64,000 nucleotides of DNA from Xenopus tropicalis (Eukaryota; Chordata; Amphibia; Anura; Pipidae). Within the stretch, counting starts at the first letter, position 1. Every line of letters starts with the position of its first letter. Shown piece after piece: positions 1-64,000 of this stretch. Below the pieces are notes generated by a model. That model worked only from the letters and a program-made list of their open reading frames with translations, made no database searches and was not told the DNA's origin. The translations under genes were made by a program, and so were the position numbers. Location: NCBI RefSeq assembly GCF_000004195.4, contig NC_030683.2:78461410-78525409 (forward strand). Direction: 5' to 3'.

Positions 1-2335
1 TAACCATTACTTTCTGAAAACTACTGTTCTGAAAATTATCATTTCACTGAAAACTGGAGGATGCATCACTGTAGGACGATCACATACTTCTAAATCTGAC
101 TGCAAACTCCATGTTGCGTTCCCAAACGCTCACGAACTGCAATTTTGTTTAAGTACCGCCTACCCCAAGTAGGTGTTAATATTCACACAGATTAAAGCGA
201 TATTTTGCGCATTTAACACTTCATATGTGTTTGTGAATCATGCTTTAGTACTATCTTTATTCTCTAATTAATGCAATGCGATAGAAATAAATAAATTTTT
301 TGGCGCATGCGATATGCGTCTTAACGCATATGAAATGACTTTGACTTTTGACTTAATTATCGCGCACTTTTTAATGCAAAAAAGCATGCGATAAGCATTA
401 TCGACCTTTAGTGAATCGGCCCCATATTGTGCTGTGTAGCTACAACCATTTTAACATGCTACTTCCATATTTATAGGGACAAGTATGTATTGATCTACAG
501 TTAAGCATCATATACATGGATTTCCCAGAGTGAAAGACTGATAGATAAGCAAATATTTTAATATACTAAAACCATATACTGTTTATTAGAAGCATAAAAA
601 GCAATAAACCTTATATAACTGTTACTGCTATATAAAACTCTTATGTATGAGAGATTCTGTTTGAACAAGTAATTGTGTGGTAAAGATAAGCAAGTGTTGG
701 ACCATTTTCCATGGCATTTTGTCCACTGTAGCTCTCTGATTTAGAGTGGCATTTAAGTCTGTAAACCCTTTTGAATTTTCAATATTGCTGCATAAATACA
801 ACCTAAAACATGATCTATTTTCCTAAAGTCCTAAAACTCTCAAAGTTACATATTTCCATGTGGCAAAATTATGTTAACACTAGTTTGCAGTAACTGGTGT
901 GCCCTTTTTGGGCAGCAAAAACCAGGGGCACTTGCATTCGACAGCAGGGCCCTACTGGTTACCTAAGGTAAGTTTAAGCGCAGTTTAACTGGGGCTGTGG
1001 TATAGTGAAGGCTGCCTCCGGTTGGTGTGGGGCTTAATTCAGCCCTGGCAATATATAAGTGCAATCAAATATTTCAGGTAACTGTTCTACAGTCGTGCGC
1101 ATTGGCTTGGATGCATTTTAGCCCATTACTTTTTTACAGGACTTTGACTTTTTGCAGCATGATCCAATTTTTTTATTGAGCTTCTGGTTATGGACTGATA
1201 CTCTGACACTTTAATGCAGAAATTGCAGGTACAATTAAGAATTCATAGAACACTGACATTTGCCATTGCAAATTATGGCTTTAGATCCTTAGACTTTAAC
1301 CTGGGGTTCATTGAAATCTCCTGGAGTATTATACACCTTACTTTTCATGGGACATTGATGGGTGACCATTGCTTGGATGGGCATTTATACATGGTCTGTC
1401 TGGCTGGCATATTTTTGGACTGGCGCATCTTAAGAAATAGTTTTGTGTCATTTTCTATCCAAGCAATCATCAATAAATTTGTAGAAGGCTCATGGCTTTA
1501 ACAAAGAAGGAGCAGTTTTGTCATTAAGATCAGATTTGGATATGAAGACCCTGATCGCTTGCTCTTTAAATAAGGCCTTTCATACTCAACCTTATTATCA
1601 TCTCATAGATTGAAACACCAGACTCTAATTTCCCCTTTAAATTTAAAACTAAGAATTCTAAATCCTTACACATATGTAACATGAATCATTTTCTACAAAT
1701 AAATGAAAAAGTATAATGTTATTTCTATTATCTGATTTGAATCCTTATGTGAAAAACTAGTACCTAGTTATGCAGGAATATAAAAGATTCAAAAGGTTTT
1801 ATAACTTGCACAAATAAAATAAATACAAATAGCATATATTCTTTTATATGAAGTAAAACTGTTCATAATACTGCAATAATCAAAGAATATTACATTATTA
1901 TTTACACTGATTTTTAAGTTAGAAAATTGGCAATGATATAAAATCATGTAAAAAAGCTCAATTATCAACTTGCCTGACTGCTTAATAAATCTGCCCCCTT
2001 GCGAAGATTTCTGATACTGTTCTGCACTAATTCCATCAAGTCTGATAGGTTTGCTATGGTGAAGGTTGTAATGTGTGTCTGAGACAGAAATTTCAAGAGA
2101 TATTTCAAAACTCTCTCTCTCTTTCTTTGTAGTTTATAATCTGTTGCTTACCCTTATGAAAAATGTCCTGCAGAGAACAGCTCTACATATGAATTATCAA
2201 TGTTATATAGGAAATATTTTCTCAAAAAGCTATCACACCTTATTTACTTCACTTTTTAACCTACAGATCAGTCATTTGTATAAACAGAATCTACTAGATA
2301 TACAACTATAGAAACACTAAAAAAATAGCCCTTAC
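1..2335 (-). other. grik4: grik4 intron, 3'-most part in window
   Basis: AT-rich intron sequence downstream of exon 2336-2561. I searched the minus strand for the expected next exon (end of S2, M4) and saw neither a matching peptide nor a plausible acceptor followed by one, so the intron continues off the window. No repeat with clear ends was recognised. Confidence 0.7.
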
Positions 2336-2561
2336 CTACTGGCATGCCAATGCCGTAGCCCTTGGTATCCAGCAGACCACCAACCTGAGTAAGGTTACAG
2401 TTTCGTTGCCGATAATACTCATTCATAGTGGATTCCAGTAGAAAGGCATAGTTAGAGTTCAACACCCTTGCGATTCCCTCCTCTGTGCTCTTGACAAATA
2501 CACTGGGCTGCTTTGAGTGCATGTAATTCCACATTCGCTGATAGGTTTGATAGCGAGAATT
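2336..2561 (-). CDS. grik4: grik4 coding exon (S2 glutamate-binding lobe)
   Basis: 226 nt: 75 codons plus the first base (G) of a split glycine codon. The acceptor ATTCTATTTAG has a short pyrimidine tract; the donor is GTAAGG. The peptide starts [20 protein letters not shown], then [40 protein letters not shown] and [15 protein letters not shown]. The glutamate in LLEST is the residue that contacts the ligand amino group in this family. NLT is a glycosylation sequon. This is the last exon in the window. The following one should start by completing glycine and continue roughly SVFRDEF..., and was not found in 1-2335. The ORF extending past the donor (GKGYFFS...) is intronic read-through. Confidence 0.97.
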
Positions 2562-2769
2562 CTAAATAGAATATATGGAATACAGAGAATTAGCTGTTTT
2601 CTACTTTATAAAGCAACAGGCAATATAAAAATAGTGAGTCCCACTATACATAGCATTTCTACCAATACTTCTAAAAAAGTGTCAAATACAATATTTGCAA
2701 CATTTTAAGTTTCTTGCACACTTCTGCCATACAAATACCATGCAGTACCCTGGAAGTAGGATTTATTGT

Positions 2770-3102
2770 ACAGGTATGGGACGTTTTATCCAGAATGCTC
2801 GAGACCTTGGGTTTTTCCGATAAGGGATCTTTCCGTAATTTGGATTTCCATACCTCAAATTTACTAAAAAAATAATTTAAAGATAAATGAACCCCAATAG
2901 GATTGTTTTGCCTCCAATAAGCATTAATTATATCTGAGTTGGGATCAAGTAAAAGATATTGCTTTATCATTACAGAAAAAAATGTAATTTTTTTTTTTTA
3001 AATATGAATGATTTGATTAAAATGGAGTCCATGGGAGAGGGCCTTTTAGTAATTCCGAGATTTGTGGATAACAGGTTTCCAGATAACAAATTCAATACCT
3101 GT
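2770..3102. mobile_element. palindromic MITE, ACAGGTATGGG family
   Basis: It starts ACAGGTATGGGACG (2770) and ends CAATACCTGTA (3102), forming an inverted end repeat. Near-palindromic inner blocks: ATCCAGAATGCTCGAGACC, TTCCGTAATTTGGATTTCC and TTAAAATGGAGTCCATGGG. Other copies in this window are at 24.84, 25.52, 42.31, 54.42 and 63.31 kb. Confidence 0.85.
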
Positions 3103-3419
3103 ACTGCAAGAAACAATACACTTTCAACATGTAATAGAATTTAAGATAGTGGTGCTCTTTCCCTATCCCTTCCTTAAACAGCATGAAGCTCACTTGCCAG
3201 CACAAGTTATCTCTGTTTGGTTAAATGTCACCCTCTTATTTGCCATCGTGACTATACTATCAGCTTTGGCCTTTGTTTCAAGCAGGCAATATACTTAGGG
3301 AGCATAGTATTTAAATATTATAGGTAAGAAATTCTTTAAACACTGTTCTTAAAATGCATGTTTTTGAAATGGAAAGCCAACAGAATACTAACACAGAGTT
3401 CAGTTGACACTTTAATCGT

Positions 3420-3610
3420 CTATTAACTTTTTCATTCTGTTACTCTAAGGCTTGTAATTTTAACTATCTGGTTGCTAAATTTGAATACCCTAGCAACCAG
3501 GTAGCAGTTTTAAAATCAAAATTCAAGCAAGGGCCTGAAAAGATAAAATTACAGCAATGAAAACAAATGAAACAATAAAAACCCAAATAAAATTTTCCTT
3601 AGCATTGGTC
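3420..3610. repeat. diverged copy of the TATCTGGTTGCTAGG repeat
   Basis: ACTATCTGGTTGCTAAATTT..ACCCTAGCAACCAGGTAG, followed by TTCCTTAGCATTGGTCCTTC. Matches the 9.7-kb copy in order. Confidence 0.65.
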
Positions 3611-5377
3611 CTTCTATTAAATACTAAAATGTATTGTGAATGTAAACATTTGAGCAGTCAGAGATGCTGCAGATGCAATTTCACAGTCACAGCATTTGTT
3701 TGGTGTTAAAAAGGAGGCTACGGGTCTGAACAGTAAGTACCCATAAAGCAAAAAAAGTTTTTTTATCCTAATGTTTTAACGATCATTTACAATATAATGA
3801 AATAGAAGATGCAAAATGAATAACACAATACAATATTAATAAGTATCAATAACATGTTCCAGTGTCTCTTTAAGTACAGTGCAAGCAATAATAGCATCAC
3901 TGGGTATACAGCAATACAGTTGAGGAATATCATATTATACATACATATACCAAACAAGCAATAAATACAAGTAGAATGGATTCAGCTACTTTACATATGG
4001 AAGGATTTCAGCTGCTTGTCAGCTTGTAGTAAATTACATATATAGTAGTGTATTATGTCAGTTGCACGTGCATTTTGAAGTGAATAGGATGCAGTTACGC
4101 TAAAAAACCTTTGGTGTTTTGTCTTTTTGGCATTCTGTGTCAAACTGACCCCTGCACTCGATTCTTTAGGTGCACGTTCACTGCGTCAGTTGACGATGGT
4201 AAGGAATCTCTAGGGTTCCCCATTGTCAGTAGACGCACTGCATGTGATTTGCAAGAGCAGATGGGACAGAAGTAGCACCGCCAAGTGCAATTATGCAACC
4301 GTATATGGAGCATCTTTAGATGCAAGTACTTTTTAATGGCAACAGCTCTTGCAGGTCATAAGTAACCGCTTATGTATTTATTTTTCCTTTCTGAAAGAGA
4401 GCACATACATTGTGCTGTGTAAAAGGTGAGTGGGATGATTTTTACCTATCCATATAATAAACTCTTTTTTTGTGGTTATTTGTTGAAGTGCATAAATCAC
4501 AGTTCACAGAGGGTGTAGTTAATAAAGTACAAATCATTATTGCTCCTTGCAAGGTGGTGGGAGTTTAAATACATAATTCCACTCTCCAGAGTTCCGAGAA
4601 AAGCTTTAAGCACAAGAAGCATTAATGACCCATGTGTACTGTTAAAAGAAATATAATAAACATAGATTGAAAACAAATATTCAGTATCAGCAGAAGTCAT
4701 TAGGCTGACAAAGATTTTTGCAGTCAGTATTGCTCTTTTCAGTAATAATATCCTGGGATATTTATATTGTTAATAACTGTTGGGCATTCTCTTCAATATC
4801 TCTTTATGTTATTTTGATATGTGTTTTGTGCTCTTGATGATTTCGAGATCATATTGCTTCTGTTAGATCGCTGCCCTTTTTCTTCCACCCTGATGTTTCT
4901 GCTTTGGTCTACAGCTTGCCTCCTGTCCATGTCTATGTATCTCTCTACGTGTTATCACTCATAGCTTGCTATTGACTAGGCTTCTGTTTATCTCACGTGT
5001 ACCAGTTCTAGCCTGTCTATGGATTTCTCTTCTGCCTTATCCTTCTACTGCCATGCTACATAATCATTCGTGTTCTGACCTTGCTGCCAACTCCAGTTTG
5101 CTTCCCTGCCCATAACTCTCTAAAGAATTTCAAAGGCTTAATGCTTAAGGCCTTACTGTCATCAGGTTTACAGGAAATGATGACTATCATAACTCTAGCC
5201 TGTTAATTACAAGCAATTATTATGTGGGAATTAAATATAGTTAAGTAGAAAGGTTTAATAGGGTGCAGTTAAGAGAACGTAATATGTGTGTGTATGTGTT
5301 GGGGTTTTAGAACATGACCAAAAGGTTAAAAATAAACCAATTTTTGCAATATACAAATGCAAACATATAGACATTTA

Positions 5378-5709
5378 GGGGCACATTTACAAAAGCACGA
5401 ACGCTCGAGCGTTCATGCGAACGCTGCGATGGTATTTTCGCCGATTTTTTCGGGCGTCCGCACGACTTTTTCGGACAGCGCACGACTTTTTCGGACGTTT
5501 GCACGAAAAAATCGGAAAGGTTTTACCGCTGTTTACAATTGTTCGGTACAAAAATTTTGTGACTTTCGGATCGCCAATACGATATTATCGTGACTAATAC
5601 GATTTTTTCGTAAGCATTTTCGTGATATTTGCGATCTTACGAAATTTTCGTTTCCAATACGATTTTCTCCCATTCGTGATTCAGATTCGTGGATTAGTAA
5701 ATGTGCCCC
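5378..5709. mobile_element. Harbinger-type MITE, 332 bp
   Basis: Perfect 13-bp terminal inverted repeat GGGGCACATTTAC (5378-5390) with its complement at 5697-5709, flanked by TTA on both sides (5375-5377, 5710-5712), the 3-bp target duplication of PIF/Harbinger. The interior is rich in CGAAAA/TTTTCG motifs. Three overlapping ORFs of 60-78 codons here are not genes. Confidence 0.9.
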
Positions 5710-5733
5710 TTAGTGTGCTGTATTAAAGGACAA

Positions 5734-5920
5734 GGAAAGGCTAAGTCACTTGGGGGTGCCAAAATGTTAGGCACCCCCAAGTGACTTTAATCGCTTACCT
5801 TGTACCCCGGGCTGGTGCCCCTGTTAGGAGAAAACAGCACCAGCCCGGGGTACCTGTCGAGAGCGCTTCCTCCTTCCTACTCGCGCTGCTACCAAATGTC
5901 CCGGGCAAACGCATGCGCAG
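5734..5920. mobile_element. hairpin MITE fragment
   Basis: It starts at AAAGGACAAGGAAAGGC. It carries two perfect 16-bp hairpins: GTCACTTGGGGGTGCC (5745-5760) with 5770-5785, and TACCCCGGGCTGGTGC (5803-5818) with 5837-5852. I recall this arrangement as common in Xenopus DNA. The right terminal repeat is missing, so the copy is truncated near 5920. Confidence 0.75.
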
Positions 5921-7534
5921 TAAAGTGAAAAGCCAACTTCTCTGTTAGTGGTGTATTAAACAAACACTCATTGTAAATAGAAGTCCCTTATAAAGGTCAC
6001 TGGCTCTGGCCAAAATGTTAGGCTTTTAAGTAAAGAGAACTTTTTAGCTTCATCAAGACCTGCTGAGTGTTGTAGTTTAGACATATATATATACAGTCCT
6101 TTAGACTAATTCTGCATCTCATCTGCCCGTGTATGAGGAACCCCCGAGGACCCTACCTGATTGAAAATTGGCTAGGTGTCGATTGGGCAGGTCTGACTTT
6201 TTTAGTTGGATCTTTCTGCAATATGACCACCTAAGGCATTTGGCCTAGGGCAAAATGATTGTATTACAGTGACGGAATGGTTGGAGCGAGGACAGCATCA
6301 ATGAGCTGATACAGGCCCTAGGTCCCTTAGGTGCCCATATCACAAAAAGATCCACTTATTTGGAAATCCTGCCAAATGAGCGAAACTTATAATGTATGGC
6401 CACTTTAATTTCCCAGTGATTGCCTATTAATCCTGTCCTAGTTTGGTCAGTATAACATATACATACTTTGTTCATCTATAACCTACCAACTCTCTAACTC
6501 CTATCTGGAGGTTTGATTTGAATTAGAATAAACTTTCTGTCAATCACAATGGAGCCATTCTATTGCAGTTTGGCCTTGTATTTATATATGTTGGTCATTT
6601 TCATTTGTGCACTGGGACCTCACAGTTGCTACTGACTTTTAGAGAAAATCACCCAACTTTCATATTAAGTGTGGATGCTTATTAACCATCAGGACTGCAT
6701 TACTTATTACTACAGAATTAATGGGTAAATGGTAAGTTACACCTTAATTGAGAATTTATTGCTCAAATTCAAGTACAGGTATAAAGTCATTTTGTTTTCA
6801 AGGTCAGATTACTACTTTTTTTTTAGGTGACATTAGGCATGATTGGCACCTAATGCAACATTCTAGCAGGTTTTCTAGCAACTTTATAATGAAACTGTAG
6901 CTGAATATATAGCCATCTAAGAGAAAGACAAATATATTCATGCATGTTATTATGAATAATAATAAACTGCACAAAACATGTTTTATGTTGTAAATAGAGA
7001 ACACTTTTTCTAAATGTAATAGAAAGTCTTCTTTATATAAAGTGAAAGCCTCCAAGACATATGTATTTAGCAAGTACAAAATCACTCATATACCAAACCT
7101 AAAGAAAAAATCTAAATGCAAAGGCACCAAAATCAGACAAGAAAACAATCTACAGAAAAACAGCAAACGTGATTATCTTCACAACTAGAGAAGAATGGTC
7201 AGTACCCAGTACATGTTTTTACAATCTCTATCAAGTATTGAGAACTGAAACGTGACTTTGATAAATATGACCTATTTTCCAGCACACAGGCTTAAATGAA
7301 TTTACCATGCATATTTTTATCCTTTCATAACTTTGATGAATTGAGAGCTAAATGTCCATAGACAAACCAAAGCTACAGTTATTTAGTGGCTTGTTGCATT
7401 TGACATTTTTGCAATCTGTTTTTAGAGAAAAATGCATAAATTGCTAGTTAAAACACACATACAACAAATGAATATGCATGGGGAAAAAAGGAAATTGAAG
7501 CTCCACAAGTATAATTAGGCATGACTTGAGTAGT

Positions 7535-7924
7535 CTAAAGGCCCCCATACACGGGCCGATAGAAGCTGCCGATATCGGTCCCTTGGACCGATTCGGCAGC
7601 TAATCGGCCCGTGTATGGGCAGAAACGAGCGGCCTGGCCGACCGATATCTGGCCTGAAATTGGCCAGATATGGATCGGCCAGGTTAGAAAATCCAGTCGG
7701 ATCGGGGACCGCATCGGCTCGTTGATGCGGTCCCCGAACCGACTGCCCATGGCCGCAAATGTAATCCGATCGTTTGGCCCTGGGGCCAAACGATCGGATT
7801 ATTTTTTTTTAAAGCAATTTGCTACCCGATATCGCCCACCCGTAGGTGGGGATATCGGGTAAAGATCCGCTCGCTTGGCGACATCGCCCAGCTAGCGGAT
7901 CTTATAGTGTATGGGGACCTTTAG
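7535..7924. mobile_element. foldback MITE with serial hairpins, about 390 bp
   Basis: The ends CTAAAGGCCCCCATACAC (7535) and its near complement GTGTATGGGGACCTTTAG (to 7924) form an 18-bp TIR with one mismatch. The interior is a chain of hairpins, for example GGACCGCATC..GATGCGGTCC, AATCCGATCGTTTGGCC..GGCCAAACGATCGGATT, and ACCCGATATC..GATATCGGGT. The CG-rich base composition contrasts with the AT-rich intron. Superfamily not assigned. Confidence 0.85.
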
Positions 7925-8079
7925 CAATAGATTCAAATTCAATTATCTTAAAATTCTTCCAGCCCCCTTTGAGGTACAACATTTGTATAGGACATTTTAC
8001 CGACGTTACAGATGAAAAGATTTCTGTAGCAGCTATTTAATCATAGTTACAAGACAGTGAATAAGTATTCACCCCTAAA

Positions 8080-8223
8080 TCACACCCTAGCAGACCTTTA
8101 AGGTGAGATTTTAGGATTATTAGACAAGCCAGATATCTCCCCAAATCTCACACTAACTTGCCCACCAGACTCTGCTTTGGGGCCCCCTCTGTGGTAGCCA
8201 TACAGTTTGGGAACTACTGCTCT
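8080..8223. repeat. hAT-like right-end fragment
   Basis: GGGGCCCCCTCTGTGGTAGC followed by AGTTTGGGAACTACTG matches the common hAT end (CAGTAGTTCCCAAACT on the other strand). Left end not found. Confidence 0.5.
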
Positions 8224-9349
8224 AAAGATAAAGACAGACTGAGTTCAAGCTGTGATCATTTATAGAATTTGCTGCATTTCTCGGAAAGACTAACAAAGGA
8301 GTTAAATAAAATATTTTTTGTATAGATGGCTGGCAGTAGCAATTAGAAGATAAAGGTAAAAGATAAGGGTTGAGACTTGGGCAGGACAGGGGTGGGTTGT
8401 TTGGGGCACCACAGGTAGGGCCTGGGCAATGTCCATGGCTCTACCAACAGTTAATCCACCCCTGGATTTAGTCACTTTGGAAATCAGAAGATGTTTGTTA
8501 TCTGATTTCTGTGTTCTAGGTGAGTGCATCTGAAGGTCGATTAGATATGTTTCTTTTTTTGTATGAGCAAAAGGGCCCATCTACACCAGAAGTTTTCCGT
8601 TCAAGTCTCCCTGAAAATTAAGTCTCCATATCGCTTTTTTTGTAATAAATATTCTGGTTTCAGTAATTCAGCCATCTTTTTAAGAATATTGATGACAGAC
8701 AGTAAGCCAAAATCAAGTTCAGAGTAGGCTGGCAAATGTATCTTGGAAAACAAATTCTGTATTCTTTCTCTACATTCCTTCCTTCCTGGGTTTTACCAGC
8801 TTCTGCTCGGGGCAGGGGGCATAGTTTTGGAACCATTGCTTTGTGCAATACATTTTATTCATTTTTTTGTGGTTTTAAAATAGTTTTTATGACTGCCCAC
8901 TTATTTTTATTATGTTTGTGAATGTTCTTATTCATCCAGGTCATGTTATATCTGTAGTAATAAGTCAAATCAACTGGATTTGCTGTATTTTTTTAAGACA
9001 TTTCGCCAGTCATCAGCTCCTCTGAAAAACACATTTGAAGACCACATTCTCGACAGAGAAGATGACTGGTTCAAAAGAGGTGTCCATATATGTGAAAACA
9101 GCAAAACCAAGTTTGAATGGTTGGGGTGCTACATTTATTGTGTGCCACATACAATGCTGTTTTGGCACCTCTCCCTTGAAAGTTTAATAACATAGCTTCA
9201 ATCATGCTAATACAATCAACACCTCATCTTCATGAGATCCCTGACCCCATGCTGGTTATGATAAACAGATAATGCTGACTGCACAAGTCATTCTGAATTT
9301 AGAAACCCAGTCCGATATTTTTCAAGAAAAACACAGCAAGTCCAGTTGA

Positions 9350-9575
9350 TGAAAGTGTTTTAAAATATTATGTAATTCTGCCCTGGTAATAGTTCTGTGT
9401 TTGTTTCAGAAAGACTACTTTAGTTTATATAAACGAGCTGCTTTGTATCCATGAGGGCAGCTATTCAAACTTGAAAAAAAGAAAAGGCACAGGTTACATA
9501 GCAGATAACAGATATCCTTTGTAGCATGCAATAGTGTTTTACAATACACGCTTATCTGTTTCTGCTATGTAACCT
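9350..9575. mobile_element. partial copy of the TTAA foldback MITE
   Basis: AAGGCACAGGTTACATAGCA, GATAACAGATATCC and CTTATCTGTTTCTGCTATG match the centre of 49947-50363. The outer arms are degenerate. Confidence 0.75.
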
Positions 9576-9629
9576 ACCTCATTTATCCATATTTCTGTTA
9601 GAAAGGTTACCCACATGACTACACAGAAG

Positions 9630-9985
9630 ATTTGTTTGTGGTTTATTTGTGGGTTTTGTACTATTTTGAGCTCTTCAGCAGCTCTCTGTTTTGGAATTTT
9701 AGTAGCTATCTGGTTGCTACAGTGCAATTTACCCTAGCAACCAAACATCCATTTGAAAGAGAAACTAGGATATGAATTTCCCAGAAGAGAAATATAAGTA
9801 ATAACAATTGTAGCCTCACAGAGTTGCCGGGTGAGTTACCCCCATTTGAAAGCTGGAACAAGTCAGACGAATAAGGCAAATAATTCAAAAACTATAATAA
9901 ATGAAGACCAAATGAAAAGTTGCTAAGCATTGGCCATTTTATAACATATGAAAAGTTAACTTATGAAGCACCCCTTTAATTACTT
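9630..9985. repeat. copy of the TATCTGGTTGCTAGG repeat
   Basis: GAGCTCTTCAGCAGCTCTCT, TAGCTATCTGGTTGCTACAG and TTTACCCTAGCAACCAAACA, ending in GAAGCACCCCTTTAA. Same order as in 28150-28440. Confidence 0.7.
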
Positions 9986-10521
9986 TGACACACTTGTTTG
10001 GTGTAACTGTTCCTTGAAAGACCATCAAACTGAAATCCAAAAGTTTGGTTAGTTCAGGGAAATACCTGTAATGGTATTTTTTAATGAAATTAGATTTTAA
10101 TGGCTTTGGCTGCTATAACATAATAGGAGGGTATTGGAAGAAACATGAAAAATTGTGGTCCGACAGCTAAAAGACAATGGCAATTTAAAAGCCTAAATCT
10201 TTAGACATTGCAATTAATACCTTTATAGAATCCTGGGACATTAAATATTAATAATTATACTTTGCATATTTATACCTTTATCAGACAAATACAAAGGGAA
10301 AGTAAGAAATTAAGGTTTAAAGTGGCCGTTTAAATAGAAATGAAGTGAGCAGATGCGTGTCCTTTTGAAACTAGCTTGGTAAATTGAATGCAAATAGTAG
10401 GCTATGTTATAATTGGCTACATATTTATTTTCATAGCAATCCTAAATGAATGACACTTGCTTCAATTGCACAAGATGAGTTCACAATATGTGCTTCCAAC
10501 CATCTTCAAAAAGACATTTAC

Positions 10522-10687
10522 TTGGAAGAAGGTCATGCTGGAGCCGCCATGAATTGTACCATATTCGATTGTGGTCTGGTCTGCCAGGTCATCCACTGAC
10601 TCAATGGGGACATCCATTCTTTGCACAGTGAGAAATGCAGCAAGATTGGCTGTATACGATGAAATAATTATCAGGGTAAATGCCCAC
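10522..10687 (-). CDS. grik4: grik4 coding exon (M3 channel gate, start of S2)
   Basis: 166 nt: one base completing the split tryptophan (giving V-W-W-AFTL) and 55 codons. The acceptor is TTTCCATACAG, the donor GTAAAT. The peptide starts [20 protein letters not shown], continues [20 protein letters not shown] and ends [24 protein letters not shown] is the M3 gate signature shared by all ionotropic glutamate receptors. [10 protein letters not shown] begins the second half of the binding clamshell, and GGSSMTFF is a ligand-contact loop. I recall the mammalian protein having DQTAIEYG where this one has DQTTIEYG, a single conservative change. The join to [11 protein letters not shown] in exon 2336-2561 is phase 0. 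Confidence 0.97.
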
Positions 10688-12059
10688 CTGTATGGAAAGA
10701 AATGATGTGCCATAAAAATGGTGTATGTAAATAGCATGCTGTGTTCTGTGCTTCCCTGATTTTAGATACAAAATAAATAAAGATATTAATCTTCATAATC
10801 TTCCCTTCACCCTATTAACTCCTAATAGGAAAATAAATCTTGTGCATTCCAAATTGTAACACTTTTAATAACATGCCCCATAGCTACTGATTATTCTAAA
10901 GTATATAAGTCATATATAATAAGGTCATATATAAAGTCCTTCTAAAAATGAAGCAGTTAAGTGAAGGCATCAGGGCCACAACTTTGGGGAACTGAAAAAC
11001 TTGTGCTGAGCTGGGGGAACAGAGTGGAATTCATTTAGTCCTACAGCCTTGAGACAGAGCTGCTGAGCTGATAAAACTGCTAATACAGCTAACAGCTAAA
11101 AATAAGCACTTTCAGCAAGTTAATACTTGGAGGACTTTATATCACCTTTAATACTCACTCACCATTCCTGTAAAGACCCGATTAGTTGATAGAAACCATT
11201 GTGTCCATGCCTAAGAATGTTTTTTTTGCCGTTATCTTCAAAATATGAACTAATTATCAATTTGTCTTAAATACTGAAACCGATAAAGAATATTATTTTC
11301 AATCAAAAAGTTGAACCTGAGCCAATTTGCCTTTGTCCAGTAACAGAACCATAGTGTCTGTCCTTACTTACCTTAGCCTAAGGTGTTTAGGTGGTTTAAT
11401 TACTGTGTAGTTTTATTATTAGAATAACTATAGTCACTGAGATCAAGAGCTCCTACTACTTGGCAGGAAAAATACCAAGGAACAGAAAGAGAACATGTTC
11501 AGGTACTGGACTACAAATACACTGTGTATAGTTTTGAATTATGTATGCATTAGGGTTGAATTAATAGTATTTTACTGGCTTATCAGGGATATTATTTTAG
11601 AGAGAAGGAATTTCCAAAAGTGGTGATTGTCAGGAGTGCCCAATGGCGCTCCTCTCTTCTTCAGAACCGTGTCCATGATGGCGCCACCCATGGCCGAGAC
11701 ATGGGATGTGGTGCCAGCGTGGTGACGTCATTGCCTAGGAATGTGATGTCATTAATCTGTGCTTGTCATTAAAATTCAAAATAAATAGATGCAAAAGACC
11801 CAGGTTCAATGTCCGAATATAGGTCTTTTTATGTAAAGTTCCTGAGTGCATCTTAATTACTACTTTGTTCTATGTTCCTGACATCCTGCTTTGTTCCTGA
11901 CTACATTTATTGCCTCCTACCACGATCCTTTGCCTGAATTTGACTAAGAGACTTGTTTAACCCCTCAGGTACCAAATACTGGATTTTCCAAACTCTGCTT
12001 CCCCCTTGGTCCTGACTTCAACCCCAGTAAAGGCAGTTGGGCATATTAAAAAATAAAAG

Positions 12060-12440
12060 TGGAGATTTGTTGGATTTTACGCTTTATTTTAGTTTAGCTA
12101 GGAAAACTCATAATCATTTTTTTCAGGACAACGTGGGATTTTTAGTTTTTCTAAATGTTTATGTAATGCCACTTCTGTAACAAGATTTAAGGGTCTAAAT
12201 ACCAAAAAAATAAAGAAGTTGATATTTTGCATAATATAAGGATATATATCACTAAAATGTTGTATTTTAAATGAGAAAATACAACTGATTTAAAAATCTG
12301 CATGATTCATGAATGTGCCAATACCAAATACCAACACCACAGAAATCAGCATACTGTATTCCCGATTCCAAGGCCAAAAAATCCTCTAACAGCAGGTTCA
12401 CCCCAGGACACCATATATTTTTGCAATGGGTACATGAGGA
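12060..12440. repeat. lone diverged copy related to the satellite transposon
   Basis: TTTTTTTCAGGACAAC, then TGTAACAAGATTTAAGGGTCT, ACAACTGATTTAAAAATC and CACCCCAGGACACCATATAT follow the same order as the left inner part and first monomer of the 15.66-22.5 kb element (15790-16170). Identity is low but collinear. No terminal repeats were identified. Confidence 0.55.
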
Positions 12441-13287
12441 ACCCCTACTGATTACCAGTACACAGCAATCTGGCCTACTCCAATGAGGTCCATCCGATAA
12501 GGTGGGGCCCAACAGGACCAGGGCCCACCTGTTTTTTCCCCCAGTAACAAATTGGGCCAGTCTAACCTTCAATTCACAGTACCCTAAAATCCTACTTTGC
12601 GTGTTAGTGTGCATGTACTATTTGCTGATCATAAATATGGCTGCTAAAAACAGAGGTGACACAGCATGGGGTGGGGGCCAATGCTGTCAAGCATCTTTGT
12701 AGTTCTGGGCATGCTATGGGGGCACAGATAATGTGTCAGGGAAGTAATTAAAGAGCTGACACTGCTGGTAAAACTAAAAATTTGCCTGGGAGGCTTTATT
12801 TTCCCTTAAATAATGATTAATACAATATATTCACGCTATAAAAAACAGTGTAATTATCTCGTTCAGCTAAAACTAGCATAATAATGCAAATGTACGGTAA
12901 CTTGTATATTTAACTTGTACTTATGTATAAGTCTTATGTATAAGATTATATAAATTGCATCTTTTATTTAATAATTGTTTTACTTGTTTATAAAAAAAAA
13001 AAAAAGTGTTTACGAGACTTTTTGCACTTTTTTTTTTTGTTCTAGGGTTAGACAGAAACTTGCCCCCTGGCTGCTAATCCCCTTGAATATGCTAATGAGC
13101 CCCAAATGGTGACCCTACAACAGGTGTAAAATGAAGATTGTGTGAAACAAAGCAAAGCAGATGAGCTGAGAACTGATCTGACACAGGGGGAAGGGTGACA
13201 CTGAGCTTTACTCCAGTTTTAAAATGTTGGGGAAAATTTACTTTAAAATGTAATTTTTGTGCAATTTTTACGTTATTTAAAATACCA

Positions 13288-13463
13288 ATTCACAAAAGTG
13301 TATTTAAACTGTCTTTCTTTCACCAGAAACTGAAGTGTTGGTTGATTCTGAATGAGGCGGATTTCTGTTTGTGAATATGGAGAAGTATTTTACACCATTT
13401 TACCGCCATTTTTACTTCAGAAACAGCTTTACTACATTACACATCTACACTTTTGTGAATTCC
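13288..13463. repeat. inverted repeat with 16-bp arms
   Basis: AATTCACAAAAGTGTA near 13290 is complementary to TACACTTTTGTGAATT near 13448-13463. The interior includes TTACCGCCATTTTTACTTC. Probable MITE remnant. Confidence 0.55.
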
Positions 13464-14166
13464 CCCCATTAGGTTATTACGAGCAGGTACCCTCCATGCG
13501 CTGGGACTTTCTGCTTTACTTCAGCTGCTTACTCCTCAGAGATCATTTTGCACAGATTTAGCTCTTGGTGCTGCAATTTGTTAGTTGCATACATCTAGAT
13601 TAATATTACTTTCAAGTACATCTCTGTCTGCAGATCAAATAGGAAGCAAGTCTTGTGCTTACATTTGTTTCCTGCACAAAATACATTTCTGTTACATGTA
13701 CCCCTTCATATTTCTGGTTTTTGCATATATTTGTAGGAAAATTAATGCTTAAATGGACACTAAAAGGGTTATTTACTATGTGGAAGGCATGGTGTAAAGT
13801 GCAAAAAACTGTTGCAATCTGCCAAAATGCCTCAGCTTGTTGCACAGAGACCTTTGGCCTCCACCCTAAATACAGTGCTGCCAGAATACAGCCAGGCCCA
13901 GGACAGAAGTGCTCTGTGCATTAGCACTAAGTGGTGCGTTTTGCGCAGGGTCTTTGTAAATGACCTCTTAACTTTTTCCATAGTTTATTTCCTTCAGGCC
14001 ATCCCCCCTAGAGTCAATTTAAAGCATATTATTCTGATCTTTAAAATTATTTCTGTAATAATAAAAAAGTTATCTTGTACTTTATCCTGTTACAAGGATA
14101 ATTATAAAAGATACATAGTTTAAATTTGTACATAATTTGAATGCAAAAGCTTCATGGCCAACTTAC

Positions 14167-14340
14167 CAGACACCACTGACGCAGCGGGTAGACAGAGCTC
14201 TTGGTGCAATTGTAGATCCTTGCTGCATAAATCCCCCTACAGGAAACCAAAGGCTATTCCCAAGGGAGTACTGATTCACTAGAAGATTGCACCTTCCCTG
14301 TGCACATGGGTGAGGACTGTACCATTCATATGGAGTTAAG
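14167..14340 (-). CDS. grik4: grik4 coding exon (pore loop M2 and Q/R site)
   Basis: 174 nt: one base finishing the split arginine, 57 codons, and two bases (TG) of a split tryptophan. The acceptor is TTTTTAATTTTGGCAG, the donor a perfect GTAAGT. The peptide includes [20 protein letters not shown], then [20 protein letters not shown] and [28 protein letters not shown] is the re-entrant pore loop. The first Q of MQQ is the Q/R site that is edited in GluA2, GluK1 and GluK2; here the genomic codon is CAG at 14223-14225. Mammalian GluK4 and GluK5 carry Q here and are not known to be edited. [16 protein letters not shown] is typical of GluK4, whereas GluK5 as I recall it reads LRARPHILENQYTLG. Confidence 0.97.
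14223..14225 (-). other. grik4: Q/R-site codon of the pore loop (CAG, glutamine)
   Basis: On the minus strand ATG CAG CAA GGA encodes MQQG. The first glutamine is the position recoded to arginine by ADAR editing in GluA2, GluK1 and GluK2. The genome encodes glutamine, as in mammalian GluK4. I did not see an obvious complementary editing hairpin in the adjacent intron, but did not search exhaustively. Confidence 0.9.
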
Positions 14341-14803
14341 CTGCCAAAATTAAAAAGACCAAACCTTGTTAGCCTGGTAACATATCCTTGCAAGCTTTTA
14401 AGAATTAATTTTATTTTTCTTGACTATCATTCCCTTATGTACAAATGGTAGGCTACTTACAAGAAAGTGGATATACTTAAATAATCATTAAAAACAATGT
14501 ACATATTGGCATATCACTTTCATGACAACCAATTAACGTCTCATTATTATCTCATAAGTTGCTCTCTTTGCTTTTAGATAATCAGAGATATAACTCGTTT
14601 TATTGCCTGGGGCACTAAAGCAATGCTCCGTTACAGATAGGTTAAAGAAACATTAGGGATGAATCCAACCGACTGTTATATTAAGAAAGCTAGATTTAGG
14701 ATTCATGTCATACGAGTGTACAAATATAGCTTTACAGATTTAAATGCACTTATTTCCAGCACTCTCTTGCATTAGATTTAAAACAATAAAATGTCTTTAT
14801 TTC

Positions 14804-14898
14804 ACATTTCACCACTTGTGTCCAACATTTCAGATCACATCCTTGATAAATGTCCCTATGTGACCAAAACATTGGACACAATTGGTATGTGAAATGTG
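14804..14898. repeat. imperfect inverted repeat
   Basis: CATTTCACCACTTGTGTCCA..CA is mirrored by TTGGACACAATTGGTATGTG..AAATG, with GATAAATGTCCC in the loop. Probable MITE remnant. Confidence 0.6.
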
Positions 14899-14966
14899 AT
14901 CATATTAATATCATATTAAGGCTGGCACCTCTCTGCATGGTAGCATTTTTTGGGATAAGTGTCTTC

Positions 14967-15101
14967 TGCATGATAGCATTGGTTCCACAGGCTTAATCCT
15001 CCCCAGCTTGTGGCTCTTAAAGGAGAGAGACTGCCAAAACCAACAACTGCTTTTTTAAAAGCCACAACCAGAGGGAGGAGTGGAACCAATGCTACCATGC
15101 A
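14967..15101. repeat. inverted repeat of about 22-bp arms
   Basis: TGCATGATAGCATTGGTTCC (14967) faces GGAACCAATGCTACCATGCA (ending ~15101), with further short pairings (AGCTTGTGGCT / AGCCACAACC) inside. Probable foldback MITE. Confidence 0.65.
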
Positions 15102-15997
15102 GGAAAGTGAGCGCCAAAAATATGTCCGGAAGTAATTAGTTAGGACCATTTCGGGTTTACCTTGACATGGTATGGTGATTATAACTTTGTAAATAAAAAT
15201 CCTTGCTTTTGTAAATACACACAGGTACTAAATTACCAGTGAAATCAGTGCCCAGGGAATGTGCATTGATCTATTTCGTACACTTGAAGCTAATTTGGCC
15301 AGATCAGTAGCACTTCTATTGTACTTGTATATTTTAACTTAGCCTTGGAGTGCTACCACAACCCGCCTCTTTGTGTGTGTGGGTACATATGTATATATAT
15401 ATATACCGAATAGAGTTTGCACCATCTGTTTTTTTAACCTTAGGTTAAGTTACAAGCTTAGCTAATTGTGATTCAAATATATCTATAGTGATTCACTCTC
15501 TTTGAAAGCATAAGGTAGTCTCCAGTTTGTCCAACATTTTGCTTTCATTGTAGAGCCATGGTAACGTTAACAGTGCTATAAATGTAGCACCCATCACTGA
15601 TGTCATAAAACTCCACTTACAACACTGCATTTTGCACAGAGACACAACCAGCAGGTTTATCCCTTTCACTGCCAGCCGTTTTGAACAAAGCGGAACTTCT
15701 ACTGCCAGACAGTTTTTGAACATTTTGCACTGTTTCACTTTAGGGGCCTTTCCTTGGGGTAACTTTTAGTTTACCCAGGAAAACAATATATTGTTTTTTT
15801 CAGGACAACCTAAGCTTTTAAAATATGGTAGAATTTTTGTGTAATTCCAATTTTGTAACAAGATATAGGCTTCTAAATGTCTAAAAAATGAAAAAAAATT
15901 ATATTTTCCAATATAAACACATATACCAGAAACAAAAAATATTTTATGCATGAAAATACACCTGATTTGGAAATGCCAGGGGTCCACTGAACAGTTT

Positions 15998-18900
15998 GAT
16001 GCCCAATATGTATAGTTTTAGCTAAGTATGTGGCATGTAGGGGCCCCAATGTGAACATACACCCATATGTACTGTCATTTCTGTCATTTCAGCTTCTGCA
16101 AAATCAACATTTACATCATTACATGTGGGATAAAGCTAGTAAAAAGTACATTCACCCCAGAAAGCCATATATTTTTGGAAAGTGCACATTCCCCCGAATC
16201 TAAAATGGGTATCCATGTCTTTCTACTCCACAGTACCAAGCCGCAAAGCTTTCCTAAAGTTGGCAATTTTGATAACATTTCCAAAAATCCACTCAAAGCT
16301 TCCAGTTTCCAGCATCTTATCTCCCACATAGCATTAGGTACCAAGATAAAACACCCTAAATATGAACGCCAGGGGCCCACTGAACAGTTTGATGCCCAAT
16401 ATGTATAGGTTTACCTAAGTATGTGGCATGTAGGGGCCCCAATGAGAATATACCCCCATATGATCTATCATTTCAGCTTCTGCAAAATCAATACATTTAC
16501 ATCATTATATGTGGGATAATACTAGTAAAAAGTACATTCACCCCAGAAAGTCATATATTTTTGGAAAGTACACATTCCCCCGAATCTAAAATGGGTACCC
16601 ATGTCTTTCTACTCCACAGTACCAAGCCATAAAGCTTTCCTAAGTTTGACGATTTTTATGGCATTTCCAAAAATCACCTCAAAACTTCCACTATGCAGCA
16701 TCTTATTTTCTACAGGTCATTAGGTACCAAGACAAAACACCCTAAATATGAACCCCAGAGGTCTACTGAACAGTTTGATGCCCAATATGTATAGGTTTAC
16801 CTAAGTATGTGGCATGTAGGGGCCCCAATGTGAACATATACCCATATGTACTGTCATTTCTGTCATTTCAGCTTCTGCAAAATCAACATTTACATCATTA
16901 CATGTGGGATAAAGCTAGTAAAAAGTACATTCACCCCAGAAAGTCATATATTTTTGGAAAGTACACATTCCCCCGAATCTAAAATGGGTACCCATGTCTT
17001 TCTACTCCACAGTACCAAGCCATAAAGCTTTCCTAAGTTTGACGATTTTTATGGCATTTCCAAAAATCACCTCAAAACTTCCACTATGCAGCATCTTATT
17101 TTCTACAGGTCATTAGGTACCAAGACAAAACACCCTAAATATGAACCCCAGAGGTCTACTGAACAGTTTGATGCCCAATATGTATAGGTTTACCTAAGTA
17201 TGTGGCATGTAGGGGCCCCAATGTGAACATATACCCATATGTACTGTCATTTCTGTCATTTCAGCTTCTGCAAAATCAACATTTACATCATTACATGTGG
17301 GATAAAGCTAGTAAAAAGTACATTCACCCCAGAAAGTCATATCTTTTTGGAAAGTACACATTCCCCCGAATCTAAAATGGGTACCCATGTCTTTCTACTC
17401 CACAGTACCAAGCCATAAAGCTTTCCTAAGTTTGACGATTTTTATGGCATTTTCAAAAATCACCTCAAAACTTGCACTATGCAGCATCTTATTTTCTACA
17501 GGTCATTAGGTACCAAGACAATACACCCTAAATATGAACCCCAGAGGTCTACTGAACAGTTTGATGCCCAATATGTATAGGTTTACCTAAGTATGTGGCA
17601 TATAGGGGCCCCAATGTGAACATATACGCATATGTACTGTCATTTCTGTCATTTCAGCTTCTGCAAAATCAACATTTACATCATTACATGTGGGATAAAG
17701 CTAGTAAAAACTACATTCACCCCAGAAAGTCATATATTTTTGGAAAGTACACATTCCCCCGAATCTAAAATGGGTACCCATGTCTTTCTACTCCACAGTA
17801 CCAAGCCATAAAGCTTTCCTAAGTTTGACGATTTTTATGGCATTTCCAAAAATCACCTCAAAACTTCCACTATGCAGCATCTTATTTTCTACAGGTCATT
17901 AGGTACCAAGACAAAACACCCTAAATATGAACCCCAGAGGTCTACTGAACAGTTTGATGCCCAATATGTATAGGTTTACCTAAGTATGTGGCATATAGGG
18001 GCCCCAATGTGAACATATACCCATATGTACTGTCATTTCTGTCATTTCAGCTTCTGCAAAATCAACATTTACATCATTACATGTGGGATAAAGCTAGTAA
18101 AAACTACATTCACCCCAGAAAGTCATATATTTTTGGAAAGTACACATCCCCCCGAATCTAAAATGGGTACCCATGTCTTTCTACTCCACAGTACCAAGCC
18201 ATAAAGCTTTCCTAAGTTTGACGATTTTTATGGCATTTCCAAAAATCACCTCAAAACTTCCATTATGCAGCATCTTATTTTCTACAGGTCATTAGGTACC
18301 AAGACAAAACACCCTAAATATGAACTCCAGAGGTCCACTGAACAGTTTGATGCCCAATATGTATAGGTTTACCTAAGTATGTGGCATATAGGGGCCCCAA
18401 TGTGAACATATACCCATATGTACTGTCATTTCTGTCATTTCAGCTTCTGCAAAATCAACATTTACATCATTACATGTGGGATAAAGCTAGTAAAAAGTAC
18501 ATTCACCCCAGAAAGCCATATATTTTTGGAAAGTACACATTCCCCCGAATCTAAAATGGGTACCCATGTCTTTCTACTCCAAAGTACCAAGCCGCAAAGC
18601 TTTCCTAAAGTTAGCAATTTTGATAACATTTCCAAAAATCCACTCAAAGCTTTCAGTTTCCAGAATCTTATCTCCCACATAGTGTTAGGTACCAAGATAA
18701 AACACCCTAAATATGAACGCCAGGGGTCCACTGAACAGTTTGATGCCCAATATGTATAGGTTTACCTAAGTATGTGGCATGTAGGGGCCCCAATGAGAAC
18801 ATACCCCCATATGAACTATCATTTCAGCTTCTGCAAAATCAATACATTTACATCATTATATGTGGGATAATGCTAGTAAATAGTACATTCACCCCAGAAA

Positions 18901-19128
18901 GTCATATATTTTTGGAAAGTACACATCCCCCCGAATCTAAAATGGGTACTCATGTCTTTCTACTCCAAAGTACCAAGCCATAAAGCTTTCCTAAGTTTGA
19001 TGATTTTTATGGCATTTCCAAAAATCACCTCAAAACTTCCACTATACAGCATCCTATTTTCTACAGGTCATTAGGTACCAAGATAAAACACCCTAAATAT
19101 GAACCCCAGAGGTGTACTGAACAGTTTG
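15998..19128. repeat. satellite subfamily A with a 2,351-bp higher-order duplication
   Basis: Eight monomers of the CCCCCGAATC type. The pair at 15998-16777 (a 393-bp unit with GGCAATTTTGATAAC, then a 386-bp unit with AATCAATACATTTACATC) reappears at 18349-19128, exactly 2,351 bp later. The four monomers between them are nearly identical to one another. This is the pattern left by unequal exchange or block duplication. Confidence 0.88.
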
Positions 19129-21690
19129 ATGCCCACTGTACATAGGTTTATCAAAGCACATGGCACTTAGAGAACCCCAAATATACCTTGTGCACACTAA
19201 TTTCATGGCTTATCTTTACCTAATTCATAAACACATGGCAGTTTTATGAGGGGTAGAAGCTGCAGAAATGTAGGGTGACCCCTAAAATCCCTATATTTTT
19301 GGAAAGTACACATTCTGACAAATCCAACAAGGGTAAAGAGTCCTTTCTACACCAAAGTACCAATCTGCAAAGCTTTCCTAAAACTAGTGGTTTTTATGAC
19401 ATTTCAGAAAATCACATAAAAATATTGCAGTTTGCCGCATTTATCTCACACAATTTCTTGCGTACAAAGGCAACACACCCCAAATAGGAACACCAGAGGT
19501 CTACTGAACAGTTTGATGCCCAATATGCATAGATATACCAAAGTCTGCGGTATGTACTGAACCCAAAATGAAAATAGCGCATAAGGATTTCTCGCCTGCC
19601 AGCTCAGCTTTTGCACACAGAGCCCCCTGACAGCCTATTATATGCAGTAAGACCCCCAAACTACACAGGGACCCCCAGAAAACCATATATTTTTGGAAAG
19701 TACACATTCTGACAAATCCAACAAGGGTAAAGAGTCCTTTCTACACCAAAGTACCCATCTGCAAAGCTTTCCTAAAGTTAGTGGTTTTTATGACATTTGA
19801 GAAAATCGCATAAAAATATTGCAGTTTGCTGCATTTATCTCACACAATTTCTTGCGTACAAGGGCAACACACCCCAAATAGGAACACCAGAGGTCTACTG
19901 AACAGTTTGATGCCCAATATGCATAGATATACCAAAGTCTGCGGTATGTACTGACCCCAAAATGAAAAAAGCGCATAAGGATTTCTCGCCTGCCAGCTCA
20001 GCTTTTGCACACAGAGCCCCCTGACAGCCTATTATATGCAGTAAGACCCCCAAACTACACAGGGACCCCCAGAAAACCATATATTTTTGGAAAGTACACA
20101 TTCTGACAAATCCAACAAGGGTAAAGAGTCCTTTCTACACCAAAGTACCAATCTGCAAAGCTTTCCTAAAGTTAGTGGTTTTTATGACATTTGAGAAAAT
20201 CACATAAAAATGTTGCAGTTTGCCGCATTTATCTCACACAATTTCTTGCGTACAAAGGCAGCTCACCCCAAATAGGAACACCAGAGGCCTACTGAACAGA
20301 TTGATGCCCAATATGCATAGACATACCAAAGTCTGCGGTATGTACTGACCCCAAAATGAAAATAGGGCATAAGGATTTCTCGCCTGCCAGCTCAGCTTTT
20401 GCACACAGAGCCCCCTGACAGCCTATTATATGCAGTAAGACCCCCAAACTACACATGGACCCCCAGAAAACCATATATTTTTGGAAAGTACACATTCTGA
20501 CAAATCCAACAAGGGTAAAGAGTCCTTTCTACACCAAAGTACCCATCTGCAAAGCTTTCCTAAAGTTAGTGGTTTTTATGACATTTGAGAAAATCGCATA
20601 AAAATGTTGCAGTTTGCCGCATTTATCTCACACAATTTCCTGCGTACAAAGGCAGCTCACCCCAAATAGGAACACCAGAGGCCTACTGAACAGATTGATG
20701 CCCAATATGCATAGATATACCAAAGTCTGCGGTATGTACTGACCCCAAAATGAAAATAGCGCATAAGGATTTCTCGCCTGCCAGCTCAGCTTTTGCACAC
20801 AGAGCCCCCTGACAGCCTATTATATGCAGTAAGACCCCCAAACTACACATGGACCCCCAGAAAACCATATATTTTTGGAAAGTACACATTCTGACAAATC
20901 CAACAAGGGTAAAGAGTCCTTTCTACACCAAAGTACCCATCTGCAAAGCTTTCCTAAAGTTAGTGGTTTTTATGACTATTGAGAAAATCGCATAAAAATG
21001 TTGCAGTTTGCCGCATTTATCTCACACAATTTCTTGCGTACAAAGGCAAGTCACCCCAAATAGGAACACCAGAGGCCTACTGAACAGATTGATGCCCAAT
21101 ATGCATAGATATACCAAAGTCTGCGGTGTGTACTGACCCCAAAAAGAAAATAGCGCATAAGGATTTCTCGCCTGCCAGCTCAGCTTTTGCACACAGAGCC
21201 CCCTGACAGCCTATTATATGCAGTAAGACCCCCAAACTACACAGGGACCCCCAGAAAGCCATATATTTTTGGAAAGTACACATTCTGACAAATCCAACAA
21301 GGGTAAAGAGTCCTTTCTACACCAAAGTACCAATCTGCAAAGCTTTCCTAAAGTTAGTGGTTTTTATGACATTTGAGAAAATCGCATAAAAATGTTGCAG
21401 TTTGCCGCATTTATCTCACACAATTTTTTGCGTACAAAGGCAAGTCACCCCAAATAGGAACACCAGAGGCCTACTGAACAGTTTGATGCCCAATATGCAT
21501 AGATATACCAAAGTCTGCGGTATGTACTGACCCCAAAATGAAAATAGCGCATAAGGATTTCTCGCCTGCCAGCTCAGCTTTTGCACACAGAGCCCCCTGA
21601 CGGCCTATTATATGCAGTAAGACCCCCAAACTACACAGGGACCCCCAGAAAACCATATATTTTTGGAAAGTACACATTCTGATGAATTCA
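19128..21690. repeat. satellite subfamily B (394-bp monomers)
   Basis: About 6.5 monomers with CAAATCCAACAAGGGTAAAG and GTACTGACCCCAAAATG. The last five intervals are exactly 394 bp, and copies differ by only a few substitutions (for example AGATTGATGCCC versus AGTTTGATGCCC). The first unit (19128-19515) is a transitional form shared with subfamily A. Confidence 0.9.
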
Positions 21691-21939
21691 AAATAGGTAA
21701 AGTTATTTTTGTACACCAAAGTTACACATGGGAAAGCTATGCTAAAACAGATCAGGAATACTAATATAGGGATAAAAATGTGCAAATCAGTGAAACAACA
21801 AAATAAGCCACATGACAGTGTAATTAGTGGTCAGAATATCTGATCCAATAGTCACGCTGTCAAAATAAACAGTTTTTGGGGGAAATAGAAAAAAAAAAAG
21901 AAGTAAAATGAAAAAAATTTTTTAAATTTTTTTTGAGTT

Positions 21940-22130
21940 TGTGTATACATGTGCACATGTAAAAGTTGTGTGACAGTGTGTATATGAGTGTATATGAGTG
22001 TATATAAGTGTATATAAGTGTGCAAAGTGGGAAAAAAAAAAAAAAAACAACCTGTGCTAAATTGTGTTGTATGTGTGTATAAATGTATATAAATGTATGT
22101 AAGTGTGTGTAAAAGTGTGTATAAACAAAA
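21940..22130. repeat. simple-sequence segment, TGTATATRAG/TGTATAAA type
   Basis: Short imperfect repeats of GTGTATATGAGTGTATATAA followed by poly-A and TATGTGTGTATAAATG runs, lying between the satellite array and the hairpin-rich right end of the transposon. Confidence 0.7.
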
Positions 22131-22242
22131 ATAAAGTCACACTTACCTGTCCTGAAGATCAGATCGGTTCCCAGCTCCTCCATGCTGCAGACGTCAGGAG
22201 GAAGTGAGTGGGAGGCGGCTCAGGGGGGAAGTAGGAAGCAGT

Positions 22243-22483
22243 ACAAGCAGCAGATGCGATGCGATCGCATCTGCTGCTTGTAGGATGGTCCTGCGATAAT
22301 CGCATCGCAGGACCATCCCCCCCAACCCCCTCCGCTCGTTGCAGAAGGGGTTTGGGTCACTTCTGTCTCTCTGCACTGGCGGCTTTTGCCGCCGATGCAG
22401 AGAGAATGGCCTAGGGAAAGAAAACGTAGGTACTACGGTGTCGGCAGGAAACTGCCTTTTTTAAAACACCGTAGTACCTACGT
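22243..22483. repeat. cluster of four hairpins at the right end of the piggyBac-like element
   Basis: Four successive inverted repeats. (1) ACAAGCAGCAGATGCGAT at 22243-22260 with its complement at 22264-22281, perfect. (2) GGATGGTCCTGCGAT at 22283-22297 with 22304-22318, perfect. (3) TCTCTCTGCA at 22366-22375 with 22396-22405; a GGCGGCTTTTGCCGCC stem sits in the loop. (4) ACGTAGGTACTACGGTG at 22424-22440 with 22467-22483, perfect. The cluster sits directly inside the terminal repeat, as in subterminal stem-loops of frog piggyBac relatives. Confidence 0.88.
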
Positions 22484-24843
22484 GCTTGGCAGGGAAAGGG
22501 TTAAACTGGGTGCATTTTTTAAGCAAGTTACAGATTTGTACAGGCTTTACTGCAACCTGCTGTACTCAGTTGTCTTATCTAATGCAATTACTGTGAAGAC
22601 AAAATGCTTACAAAAGATAAACTATAATAAGGCATTAGTTTTTTTATTATAACATAAAAAGAGTTACAAGCAAGAAGTTGCTCCATATGCTCTGTATATA
22701 GTGGATGTATGTAACGTGTCTTCCAATAAGTGTTCTGCTTTGAGCATTGGATACAAGAGAAACCAATTTGTCTGCGTTATATTTCTTCATATAAACAAAT
22801 GATAATGTGAACTGACTAATAAAATTCATGTATGAATCTGAAATGTAATGTAGTTTGCTGTGCTTATGACTTAAAACAGTGGGATATGTTTTCCCATCTA
22901 TTGGCTTGCCTCCTTAACATTTTGCCTATACACAGAGTGATCTGATCATAAATAACACATGTACTTTGAGCCTTCACTGCCCAAACTACATCAGATTTGA
23001 AAATGTCTCCATTACAAAGTAAGGTAAAAGTATATGAAGGGAACATGTGTTAAAATTGGCAAGATTATCAAGTTTTCCTTTTACTGGATCACATATCTTC
23101 ATGTACAACAACCCTATGGCCCAAGTGTAAGAACTGGGGAAGTAAAGCTTAACAATTAAATTGGACATTATGTTTAGGGTTCCTGTACCAGACCAAGGCA
23201 ACCACTGCCCTTTAGCAGTGAATATCTGTGCCTCCAAAGTTGCCCCAAGTAACTTCCCATCTTTTTTTCTGCTGATTCACTGCGCATGCTTTCAGTTACT
23301 AAGCTTAGGGGACAGGCTAAAAGTATACAATATTCATAGAATATAAACATCACAATATACGGCTGATTAGTAATTTATTCAGGTTGACATAATATGGCAG
23401 CTCTAAAACAAGAGCAATAAGCATCAGAATTGAATAATCATTCCTATAGCAACAACTTATATGACAGTAGAACCTTATTCTCTGCTTATTTGCAATAACC
23501 CCTAATCTTAGCTTCCCAACAGGTGCCCAGAGCACACCGAGCATGCGAGTGTCACTGACACTTTTCTCTGACACTATTAACACAAACTAAGATTGTGAGC
23601 TCCTGTGACAACTTTAAAAGCCTGGATAATTACTACTATAGAAATGCTGAACCTTTGGGCTGGTGCAATAAGTCAGTATATAAAAAAGGGCATCTCTAGC
23701 CATATTCATTGATAGGGTTTAGTTCTCCTCTTAATTTCAGACTTGTGTCTGCTGCTTTATAGAGAATTCTTGCATCATAAACAGCTGAACATTATAGCCA
23801 GCCTCACTCCAAAACGGATACTTATTGGGATGGTCATAAAATGAAAAGACAATTTAAAATAACGAGTTGTTAGTTTTTCTTCATTAGCACCTTCAGCTTA
23901 GTTAGAAGGTATTTACCAAGGTTTTCAAGCTTAAGTGCTTCCCCGCATTATTATCATATAGAATGTTGTATCAGTGGAATATAGGCACAGCAGAAAAAAA
24001 ACCCATCCATGATAGCCAATTAGTATCTCATCATTATTCTAGGAAATATGTATGCTTGGTTATTAAATAGTTGGAATTCTTTACCCATAATCTCTTTGAT
24101 GATTCTTGTATGGTCACACACTACACTGCTGGGCTTTTTTTTTTTTTCAAATTTCCAATTAACCACATAAAAAAAGTGAGTGAGATAAATGATTAAGTGT
24201 AAACAGCAAACTTTCCTTTAAAATACACCAGTGGGCAATGTGCACATCTAATTACCAACATCCCTTTAAAGAAACATATCTAATTAAGGTTTAAATGAAA
24301 AAGCGACCAAATGCATTTAGTGATTAAGAAGAAACAAACCTAGCATTTCTACCAGGCATTTCCTTGGTTGTTGATTTGAGATTTAGAGTGAAAATAATTT
24401 GAATCTAAAGGTTTCTCCAAGCTGAATGTCTGTTCATTTAAATACTTAAAATAAGTATTCCCTACCCAGTCCGGCAAAAGCTTACACTTTTTATTCAAAA
24501 CCTGAATGAAAATTTCTTTAGATCCACCGGGGAACAGGCAAGAAATTGTGATCTCGTCAAAAGCTAATGTTATTCATTTTTGTGCTCATGGATATAAAAA
24601 AAATGTAAAATGTAGTAATAACTTTCTCTGGAGATACCAGGCAAATAACTGCAGCATAATTCATACACTTTGTGACAAAATGCATTGTTTGGAAGCCTGG
24701 ACATGGAGTCCTGGTAGAGTTGTGTCCATTACACAGTAGTTGGCATGGATCTGCTGCTGGAGCTTTTAGTTTTGGACTAAGGTTGGAGGTCTGCATCTCT
24801 AATATGCTTGTATGCTTACACAATATGTCTAGTATAGAGTATA

Positions 24844-25156
24844 CATGTATAGGACCCATTATCCAGAATGCTCGGGACCAAGGGTATTCCAGATAAGGGG
24901 TCTTTCCGTAATTTGGATCTTCATACCTTAAGTCTACTAAAAAATCAATAAAACATTAATTAAACCCAATAACATTGTTTTGCATCCAAAAAGGATTATT
25001 TATATCTTAGTTGGGATCAATTACAAGGTACTGTTTTATTACTACAGAGAAAAAGGAAATCAATTATTTGATTAAAATGGAGTCTATGGGAGAAGGGCTT
25101 TCCGTAATTCTGAGCTTTCTAGATAACGGGTTTCTGGATAAGGGATCCCATACCTG
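24844..25156. mobile_element. palindromic MITE, ACAGGTATGGG family
   Basis: ATCCAGAATGCTCGGGACC, TTTCCGTAATTTGGATCTTC and TAAAATGGAGTCTATGGGAG, ending at TCCCATACCTG. Same order as in the 2.8-kb copy. Confidence 0.85.
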
Positions 25157-25520
25157 TTTCTTTATTTTGTTTTATAAATATATTATCCACAGTATTACTC
25201 CAGGGATCTGCACCTCTCTCTATATGTTTGCATTATAGATCATTGAGGACCTGTTACAATACCCATTTTCAGATAAGGTGGCTGCATTCGGATCTATTTA
25301 AATAGAGAAGTTAAGAAAACTGAGCCTTGGTTTTAAGTTTAAAAAGACTGGGAAAAACTAAATTCAGTTGCAAGTTAGACAAACCAGGTAGTGGTGGGTT
25401 AAGGAAGTTATAGAATATGGGGCCTTAACTTCCCTGATAGCTACCTTTGTTTGTGGAAGTAGAGGCCTATGTCAGTAGATACATCCAGTATTAGGTAAAG
25501 GTCTCTTTCCCGAAAAATTA

Positions 25521-25810
25521 TACGGGTATGGGATTCCCTTTTCTGGAAACTTCTTATCCAGAAAGTTCTGAATTATGGCAAGGCCATCTCCCATAGACTC
25601 CATTATAATCAAATAATTCAGCATTTTTAAAACATGTACTTTTTCTCTGTAATAATAAAACATTGTACTTGATCCCAACTAAGATATATCTAATCCTTAT
25701 TAGAGTATTTAATTAATATTTATGGATAGATGATTTCTTAGTAGACATGGTATGGAGTTATAAATTACGGAAGACCCCTTATCGACAAAACCTAGCATTC
25801 TGAATAATAT
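25521..25810. mobile_element. palindromic MITE, ACAGGTATGGG family, inverted
   Basis: It begins ACGGGTATGGGATTCC, then ATCTCCCATAGACTCCATTA and TTGATCCCAACTAAGATATA, ending near TAGCATTCTGAATAATATGT. Opposite orientation to the copy 370 bp to its left, so the two face each other. Confidence 0.8.
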
Positions 25811-26140
25811 GTCCCTTTTTGAGTAAACAAGTTGCTTGAGCGTGATTTTTGGGCAAATTGGCAGCAATTTACAAACAAAGTAAATTCCCCTACCAGGTGA
25901 AAAAGTTTAATATAAAAATATTTAATAGCATATGGCCTGGTAGTTTTTTTTATACATTTTAGTAAATCTTTAAGTAAAAGTTTATCAGTCATAAAGCAAT
26001 TATAACCAAAGTGTGATGGTGAGAAAGGTAAAAGTAAAAAGTGGGGGAACTTAAGTGTGTAGTAGAGTGGGTTTAATCTCTGCATGCTTTTCATCAGATC
26101 TACACTAGATGGTGACAGAAAGTCAATGTGAAAAAATTAC

Positions 26141-26250
26141 CGAGCTACCAGGAACAGCACACAGCTGACAGCTAAATAGGCAAGAAGCATGAAGAGCCAC
26201 ACACCAGGAGAGAAGGGATCAAGGAAAGAGAAATAGCCAGGCTTCCGTCC
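26141..26250 (-). CDS. grik4: grik4 coding exon (first membrane segment M1)
   Basis: 110 nt: 36 codons plus two bases (CG) of a split arginine codon. It was found on the reverse strand and is not visible as a long ORF. The peptide starts [20 protein letters not shown] and continues [16 protein letters not shown], then R shared with the next exon. [20 protein letters not shown] is the hydrophobic M1 helix of the channel. The acceptor is GTTTTATTACAG. The donor is CG|GTAATT, the weakest of the seven because it lacks the G at +5. The split arginine is completed by the C at 14340, giving ARLTPYEW. The intron that follows is 11.8 kb and holds the piggyBac-like satellite transposon. Skipping this exon would shift the reading frame. 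Confidence 0.96.
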
Positions 26251-27382
26251 CTGTAATAAAACAAAAGAACCATGAATGCACAGTGCAGAACAATGAACAT
26301 AAAGCAATGCATTATTAGCTGGGGTTAGGCCTACAGTTAGGAGCTATATATATAAAGTCCATAACTGCTCTTATTAAACATTACTGTAGTAGGCATGTTC
26401 CACAGATAATAGATGTTATTCCCTGAGATATTACCACAGATTCATTTAAACTCTATCAGAATCCAGGCTTCTGCTGTGGAAATCACATTACTTTCATTAC
26501 AATAACCTGTGGTAAAAAATAAAGCTTCATAGAACTTATTAGGGAACTATAATAGTGAAAGAGGTAAATTACCCCCTTTCTTAAAATGTATTTGTAAAAG
26601 TCTTTTATTCTCTTCAATCAACTTCTCTCATTCACATTCATCCATTAAAGTCGATTGAAAAAAATTACTCTGTCATGCTCTGCACACAGGGCCCCTATTA
26701 GAAACTAGTGGTGGCAGAAATCCATAACTGATTATTTTACAACACATGAGACAGAGAGGAGCAATGACAGAGGCATTTAAATCTGCCAACTTGGGTTAAA
26801 TCTGATGGAATGGGCGCACAGATTATGATGAATATGTGGGTAGCTTAGGTCATGCTGACGCTGGCAGAGGTCTTGTCTGGAATAGTTCTTCATATCAAAA
26901 AAGGAAAATCACTGTTATATGTTGGGACAGAGATTGTCTCAAATTCTGTATCATATTTTAGTAGATCAGCTTAAACCATCAAAGGGCATGAATTTAGCAA
27001 CTGTGCTAGACAGCATGATACATGCTATTATCAGCTGATCATTGACTTGAGCTGTGCTCTGGTTATGAAGACTGAGACAAAGGCACCCTCCTGACAACAG
27101 GGACTTTGTGAGCCTGCAATTATATACAGCAAGTAAATTTCCCCCTCCAATCTTCACTATAGCACACGTGCCATACTAATATTGGACTTTAAATGAAACT
27201 CTAAGAATAATAACTCAAAGAAAAAGAATATGGTATGGTCACTAGGTTTATGAATGCCTTGAGGAGTGTATAATGTTTTGTACAGTCCTTGTTCCAGGAT
27301 TGTACACTACTAATTTACATGGGTGCAGTTGGAAATCACCAAGGCTATTCGGAAGTTGTATTTACAGATGCCTTTTTAGCAT

Positions 27383-27441
27383 AGGGCGATGACACATGAG
27401 GTGCTGTGGTCATGACCAATCTCCTTGTGTGTCATTGGCCT
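27383..27441. repeat. short inverted-repeat fragment
   Basis: GGGCGATGACACATGAGG faces CCTTGTGTGTCATTGGCC within 60 bp; MITE ends with the interior lost. Confidence 0.55.
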
Positions 27442-28149
27442 AAGAATAGAAGTCAGAAGCGGACAAGTCTTGATTTAGAGACCAGAAAAAGCTCAAAAGT
27501 ATGCCTCATTTACCTATACACATCAGAGGTCTGGAATAGTGTCACAGATACTATAAGTATGTAAGCAATTCCGCATCTGCAGCAGGTAATGGAAGTTTAC
27601 CATTTTGAGCATGAAAAAACAGGGTTGGGTTATAGCAGAAAGAGACGAAATGTAGGATAATAGGATAATTAAGAGGGAGAAGCATAGGCAAGGTAATATG
27701 GAATTTTTCATACTGGTTATGTGAAGAAATAGTAAGAATGCCATATGGTATGCCTTGCAAGGATAAGAAGAAGATCAGTAGAAGTTCTTAAGGGTTCTAC
27801 AGAAATACAAGTAATGTATATATACTTTAATTATTCTGTACTCGACAAAAAAGCTAATTGATTGTAAGCCACAGGCTAGGGTAAGCTTTACCTATTATTA
27901 GGGCTCATAAATATATCAAAGACAAGGTTGAAAATGCAAAACATACATGCAAAGCTCCTTGCCCCTTCCTTGCTTCACCATAAGCTAATTTTTGTGCTTC
28001 GGGTGCAGTCAGGAGGTGAAGACCTCCCCCACAATGTTGATATGGTAATGGCTAAATAAATGGGTTAAGCAACAAGATTCACGTCAGCGTCTGTTTGTAT
28101 TATTCATTGAACTGAGACATAGTTATTGATATTATCCCAGTGTATCACA

Positions 28150-28440
28150 AGGGGTTGTTCACCTTTGAATTAACTTTTAATATGATGTAGAGAGTAGTAT
28201 CCTGAAACAATTTACAGTTGTTCTTTATTTTTATTATTGTTAGTTTTTTAGTTATTTTACTTTTTGTTCATCAGCTCTTCAGTCTTGAGTTTTGGCAGTT
28301 ATCTGGTTGCTAGGATCCAATTTACCTTAGCAACCAAAGAGTGGTTTGAATGAGAGACTGGTATATGAATAGGAGAGGGGCTGAGTAGAAAGATAAGGAA
28401 TAAAATGTAACAATAAAACTATAGCATAACAGAGTAACAG
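28150..28440. mobile_element. MITE-like repeat (TATCTGGTTGCTAGG family)
   Basis: AAGGGGTTGTTCACCTTTGA at the left, then a hairpin TATCTGGTTGCTAGGATCCA..TTACCTTAGCAACCA. The same hairpin occurs at 3463-3502 and 9708-9748. It abuts the next MITE at 28443. Confidence 0.7.
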
Positions 28441-28442
28441 TT

Positions 28443-28913
28443 AAAGGAGAAGGAAAAGTAAAAACTAAGTAAGCTTTATCAGAAAGGTCTATGTAAATAC
28501 AGTCATAAGCACTCACAGAAAAGCTCCACTATGTCCTCTATCAAAAGAAACACAGGATTTATTGTCTTCCTTTGTGTAAACATGTTCTTCAGTATCTGAC
28601 TTTTGCTCTCAGAAAAATCCTTCATTTTTCAGCTCTCTCCTGTCTCCCTTCTTCTGCTCCCCCTCCTGTAAGAATTCACTCCCCCTCCCATCAGAATGTG
28701 TGATCTGAGCTACCAACGGCTAGAGCTTTGGCACAAAGCTACTGAGACCAAGCTAAAATGCCAGCTGCTATCTTAAGCAACAGAGGGAGCTTCTAGGGCT
28801 GTTTACTGCGGTATGGGAAAGCTTTTTATAGATTAAATATAGCATTCTAGGTAGCACTGATGTGGCTAATCTATTGGCAGTAAAATGCCAAAATTACTTT
28901 CCTTCTTCTTTAT
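28443..28913. mobile_element. MITE (AAGGAGAAGGAAA family), 471 bp
   Basis: The left end AAAGGAGAAGGAAAAGTAA pairs with the right end TTACTTTCCTTCTTCTTT as an inverted repeat. It is collinear with the copy at 63408-63900. CT-rich middle (CTCCCTTCTTCTGCTCC...). Confidence 0.8.
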
Positions 28914-29691
28914 AAGGGCCAGTTCCTTTGATTTGGGCTAGTAGTTTGCATGTCTCCTGTGCAGAAAGGCCTTTTGTAACACAGCATTTATACGTAGCAA
29001 CCACACCATATTACTCATCCTTAAACATCTAAATGATCTGTACATGATAAGATCACCTGTTCTTGTCCTACATTAATATTTTCGTTCATCTTTTCCAGAG
29101 TTGACTTTGTCCACAATTTCTGAAATGACAAGGTTTTTCCATGCCATTCCAGCATCCCTTATGCCATTGTTCTCTCATGAAATATCAGAAGTTTGAGCAG
29201 AATTCAGCACTGTAACTCCTCCTAACAATTTCTGCTGTTTCAAAGTAGCGAAGGTCACTTCATCTAACCGTAGTTGTAGAAATGCTGGCCAGCTGGGCCT
29301 GCCAGGCATTTTTATGCATTCATTGAAGCAAAATGGAATTTTATTTGCTTTGTTAATTCAGGAGCCAAAGCTATGAGACTGCACCTGCTTTCCTGGTTCA
29401 CTTGCGATTCCCTTCTTCTGTCAGTTACCATCATACTGAGAAATCCTTTTATATATAAATCATTATTTTATAAGAATGGGCAATAAAGCTTTCTTTAAAG
29501 TCTACATATTGCAAATAACAAGCTGTCCCTTTTTTGTCCCTGCCTCAGAACCTGGTCATATTATTTGTGTCTAATCTTTCTAGCTGCAATATCAGTATAA
29601 AACCTTGCAATTTAATTATGAAAGCAGCAGATTTGCAAACCTCATTATTGTGTGCAATCAGTATGTAAGAATTAGCATGCAAATATGCCTA

Positions 29692-29865
<174 letters not shown>

Positions 29866-30438
29866 TCAGTGCACTAGGAGCCATGCCATCACTGGCTTAA
29901 TAGAAGTATGACTGCAGCACATATACAAATATAACCACAGCTTACAGGAACAAAATAGGAACTTGTTAGCGAAAAGATAATTCCAGGAACTGGTAATGAA
30001 AGATATATTATAAAGATAGAAATAAGAGACTTTTTTTAACCATTTGAAAAACTCTTATTCATGTTTATTTCATTTTATACTCACTAATAAATTCTTATTA
30101 AATTCAGTCACAAGTAAATCTAATATGAAGTTCAGAGTAAAAACAGGCTGTCCATGGGCTACCATAATCACCTTGACAACAGCAATAGTATCTGCTACAA
30201 TAGATATTTACAGGTTTTTTTGTTTTTTTTTTAAAAAACACATATTTTAAAGCAATATTTGGGTCATGGCTTTAATTGCTAAGACTTTGATTCTATAGCC
30301 ATAGGCTTCAAAACAGATGTATGGTATTCACTGCAACATTAGGCTTTACACAACTCCTTGTGCCATGTGCTGGAACACTTACATCTATATTGCGCATCAA
30401 TTGCCTGGGGCTACACAGCTTAAACAACTCTACTTAAT

Positions 30439-30543
30439 AACTATTTTTGTCTTACAAAGGTTCTATCTTATTATTTTGCTTCACATAAATTACTTATGTG
30501 AAGCAAAATAATAGGAAAGAACCTATGTAAGACAAAAATAGTT
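30439..30543. repeat. long intronic hairpin with ~48-bp arms
   Basis: The left arm (30439-30488) and right arm (30494-30543) are inverted copies with few mismatches, separated by a loop of about 5 bp. Core blocks are AACTATTTTTGTCTTACA and TTATTATTTTGCTTCACATA with their complements. No transposon end was recognised. Transcribed with grik4 it would form a long stem. Confidence 0.88.
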
Positions 30544-31344
30544 TTACTAAGCCCCAGAGAGAAGCTAAATTTATACACTGTTACTGGGAGGGGTGTTTTC
30601 CTTAAAACAAAGGAGCATAAACAACATGCTGAGCATGATAGGATTGACACCCTACTTTTAGCTATGTTAAGTAAATAAGATTGTATGCTGCTTAGGTTCC
30701 TGCTCTTACCCAATACTTTTTTTTTAAATGTCACAGAAAAACAATGTAATAGCAGACAGATACCAAAGTAGTTAGAAGATTACTATTACTACATTACTAT
30801 GACTCATTTATGCGGGGGGTCATATATACGAAAAATGTGGCAGTTACTTTAATTATCTGCTAAAAAGACCAATTAAATTGCAACTGTGTCCTTGTTAGGG
30901 CAATAGTTCTTCACCAGGTAAAACCCAGAGCTTTTACACAAGAAGTATTGAACAGAATTGTTGAAGAGAATTATTGAAGAGAATATTTCAGTTTTATTTT
31001 TCTAAAGATTTTCTAAACATTAAGTAATGTTACAAAAAGAAGAAGCTTACGTTCAATGCTTTAGTTCAGTGCTGTCCAACTGGCCCCCCACCTGTCTGGC
31101 TGCTTTGATGGCTTACCTTTGAGTTAGCATTAAATGGTATCAGTACTGAGATTAACTGCCCCCCCTGCATGGTTCTCACCTCAGATTCAGGCTGTAATCC
31201 CTCTGTATTGTTTAAAAATGTAATCCCCTATGTTTTTCACACCTTTTAGTTTCTGCATTGTTCACCCCCTGCAGTGTTCACACCTCAGGCTCAGACTGTA
31301 GTCACTCCCATTGTTCACTTCTTCACACCTCAGACATAGGTACT

Positions 31345-31765
31345 GTAGGCAGAGTATGGCACATACAGCCAGCATAGAGCAGGCAGAGTATGGCACACAC
31401 AGGCAGCATAGGTCAGGGAGGGTATGGCACACAGGAAGGGTAGGGCAGGCAGAGTATGGCACACACAGTCAGGGTAGGGCAGGCAGAGTATGGCACACAC
31501 AGGCAGCATAGGGCAGGCAGAGTATGGCACACACAGGAAGGGTAGGGCAGGCAGAGTATGGTACACACAGTAAGGGTAGGGCAGGCAGAGTATGGCACAC
31601 ACAGTAAGGGTAGGGCAGGCAGAGTATGGCACACACAGTAAGGGTAGGGCAGGCAGAGTATGGCACACACAGGAAGGGTAGGGCAGGCAGAGTATGGCAC
31701 ACACAGGCAGGTTAGGACAGGCAGAGTATGGCACACACAGACAGCATAGGACAGGCAGAGTGCTG
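31345..31765. repeat. 34-bp minisatellite inside the hAT element, about 12 copies
   Basis: The unit reads like AGGCAGAGTATGGCACACAC plus AGGAAGGGTAGGGC. AGAGTATGG recurs at 31451, 31485 and 31519, a strict 34-bp period. Variants differ mainly in the AGTAAGGGT / AGGCAGCAT portion. Since 34 is not a multiple of 3 and the unit lacks minus-strand stops, all three minus frames stay open for long stretches (up to 149 codons). These are not genes. Confidence 0.93.
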
Positions 31766-31808
31766 CCTGTGTGGGCCATACTCTGCTTGCCCTATGCTGC
31801 TTGTGGGA
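31766..31808. repeat. inverted minisatellite unit at the array edge
   Basis: TGTGTGGGCCATACTCTGCT and the following TGCCCTATGCTGCTTGTG are the reverse complement of the array unit, directly after the last forward unit. The array therefore ends in a foldback. Confidence 0.75.
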
Positions 31809-33696
31809 GGTGAACCTGGCAGGGGTTTGTTGTGGGAGTTTGTTAGCAGTTGGAAATAGCCATTAAATGGTCCCAAAGGTGTGTAATTATGTACTGGGGG
31901 TTGCTCTGCTATTCACAGGGGAGGAGGAGGCATATGGAATTTAAGGGTATATCTTAATATGACATAATTCTTTCACATATGAATGATGGTTGATATCCCC
32001 ACAGTAAGGACCAAGCATTTGGGATTTTGCTGTGCTACCACCATTGTGATAAAATGGGTGTGGTTTGAAGTGGGTGTGGTTTCAAAAAGGGGAGTGGTCA
32101 AAACTGGCTTCCATTAGCGGCCCTCCACCATGTATGCTAGAGAAATTTTGGCCCTCGGCACCGCAGAAGTTGGACAGCACTGCTTTAGTTCATATGGATG
32201 CAAAAGCAATACAAAACCTGCCCAGTTTGAACATTATGATTTAATCACTGGCCCTAATGGATTGTTTGGATCAGTCAGATCTGGCCCACAATTTTCATAA
32301 CCAAACTAAGCAAATATAAACTCATTTAGTCTACTGACCAAATGGCCAGCTTACTTTACACCTTGATATATTTTTTCAAATAGATTACAGATTGCTCATT
32401 GCTCATTCACAGCAAACAGACTTTTAAGCAGTACTTTTTCTTGAACGCAAGAATGCCTGTCTTTGCTAATAAGGCAGCAAACGTAGCTTGCTATCTAAGA
32501 ATGCCAGATATTTCTTATTATATATGTACTGTATATACAGTATATCCTCTCTGCGCACAGATTCTAGCCAAGCAAGTGTATAATTATTCTGCTATTTAGT
32601 CTTAAAACTACCCAGAGCTATACTGCATGGCAAAAACACCCATAGTAAAATGAATCTTAATTGCAGGATATATATCAGTAACTGGCTTTGTGATCCTGCT
32701 TAGTATATCGTTAATATTCAGAACATTGATACATTTAATTAACCTAGCCCTCATAGCACATACATAACTGACTACATTCAATCCAGAACTGAATGAAAGA
32801 GCTTAGCCTGCTAGGCATACTAATGAACATCAGACGACTATCCAACTGGGGAAATCTAGATTTCACCTCTATGACTTTCTACTCTCTACTTGACTCCACT
32901 ACATTGAATCATATATTTTCATTTGTCAGCACACACCCTTACTCTGCCTTCTAGTTCTTCCCTCTCCCAATCATAATTTGTCTCCTGTGACTAACCATTT
33001 ATAAGTAGTAATGTTTATGTTTCATATTTGCTAAATTATAACAGTGAAGCTGCCCATAGCAACCAATAAGTTCTTTTCTTTCATTTCTAACTGGTAATAA
33101 ACTGATCAAAACTAATAGCTATTGAGTTTCTATGGGCAACATAGAACATACCAAATGAACCCTACTATGTGCTACAAGCATTTCCTTTCTGCATATTTGC
33201 ATGTATACATGGGAGCTCTTTAAAGTCTTCAAAGACAGCAGTATAATAACAACTTCATTTGATGGCCACTTGTGATAATGACAATATATGCTTCATGCAA
33301 GGGCAGATTTAGAATATACCAAGCCACTTACCATTTCATTCTATAAGCTGTAAGCTAATGGTCTAAGGAACTCTTTTGAATAAATGAACTGTTTAACAGG
33401 CACTTTGATTAATGCTAATTCCCTAACTCCATGATCATCCCATTAAATGGAAAACATGCAATAAACAGAAAAAATGATTAGTGTGTGATCCTTGGCACAA
33501 TCTATCTAGGACCATGTAAAATTCACTGATTATTGTTTTGGATGTCCCAATGAAAGATGCTTAGTAAATAAGACTTGTGTTGGCTCAAATGTCAAAATAT
33601 AAAAGAAGTCTAGCGATTCATTTGCAAACTGTTTAATCAGGAATATTTTCTGATTCAGTAGGTTCTTCCTAATGGTACGGTTTCACAATAAGAAGT

Positions 33697-33780
33697 CTGA
33701 AGTAGTAGTTATCAAACTTTATTGGTTCAACCCCCCTGGAAAGACCAGCTTGTGTTCAGGGCCCCTCTTAAAACATAATA
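33697..33780. repeat. hAT-like left-end fragment
   Basis: GTAGTAGTTATCAAACTTTA, then CCCCCCTGGAAAGACCAGC and AGGGCCCCTC, resembles the CAGTGGTTCTCAAACTTT start of hAT elements. Right end not found. Confidence 0.4.
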
Positions 33781-33921
33781 AGGCTACAAATATTGGAAAA
33801 CATTGTGTGTATTAGCATGTATTCAGCCACAGTTCTAAAATTATATAGGATAGAAAATAAATCTTCACCCCAAATCTCACAATATTCAATCATCTACAAG
33901 AGAATATCTAGGGAAGTATAA

Positions 33922-34245
33922 GGGGCAGATTCATCAAGTACGAGCTTGAATCCTGAATGGGTAAAATTCGGATTAGATATGATAATTTCTGATGATTGAA
34001 AATGTCACGAAAATGCTTACAAAAAAATCGTAATAGTCACGATAATATCGTATTGGTGATCCGAAAGTCACAGAATTTTCATATCCGAACGATCGTAAGT
34101 CCCATAGGACTCAGTGGCACTCTACAGCTCCAACCTGATCCAAGGAAAGTCACGGTAAAGAAGCTTTAATGAATCCAAAACTTTTGTACTTGGCGCAACA
34201 ATTTTGACGACCAAATTGTTGCGCAAATTGTCTCCAAGTACGACA
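33922..34245. mobile_element. Harbinger-like MITE copy, right end disrupted
   Basis: It starts GGGGCAGATTCATCAAGTAC and shares collinear blocks with the 53.4-kb copy: TTAGATATGATAATTTCTGA, ATATCGTATTGGTGATCCGA, CTCCAACCTGATCCAAGGAA. The right terminal repeat is not found; beyond ~34245 the sequence changes to another repeat. Confidence 0.65.
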
Positions 34246-34309
34246 AAAAAGTAGCTCATCTGCCACATCATAAATGTACAGTATATGCATACACTGGGCA
34301 ATCCTGCAT

Positions 34310-34460
34310 GGTATGCAACTTATCAACCCAAGAGCCAATGAAGAGATACCGATGGGGCAGGCATACATAGCATACAGGCCCAGACTAATCTGCAGATTCT
34401 CACAAATATCAGAGGGGCTGCTGTAAGATGCCAAACCAGTCACTAATTGCAGTTCCCATT
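34310..34460. repeat. interspersed repeat fragment (CAGGCCCAGACT type)
   Basis: CAGGCCCAGACTAATCTGCA, then CTCACAAATATCAGAGGGG, is similar to CAGGCCCAGAATGGCAATCT with GGCAAATATCAGACC at 39865-39910, showing two copies of one interspersed family. No ends were recognised. Confidence 0.5.
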
Positions 34461-35739
34461 GTCTTAAATGCACTCACACATACACTTTACACTTTTTCCA
34501 TTCAAGCCAATAAGATCCATGGGAGTAACTGGAATATTAGATTTGTATTATTTGTTTATCTTTATACCACTGTCTTTAGCTTTATTTAAAAAGCTTTGTA
34601 TGACTTACTATTGCTGGTGAAAATGTGCTAATCTGGTGCACACGAATCAGAATCAAGAAAACAAGAACCAGGAGGCGAAACCGAAGTTGGGCAATGAAAA
34701 CAAGCACAAGCGCCTTTAAATATTTGAAATTTGCGCCTTGCACGATGGTGTCATGCGGCGCGCTGGGTTTAAAAGGACGCGCGCACGACGAGGCAGGTGT
34801 CCTCGCCACCCCACTGGACCACCAGGTATTATTACAATGATGCAGTGTTCAGAAATATTCAAAAGAGTGAATTAATTCCATCAGGAACAAAAATTATTGT
34901 ATGTGCCAAAAGGGTATAATTAAAGTCTATGTAATCCTATAATGACTGTATCCATTTCACATTTTCATTTGAATATACATTAAAGACAGCATTATGCTTT
35001 GCCATATGGATAATAAACTTACTAGGAAAGTATACAGATTCTTGCAATGTTTTATATACCTCTATGGTTATTAATAGTGTGTATTGGTTTTTGCCTGTGG
35101 ACTTCTGTCATTTTTTTCTCTGTTATGATTTCTGCTGTGTTTGAATAAAAAATAGAGCCCTGTTGCAGCATGGCTAAACTATGCATCCTACTTCAAGCCT
35201 TCCTGTTGCATGATTTTTTCTGTTCGTATAAGGCTTCAAGAACATACCTGAGGCCCAGGTAGGAGTCAAACAAAGAGATTCCAAAGGGTGGGTTAGTAAT
35301 CAAAAACACAGTGGAGGTCATTTATATTTAAGTTTGCGCAGTGCATATTTATTTCACAAATGGTTGTTTGCGCATGTTTTTTCCTAAATACTTAAATTTT
35401 GGACTACTCTTCCTTTTTTTGCAAATCACAGTCAAATGCGAATTGCACAAAAACTTCACAAATGAGATATGTGTGAATATAACGCAGATTTTCTCTTTGC
35501 AAGTTTAAATTCCCAATTTGCAAAATATTTTTTCCGCCATTAAAGTTGTGTTGTATTTTGGACGCAGAGTGTGCGCAGAAATATTCACAATTTGCGAATA
35601 ATCCAGATTTAATATTCGCTCTGCAAATAAACTTTTTGCCATTATGTTTGCACATTAAATGCACCGATTTTGTCCAACTTTATAAATATAAACACGGACA
35701 GGGCAAATATGTTCGAATAATTCTGCACTGCAGGAATTT

Positions 35740-36035
35740 TACTAATGGTGTATTTTCGACAACTTTTTCGTATTTTTTGCGACTTTGCGACAAAAATTGT
35801 GCAACAAAATCGTATTGTCGTGCCGTGTACGAAAGTTTCGGATTCATTCAAGCTTCGTTATTGTGACTTTTCTTGGGCTGCACAGTGCCATTGATTCCTA
35901 TGGGAGGCTTCCAAAATCATGCACAGAAGGAACAGTCGGAAAGGTTTTCCTGCATTTTACAATCGTTCGGATACGAAAATTTTGTGACTTTCGGATCGCC
36001 AATACAATATTATCGTGACTAATACGATTTTTCCG
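35740..36035. mobile_element. partial Harbinger-like MITE, opposite orientation
   Basis: AATTTTGTGACTTTCGGATC followed by GCCAATACAATATTATCGTG is almost identical to 5539-5596 and is the reverse complement of blocks in the 33.9 and 53.4 kb copies. GATTCCTATGGGAGGCTTCC matches the 52-bp-repeat region inverted. Terminal repeats are not visible. Confidence 0.65.
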
Positions 36036-37006
36036 TAATTACACCTGTAGCAACCTTTACACGTTTTATTATATAAACCATAATGTTTTTCAATTTTGCT
36101 ATTGATTAAAGATTGTATTAAAGATTGTTATTTAGCACCTAGGAAAAAAACCCTTTCGGCAAATTGAAGCACAACAATTAACAACTCACACTTTAAAATA
36201 ATAAAAGTAAGATACTTATCCTTTTTGTTGCATAAATCAGCAATCAGTCTTAAAACTAACTTCTAAATTCTTACCATTATGCCTAAACTTCCCACTTTCA
36301 AGATGTTTCTTCCAGTGCTCCTCTTCCTCTGCAATGTACTACCATTCTGAACTTGCTGATCCCTTTCATGCATTCAGACATTTGGAAAATATCTTATTTG
36401 TATCTTTCCTACATGAATATTAATATCAGTTTTGATCTCTGTATGTTTTTATGCAAGCATCATTTTAGTAACCTTCCCTGAAAATATGTTCCGTACATTA
36501 ATATATTTCCACAGATTCAAGCTCCAGATCTTAATACAATTCTCTGTTGAATCAGACCGAAGACAGAGTCAATCACAATGTCTCTATTTGTAGCCCTGAA
36601 GCCCATTTATGTACAGCCAGTGCACTGGTGACTTTTATCATTATGCCTCACTCTACTGCCTGCTCATTTTAAGGTTCTGAGATATCTAAGCTTTTTTTTA
36701 CTTTATATTTAGCAGTGTCTGCAGTCATATATTTTAAATAAAGTCATAAATATGAGTATGAAATACGATCATATACACATATATTACATCATATCTCAGA
36801 ATTTGAATCCAATGTAATGTTGCACATTGTCCATTAAAGCACATTTAAAGCATGTTTAGAGGAAGGGCCCCTTTAACTACTGCCTCCTGGAAACACAGGT
36901 TGTACTTTGCATTAGAAAGAGGGAGGTCATATTTTGCATTATAAAGAGGGCAACCTTTAATACAATTTTTGATGAACATTTGTTAAAATAATTAAAGGGG
37001 CAGTTT

Positions 37007-37024
37007 ACACCCCCCCCCCCTTTT
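37007..37024. repeat. homopolymer C tract next to a T tract
   Basis: A run of 13 C followed by TTTT, with further T runs to 37106. Confidence 0.85.
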
Positions 37025-37687
37025 CAATTTCTGCCAAACATTTTTTTTTCCTAATGTTTTAATTATGTTTTGGGTTTTTTTTAGTATTATGTTTTTTTTT
37101 TTTTTAGTATATGTCCATTGTCTGTGAACAAGTAATATGATTATCTACCTTTTAAGGACCAAACATGGAGTAATTCCCCTATTTGCTCTGTTTAACTCAA
37201 ATAATAGCTAAAATGATATATTATTTGTGAATAAAACTATATTACTGTTTTGTACAAGTCCAATTTACTGAACTCATGTTGAAGAAGGGGGAATTCTGTC
37301 CCCTCGAGTTGGTGGTGTAGTGAGTGTAGTGATAAATGGGGACGATAAAAAGAAAGAGTGTTGTAGCTGTATAAAAATCACAAGTACAAAAGAAGAAGAA
37401 TACAGTCGATGGAGATTTTCCATAATTAAGTTACTGTATTCTATCACTTTGCAAATTGCCATTAAAGTGCATTTCTATAGCTTACATTTTTCTACGTGTG
37501 AAATGTCTTTTTGATATTTTGCTAAACAAGTAATTTAAGGGAGGCTATTATGTGACAAAAATATTTACACACAATCTAGATTTGTATCAAAATAAATGTA
37601 TTTTGATAAAAATAAACTCTCAGTTTAGTTTATGTATTAATGTGTATTACATATGGAGGCTATTACGGGTATTTTACAATGCTTCAC

Positions 37688-38179
37688 TTTTTGGCTCCCA
37701 AACCTTCTTTCCTTCAATTTCTCCAGTAGCGTGTTATCTTTAATATCAATATCTTTAAAGATAACACACTATATTGTATAAGAGTACAGTATATTATTAA
37801 ATATAACACACTATATTGTATAAGAGTACACTATATTATTAAAGATAACACGCTATATTGTATAAGAGTAGAGTATATTATTAAAGATAACACACTATAT
37901 TGTATAAGAGTACAGTATATTATTAAACATAACATACTATATTGTATAAGAGTACAGTATATTATTAAATATAACACACTATATTGTATAAGAGTACAGT
38001 ATATTATTAAATATAACACACTATATTGTATAAGAGTACACTATATTATTGAAGATAACACTATAGGGTATAAGAGCACACTGTATGATTAAACATAATA
38101 CACTATAGGACACGTTTGTGTTAATTTTGTCTCTTATCTCATGGAGAAATTGAAGGAAATAAAGTTTGGGAACCCAAAA
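37688..38179. mobile_element. inverted-repeat element framing a 42-bp minisatellite
   Basis: The left arm (37688-37724) and right arm (38142-38179) are inverted copies of about 37 bp with a few mismatches; both contain TTTCCTTCAATTTCTCCA when read inward. The space between them is almost entirely the tandem array. No target duplication or family was recognised, so a transposon origin is inferred from the structure. Confidence 0.65.
37757..38110. repeat. 42-bp tandem repeat, about 8 copies
   Basis: TATAAGAGTAC (with variants in two copies) recurs at exact 42-bp steps (AGAG at 37781, 37823, 37865, 37907, 37949, 37991, 38033) and then at 38073 after a 40-bp unit. Since 42 is 14 codons, the minus strand shows a 14-residue repeating ORF, a repeat artefact. 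The last unit is degenerate. Confidence 0.95.
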
Positions 38180-39864
38180 GGGAAGGGCCGCATCCATTGC
38201 TTTTTTCATATTTGGCCATGGTATATCATGGTATAGAAATAAATCTACATTAACTATGTTACTATGTTACTATGAAGCTACTCGGATAAGTGGTGAAACC
38301 AGCACCGAATTTGTTATTCGCGACCCCAACCCCTCCCCCCGCGCGCATGCACATCCATTTAAACTCACATTGGGAGCAGTGGGGAGAGGTCCCCGTTGTG
38401 CCGTGTGTGAGCAATATGTCAGCACAGCTTGGGCAGCATGCGCCCCAAAATTTGTGCCGCCCTAGGCCTGGGCCTTTGTGGCCAGGCTACAAATCCGGAC
38501 CTGGGTGAAGCATCTTCAATGATTATTCAGCAAGTCCAATTCTAATTTTATAACTACCAGTTAGAATATTAGTTCTTTGACTACTATGGTTGCATTCCAA
38601 ACCATTGGGTTGAATTCTCTACAGTCAAAGAAGGTTTTTTTAAGTGAAAAATGTGTGTGCTAAGAAAATAAAAAAGCAGACTTTTCTTTTGATTATGTTC
38701 TCTTTTGATTAGTTTTTTTTTTTGTAAAATGCAGGGCTTCATGCACAGAGATGCACAGCATGGTATACTGTAAGTGCTGCCATTACTCTCAACAGGCTAT
38801 AGCCAGGCATGCTGTTTGAGTTGGCTCATTGCAGACCGCCTTGGGTGACTTGAGTTGTGGAAGTAAGCATAAGTAAAAAAATGCACAAAATGCAAATCAC
38901 CCTCAAAAAACGTACACAACAAATATGACTTTTGCAATGGATTTCTATTTACTACTGTATTTCCCGTTCAAATTGAATTAATGTGTTTTATTTACCTCCT
39001 TTTGTACTTTTCTTAGCAGCATCTAATACATCAGTTGTAACCTCTTAATTATGGTCAATATACAGTAAAAGGACAATTTATAGAGTGAATGTATTAAAAA
39101 ATGTATTTAAAGATATAATCAGAGATATTTTATCTATGCTCCATTGTACAGTAGATGGAAGTACAGCAAATTTACCTGAGCTTTCTTTGCATCAATATCT
39201 TATCAATATGTTATCAAAATTTTTAGCGAATCAGAGATCTCTTAGAGACAGATCTTCTTATTCTAAATGTACATTATTGTGATAGCCTTAAAGACTTGCT
39301 ACCTTCCCGTTGTTCTGCTGGGAGGGGGGTGATATCACTCCAACTTGCAGCTCAGCAGTAAAGTGTGACTGAAGTTTATCAGAGCATAGGACACATGGCT
39401 ATGGCACTCTGGGAAATAAAGAATATGGCTAACCTCATGTGAAATTTCAAAATTAAATAAAAAAAAAAAAACTTGCGTTTCTGAAAAATGGATTTCAATG
39501 CAGGATTCTGCTGGAGAAGCTCTATTAAATGATGTGGTTTTTTTTTAAAAAAGCATGGTTTCCCATGACAGTATTCCTTTAATGGTAGAACAGTCACAGA
39601 CATTAGATTGCCATGGTTTCGTTGAACTAATTCAGTTAGGTGTTGGCTGAAACAGATGTGTAAAAGAATGATCCAGTCACAATGTTACCATGATTCTCAC
39701 TGAGATCTTTAAATGTTCATGAACAGAAGTGTGAATTGTTATGAAACCACCGGTGTTAGGCTTTCAAAGTGGCATTGTATGTTGCTGACAAGCGATGTTG
39801 CAGGCACCCTCCTCTGTTCAGGAATAGTTTTCTATCATCTATCCATCCATAGATAGGCAAAGAC

Positions 39865-39930
39865 AGGCCCAGAATGGCAATCTGTAGATTCTGGCAAATA
39901 TCAGACCTGGTCAAAGCCACAAAGGCTAGG
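39865..39930. repeat. second fragment of the CAGGCCCAGACT repeat
   Basis: Matches the fragment at 34378-34430 in the same orientation over about 50 bp (CAGGCCCAGA, CTGTAGATTCTGGCAAATAT). Short and diverged. Confidence 0.45.
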
Positions 39931-41627
39931 GCCCATATGCTCTGTATAAAAATAAATAAAAAATACATATTTCTATATAGGAGGAATGTTAAACCAGTGG
40001 CCATGGGTATACTCAAAGGACCCAGAAAAAATGTGTGTGTGTGTGTTTTTTTTTTTTTTTAATTCGCCAGGTTTCTTTTCATCATTTTCCCATCATGTGT
40101 ACCCAGCAAAGCAACCTATCCATCACCTGGCATCACAAGGGCAACATGGGAAGTTTAGAATCTGCAACATGACAAATAAAAGGAGTCAATAAATAGAGAA
40201 AGAAATAGTTGGTAGTGATGAACCTATGTTCTCACCAGATATAGAATGAAATTCCGCTATCTTCAAATATTTTTGCTAAACTGCTGAAAACATTTGCGTC
40301 CAAAATTTTTGCTGTGAAAAAAGTTGGCATATAAAAACATCCATAGACTCCAATATATTTTGTATGGAACAAGTATCTGTGAAAAAAATTTGATGCGAGA
40401 AAGTCACTGCAAAGAACACCCACTAACTTCAATGTGTTTTGTAAATTTTTAGCTGTTTTGCAAATGTTCTCACTGTTTCTTGAGTTTATTTTCCAAATTA
40501 TCATGTTGACCTACTTAACGTTTTTGTCTCTTGCCTTCTGATTATTTATTCTTTTTACCAGTCCTCTTGTTTTTTTGTTCATTGAATAACAATTTAAACA
40601 TTAGGTCATCATGACAAACAAGGCATTTGCCTTTTATCAATATATGAATCCCTATTACCTGCACATGTAAGCTAGAACAAGCTGTCCACCCCTAGCAATA
40701 AAGTCACATAGTAAAACTTATGAGAAGTTCTAAGAAAGCTTGTGACAAGCCTGTCAGTTAGTGAGTAGCTGAATTGGTTTGGCAAGTCTAAAACGGCAAA
40801 CTGAGCCAGTAACACCTCAGGTTTTTAAAGTGCAAGAAAATAAATATACAATCAGCTTGTAATATTTCCTTAAGCCAAATCCATATTGAAAATAGAAAAT
40901 GAATCTATTTCCACCAATAACAAAAACGTGCAAAAATAAATCTCAAAGAAACCAGTATGCATCTCTCCATATTAAGTTTGCTTCATATAATGCAGCTTCT
41001 CTCTTTACTATTTCTGGCCTCTATGCTCAAGCAAAGAATTTGACAGTCTTGGTTGCCACGAAACAAACATGGGGTTTTCTCACAGCAGTACCAGGTCAGC
41101 AAGCTGGGTTAAGTGCACTGAACGATGTAAAGTGTTTTCAATCACTAATCTTAGCAACAGTAAGGATGATACTTGATTTTACCTTGATCAAGGAATACAA
41201 GATTTTCTGTGAACCACTGGTATCTAACTATATAAAGTTCTAGATACATTTTTTATGAGACAGATCTTTTTAGATAGAAAGAAAAAATATTTGGAAAGTA
41301 GAAGAAAAAGCAATATTACCTGTTGCAAAATTGATTTAATGGATACGTTTATTGGAGACAGTAAGTTAGGTAACTAGAGAATAAAACAGGCATATACAGT
41401 GAAATATAATAGTTGTGTTAAAAACAATAGAATATATGCTTACTAATTGTCAAAAGTCATCTGCAAAGGTCTTAGGTGTAAGATGATGTAATATGTTTCA
41501 TTTTCATAAGAATAAATCTATTTACTTTGATTGTTCAAAATTAACCATAACGCGTGACCAGATGATACACACACATCTATATTATACTCAGTATTGATCT
41601 TAAGATAGAAATATTCTTGGAAATTCT

Positions 41628-41905
41628 TTTCAAGAAGTCATCCAAGCCAATTAATAGAATCTACCATCAATACATCCCCCAGCAGGGCATTCCAAAAACT
41701 CATTGCCCTCACCATGAAGAACTATTTTCGCTGATGCAAATAGCTCAGTTCCTCAAGTCTAATAAGTCTAAAGGGTTGTCCTCTGGTTCTTTCTTATTTT
41801 CAATGTAAAAAAGATCCCCCACTATCTGTCTATACTGTCATCTAATGTACTTGTAAAGCATAATCATGTCCCTTCATACCCACCTTTTCTCCAGAAAACA
41901 AAACA
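41628..41905 (-). mobile_element. old fragment of a related LINE 3' region
   Basis: AGGGCATTCCAAAAACTCAT, TTGCCCTCACCATGAAGAAC and TCTAATGTACTTGTAAAGC run collinear with 47908-48120 of the intact LINE (GGGCATTCCATAACCTCACT, TAATGTACTTGTACAGAG). The fragment is diverged and has lost the reading frame. Confidence 0.8.
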
Positions 41906-42307
41906 CCAACAATAGTTGGTTTAGAAGGGAACTAAACACCACTCCAGGCCCCCTCTATGAGCCCCCTCTCTGCTTCCTCAGTGCATCACCTGCCACCATC
42001 AAAGGTGTCCCTATGTGTGTGCCTGATATAAACATGCAGTGGGGTCTCGTGCCATTTCAGATACTTTTCTGTTTAAGCTGCCAGCATATACAGTCGTAGC
42101 TTTGTCCAAGATAGATATATACCCCTGTGTACTAAGAGAGCTAAATTTAGTTTAACCTATTCCACTATAACTGGCTATAGTGCCATTCTCAACCTAGTTC
42201 TCAACCTAGTACTTACAGGCCTCATATCTATAAAGGGCAAATTATTTGAGGGTTTATTAGCAGCAACAATGAAAATTATGCCTGGGAAAAAAGTAATTAA
42301 ATGTAAC

Positions 42308-42528
42308 ACAGGTATGGGACCTGCTATCCAGAATGCTTGGGACATGGGGTTTTCAGGATTGTTAATTATATCATAGTTGGGATCAAGTACAAGGTACTGT
42401 TTTATTATTACAGAGATTTTTTTTAAATTTTAAATGATTTGATTATAGTGTAATCTATGGGAAATGGCATTCCTGTAATTCTGAGCTTTTTGCATAACCG
42501 GTTTCTGTATAATGGGCCCCATACCTGT
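42308..42528. mobile_element. palindromic MITE, ACAGGTATGGG family, internally deleted
   Basis: It begins ACAGGTATGGGACCTGCTAT and ends GGGCCCCATACCTGT. The middle is shortened (TTTTCAGGATTG..TTGGGATCAAGTACAAGGTA). Confidence 0.85.
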
Positions 42529-42636
42529 AGTAATAGTAATGATGGACATATATCAACTAATTTACTTGCTTTTTCAGATGTAGAAAGTTGTACAGTAGTT
42601 TTGCAGTAGATGTGATCTACTTAGATTCTGTCAAGA

Positions 42637-42870
42637 TATATAGTAACACATAGTAGTTTATGCTAAAAAAAGACACACACAGGTTCAACTTTTTTTCCAA
42701 ATAAAACCTGTCCAACTGTTAGATAACCCAAAGAAAGCATACAGCCCCACATGAAGATGTTTCAAGTTTTCCTCAACAGAAAAAATACCTTCCTAACTCC
42801 AAAAGGGCAGTCAGACCAGACCCTGGATAATATTGTTCAGTTGCCTCATGCCCTAGTATAGTGCAAATAG
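42637..42870 (-). mobile_element. LINE 3'-end fragment, second family
   Basis: TATATAGTAACACATAGTAG followed by AAAAAAAGACACACACAGG, GGTTCAACTTTTTTTCC and GGGCAGTCAGACCAGACCCT resembles the tail of CR1/L2-type frog LINEs (AGTTACATAG, then GGTTGAAAAAAGAC...). Short and degenerate; family not certain. Confidence 0.5.
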
Positions 42871-43072
42871 CGGCATAAATATTTTTTTTCTAGCAACCAA
42901 TGGTTGTCAATTAGTCAGTATATGAAAGTGCATATAAGAATTTCCATATATTCTGCCTTACTCTAGGACTTAAGGAGTCCAGATATAACCACATTTTGCT
43001 GGTTCAAGTGCAGTAAAAGAGTATAGTGTACATACAAGTGTTATGAAGAATTTTTCATTTTATGTACTATAA

Positions 43073-43130
43073 CAGGGGTGCCCAGACTTTGTCACTTTGA
43101 TCTACTCTTGCCACCAGGCCTCTGTCATGA
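43073..43130. repeat. hAT-like end fragment
   Basis: CAGGGGTGCCCAGACTTTGT followed by TTGATCTACTC resembles a hAT terminal repeat. GATCTACTCATATACTGCG near 43561 may be a related inner block, but the partner terminus is not seen. Confidence 0.4.
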
Positions 43131-43741
43131 GATCTACCACAGTTAAAATTGTGTGACATCTATCATTTGGTGCAAAAAGCAAGAGAAAGCATCAATCGAT
43201 GTTTAACAAATACACATAGCAATATATAAATGTAGTGCCAGATTTACATTTAATGCCCACATAAAATTATTCAAGTGCCAACTTCATGTTTAATGTGAAA
43301 GGATTGTAGTAGTACTTACCTTCTTGATGGCCCACTTTGTTGTCTGCACATAGAAACATATATAAAGTAGGAACAAATATATACAGCGGGCCTAGTGGGG
43401 ACAATCTTCTATACTGGGATGAAACTACAAAGACGGATGGCTTGAGCAGCCGCACTCAAAAGCTCCAGTATGCTGGGGGAAAAATGAAGTGGCGGGATGT
43501 CATCCCCTGCATTCCACCTCAAGTTCCAGAAACTTTAAACCAGTACCAGAAACGTTAAAATGATCTACTCATATACTGCGATCTACTATAATATCTCCAT
43601 GAAGAATAAGGTAGGCATGTAAATATTCATTTTAATGCCAAGGAATCAGGTTTGTACAATTGGATATTATATATTTCTGCCTATATTGTGTTTGTGATAA
43701 AAGTTATTTTGCCAGGAATATTCATCCTGTGTTTTGCTTAC

Positions 43742-43945
43742 CCTGGAAATTAGCTCTCCAACCATGCCAGTCCAGGTGCCATTCAGCTCTGGGACACCAT
43801 AAACACCATCAGCAACCAGGCGGATTTTGTAATTGAATCGCAGGATGGCAGCAAGCTCCTTTAGCATGTCTACACAAAAACCTTCATACCGGTCGTTACC
43901 CTCTAATTCCTGATGGTTTGCTTTCAACATGAGGTATGGATTTTC
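43742..43945 (-). CDS. grik4: grik4 coding exon (S1 glutamate-binding segment)
   Basis: 204 nt, 68 codons, phase 0 at both ends. The acceptor is an uninterrupted T tract ending TTTGCAG, the donor GTAAGC. The peptide runs [20 protein letters not shown], then [20 protein letters not shown], and ends with [13 protein letters not shown]. This is the start of the S1 lobe of the ligand-binding domain, which forms the extracellular clamshell for glutamate together with S2. ENPYLML separates GluK4 from GluK5, which I recall reading EEPYVM at this place. An NGT sequon is present. The frame stays open a little past the donor (VSKTQDEYS...), which is simply read-through into the intron. It is followed in frame by [12 protein letters not shown] from exon 29728-29841, with a 13.9-kb intron between. 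Confidence 0.97.
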
Positions 43946-46900
43946 CTGCAAAAAAAACTGGGCATGGTCATTATATTTCCCCTTAGATTTTTTGTGCCTT
44001 TAACTGGACATAGATATGATAATACCTTTTGCCATGCAGCTGTATCTTTTTAACTTAATACTACAAAAAGGAACAAGTTTTTCACCAGGTATTTTTTAGC
44101 TGATATTTCAGTACAGTACATTTCTAAGGGCTTTGCTCTATTACAGACAGATTCTACAATCATCTTCAAGGGGACCCATCAGTTTCAAATCTGTCTGGAT
44201 TTTTTTAACAAGCAATTATGATTAACTCTATAATTTTAATAACTATGAAGTATGCCATTTCCTTAGTAAAATATAAAAGAATATGTAATGTCCTTTGTAA
44301 GATATTCCCTCTGCTCTGAGATCGGACATCACTACCTAAATTTTATGAAAAGAAAAATAATTTTAAGCAACTTTGCAATATACATCAATTAAAAAATCTG
44401 CATTCATGATTTTTGAAGTAATAATATATTTTGGAACAATTACCCAAGTCTGGCCCCCTGTTGTAACAGTAGTCGACTGTCCTCAACCTGCCTTCAGCCT
44501 ACATCCTCCAAACCCCACAATTCCCTGCCAATGTGAAGTCAATAAGGAAGGGAACATCACAGTGCAATGCATTGTGGGTTATATAGTTCCTGCATGCTGT
44601 CTGTAAGCTGTGAAGAAGTTGTTATAATTTGTAACATGAGTATTTTAGTCTCCTTCCCTTCCAGGATTTCAAATAATGCAGAACGAGAAGAACTGTTTTG
44701 CAGCAGGATTTCAGTATATAAAAACTGTATTTATTCATACTTTTTGAAGGAACAGATTACAGTGATAGTGGTATATTAGGGGTTTCTGTATTGTGTGGGG
44801 CTCTTTAACAAATTTTGGTTCAGAAGCTGGAGCTCCCCTATAAAGATTATAGCTGAAACTGTCTTTCCTTTTTATTGACACTGCCCTCTGTAAAGCTTTT
44901 GAAAACCCTACCTATATTTGAGTATATCCTATTATATAATGATTTCATTACATGGACTAGTGTAAGGAATTGTGGGAGTCCAGGCCAATAATATCTAAAT
45001 ACTTTATGCTGCATAACCTTGAACTCCAACACAAAGCACCAATAATAGATAATGAGCATCTATTTAAAACACCCACACAACACATAAACCTTTAGACAAC
45101 CTAAAGATTAATTTATTCCTATATAGTTGTCAAATGCGAATGTACACACTGTCAATACAGTGTTGTTTTTGCACATTCTCTCCTATGGCAATTTCCATTT
45201 GGTGTATTAACTCCCTAGATGCCTGGCATGGCATAAATCTGTACAACTGCTGCAACAAAGTGCATGGGACGTCTGTCTGCAGCAAATGTACATAATGACT
45301 TATTGCAAACCTAGGTCAGCAGACAAACTTCCTTAAAGGGGAAATACACCCCTTTTTTTGAGATAAAAAATAATTCATTTGGGACTATGAAAAAGGTTCA
45401 TAAACACTACCAGCCTAAATACCTGATTACTTCTCACAGTGTAGTGCAATGCCTCCCTTACCTTGTTCCATTGTCAAGTGATGGATTTGTGTGCAAATAA
45501 AGTTACACATACAAATAAGCACAAAGTTACCATCTAAGTTCCAACTTTTGCTATTAGGGTCTAGTACAAGTGTAACTTTTGGGCTTTCCTTTCCCGACAT
45601 ATTAAATAATAAAAAGGATAGTATTATGCTAAACATTTTTTATTAAAGGGTTCTCCTGCTGGGTAGTGGTTGCTGTATTCATGTATAGATGTTTTACTGA
45701 ACTTAATCTCCAATTAAGCCAGAAAGCCTTTGGCTGCAACCTTCTGGACTAAAAATGCATGTAGGAGGTCACTATAACCTGGAATATGTATTCCAGCTGC
45801 TTCTCTCACCTTCAACTAGCCCTTACGGCAGATTGCTATGCATAACTGTTGGGGACACTGACTGATGACAGGTAAGATCTGAAAGGGACACCTAAGTTCA
45901 GGTCCAGACTGGGATTTAAAATAGACGTTGGTATTATATATATGCAGTGTCTTCTACTGATGTAGAACCTACAGTGAGTTTATGGCATCTCAAAGTAGCC
46001 CTCTGCTGTCAGTTTGGACTGGCTTAAGACCCCAAAGGTGTCACCTGAGAGACAACCCAAGGCAGGTGAGCTGAGATGGTAAATATACAGATATATTAAA
46101 CAATATAGAAGTGTTGCATAAATTATATATGCATATAAACTATTCTGTGTTAAAGGTAAAAGGGTGTACTCATGATTTCAATGCTGTCCACACAGCATTC
46201 AAATCATGGGTGTGAGTCTTGCTATATAACATAAGGTTTCATACATAACATAACACAATATATTACAGGGGTAGCGTACATGCAGTGCTGGAAACTGTAT
46301 TATTTAGTTAAGCATAACATGCAATATTAACCAAGATAGCATGTGGAGAATGTGAAAGCGAAAGCAACTGTAAGAATACAAAATCACTGTTTAGTGTAAA
46401 TAATGGAGAATTAGGGGAATTGTAATTCACTAACATGAAAAGTGCTACATTAGTAAAGTCCTACAACTTTGGTTGGACCTACCGAAAGGTGAACATCCCC
46501 TTTAAGTAAAATAGCAGCTGTAATTTCCCTTCTTTAACTCTCATGATGTTATCACTATTGTGCAAGGAAGCAGAGCAACAAGAAGCAAAATAACTAACCA
46601 TGGTTGTTTTTAACAGAGCTACTAGCACAGGAGGAGGAATGTAGGAGGAGAGGCTCTTAAAGCCTGACATTAGATGGAAAGTCCCTAAGCAACTGTCATA
46701 GATGAGGAGATCATGCTTTAAACAGAGATCTGTATAGGCAAATTCATTTATAAAATCAATTTTGTTTTTAATGGATTTCATTTTTTTTAATTAAAAATCA
46801 TGGGTTCACTTTGCCATTTATTAGCCATTCCGAAAGAAAACATTTTTGACCACTAAAAATGCCAATGGAGTTCTGAAGCTTGTGCCATTAACAATAGTGT

Positions 46901-47529
46901 TTAAGAAAGCACCACAGCAAAATAAGGTGAAGCGATAAGTAACAGTGACCCATGCATGTATTCCCGCACTGATATTCTCTCTTGTCACAGGCTTTTGCAG
47001 TTACTTGTACTTTTATAATGATTGCTGCCACAGGCTGATTTTTTTTGTTAAGAGAAACAAGCTGAAAAATCTTTAATTTAATTTTTACTCTCTTTGAACA
47101 CAAAAATTTGACCTTTTTGTAACAAAAATGTGGGTTTTCACTGTTATTAAACTGGGATTGAGTTTTGTTGATAGAGATGTGCCTCCTAAATAAAAGATTT
47201 TTTCATTTGATATTAACCAAAACAAAAGGCTTCTGCAATGGAGGTGTTACATATCTACCATGTATGTACCATGTATTCTTTAAAAATGTACAACTTGCAT
47301 GACCCCCAGTTCTGGCAAGCAAACTGACCTCAACTGTCATGGTTGACAAGTCAGAGCAGCACAATTTGGCTATCCATACATGTGAAAAAGTTGTACAAAC
47401 ATCTATTTGTCTCATATAGGTCCCATACTGTTCCTTATTACATTTGGCCCTAAATATGGTAAGTATAGTTACAAATAATCAGATAATACATTCTCTTAGT
47501 AGATTTATACTATGGTGAGCCAAACTGCA

Positions 47530-47595
47530 AAAAGGTCCCTTTATCCAGAAGACTCCAGTTCCCAGGCATTCCGGGTAACAGGTCCCATACCTGTA
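47530..47595. mobile_element. palindromic MITE end fragment
   Basis: CATTCCGGGTAACAGGTCCC followed by ATACCTGTAT matches one end of the ACAGGTATGGG family. Directly beyond the LINE tail. Confidence 0.65.
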
Positions 47596-47641
47596 TATGA
47601 TAAGTTATGCCTGATATATTACTGCCTGTGATATAAATATT

Positions 47642-49780
47642 CATAGTTACATAGTTACATAGTTACATAGTTACATAGGGTTGAAAAAAGACCTGTGTCC
47701 ATCAAGTTCAACCCATCCAAGTAAACCCAGCACACCTAACCCACACCTACCAATCTATACTCACATACATAAACTATAAATACAACCACTAGTACTAACT
47801 GTAGATATTAGTATCACAATAGCCTTGGATATTCTGATTGATCAAGAACTCATCCAGGCCCCTCTTAAAGGCATTAACAGAATCTGCCATTACCACATCA
47901 CTAGGAAGGGCATTCCATAACCTCACTGCCCTCACCGTGAAAAACCACCTACGCTGCTTCAAATGGAAGCTCCGTTCCTCTAATCTAAAGGGGTGACCTC
48001 TGGTGCGTTGATTGTTTTTATGGGAAAAAAGAACATCCCCCAACTGCCTATAATCCCCTCTAATGTACTTGTACAGAGTAATCATGTCCCCTCGCAAGCG
48101 CCTCTTTTCCAGAGAAAACAACCCCAACCTCGACAGTCTAACCTCATAGTTTAAATCTTCCATCCCCTTAACCAGTTTAGTTGCACGTCTCTGCACTCTC
48201 TCCAGCTCATTAATATCCTTCTTAAGGACTGGAGCCCAAAACTGCACTGCATACTCAAGGTGAGGCCTTACCAGGGACCTATAAAGGGGCAAAATTATGT
48301 TCTCATCCCTTGAGTCAATGCCCTTTTTTATACAAGACAGCACTTTATTTGCTTTAGTAGCCACAGAATGACACTGCCTGGAATTAGACAACTTGTTATC
48401 AACAAAAACCCCTAGATCCTTCTCCATTAAGGAAACCCCCAACACACTACCATTCAGTAGATAGTTTGCGTTTATATTATTTCTACCAAAGTGCATAACT
48501 TTGCACTTATCAACATTGAACCTCATTTTCCAGTTTGCTGCCCAGTTATCTAATTTTGTCAAATCGCTCTGCAAAGCGGCAGCATCCTGCATGGAACTTA
48601 TAGTTTTGCACAATTTAGTGTCATCAGCAAAAATAGAAACAATACTGTCTATGCCCACCTCCAGGTCATTAATAAACAAGTTAAACAGCAAAGGCCCAAG
48701 GACTGACCCCTGCGGTACTCCACTAACCACACTGGTCCAATTAGAAAATGTTCCATTTACAACCACTCTTTGTACTCTATCCTTCAGCCAGTTCTCTATC
48801 CAATTACAAATATTATGTTCTAGGCCAATATTCCTTAATTTGATCATTAACCTTCTGTGAGGTACTGTATCAAACGCTTTAGCAAAGTCCAAGTAGATGA
48901 CATCAACTGCCATTCCAGCATCAAGGTTCCTACTCACCTCCTCATAAAAGGCAACTAAATTAGTCTGGCAAGATCTGTTACGCATAAAACCATGCTGGCA
49001 CAAACTAATAGTATTGTGAACTGCAATGTATTCAAGTACCCTATCCCTTATTACCCCTTCCAAAAGTTTTCCTACTACTGATGTCAGACTAACAGGCCTA
49101 TAGTTTTCAGGCTGAGAACGGGATCCCTTTTTAAATAACGGCACCACATTAGCAATCCGCCAGTCTCTTGGCACCATGCCAGACCTCAATGAATCCTGAA
49201 AAATTAAGTGAAGAGGTTTGGCAATCACAGCGCTCAGCTCATTTAATACCCTGGGATGAATCCCATCCGGCCCTGGACCTTTGTTTACCTTTACATGTTC
49301 AAGTCTCTTTTGAATTTCCTCCCGAGTGACCCATGCGTCAGTAGCTAAATTACTAGAACTGGGCATATTACAAGGGAAGCCTTCATTATCTGGCTCCTCA
49401 GATGTATAGACAGATGAAAAATAAGAGTTCAAAATTTCAGCTTTTTCCCCGTTTTCATCAACCAACGTACCCCCCCGTGATAATAAAGTTCCCACCCCTT
49501 CTTGCTTCATTTTTTTACTATTCACATAATTAAAAAATAATTTTGGATTCTTTTTACTCCTAGCAGCAATATCCCTTTCCATCTCTATTTTAGCTTGCCT
49601 GATAGCTTTTTTGCATGCTTTATTTGCTTCCTTGTACCTGATGAAAGTTTCTGCTGTCCCAGCTAACTTGAATGCCCTAAAAGCACGTTTTTTCTTACCA
49701 ACCTCGACAATAACACTTTTATTCAGCCATAAAGGTTTTGCTTTGCGATGCCTCTCCTTGCTTACTAGGGGGATATGTAA
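47642..49780 (-). mobile_element. 5'-truncated CR1/L2-type LINE
   Basis: A minus-strand non-LTR retrotransposon. The 3' end is marked by a tail of 8-bp repeats (ACATAGTT seen on the plus strand, 47642-47677), as usual in the CR1/L2/Rex group. The 5' end stops at about 49780 inside the segment between endonuclease and reverse transcriptase, so it is a typical 5' truncation. The untranslated 3' region is short (about 150 bp). The element sits in a grik4 intron in the same orientation as the gene. Confidence 0.9.
47795..49780 (-). CDS. LINE reverse transcriptase ORF, 5'-truncated
   Basis: One uninterrupted frame of about 660 codons ending in TAG at 47795-47797; an internal ATG at 49580-49582 would give 595 residues. 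The frame is coding-like upstream of that ATG (KPLWLNKSVIVEVGKKKRAF...), so the ATG is not the true start. Reverse transcriptase motifs appear in order: GPGPDGIHPRVLNEL, NYRPVSLTSVVGKLLE, QHGFMRNRSCQTNL, DVIYLDFAKAFDTVPH, SGVPQGSVLGPLLFNLFIND, FADDTKL (catalytic FADD box) and KCKVMHFGRNN. The C-terminal part with LPLYRSLVRPHLEYAVQFW and LEKRRLRGDMITLYKYI is typical of CR1/L2/jockey-like elements. The endonuclease domain is absent. The lack of stops or frameshifts suggests a young copy, but it cannot mobilise itself without the 5' part. Confidence 0.92.
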   Translation of the reverse strand, partial: LHIPLVSKERHRKAKPLWLNKSVIVEVGKKKRAFRAFKLAGTAETFIRYKEANKACKKAIRQAKIEMERDIAARSKKNPKLFFNYVNSKKMKQEGVGTLLSRGGTLVDENGEKAEILNSYFSSVYTSEEPDNEGFPCNMPSSSNLATDAWVTREEIQKRLEHVKVNKGPGPDGIHPRVLNELSAVIAKPLHLIFQDSLRSGMVPRDWRIANVVPLFKKGSRSQPENYRPVSLTSVVGKLLEGVIRDRVLEYIAVHNTISLCQHGFMRNRSCQTNLVAFYEEVSRNLDAGMAVDVIYLDFAKAFDTVPHRRLMIKLRNIGLEHNICNWIENWLKDRVQRVVVNGTFSNWTSVVSGVPQGSVLGPLLFNLFINDLEVGIDSIVSIFADDTKLCKTISSMQDAAALQSDLTKLDNWAANWKMRFNVDKCKVMHFGRNNINANYLLNGSVLGVSLMEKDLGVFVDNKLSNSRQCHSVATKANKVLSCIKKGIDSRDENIILPLYRSLVRPHLEYAVQFWAPVLKKDINELERVQRRATKLVKGMEDLNYEVRLSRLGLFSLEKRRLRGDMITLYKYIRGDYRQLGDVLFSHKNNQRTRGHPFRLEERSFHLKQRRWFFTVRAVRLWNALPSDVVMADSVNAFKRGLDEFLINQNIQGYCDTNIYS

Positions 49781-49946
49781 AATAAACTAATTTTTTTCAT
49801 ATATTAAATGGGCCAAATTTAACACAAAGAGAAAACCTAATTCACTTGCAGGTTTTCCCATAGACTTAAATTGAGTTTTCATATCATAAATGATGAGGTA
49901 ATTTTTTCTCATCAGAGAAAAAGTCTATGGGATCATGCAGACTTAA

Positions 49947-50363
49947 AGGAACAGTAACACCAAAAAATTAAAGAGCTTTAAAGTAATAAAAATATAATGC
50001 ACTGTTGCCCTGCACTGGTAAAACTGGTGTATTTGCTACAGTAACACTACTATAATTTATATAATAAGCTGCTGTGTAGCCATGGGGGCAGCCATTCAAG
50101 CTGGAAAAAAGGAGAAAAGGCACAGGTTACATAGCAGATAACAGATAAGTTCTGTAGAATACAATAGTGTTTTTTCTGTTATCTGCTATGTGCCTGTGCC
50201 TTTTCTCCTTTGAATGGCTGCCTCCATGGCTACATAGCAGCGTATTTATATAAATTATAGTAGACTTTCTGAAGTAAACACACAACTTTTACCAGTGCAG
50301 GGCAGCAGCACATTATATTTTAGTTACTTTTATACACTTTCATTTTTTGGTGTTACTGTTCCT
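49947..50363. mobile_element. long foldback MITE with TTAA borders
   Basis: TTAA (49943-49946), then AGGAACAGTAACACC at the left. At the right its complement GGTGTTACTGTTCCT, then TTAA (50364-50367). The interior is a near-complete palindrome: GTTACATAGCAGATAACAG faces CTGTTATCTGCTATGTGCC, and GGGGGCAGCCATTCAAG faces GAATGGCTGCCTCCAT. Confidence 0.88.
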
Positions 50364-50538
50364 TTAAATTAGATGTGTTTCTCATTGAACTGAATCTGGT
50401 CCATTGTTTCCTATCAGCAATGTATCAAGAACACAAATAATACACAATATAATAAAACAGTAGTAAAACATATACTCATATTAGGCATTTTTCTGTATTT
50501 GTATGCAAGACCAAAAACCCAGAAAAGATGTGACTTAC

Positions 50539-50646
50539 TAGGATAGTTGTGACTATAAGGGTCTTGTTAACCAAAGTGTCTGAGGCATTTGGTGAAAAAT
50601 ATCTCTTATCCATGTTGAGACCATTTGTGACGTGCCATTGTCCAAT
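50539..50646 (-). CDS. grik4: grik4 coding exon (end of amino-terminal domain to S1 linker)
   Basis: This is the most upstream exon found in the window: 108 nt, 36 codons, phase 0 at both ends. It starts [13 protein letters not shown] and ends LIVTTIL. The acceptor is a pyrimidine-rich tract ending TTCTAG and the donor is GTAAGT. In kainate receptors this segment links the extracellular amino-terminal domain to the S1 half of the glutamate-binding domain. IGQWHV and the VTTIL end are the GluK4 pattern as I recall it from mammals. Two N-glycosylation sequons are visible (NAS and NKT), fitting an extracellular position. It joins the next exon (43742-43945) in frame as TTIL-ENPYLML. The exon before it should end with a segment like HIEFN...; I did not find it up to 64000. 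GRIK5 is the only close alternative and fits less well. Confidence 0.95.
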
Positions 50647-51324
50647 CTAGAAGGAAAACAACAGATGAGTTGCCTGATCTCCAGCAAATGTAATACAGTA
50701 AATGGAAGCCCTGACACATAGATTGCAAGATGTCCACTCTTACAATATGCTGTATGCTGTTTCTATCATAACTGATCACTTTATTTCCTGCTGAGAAAAT
50801 CTATTCAGTGTGTCATTTCTTTTCTACTTTATAGTTATAAACTTTATAAACTTTTTTAACTTTTTAGCATTTTGCAATTGTTGGCTTTTTCTTTGCCCTT
50901 GTGTCAAGCCATACAAACCCAATGCTGATTGTGATTCTAGGATTGTAAACTATTTATTCGAGGGATGTACATTACTGAGCTTCTGTTGTTGTCTACCTAC
51001 AAATCACTGAATCATTAAACAGCCTTTGGGGAGCGTAATTGGACAGCTGGAAGGTTGCAGGATTGTGCTCTGTGTACCACATGCACACCTCCAGCAACTG
51101 TTTAACTATTAGCCCAACCATATGCTGGCATACTTTGAACTGCTAATCCCAGCATCCATTAACAATTGGTGCTCGTTAAAAGCTGGGAGTTATATCACAA
51201 CAACACATGGAGGACTATGTGTAGGTTACCTTTTATAGTATACTTTTATACTGTACAGAACTGCTTCTTCTGGTACTGTTAAGCTTAGGCTACTGCCAAA
51301 AAGGGCTGATTCTAGCATTGTGGA

Positions 51325-51480
51325 ATTTGGCACTAAAATGCATGGGTATACATTTCAGCTCCAAAATCTGCTTCATGTGCCTATAGCTGGGTTGATGCAG
51401 TGGCTGAAGGTGCTGGGGCTAATCTCCAGCCTACGTTTATCCATAGGCTGAAAATCAGTCCTGTGTTGCAGTATCCCTAA
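51325..51480. repeat. diverged relative of the 62.2-kb foldback
   Basis: GGGTTGATGCAGTGGCTGAA, GGGGCTAATCTCCAGCCTAC and ATAGGCTGAAAATCAGTCCT recall TGGGCTGATACAATGGCTCC and GGCCTACATTTATCAGCAGG at 62.3 kb. Confidence 0.45.
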
Positions 51481-52911
51481 AACAAGACTTCCCAGCATCT
51501 CCTGACAGCAAAAGCTTTCTTGTAGATATTAAAAGCTGTAATTGAGCAAAAAGAACCAATAGAAGTATTAGTTAGTTAGTTATTTATTAGTTATTTCTTA
51601 ATAGAACATAATTTTTGCAGCCTTCTATTACTTCCTAAACAACAGAACTGAACATCCCTTGACAGCTTTGTGGGAAGTTAGAAAAAACATTTTTATACTC
51701 TCTTTAAATAGATACTGAAGCATGTCTCATTTATATTTCAAGAGAACAGGAGAACTCCAGCAACCAAAGTGGACAAGTAGACACGAGGACACCTGAAAAG
51801 GGCCAGTGATAAATAAGACAGAACTAAGGAATGCAGAAAGTCTGGGACCCCAAAAGAAGCTGAAAATGCTACATACATCTCAATAGCCAAGTCATTTGAT
51901 CCTCAAACTCATAGCAGCTGCTTACAAGTATGAGTTGTCAATCTAAGTCTTATAGAACAGGTTATTCCTGCATCTATCAAGGGTGTTTCTTTGTAATAGA
52001 CTATTCAGGGGCCATGGGATAAGGGTGCATAATCTGTCTGACCTAACCATAAACTGGCTCAGTTTAACCATTGTCCTCGCAGGAAAATCAATGACAGTTA
52101 CTCCAAATTTACACGTATAGTCCATGGCTGTTAACAGTAATGTTTTCAGAAGAAAATTGTTTATGTTTGGCAAAAGGTGTTTGATTTTTGTTTTACATAT
52201 TTAAAGATGGTCATGAAACTAAGAAAAACTGATGCTTTAAAGTGAGAAGAAAACATACAAGCTCCGCAGTACGTGTTAACCATCTGCTGCTCTGACATTT
52301 TCTCTGTTCCAATGAAATGTGTATGAGAATTGGCAATGCTTAGAAACAAACTATTCATATCTAATGGCGGACATATCAGTATTAGCAAATATTTTATGTT
52401 TTGTTATGCTCCTTTGGCAGAATTAAGATTATAATTAATTATTTTTTATAATTAAATGGTTTAGAAATGTTAAAGGCCTAAATGTGTTTATAAATAAAGT
52501 AATTTGAACTTTGACAGTTTTTGCATGATTAGAAAATATGATATTTTAATTTAAAATAACTCAATATGGCCATTTTTGTGCTTGAATATATGTAGGAGGG
52601 TCCTTTCTAAACCTTTAGTTATTTGTTCCCTGGCATTGAGTCAGCCAGCTAGAGTTCCTGATAAGTTAGTAACAAAGGTGTCAGGTTTCCCAAGGTAATT
52701 AAAAGGTAAGCTCTAGTTTGTCCTGCCTTATTTTTGGTTGCCCCACTTGCTGGAGGAGGTGAGGTGTGCTCCAGAGGACCTGAGCCTCTGGAAAATTAGA
52801 AGCAAGTGTCCGGGCAGATTTTGTCATAGTTCACTCTAGGAGTGGAAGATAGGTTCAGGATAAGCTAGTGAGCAGTCTTGAGCTCCAACAAGAAGATTAA
52901 TGTGGGTTAAG

Positions 52912-53090
52912 CTGGCCATACACGGTAAGATTCACTTGCTTGGCTAGCCCAATTGAGATCTGCCCAATTTCAGGTCAGATGTTGGTCAGGGAGGCCCATC
53001 GTTCATGCCCATACACGGCAGATATGCTGCCGAAATGGTCTATCGGCAGCTAAAATCTGCACCTAAATGGGTAGGCTCAGGTCTAGATAG
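52912..53090. repeat. diverged relative of the foldback MITE
   Basis: GCTGGCCATACACGGTAAGA, TCAGATGTTGGTCAGG and GCCCATACACGGCAGATATG, with a GCTGCCGAAATGG..TCGGCAGC hairpin, recall the CATACACGG / CGGCAGC motifs of the 7.5-kb element. The ends are unclear. Confidence 0.5.
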
Positions 53091-53424
53091 ATCCTAGATC
53101 AACTTGCCTCTGTGGGCTTCGCCTAGTGATGGAGACTGGCAACCAGGAGGCATGCGTTGAGACAAAGATATAAAGGATATTTGTGAGTATTACTTGTGCT
53201 CTAACCTGATGCTGTGATTTATTCTTTAACATCAACTGAGGACACACCTCCCAACTTGTGAGACTGGCTTTGAGATTTATAAGATTTTTCATTAAACCCT
53301 TTAACTGTTTTTAAGAACCACTGGCACTCACAGTTATTGAAAGAATGAATGCTGTGTGTGGTATCGATGTTTTCTTGAACAAGGATAATACTTAAGGCAA
53401 CTGTTATACTAAAATCTACAGTTA

Positions 53425-54086
53425 GGGGCTGATTCATCAAAGTACGAGTTTGAAAATTTGGATTAGATACGATAATTTTTGATGTTCGCAAATGTCATGC
53501 TTACAAAAAAATAATTTTAGTCAAGATAATATTGTATTTGCGATCTAAAAGTCATGAAATTTTCATATCTGAGCGATCGTAAACGGCAGGAAAACCCTTC
53601 TGACTTTGATCCTTCTGTGTATGATTTCTGAAGCCTCCCATAGGGCTCAATGGCACTCTGCAGCTCCAACCTGGCCCAAGGAAAGTCTCCCATAGGGCTC
53701 AATGGCACTCTGCAGCGCCAACCTGGCCCAAGGAAAGTCTCCCATAGGGCTCAATGGCACTCTGCAGCTCCAACCCGGCCCAAGGAAAGTCTCCCATAGG
53801 GCTCAATGGCACTCTGCAGCTCCAACCCGGCCCAAGGAAAGTCTCCCATAGGGCTCAATGGCACTCTGCAGCTCCAACCTGGCCCAAGGAAAGTCACGAT
53901 ACTGAAGCTTGAATGAATCTGAAACTTTCATACTCATTGCGACAATACAATTTTGTCACATAATTTTTGACGCACAGTTCTAGAAAGTTGCGCAAATTAG
54001 CGTAAAAATCGGTGAAAATACGCAAGGTAAGAAAAAAATATATATTTTTGTATTCGGAGGCAATCGTACTTTGATAAATGGGCCCC
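53425..54086. mobile_element. Harbinger-like MITE with internal tandem expansion
   Basis: The left end is GGGGCTGATTCATCAAAG (preceded by TTA). The right end, read inward, is GGGGCCCATTTATCAAAG (followed by ATA). The ends share the GGGGC start and 3-bp AT-type target of PIF/Harbinger MITEs. Internal blocks such as ATACGATAATTTTTGATG and AAAGTCATGAAATTTTCATA are shared with copies at 5.4, 33.9 and 35.9 kb. Confidence 0.75.
53635..53894. repeat. 52-bp tandem repeat, five copies, inside the MITE
   Basis: CTCCCATAGGGCTCAATGGC begins at 53635, 53687, 53739, 53791 and 53843, exactly 52 bp apart. Copies differ by single bases (CAGCTCC/CAGCGCC, CCTGG/CCCGG). The related MITE at 33922 has this segment once (from 34100), so the tandem state is derived. 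Confidence 0.95.
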
Positions 54087-54149
54087 ATAGTATCAATGTT
54101 GGTATATATATAGTTTATGTACAGTATGTAAGTGTACAGATAGGTCAGG

Positions 54150-54238
54150 ATATGTGTGTGCTGGGTTCACTTGGAGGGGTTGAACTAGATGGACTTTGGT
54201 CTTTTTTCAACCCAACTTAATTATATAATTATGTAACC
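54150..54238 (+). mobile_element. LINE 3'-tail fragment, plus orientation
   Basis: GGGTTGAACTAGATGGACTT-like sequence, then TTTTTTCAACCCAACTTAAT and TATAATTATGTAAC, is the reverse-orientation counterpart of GGTTGAAAAAAGACCTGTG at 47680. Only the tail is present. Confidence 0.65.
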
Positions 54239-54384
54239 CTTTCTCCGTATTCAGTGAGAGCCACCTGAGTCTAACACCTTAAGGTTCTACCAGGAGTTGC
54301 TGGGAGTTAGACCCTTTGCCCGGGTCCAGATCCTAGTGTAATTGTAGTAGTGGAGCATTTTGGGGTACCCCCATCCACCTGTTG

Positions 54385-54385
<1 letters not shown>

Positions 54386-54415
<30 letters not shown>

Positions 54416-54416
54416 C
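54386..54416. repeat. TA microsatellite
   Basis: CATACATACA followed by about ten TA units. Confidence 0.9.
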
Positions 54417-54419
54417 TAT

Positions 54420-54680
54420 GCCCAAAAAAAGTATGGGATCCATTGTCTGGAAACTGATTATCCAGAAAGCTCCACATTATGGGAAGGCCATCTCCCATAG
54501 ACTCTATTTTAATCATATCAAATTCAAAGTTTAAAAAAAATATTTTTCCTTTTGGATTCATTTCATGTTTAAATGATTTTTTAGTTTACTTAAGGTATAG
54601 AGATCCAAATTAAGGAAAGACCCACTTATCCGGAAACCCCTAGGTACCAAACATTCTGGATAACAGGTCTCATACCTGTA
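54420..54680. mobile_element. palindromic MITE, ACAGGTATGGG family
   Basis: AAGTATGGGATCCATTGTCT, AAGGCCATCTCCCATAGACT and ATAACAGGTCTCATACCTG. It directly abuts a TA microsatellite on the left. Confidence 0.8.
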
Positions 54681-55729
54681 TTGCACCTCCCCAAATAGAG
54701 GCCAACTCCTATATATATATATTTTTATACAGTGATTCATTCTTATTGTAAAGCCTTATATTAGGAGGCTCCACCACCCTCCAAAAATGTCACCCAGCTC
54801 CCCTAGCCCAAGATTTTTACAGCATCATGCACTCTACAAACACACATACTGAAAATACAGGTCAAAAATATGCAAAGTGAATAAAATATTTTATAAATAG
54901 AGTATGTGATAAGAGAAAGGGTATCTATTGTTTAACAAGCATGAGAAGTCAGAAACATATACTTTATGCATATACACAGCAAGGAAACAATTCTGACTCA
55001 GAAATACAATTTAACCCAGCACTGAAAATGATTTAGTATTACTAAAAATGTTGTGATCATATTATATACTTGAATACATATAATATGTATTTATCTTTGC
55101 TGTTGTAAGAGTTTACAATTCAGTGATCTGATATATTTGTCAGCAGTCTAGATATTTTGCTCGTTTAATAGAAGGAATGCCTAAGCGTAGCATCCCACAT
55201 CTCTGTCTATTTAAAAGTCCCGTCACAAACCAATATCTATCCTTGTTCCCTGTGCTCATTAAAATGCAAACTACAAAATCAATTTGGTTTCAAAGGAAGG
55301 CTCACAGCAGAGCAGCCCCAGTTATAAGACTCTGGCTAGAGTGTGTCTTGGGCGTTAGCAAAGGGTGTGAGCTGCCTGCTTTTTCCACATTATATTCTGA
55401 TTTAAATGTGTTAGTTACCCAGCAAGGATTCTTTCACCATCTGCTAAGATGTTGCAGGCAGTATTTTCCATAATTAAGGGTACAAAATATAATACCATTA
55501 TTCCCTTTATTCATTATGCCTAATAAGCACATAATGCAGGAAGATGTTAAGGGGCTATGTCAGATGTTAACTGTATACTGTCATCACATAATAATCCCCT
55601 TTTATTATAGTACCATTTATTCTTTTTTTCACACATGTTAATAGTGTTCTGCTATTGTTGCACATTAGAGTTTCAGGTTTTATATAGTTTAGAATTTGTT
55701 GACTCACAACTTTATAATAATGGCATGCC

Positions 55730-55790
55730 CATATTTCAGAGCTTTTGGGATAATCGGTTTCCAGATAATAGATCCATTCATTTTTCCTCA
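55730..55790. repeat. short fragment of the ACAGGTATGGG MITE
   Basis: TTCAGAGCTTTTGGGATAAT and CGGTTTCCAGATAATAGATC match the right part of the family (for example 25111-25150). End not preserved. Confidence 0.5.
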
Positions 55791-57427
55791 GCTAAGCCTC
55801 TTTTGGGGGATTGTAATATAGGTCACTAAAAGAAAAGACGTCTGCAGTGGGGATCAAAATTCAAATTGTAAACAATTTTGCCTTTGCATGAATGTAGAAT
55901 AACTTTTGCAAACCCTTTGCCTTTCATGCAGGATAGTAGGATAGCGCCAGAGTGCAGTATATGTAATAAAACATATTAAGTCTCATTTTCTCGCTAACAA
56001 TTACGCCATCTTCAAGCACGTCTTAAACATTTGCAATGCGAAATTAAAGTTCACAATGCAATAACAGTCTAATGAAAAATATTCCATTGCTAAATGCGAA
56101 TTTTTATTCTTATTTGTGTGCAATTTTTCTGTTCTGTTTATTACATTGCCCCATTTATCTTTTTTATTTCTAAATCAGCCAAAGGCAGCTCCAAGCAGCA
56201 GGGTAGTATCTGTAAATGTTACTGAGCCATTCAGATATAAAGTAATTGATCATTGGATAGTGGCTCTGATCCTAAGGGCATTTCTAAAATTATTGCGATA
56301 AAGCAAGATAGGTTTCTTAAGTAACCAAGTATAGTCCCATAAGTATCAGGAAACTGATTCCACCATAGGCAAATGGTGCCTATCATTTTTCCAACAGTAA
56401 TGAAAGACATTTGTTGCAAACATTACACATTGTCTTTAAGCAAAAGTATATACTTTTTATTTTTACAACAGTTTCAGTTAAATCTGAGAGGCCATGCACC
56501 TCTGTGTCTCATACTCAGGTGGTATTTGCAAAGCACCAGGAACAAATAAATAAATTGGACAGGTACCATAGCAAGAGCCTCACTAGTTTCTCTGGCCAGC
56601 AATTATGTTCCCAATGATCAATCTTGTGGGCCATCCTGACACATTAAATTGAATGACACAGCTGCCACAAAAAAGGATGGTACAGGGACAACCTTGCATA
56701 ACAGAATGCTATTGCTACTCTACATACTGTCACTACTGCAACATGCATTGAGTATATACAATATACAGTATGTTTATCTATCTGTCTGTATAAACTTTAT
56801 AGCAATTTGCTGGAGTGTAGGAAAATATGCCTATTATGCAAGTGAATTATAAATTCCTATTACTTGCCAAAGACAGAGGTTAACAAAATAAGATTAATGG
56901 TTTTACTTGACCTTAACTCTAGATTAAATTAAGTTAATGTCACCTTTTTTTCTTCATAATCAAGGACATTTTTATTTCCATTTCTACAATTACTTTTGTT
57001 GCAATATATTTCCCCTTACTCTCTGTCTATGCAGTGTAAGAGGATTTATCAACATTCTGATTTTCGTGGTTTTAGAGGTTTTTGAAACTACAAATAAACA
57101 CAAATCATGAAATAAAATACGAACGTCAGTAAATAAGCCCCTAATTGTCTAGCCAGGTATCCTCCAGAACTAAATATTGAAATAGATGATACCATTTTAG
57201 GGTCAATATAAGAATGTTACAATATGTATCTGTAAATTTTAAAGCTTATGCAACAGGACATCTTTGATTTTGATCCATTAAAAATTATAGGGTATCATTT
57301 GCTATAGGGTATCAGTCACCCAATAAGCATATCACTGACATGGATGGCATCACTGCACACCATTTTATTACATTTTTTCTTTGTTTGAGAGTTATCAGCA
57401 CTCATTTTTATAAGCAAGACTGCGGAG

Positions 57428-57655
57428 TAGTGATGAGCGATTTTTTTCGCCAGGCATGGATTAGCAGCGAATTTCCACATTTGGCCATTGCGCGGAAATT
57501 TTTGCTGTTGCTTGTCATAAAAGGCCGACAAAAAATATACGCAGGCGACAAAAAAAGACAACAAAAAATGCTTTTTGCAAATTTTTCTCCATTTCGCGAA
57601 TTTTCTTGCCGTTTCACAAATTTTATGGCAAAGCGAAACGGGACGCTCATCACTA
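57428..57655. mobile_element. short hAT MITE, 228 bp
   Basis: Terminal inverted repeats TAGTGATGAGCG (57428-57439) and CGCTCATCACTA (57644-57655). The flanking octamers CTGCGGAG and CTGAGGAG match at 7 of 8 positions, an 8-bp hAT target duplication with one substitution. The interior is AT-rich with GCGAATTT and CGACAAAAAA motifs. The overlapping ORFs on both strands are not genes. Confidence 0.88.
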
Positions 57656-60600
57656 CTGAGGAGCTTATGTAAAACCCCTAACTTAAAATGGTTGTTAACT
57701 ACATTTATTACAGAGATGACAGGAGTAGTGGTTTCTTCATTACTTTCTACAACCCGATTCAAAATTATGTACAGATTTTGCTCTAAATGAGTTAAGCAGT
57801 TATCTCGATCATCCTCAGGTTTTTATGGCCTCAGTTATGTGCAGTGCAGCAGTTACACAAAGCTTTGGCCTGTCTGATTTAGAAAGATTTAATATACAAT
57901 GAAATGAGGCATCTCGTTTTTCTGCTGCAGAAGGTAGATATAAGAATTTTTTAAAACAGAATTGGATAAACCATAGGGAAGAATGGAAGTAGAGTAGATC
58001 TTTAGAGGCCAAAAGTAAGAAAAAGGGGGTAGAATGTTTTAAATGTGCCTTTAACATGATGTCCACGCTCTAACTTTTCCTTCCAGGTTTTTACTTATGC
58101 ACGCTCCTGCTGACTTCTCACCTGTATCTGACACAGATTATAACTGTAGCAAGGTAAGGAGCCACAAGAACTTGGGCAGGTCATTATTATAATTTATTTA
58201 TAAATGATTTATTTATAAAGTGCAAGAATATTTAGCAGTGATGTACAGTACTGTGGGACATAATTCAAATAATGTAACAAACAGAAAAAACCCAGTCTTA
58301 AATAATACAACAAGCATGAATAAATTAAACTATGAAACCAGAAGACCCTACCCTGAGTGCTCTACACCAGTGAACGGAGCCTAAAATGAATGGTAAGATC
58401 ACCAGTGTACAGAAAGTGATCAAAAAATTCAATAAAAATCCCTCTAAAAAGAAAATATTTACATGCCTCATAATAACACATAGCACAGTCTTAATCACAG
58501 ATATGAGAGAGTAAGGAATTGTGTGTGGAGTTGTGCAAATAACTCTTGTGTCCGTTTGGTCAATTATGGATCCAGAACTGCCGGTTTAATAGCATAGATA
58601 CAACTTAATAATTCAGAGCCTTACATTCAGTCTTGTAGACAGCCTGTTTTGAGATTTTTAGCTTAGTACATTCACAGAAGAGGCCCTAAAAGAGACCCCT
58701 TGGACAGATTAACTAGTGAAGAGGGCCTGTTAGAAACATAAATAGCATGAGAACCATGATAAAGCAGAACCACTAACATATATGACATGGCTGATAGTAT
58801 CCCATCCTGCTGCTAGATGGGTTTTGTAACTGTAAGAAAGAATGCGGTCCTTCAGTGATTGCTTTAGGTAAATAAAATGAGGCCTCTTAGCACCTTCATT
58901 AGTAAATTAGCCTCTAAATGACTCTAGTTAGATTAGTGGGATATTTGAGATAAAAACATAATGAAAGTAAGAAGTACACTGCTACAGTATGCCACTTTTC
59001 CACACTATTATTATGTTTGTAATGAATAGCACACAGCTGCCAAAACACCTTGTGACATGTTAAAGTGCAGAGCAGAATTGAAACAGTGACAAGGAGCTGT
59101 TTAACTCTAATGGCTTATGCACATAGGCATTTTGTCACGACTGAGTCATGTTTGAGACAAAGATTTGATAGCATTGAAGATCATGAGCTAATCCCCTTTG
59201 TTCTATCAGTTTGTACCCATGAGCCTTCAAGCCTTTGTTTTGGTACAGTTGCTATTTATCACAGCATCCTCTGGTTTTGCAATACAAAGAGAATAGAAAA
59301 TAATTTCCTCTAGATGTATTTAAATGCATTTGAACAAACTCACATTCCAGCCATTGTGCCTATGGGTATGACATACATGGCTTGTATACACAATTTTGAA
59401 GCTTCTATATATATCAATTTTGAAAATGTCAAATGAGCTTTGTCACTCGTGAGAGAGGCAACAACCCTTGGGCAACAAAGTGCCACATATGCTATTGCCC
59501 TTAAGATAAGAATCATTTTACTGTAAGTTTTAACATTAACAAACTTTGTGTACACAGGAGTTTCTAATGTGTTTTGTAAATGTGGCATCAGAATTTTTTT
59601 ACCTTTTCATTTTGTACAGAGACAGCAATTGTTCAGCGCTTTCAGGCAAGTACAGCAAACTTTTCCAATGCTTTAAACTTAGAACAGTCATGGAAACAAA
59701 AATTTTGTAAACCACTATGCTTTGGCTGATACACTGGTGCTTGACATGGTCACACACACACAACAAAAAGTCAACAAAAAAATTTGGCAAGTAAGTAGCA
59801 AAGTAAGTGCTAATATTCTCTAATGTTATAGCAAAAAAAGCAAGCTCCACTATTTGAGTCAAGTTTTTCATAAGATAGCAGATGAGAAAACATCTTGAAA
59901 AGTTGCACATTATATCAGTAGTTCTTTTTTTTTTTTTTTTTTAATCAGTCTCAAATTTTGATAAATCTGCCCCTAAAGGTTTGTGTTATTTTTATTAAAT
60001 ATTATGGGTCATTTACCTTCTATAACACATGCAATGGCCATGTTTTGTACCCACAATGCACCATTTTATGCAGGCGCCACAGGGAGTTGTGCCTTATGTA
60101 GTTGTTGGCAATATGGTTACCATCATTTGGCACAAGAGTAATATATGCCCAAAATGTTTGGTGCAGCTTTGCTGTGGTGATTGGTGCAGGCCTCCCTGGG
60201 AAACCTGGAGCTACCAATAGGCATGACTGTTGAGGGGAGTGTTGCCACCAAGTGCAATTATATGGAATTGCTAGAATTGCATATTGTCTTTTCCCATAGC
60301 CTTTTGTATTTCCTTTAGCAAGACTAGACTGTAAATATTAACTGTGTTGGCAAGAGAAAAAAAAAGCTGGACTTAATTACATGGAATAGGCATGGAGGAT
60401 TGCTGACCCTTGTTTATTTAAACAAATTTCCAATTAGTGTAAATAAGGGATAATACTTTCTACAGAGATGGCAGATAAAATATTGACTGATGCAGATTTG
60501 TGCGGGTACTAGAAATATTACTCAATGCACTCAGTGCATAGACACTCCTATTTAACAACAACTTTCATTTTTATTTTTTTTAATCAACAAAGCCATGGAT

Positions 60601-61029
60601 ATCTAATAACAGACATACAAAAGCATACATACATACAAAAGCAAATCCTATTACATCTGATTTACTGAAATTGGTTCCATGGAATGCACAAAAAAACTCG
60701 TAATGAACATTTCCCAACTGAGTGGGACAATCTTTGCCACCTTAGAGTGGCTTAAAAGTTACCAACAGTTGTAGCCACTGTTTCCACTAATAACCTTGAG
60801 TTCAATTTGTTCTGAAGTTATCCATTTGTTGCATTTCAGTGGAAAGACTGCTGAAATTACTTTTGACTAAAGCATGAGTAAATATGGTTAAAATGGGCAA
60901 AAATTTTACATTCTTGTCAAATCAGGTTTATTTTCTAAGTTCAATTCTGTTTTTATAAATATTTAAAAGGAACTAGAAAGGGAAGTTTGAGAACAAACTT
61001 GATGGGTTGAAAAACGTGAAGTCACTGAA

Positions 61030-61880
61030 TAAAATCTGATCTGTTGTTGGCTCCGCCCACTTTTTCTAACCTTGGACCACAGTTATATAGTAAAAACCAC
61101 TGTGCAAAGTTTGGGGACCCTGGTTTTAATAGTGTCTGAATGGCAGCAACTAAAATTTCCCCACTGAAATTTGATTGGCTGTTGGTGGCTCCGCCCACTT
61201 TTCAAAACTAAAACTGCAGTCCCCTAGTGACCAAGTGTAAAAAGTTTGGGGACCCCAGTGTTATTACTATGAGAATGGCAGCAGGTTGAATTTCCGCCAA
61301 ATCAATAGGTAAAATCTGATCAATAGGTAAATCCGCTCACTTTTGGGCATCCAGCAATCATCATATTTTCATTCAGGCTGACCCCATGACTATGTTATTC
61401 AAGTTTGGGAAATGTAGCCTCAAAGCTGTAAGATTGGCAGCAGTTTTTAATTTCCCCATAAAAGTCAATGGGTAAAACTTGATTGGCTGTTGTTGGCCCC
61501 TCCCACTTTGGGGTCATCCAACAAATGTCGCTGTTTCATTCGGGGTGACCCCATTATTATGTTATTCAAGTTTGGGGGGTGTAGCTTCAAAGCTTTAAGA
61601 GTGGCAGCAGTTTGAAAATCTTCCCTGTCAAAGTCAATGGGAAAATTGGGGGGTTCGGAGCGGCGCCACATAAAGACGGGGGGCGGGATCGCTTAGAAAA
61701 GCACAAGCAACCTGCTCCGCTATAGGGTAAAGAAGTGTGGGGAGTTTGGGTGTTGTACCCCTAAAACTGTAGGAGGAGTAGCGTTCGGAAAATGGGGGGA
61801 GCTAAGAAGAAGAAGAAGCGGAAGAATAAGCCAAAGTCGAAGAACAGTCTGTTGGGGTTTTCAACCCAACACAATAAATA
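61030..61880. repeat. diverged tandem repeat, about four units of ~140-160 bp
   Basis: Landmarks recur: GGCTCCGCCCACTTTT near 61050 and 61190, TCCGCTCACTTTTGGGCATC near 61325, and CCCTCCCACTTTGGGGTCAT near 61498. Each is followed by CAAGTTTGGGG-like, GGCAGCAG and AATTTCC blocks. The right edge has an AAGAAGAAGAAG run and a small GTTGGGGTTTTCAACCCAAC hairpin. Family not identified. Confidence 0.7.
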
Positions 61881-62195
61881 GGATATGTCATGAAAAATGG
61901 CTGACTTTGTATTATGGAATGTTGATTAATGGATATTCCTTTCTAACCTGCTTTTTGGTAGTATATGCTGGAGCTGTAGAACAGGCATATCAGAATGTTA
62001 CCTGTCCATTATGCGACCCTTCTGTATATTTACTAACACAAATGTTATATATTTCATTTATAGAGACATGTTACTTAGCACTTTACAGAAAGTGATTATT
62101 GTTCACATGAGTCTCTATCCCAGAGGAGTTTACTATCTAGGGTCCCAATCAGATTCATATAACACAAACAATAGGGTCAGTTTCATATATTAAAG

Positions 62196-62416
62196 ACCGT
62201 AAGCTAAAGCCACACAGGCAGCACCTGGAGCCATTGTGTCAGCCATAGTGCAGGCACACAAAGCGGAATTTGGGCGAAATTACTTGCACACCTGGGCTGA
62301 TACAATGGCTCCGGGTGCAGGTACAACAAAAAGATTTTTGAAGCATAGGGGCAGATTCTTGGCCTACATTTATCAGCAGGCTGAGAATCTGCCCCATGTG
62401 ACTTCAGCCTTATACT
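62196..62416. mobile_element. foldback MITE, about 220 bp
   Basis: The ends CTAAAGCCACACAGG and CCATGTGACTTCAGC are roughly inverted. Inside, GGCAGATTCTTGGCCTACAT faces GGCTGAGAATCTGCC, and GGAGCCATTGTGTCAGCC faces GGCTGATACAATGGCTCC. Confidence 0.7.
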
Positions 62417-63311
62417 CTGTAGATAATCCTTGAGTAATAACCCTTGCTCTTTTTCTCTTTGAACTCTATGTACAATACTGTGATCCATAGTGCAACATCC
62501 AATACATTTAAACCACAGCAAATCATTATTTAGCTTTGGCAGTTTTTAGCAAACTGGAAACTGTACAGTTGTTTCTCTGCCACTCTGAAATAACACATTC
62601 CACTGCTGAAATATCTGTGTAATCATTCTGTACAAAAACATTGATTCATTACATCTGGGCACAGTGGGGCTTATTATTCTAAGTGTGTAAGCAAGAAAAG
62701 GTAATATGTTCTGCTCTGAGATTTCTGGGGCACTCCATGATGGCAGCTTCAAGCTAAAAATATTTAATAAGTGTGACTTTAAAACAATCCCCCAAAAAAT
62801 CCCTTTTCCTTTCCTTACATCTAGAACAATGATGCAGCGTCAAAGCAGACCCATAATTTGACAGGTGAAACTGCCAGCCAGCAGCCTGCTCCTATTAGAA
62901 TCAACCTTGGCAGCTGTAATGAGAAATTTCTAATGCTCCTGCCCACTGAGATAAGATACTACCGCAGCTGAGATTTTTTTTTCTTATTGCTGCTTACACA
63001 GGCTGGAACATATTTACTAAAAATAAGGATTAAATTCATTCTGTTAAACCCCTCCTCTGGTTAAATTTTCCTGTGCATTATTTATTATAATATTTTATCC
63101 TACCAAACTGCACTGATGAGACTGGGTGAGAGTAGCCAGGAGAAACTTGTTTGGAACAAAGATACTCTTAAGAACACAGAAAACACAAAAGGAAGGTTAT
63201 TTTAGAAAGAGAAAGAAAATGATTAGTGCTTGTTTTGCCATGTCCTTTTCTAACCTTGAGAAGGTTGTTCGATTTATACTTTTGTATATCTGCCTCAGCT
63301 GATAAATGTAT

Positions 63312-63408
63312 ACAGGTATGGATCTCTTATCTGGAAACCCCTTACCCAGAAAGCTCCAAATTATGGGAAGGCCATCCCCCATAGACTCCATTTTAATAAA
63401 ATAATTTA
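63312..63408. mobile_element. left half of an ACAGGTATGGG MITE
   Basis: TACAGGTATGGATCTCTTAT to CCATAGACTCCATTTTAATA, then interrupted by the AAGGAAAACC MITE that begins at 63408. Confidence 0.75.
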
Positions 63409-63900
63409 AAGGAAAACCTAAGTAAGCTTTACCAGAAAGGTCTATGTAAATACAGCCATAAGCACTCACAGAAATGCTGCTCTGAGTCCTCTATCAAAAG
63501 AAACACAGGATTTATTTTCTTCTTTTGTGTACACATTTTCTTTGGTATCAATCTTCCCTCTCACAAAAAAATCCTTCAGGTCACAGCACGGGTACTTGTT
63601 TGCTCCTCTCCTTCTTCTTCGTCCCTTTCCATCTTTCCTCTCTCAGCCTCCCATCTCTCCTCTCTCCCCCTCCCAACTATGCTGTAATCTGAGCTTTCAG
63701 CAGCTAGAGCAGCAGCACAGAAGTTACTGAGACTAAGCTTAAATGGCAGCTGATATCTTAAACAAACAGAAGGACCTTCTAGGGCTGTTTACTCAGGTAT
63801 GGTAAAGCTTTCTGCAGAATCAATATAGCATTCTAGCTTGCACTATTGTGGCTAATGTATTGGCAATAAAATGCCTTTCTTTCTACTTTAAATTTTAAAA
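63408..63900. mobile_element. MITE copy (AAGGAGAAGGAAA family)
   Basis: AAGTAAGCTTTACCAGAAAG, GTCTATGTAAATACAGCCAT and AAAGAAACACAGGATTTATT are almost identical, in the same order, to 28463-28913. The right end TTTCTTTCTACTTTAAA is degenerate. It lies at the edge of the window. Confidence 0.8.
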
Positions 63901-64000
63901 AATGATTCCTTTTCTTGCAAAAATTTGCGAAACCTCAGAAAAAATTGGTGAAATTATGAAAAATTTGAAAACCCAACTTTTTTGACAACCACAATTTTTT

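Follow-up and report, generated by a model that had tools for sequence, protein, structure and literature searches.

In the 64-kb stretch of X. tropicalis DNA analysed here (the window), an intron of a grik4-like gene contains a 6840-bp unit (15661-22500) which, on direct reading, is delimited by paired inverted termini. The termini and the sites beside them are as follows:

15657-15660, no strand: left flank TTAT, one base off the expected TTAA (direct reading)
15661-15674, plus strand: left terminal inverted repeat (TIR) CCCTTTCACTGCCA (sequence and inverted-pair scan)
22487-22500, minus strand: right terminal inverted repeat CCCTTTCCCTGCCA (sequence and inverted-pair scan)
22501-22504, no strand: right flank TTAA (direct reading)

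The 14-bp TIR reads CCCTTTC[A/C]CTGCCA, with 13 of 14 bases agreeing between the two ends, and subterminal comparison gave little similarity outside it; the target-site duplication is imperfect, with TTAT on the left versus TTAA on the right. The window was scanned for 14-bp inverted pairs beginning with CCCT, separated by 100-8000 bp, with at most 3 mismatches and with TTAA on both sides, one base of one flank being free to differ. The only such pair in the 64 kb was the unit's own termini (1 mismatch), and under the same rules no pair beginning with CCTT or CCCC was found in the whole window. One hundred dinucleotide shuffles of the window gave 5 CCCT pairs in all, each with 3 mismatches, and because no shuffle yielded a pair equally good, the paired piggyBac-type ends around the array exceed chance.

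A tandem array fills 83% of the unit and was cut into 15 monomers (m1-m15). Two repeats were reported by TRF, one at 15976-19150 (period 393, 8.1 copies, 93% matches) and one at 19277-21682 (period 394, 6.1 copies, 97% matches). The first-pass annotation had claimed a 6.84-kb unit with matching CCCTTTC.CTGCCA termini beside TTAA or TTAT, filled mostly by about 15 copies of a 393/394-bp satellite, and both statements hold. The internal array is enclosed by a single TIR pair, as in satellite-carrying MITEs. Its parts are:

15976-19150, plus strand: sub-array A, m1-m8, 393/386 bp (TRF, monomer alignment)
16756-18327, plus strand: chimeric monomers m3-m6 (alignment)
19107-19493, plus strand: monomer m9, first half diverged and second half of B type, dividing A from B (alignment)
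19277-21682, plus strand: sub-array B, period 394, second half of m9, m10-m14, and the first part of m15 (TRF, alignment)
21654-21679, plus strand: box 1 (CATATATTTTTGGAAAGTACACATTC), last of 15 copies (alignment)
21683-21746, plus strand: diverged monomer remnant at the right edge of the array (alignment)

The two-block layout with a mixed monomer between the blocks was absent from the earlier annotation. Inside block A, m1 with m7 and m2 with m8 are 97% identical and m3-m6 are 98-99% identical mutually; inside block B m10-m14 are 97-98% identical mutually, while the consensuses of the two blocks share about 70% identity (69% overall). One half of m15 is diverged. The diverged first half of m9 is still related to the monomer (score reached in 0/300 shuffles against A and 1/300 against B), as is the diverged second half of m15 (0/300 against B). 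Outside the array lie the end modules:

15661-15975, plus strand: left end module, AT-rich (sequence comparison)
15764-15974, plus strand: part of the left module related to an upstream relic at 12087-12297 (sequence comparison)
21683-22500, plus strand: right end module (sequence, monomer alignment)
22242-22282, no strand: hairpin 1, 19-nt perfect arms, 3-nt spacer
22283-22318, no strand: hairpin 2, 15-nt perfect arms, 6-nt spacer
22366-22405, no strand: hairpin 3, 18-nt arms, 89% complementary, 4-nt spacer
22424-22483, no strand: hairpin 4, 18-nt perfect arms, 24-nt spacer, adjoining the right terminal repeat

These four strong hairpins of the right end are a further observation absent from the first-pass annotation. 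Elsewhere in the window no relative of the right module was found by HMM search (best E 0.45). Descent of the end modules from decayed monomers is unsupported, since the score of the left module was reached in 39/300 (m3) and 49/300 (m11) shuffles and that of the right module, compared over 21747-22190 only, in 179/200 (m11). Two weak HMM matches outside the element, of the left module at 9791-9627 on the minus strand (E 0.023) and of the monomer at 41054-41113 (E 0.99), were judged to be chance.

With respect to coding content, 54 stop-to-stop ORFs of at least 60 aa overlap the unit, and the 10 scanned against Pfam gave no match at the curated cut-off; weak matches to TMEM107 and DUF2232 lay below it and were judged to be chance. 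Both m1 and m7 keep the long monomer frame open, over 117 aa in each case, but the monomer was rejected as a coding repeat, the B monomers carrying a stop in this frame. A protein search with the ORF spanning the junction of array and right module found no relative, Rfam gave no match in the whole window at the gathering threshold, and the exact box 1 26-mer had 0 matches in viral contigs and 0 in genome contigs, as expected for frog DNA. The absence of a transposase, claimed earlier, is borne out within the Pfam scan of 10 of the 54 ORFs: the transposase of its own that marks an autonomous piggyBac element was not found, so that an autonomous member is excluded as far as scanned and the predicted coding content is compatible with a non-autonomous one. 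A start with CC[C/T]T is the hallmark of piggyBac ends according to an excerpt of PMC2872659, and the 14-bp TIR agrees with the superfamily pattern (12-19 bp, starting CC[C/T]T). Placement in the TTAA-specific piggyBac superfamily, as first proposed, is in this way partly supported, the terminal motif being its single basis; it is qualified in that Kolobok also targets TTAA and in that the left flank is TTAT.

The unit is preceded, 3.2 kb upstream, by the older relic, in which the order of left module and box 1 is the same as in the element:

12087-12435, plus strand: relative of the left module followed by a box-1 piece (HMM search, shuffles)

Its left-module part (12087-12297) has 73% identity and E 2.4e-13, and the box-1 piece (12383-12435), the single monomer piece detected, has E 0.0013 and 0/500 shuffles. 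Comparison of 12294-12440 with m9 was weak (score reached in 13/300 shuffles). The sequence TTAACCCCTCAGGTACCA at 11957 is a candidate relic terminus that may have arisen by chance, and a right end to match it was not found; the relic tail scored as a right module (0/300 shuffles), yet the alignment consists of scattered low-complexity sequence and was not counted. By sequence similarity, the relic links the left-end module with the monomer box independently of the copy at 15661-22500.

Several features of the array point to the way in which it grew. The block consensuses have no identical run longer than box 1 (26/26; reached in 113 of 20000 permutations), and this box marks both edges of block B, m9 changing to B type and m15 away from B type there. 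The start and the end of each block share one phase and lie at a short conserved box; on its right side block A fades gradually (identity 0.8 to ~19150 and 0.6-0.7 to ~19180). Monomers m3-m6 are of m1/m7 type through alignment column 162 and of m2/m8 type from column 194, the switch falling within the 31 columns immediately before box 1. In columns 76-162 all 17 diagnostic columns (6 substitutions, plus 11 gap columns that two indels produce) are of m1/m7 type in all four monomers, and in columns 194-407 the 22 diagnostic columns are of m2/m8 type save for 2 of 88 cells, which both belong to m6. The in-phase block edges and the clean m1/m2 chimeras are read as marks of growth inside the element via unequal exchange or slippage, and the last rounds look recent because m3-m6 and m10-m14 are 97-99% alike. 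A putative origin of the repeat from the element's own interior is favoured by the relic (left module with box piece) and by the in-phase edges, although no intact copy with a single unit was seen.

Outside the window, the monomer frame is matched at 68-94% by eight clusters of X. tropicalis "hypothetical proteins" (23 sequences in all), which lie on contigs of four different sizes; the query was from m1, so the matches are biased to open-frame, m1-like monomers and are uninformative on the ends. Because these eight clusters match its frame, the monomer is, judging by the protein comparison, dispersed in X. tropicalis, and the matches suggest that this set of proteins represents satellite monomers. 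P0121 (locus XENTR_v10001422) has DAHCT as its last residues, a string present in the window at only one of the 15 monomer starts, the A/m9 boundary; this argument of three residues indicates that the A/m9 junction is probably present at another locus. P0127 and P0124 carry the consecutive locus tags XENTR_v10022141/022142, which suggests a monomer array elsewhere.

According to the excerpts of the papers cited here, the concept of tandem repeats carried by a mobile vehicle is already familiar from MITE-borne repeats in Xenopus. The Xmix T2-MITE carries Xstir repeats (Hikosaka and Kawahara 2004, via PMC6004289, PMC12628747, and PMC2872659), and MITE, array, and composite forms are reported in the same sources. 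The Xstir carrier was labelled piggyBac-MITE in PMC2872659 (2010), a placement not followed by PMC6004289 (2018), where Xmix is assigned to Kolobok with AGGRR ends. Like the present unit, Xmix/Xstir is a TTAA-targeting non-autonomous Xenopus element with an internal segment amplified to a tandem array, but its ends are AGGRR versus CCCTTT here, a comparison by description and not by monomer sequence. In X. tropicalis miDNA4 (Scalvenzi and Pollet 2014, via PMC12628747 and PMC9659126) a satellite monomer likewise lies inside a non-autonomous transposon, either singly or in a variable array, with flanking microhomologies proposed as the growth route; its ends are of Tc1/mariner type, in contrast to the piggyBac-type ends and the two blocks bounded at two different boxes described here. 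The coral CMITEs (Acropora, PMC2872659) are piggyBac-type MITEs with TTAA duplications and tandem arrays, and the left 14 bp of family VI are identical to the left end of the element, but they are ~100 bp long and form arrays of whole CMITEs, whereas here a ~393-bp internal unit is repeated within one end pair. The Xenopus TxpB elements Uribo1, Uribo2, and Kobuta belong to the piggyBac superfamily, and Uribo2 transposase is reported to be active in cells (Hikosaka 2007, via PMC6004289 and PMC2533014); in the same frog genus they are candidate transposase sources, although, unlike the present unit, they are autonomous or domesticated genes. A partial literature search found no piggyBac-carried satellite in a frog, save the Xstir carrier as piggyBac-MITE (PMC2872659), and the element looks like a piggyBac-type counterpart of Xmix/Xstir and miDNA4.

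The locus is best explained, with good probability, as one non-autonomous piggyBac-type element in the grik4-like intron, the array of which grew internally. In an ancestor whose internal unit was present once or twice, unequal exchange or replication slippage would have multiplied this unit in separate rounds by way of short direct repeats, box 1 in the case of block B and box 2 in that of block A, leaving the edge and junction copies to diverge. A piggyBac-type transposase from elsewhere would recognise the ends; the ends of Uribo2 are presumably similar to them. The element may then have moved into TTAA sites by cut and paste, with at least part of its load, seeding arrays at new places that would grow or shrink locally. 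That a loaded element moved is, however, a tentative step, with the balance somewhat against it. Nearly an even prospect, yet still short of it, is an insertion that brought one internal unit, or two, followed by growth of the array at the locus, so that the vehicle spreads the seed and not the array, which denies only the final step of the main explanation. The block structure, indicating local growth through exchange, the recent-looking rounds in m3-m6 and m10-m14, and the one monomer piece of the relic all agree with such late growth; the apparent A/m9 boundary in P0121, by which the junction may predate one dispersal, and the consecutive tags of P0127 and P0124 speak against it.

It is unlikely that the ends come from two insertions, or that an older satellite block was trapped between piggyBac-type ends, rather than from one transposon. 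The one-base difference of the TIRs, the TTAT flank, and the unlike subterminal regions would fit such an assembly, but asymmetry outside the short TIR is normal for piggyBac ends, the pair is the sole fitting one in 64 kb with none equally good in 100 shuffles, and the relic, separate from this copy, also couples the left module with the monomer box. Identity as a Kolobok-type T2-MITE of the Xmix kind is very improbable: the TTAA target, the host, and the kind of internal tandem repeat are all common with Xmix/Xstir as excerpted, but T2-MITE/Kolobok ends begin with AGGRR or AG beside TTAA, while those found here begin with CCCTT and fit CC[C/T]T, and the left end of coral CMITE family VI is identical to CCCTTTCACTGCCA (excerpt of PMC2872659).

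The route by which satellites arrive at new places on chromosomes has been in question for a long time; the Xenopus models rest on Xmix/Xstir and miDNA4 in the excerpted literature. If the element family is confirmed, it would extend the list for this frog to three transposon superfamilies and bring in a multi-kilobase cargo, and the two boxes would be mapped growth points, so that array-length changes could be counted between copies at known TTAA sites. The piggyBac-type element may even be a recurrent vehicle of a multi-kilobase satellite with a ~390-bp unit, in which loaded units jump, block boundaries are kept between loci, and the two boxes serve as re-expansion points at each landing; this reading is offered with reserve, and if it is true, one family would both seed and regrow satellite arrays in gene-bearing chromatin.

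The ends and array parts of the element, a 6840 bp unit at 15661–22500, are as follows.

Ends and array parts of the element
From 15661: left terminus, CCCTTTCACTGCCA, adjoining TTAT
15976–19150: array part A, period of 393 bp, 8.1 copies (TRF)
19277–21682: array part B, period of 394 bp, 6.1 copies (TRF)
To 22500, other strand: right terminus, CCCTTTCCCTGCCA, adjoining TTAA

The matching termini beside TTAA (TTAT on the left), claimed in the first-pass annotation, were borne out and differ from each other at a single base. The window was scanned for 14-bp inverted pairs that start with CCCT and lie beside TTAA, where one base of one flank may differ, at a spacing of 100–8000 bp and with no more than 3 mismatches; it yielded 1 pair, and 100 shuffles yielded 5 pairs, each with 3 mismatches and none comparable. 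No likeness between the two ends was found beyond these 14 bp. According to the available parts of PMC2872659 the hallmarks of piggyBac are CC[C/T]T termini, 12–19 bp TIRs, and TTAA, and the left 14 bp of coral CMITE VI are identical to the left end of the element. The first-pass interpretation is partly supported. The ends fit CC[C/T]T, the right flank is TTAA, and the left flank is TTAT.

The right end contains four strong hairpins in succession within 22242–22483, and 22236–22500 folded as single-stranded DNA reached z −15 (0 of 200 shuffles equally stable). An inverted-repeat scan of the left end, covering 15600–16000, gave one short palindrome. The right end is also GC-rich (0.58 in 22181–22440), with CpG observed/expected of 0.70, and 0.81 over its final 60 bases, versus 0.16–0.39 in the six other stretches measured. 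On the minus strand, at 22183–22130, the word TGACGTC is followed by ATG, 12 codons, and a splice-donor-like GTAAGT, which could be a remnant of the promoter and first exon of an autonomous parent.

Cutting the array at a common phase gave 15 monomers (m1–m15), which together with the TRF periods confirmed the annotated content of about 15 copies of a 393/394-bp monomer. Identity is 89–99% within m1–m8 (block A) and 97–98% within m10–m14 (block B), and only 68–72% between the two blocks. In m9 the first half is diverged and the second half B-type, while m15 is B-type as far as box 1 and diverged beyond; these diverged halves are still recognisably related to the monomer, no more than 0 to 1 in 300 shuffles scoring as well. 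When the edges were mapped by identity in 10-bp steps, block B both started and ended at CATATATTTTTGGAAAGTACACATTC (box 1), and block A did so at a stretch with ACTGAACAGTTTGATGCCCA (box 2), its right edge being less sharp. Since each block begins and ends at its own box, each array comes close to an integral number of units with a single short repeat added.

The history of block A was followed at diagnostic columns, where the state shared by m1 and m7 differs from that shared by m2 and m8. In monomers m3–m6, 17 of 17 such columns between 76 and 162 show the m1/m7 state (11 are gap columns belonging to two indels, the other 6 are base changes). The 22 between 194 and 407 show the m2/m8 state, apart from 2 of 88 cells that match neither. 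The change of state lies within a stretch of 31 columns immediately before box 1, and one exchange at this place with subsequent amplification explains the m3–m6 pattern. At box 1 the A and B consensuses are identical at 26 of 26 positions against an overall agreement of 69%, and a run of this length occurred in 113 of 20000 permutations. We infer that the short identical boxes were exchange points of the array; conversely, exchange may have made the boxes alike. Taken as a whole, the unit is probably a single non-autonomous element of piggyBac type whose array grew internally.

About 3.2 kb upstream lies an older relic, in which 12087–12297 matches the left module (15661–15975) at 73% (E 2.4e-13) and 12383–12435 matches the box-1 stretch (E 0.0013; 0 of 500 shuffles); the two pieces follow one another as they do in the element. 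Because the relic carries both pieces in this order, the association of left module and monomer predates the element copy. A right end was looked for in the relic and none was found. The relic (11957–12435) is decayed and possibly starts with TTAACCCCTCAG; TTAACCCCTCAGGTACCA at 11957 may be its terminus or chance, and the left end of coral CMITE family III likewise begins CCCCTCAG (in the available parts of PMC2872659).

The 117-aa frame of m1, a query biased toward open, m1-like monomers, had eight relatives (8 of 8 candidates; P0121–P0128), all X. tropicalis "hypothetical proteins", comprising 23 member sequences with longest contigs of four different lengths. These eight clusters of annotated proteins have the look of satellite monomers that were annotated as genes. 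The locus tags of P0124 and P0127 are consecutive, which suggests neighbouring monomers at that locus. P0121 ends in DAHCT, an ending that the window has at just one of its 15 monomer starts, namely at the A/m9 boundary. The window does not encode P0121 exactly; the top match is in m1 (94% over 87 residues), versus 79% over 91 for the A/m9 boundary of the window. Sharing of this junction by the P0121 locus, with a different neighbouring monomer, is suggestive only, since the argument depends on three residues. No relatives were found for the ORF spanning the junction of array and right module.

Query fragments located kainate receptor pieces on the minus strand at approximately 43945–43742, 29841–29722, 26250–26140, 14357–14166, 10686–10522, and 2561–2301. 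GluK4 (5ikb) was the top PDB match for both exons queried (2 of 6), and the host gene is, by these matches, grik4-like. The element sits within the intron of this gene that is flanked by the exons at 26140 and 14357, and the satellite array is therefore intragenic. Elsewhere in the window, an open reverse-transcriptase frame occupies 47798–49786 on the minus strand (47795–49786 and 663 aa when counted between stops). Along its full length it shares 99% identity with a segment of a UniRef X. tropicalis protein of 931 aa, whose family of 178 member sequences was the best among 120 matches listed. By this match the window comes from X. tropicalis or a very close frog, and the frame looks like a young retrotransposon copy. 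Minisatellites occupy 31347–31761 (34 bp period, 12.3 copies), 37755–38107 (42 bp, 8.5 copies), and 53631–53895 (52 bp, 5.1 copies, 97%). The last equals in period the SINE/tRNA-V minisatellite that is reported as expanded in X. tropicalis subtelomeres in parts of PMC10794172.

Comparable systems are described in the available parts of several papers. Xmix is a TTAA-targeting T2-MITE with AGGRR ends grouped with Kolobok, and the Xstir family is its amplified internal segment (PMC6004289, 2018); PMC2872659 (2010), with reference to the 2004 study of Xstir, speaks of partial internal repeats of a piggyBac-MITE, a different placement of the carrier. In the X. tropicalis Tc1/mariner MITE miDNA4 the satellite monomer is present singly or in several copies (PMC12628747, PMC9659126). 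For X. tropicalis v10, PMC10794172 traces some subtelomeric arrays to SINE/tRNA-V, CR1, and Kolobok-2; it names piggyBac as pericentromerically enriched and, in the 12 of 17 places covered, does not give it as an array source. The element resembles Xmix/Xstir and miDNA4 in manner of working and differs in its piggyBac-type ends from the Kolobok AGGRR ends of the former and the Tc1/mariner type of the latter. The proposal that arrays are spread by the element in its loaded state is tentative and somewhat doubtful at present. The element is classed with the Xmix/Xstir and miDNA4 kind, from which its piggyBac-type ends set it apart.
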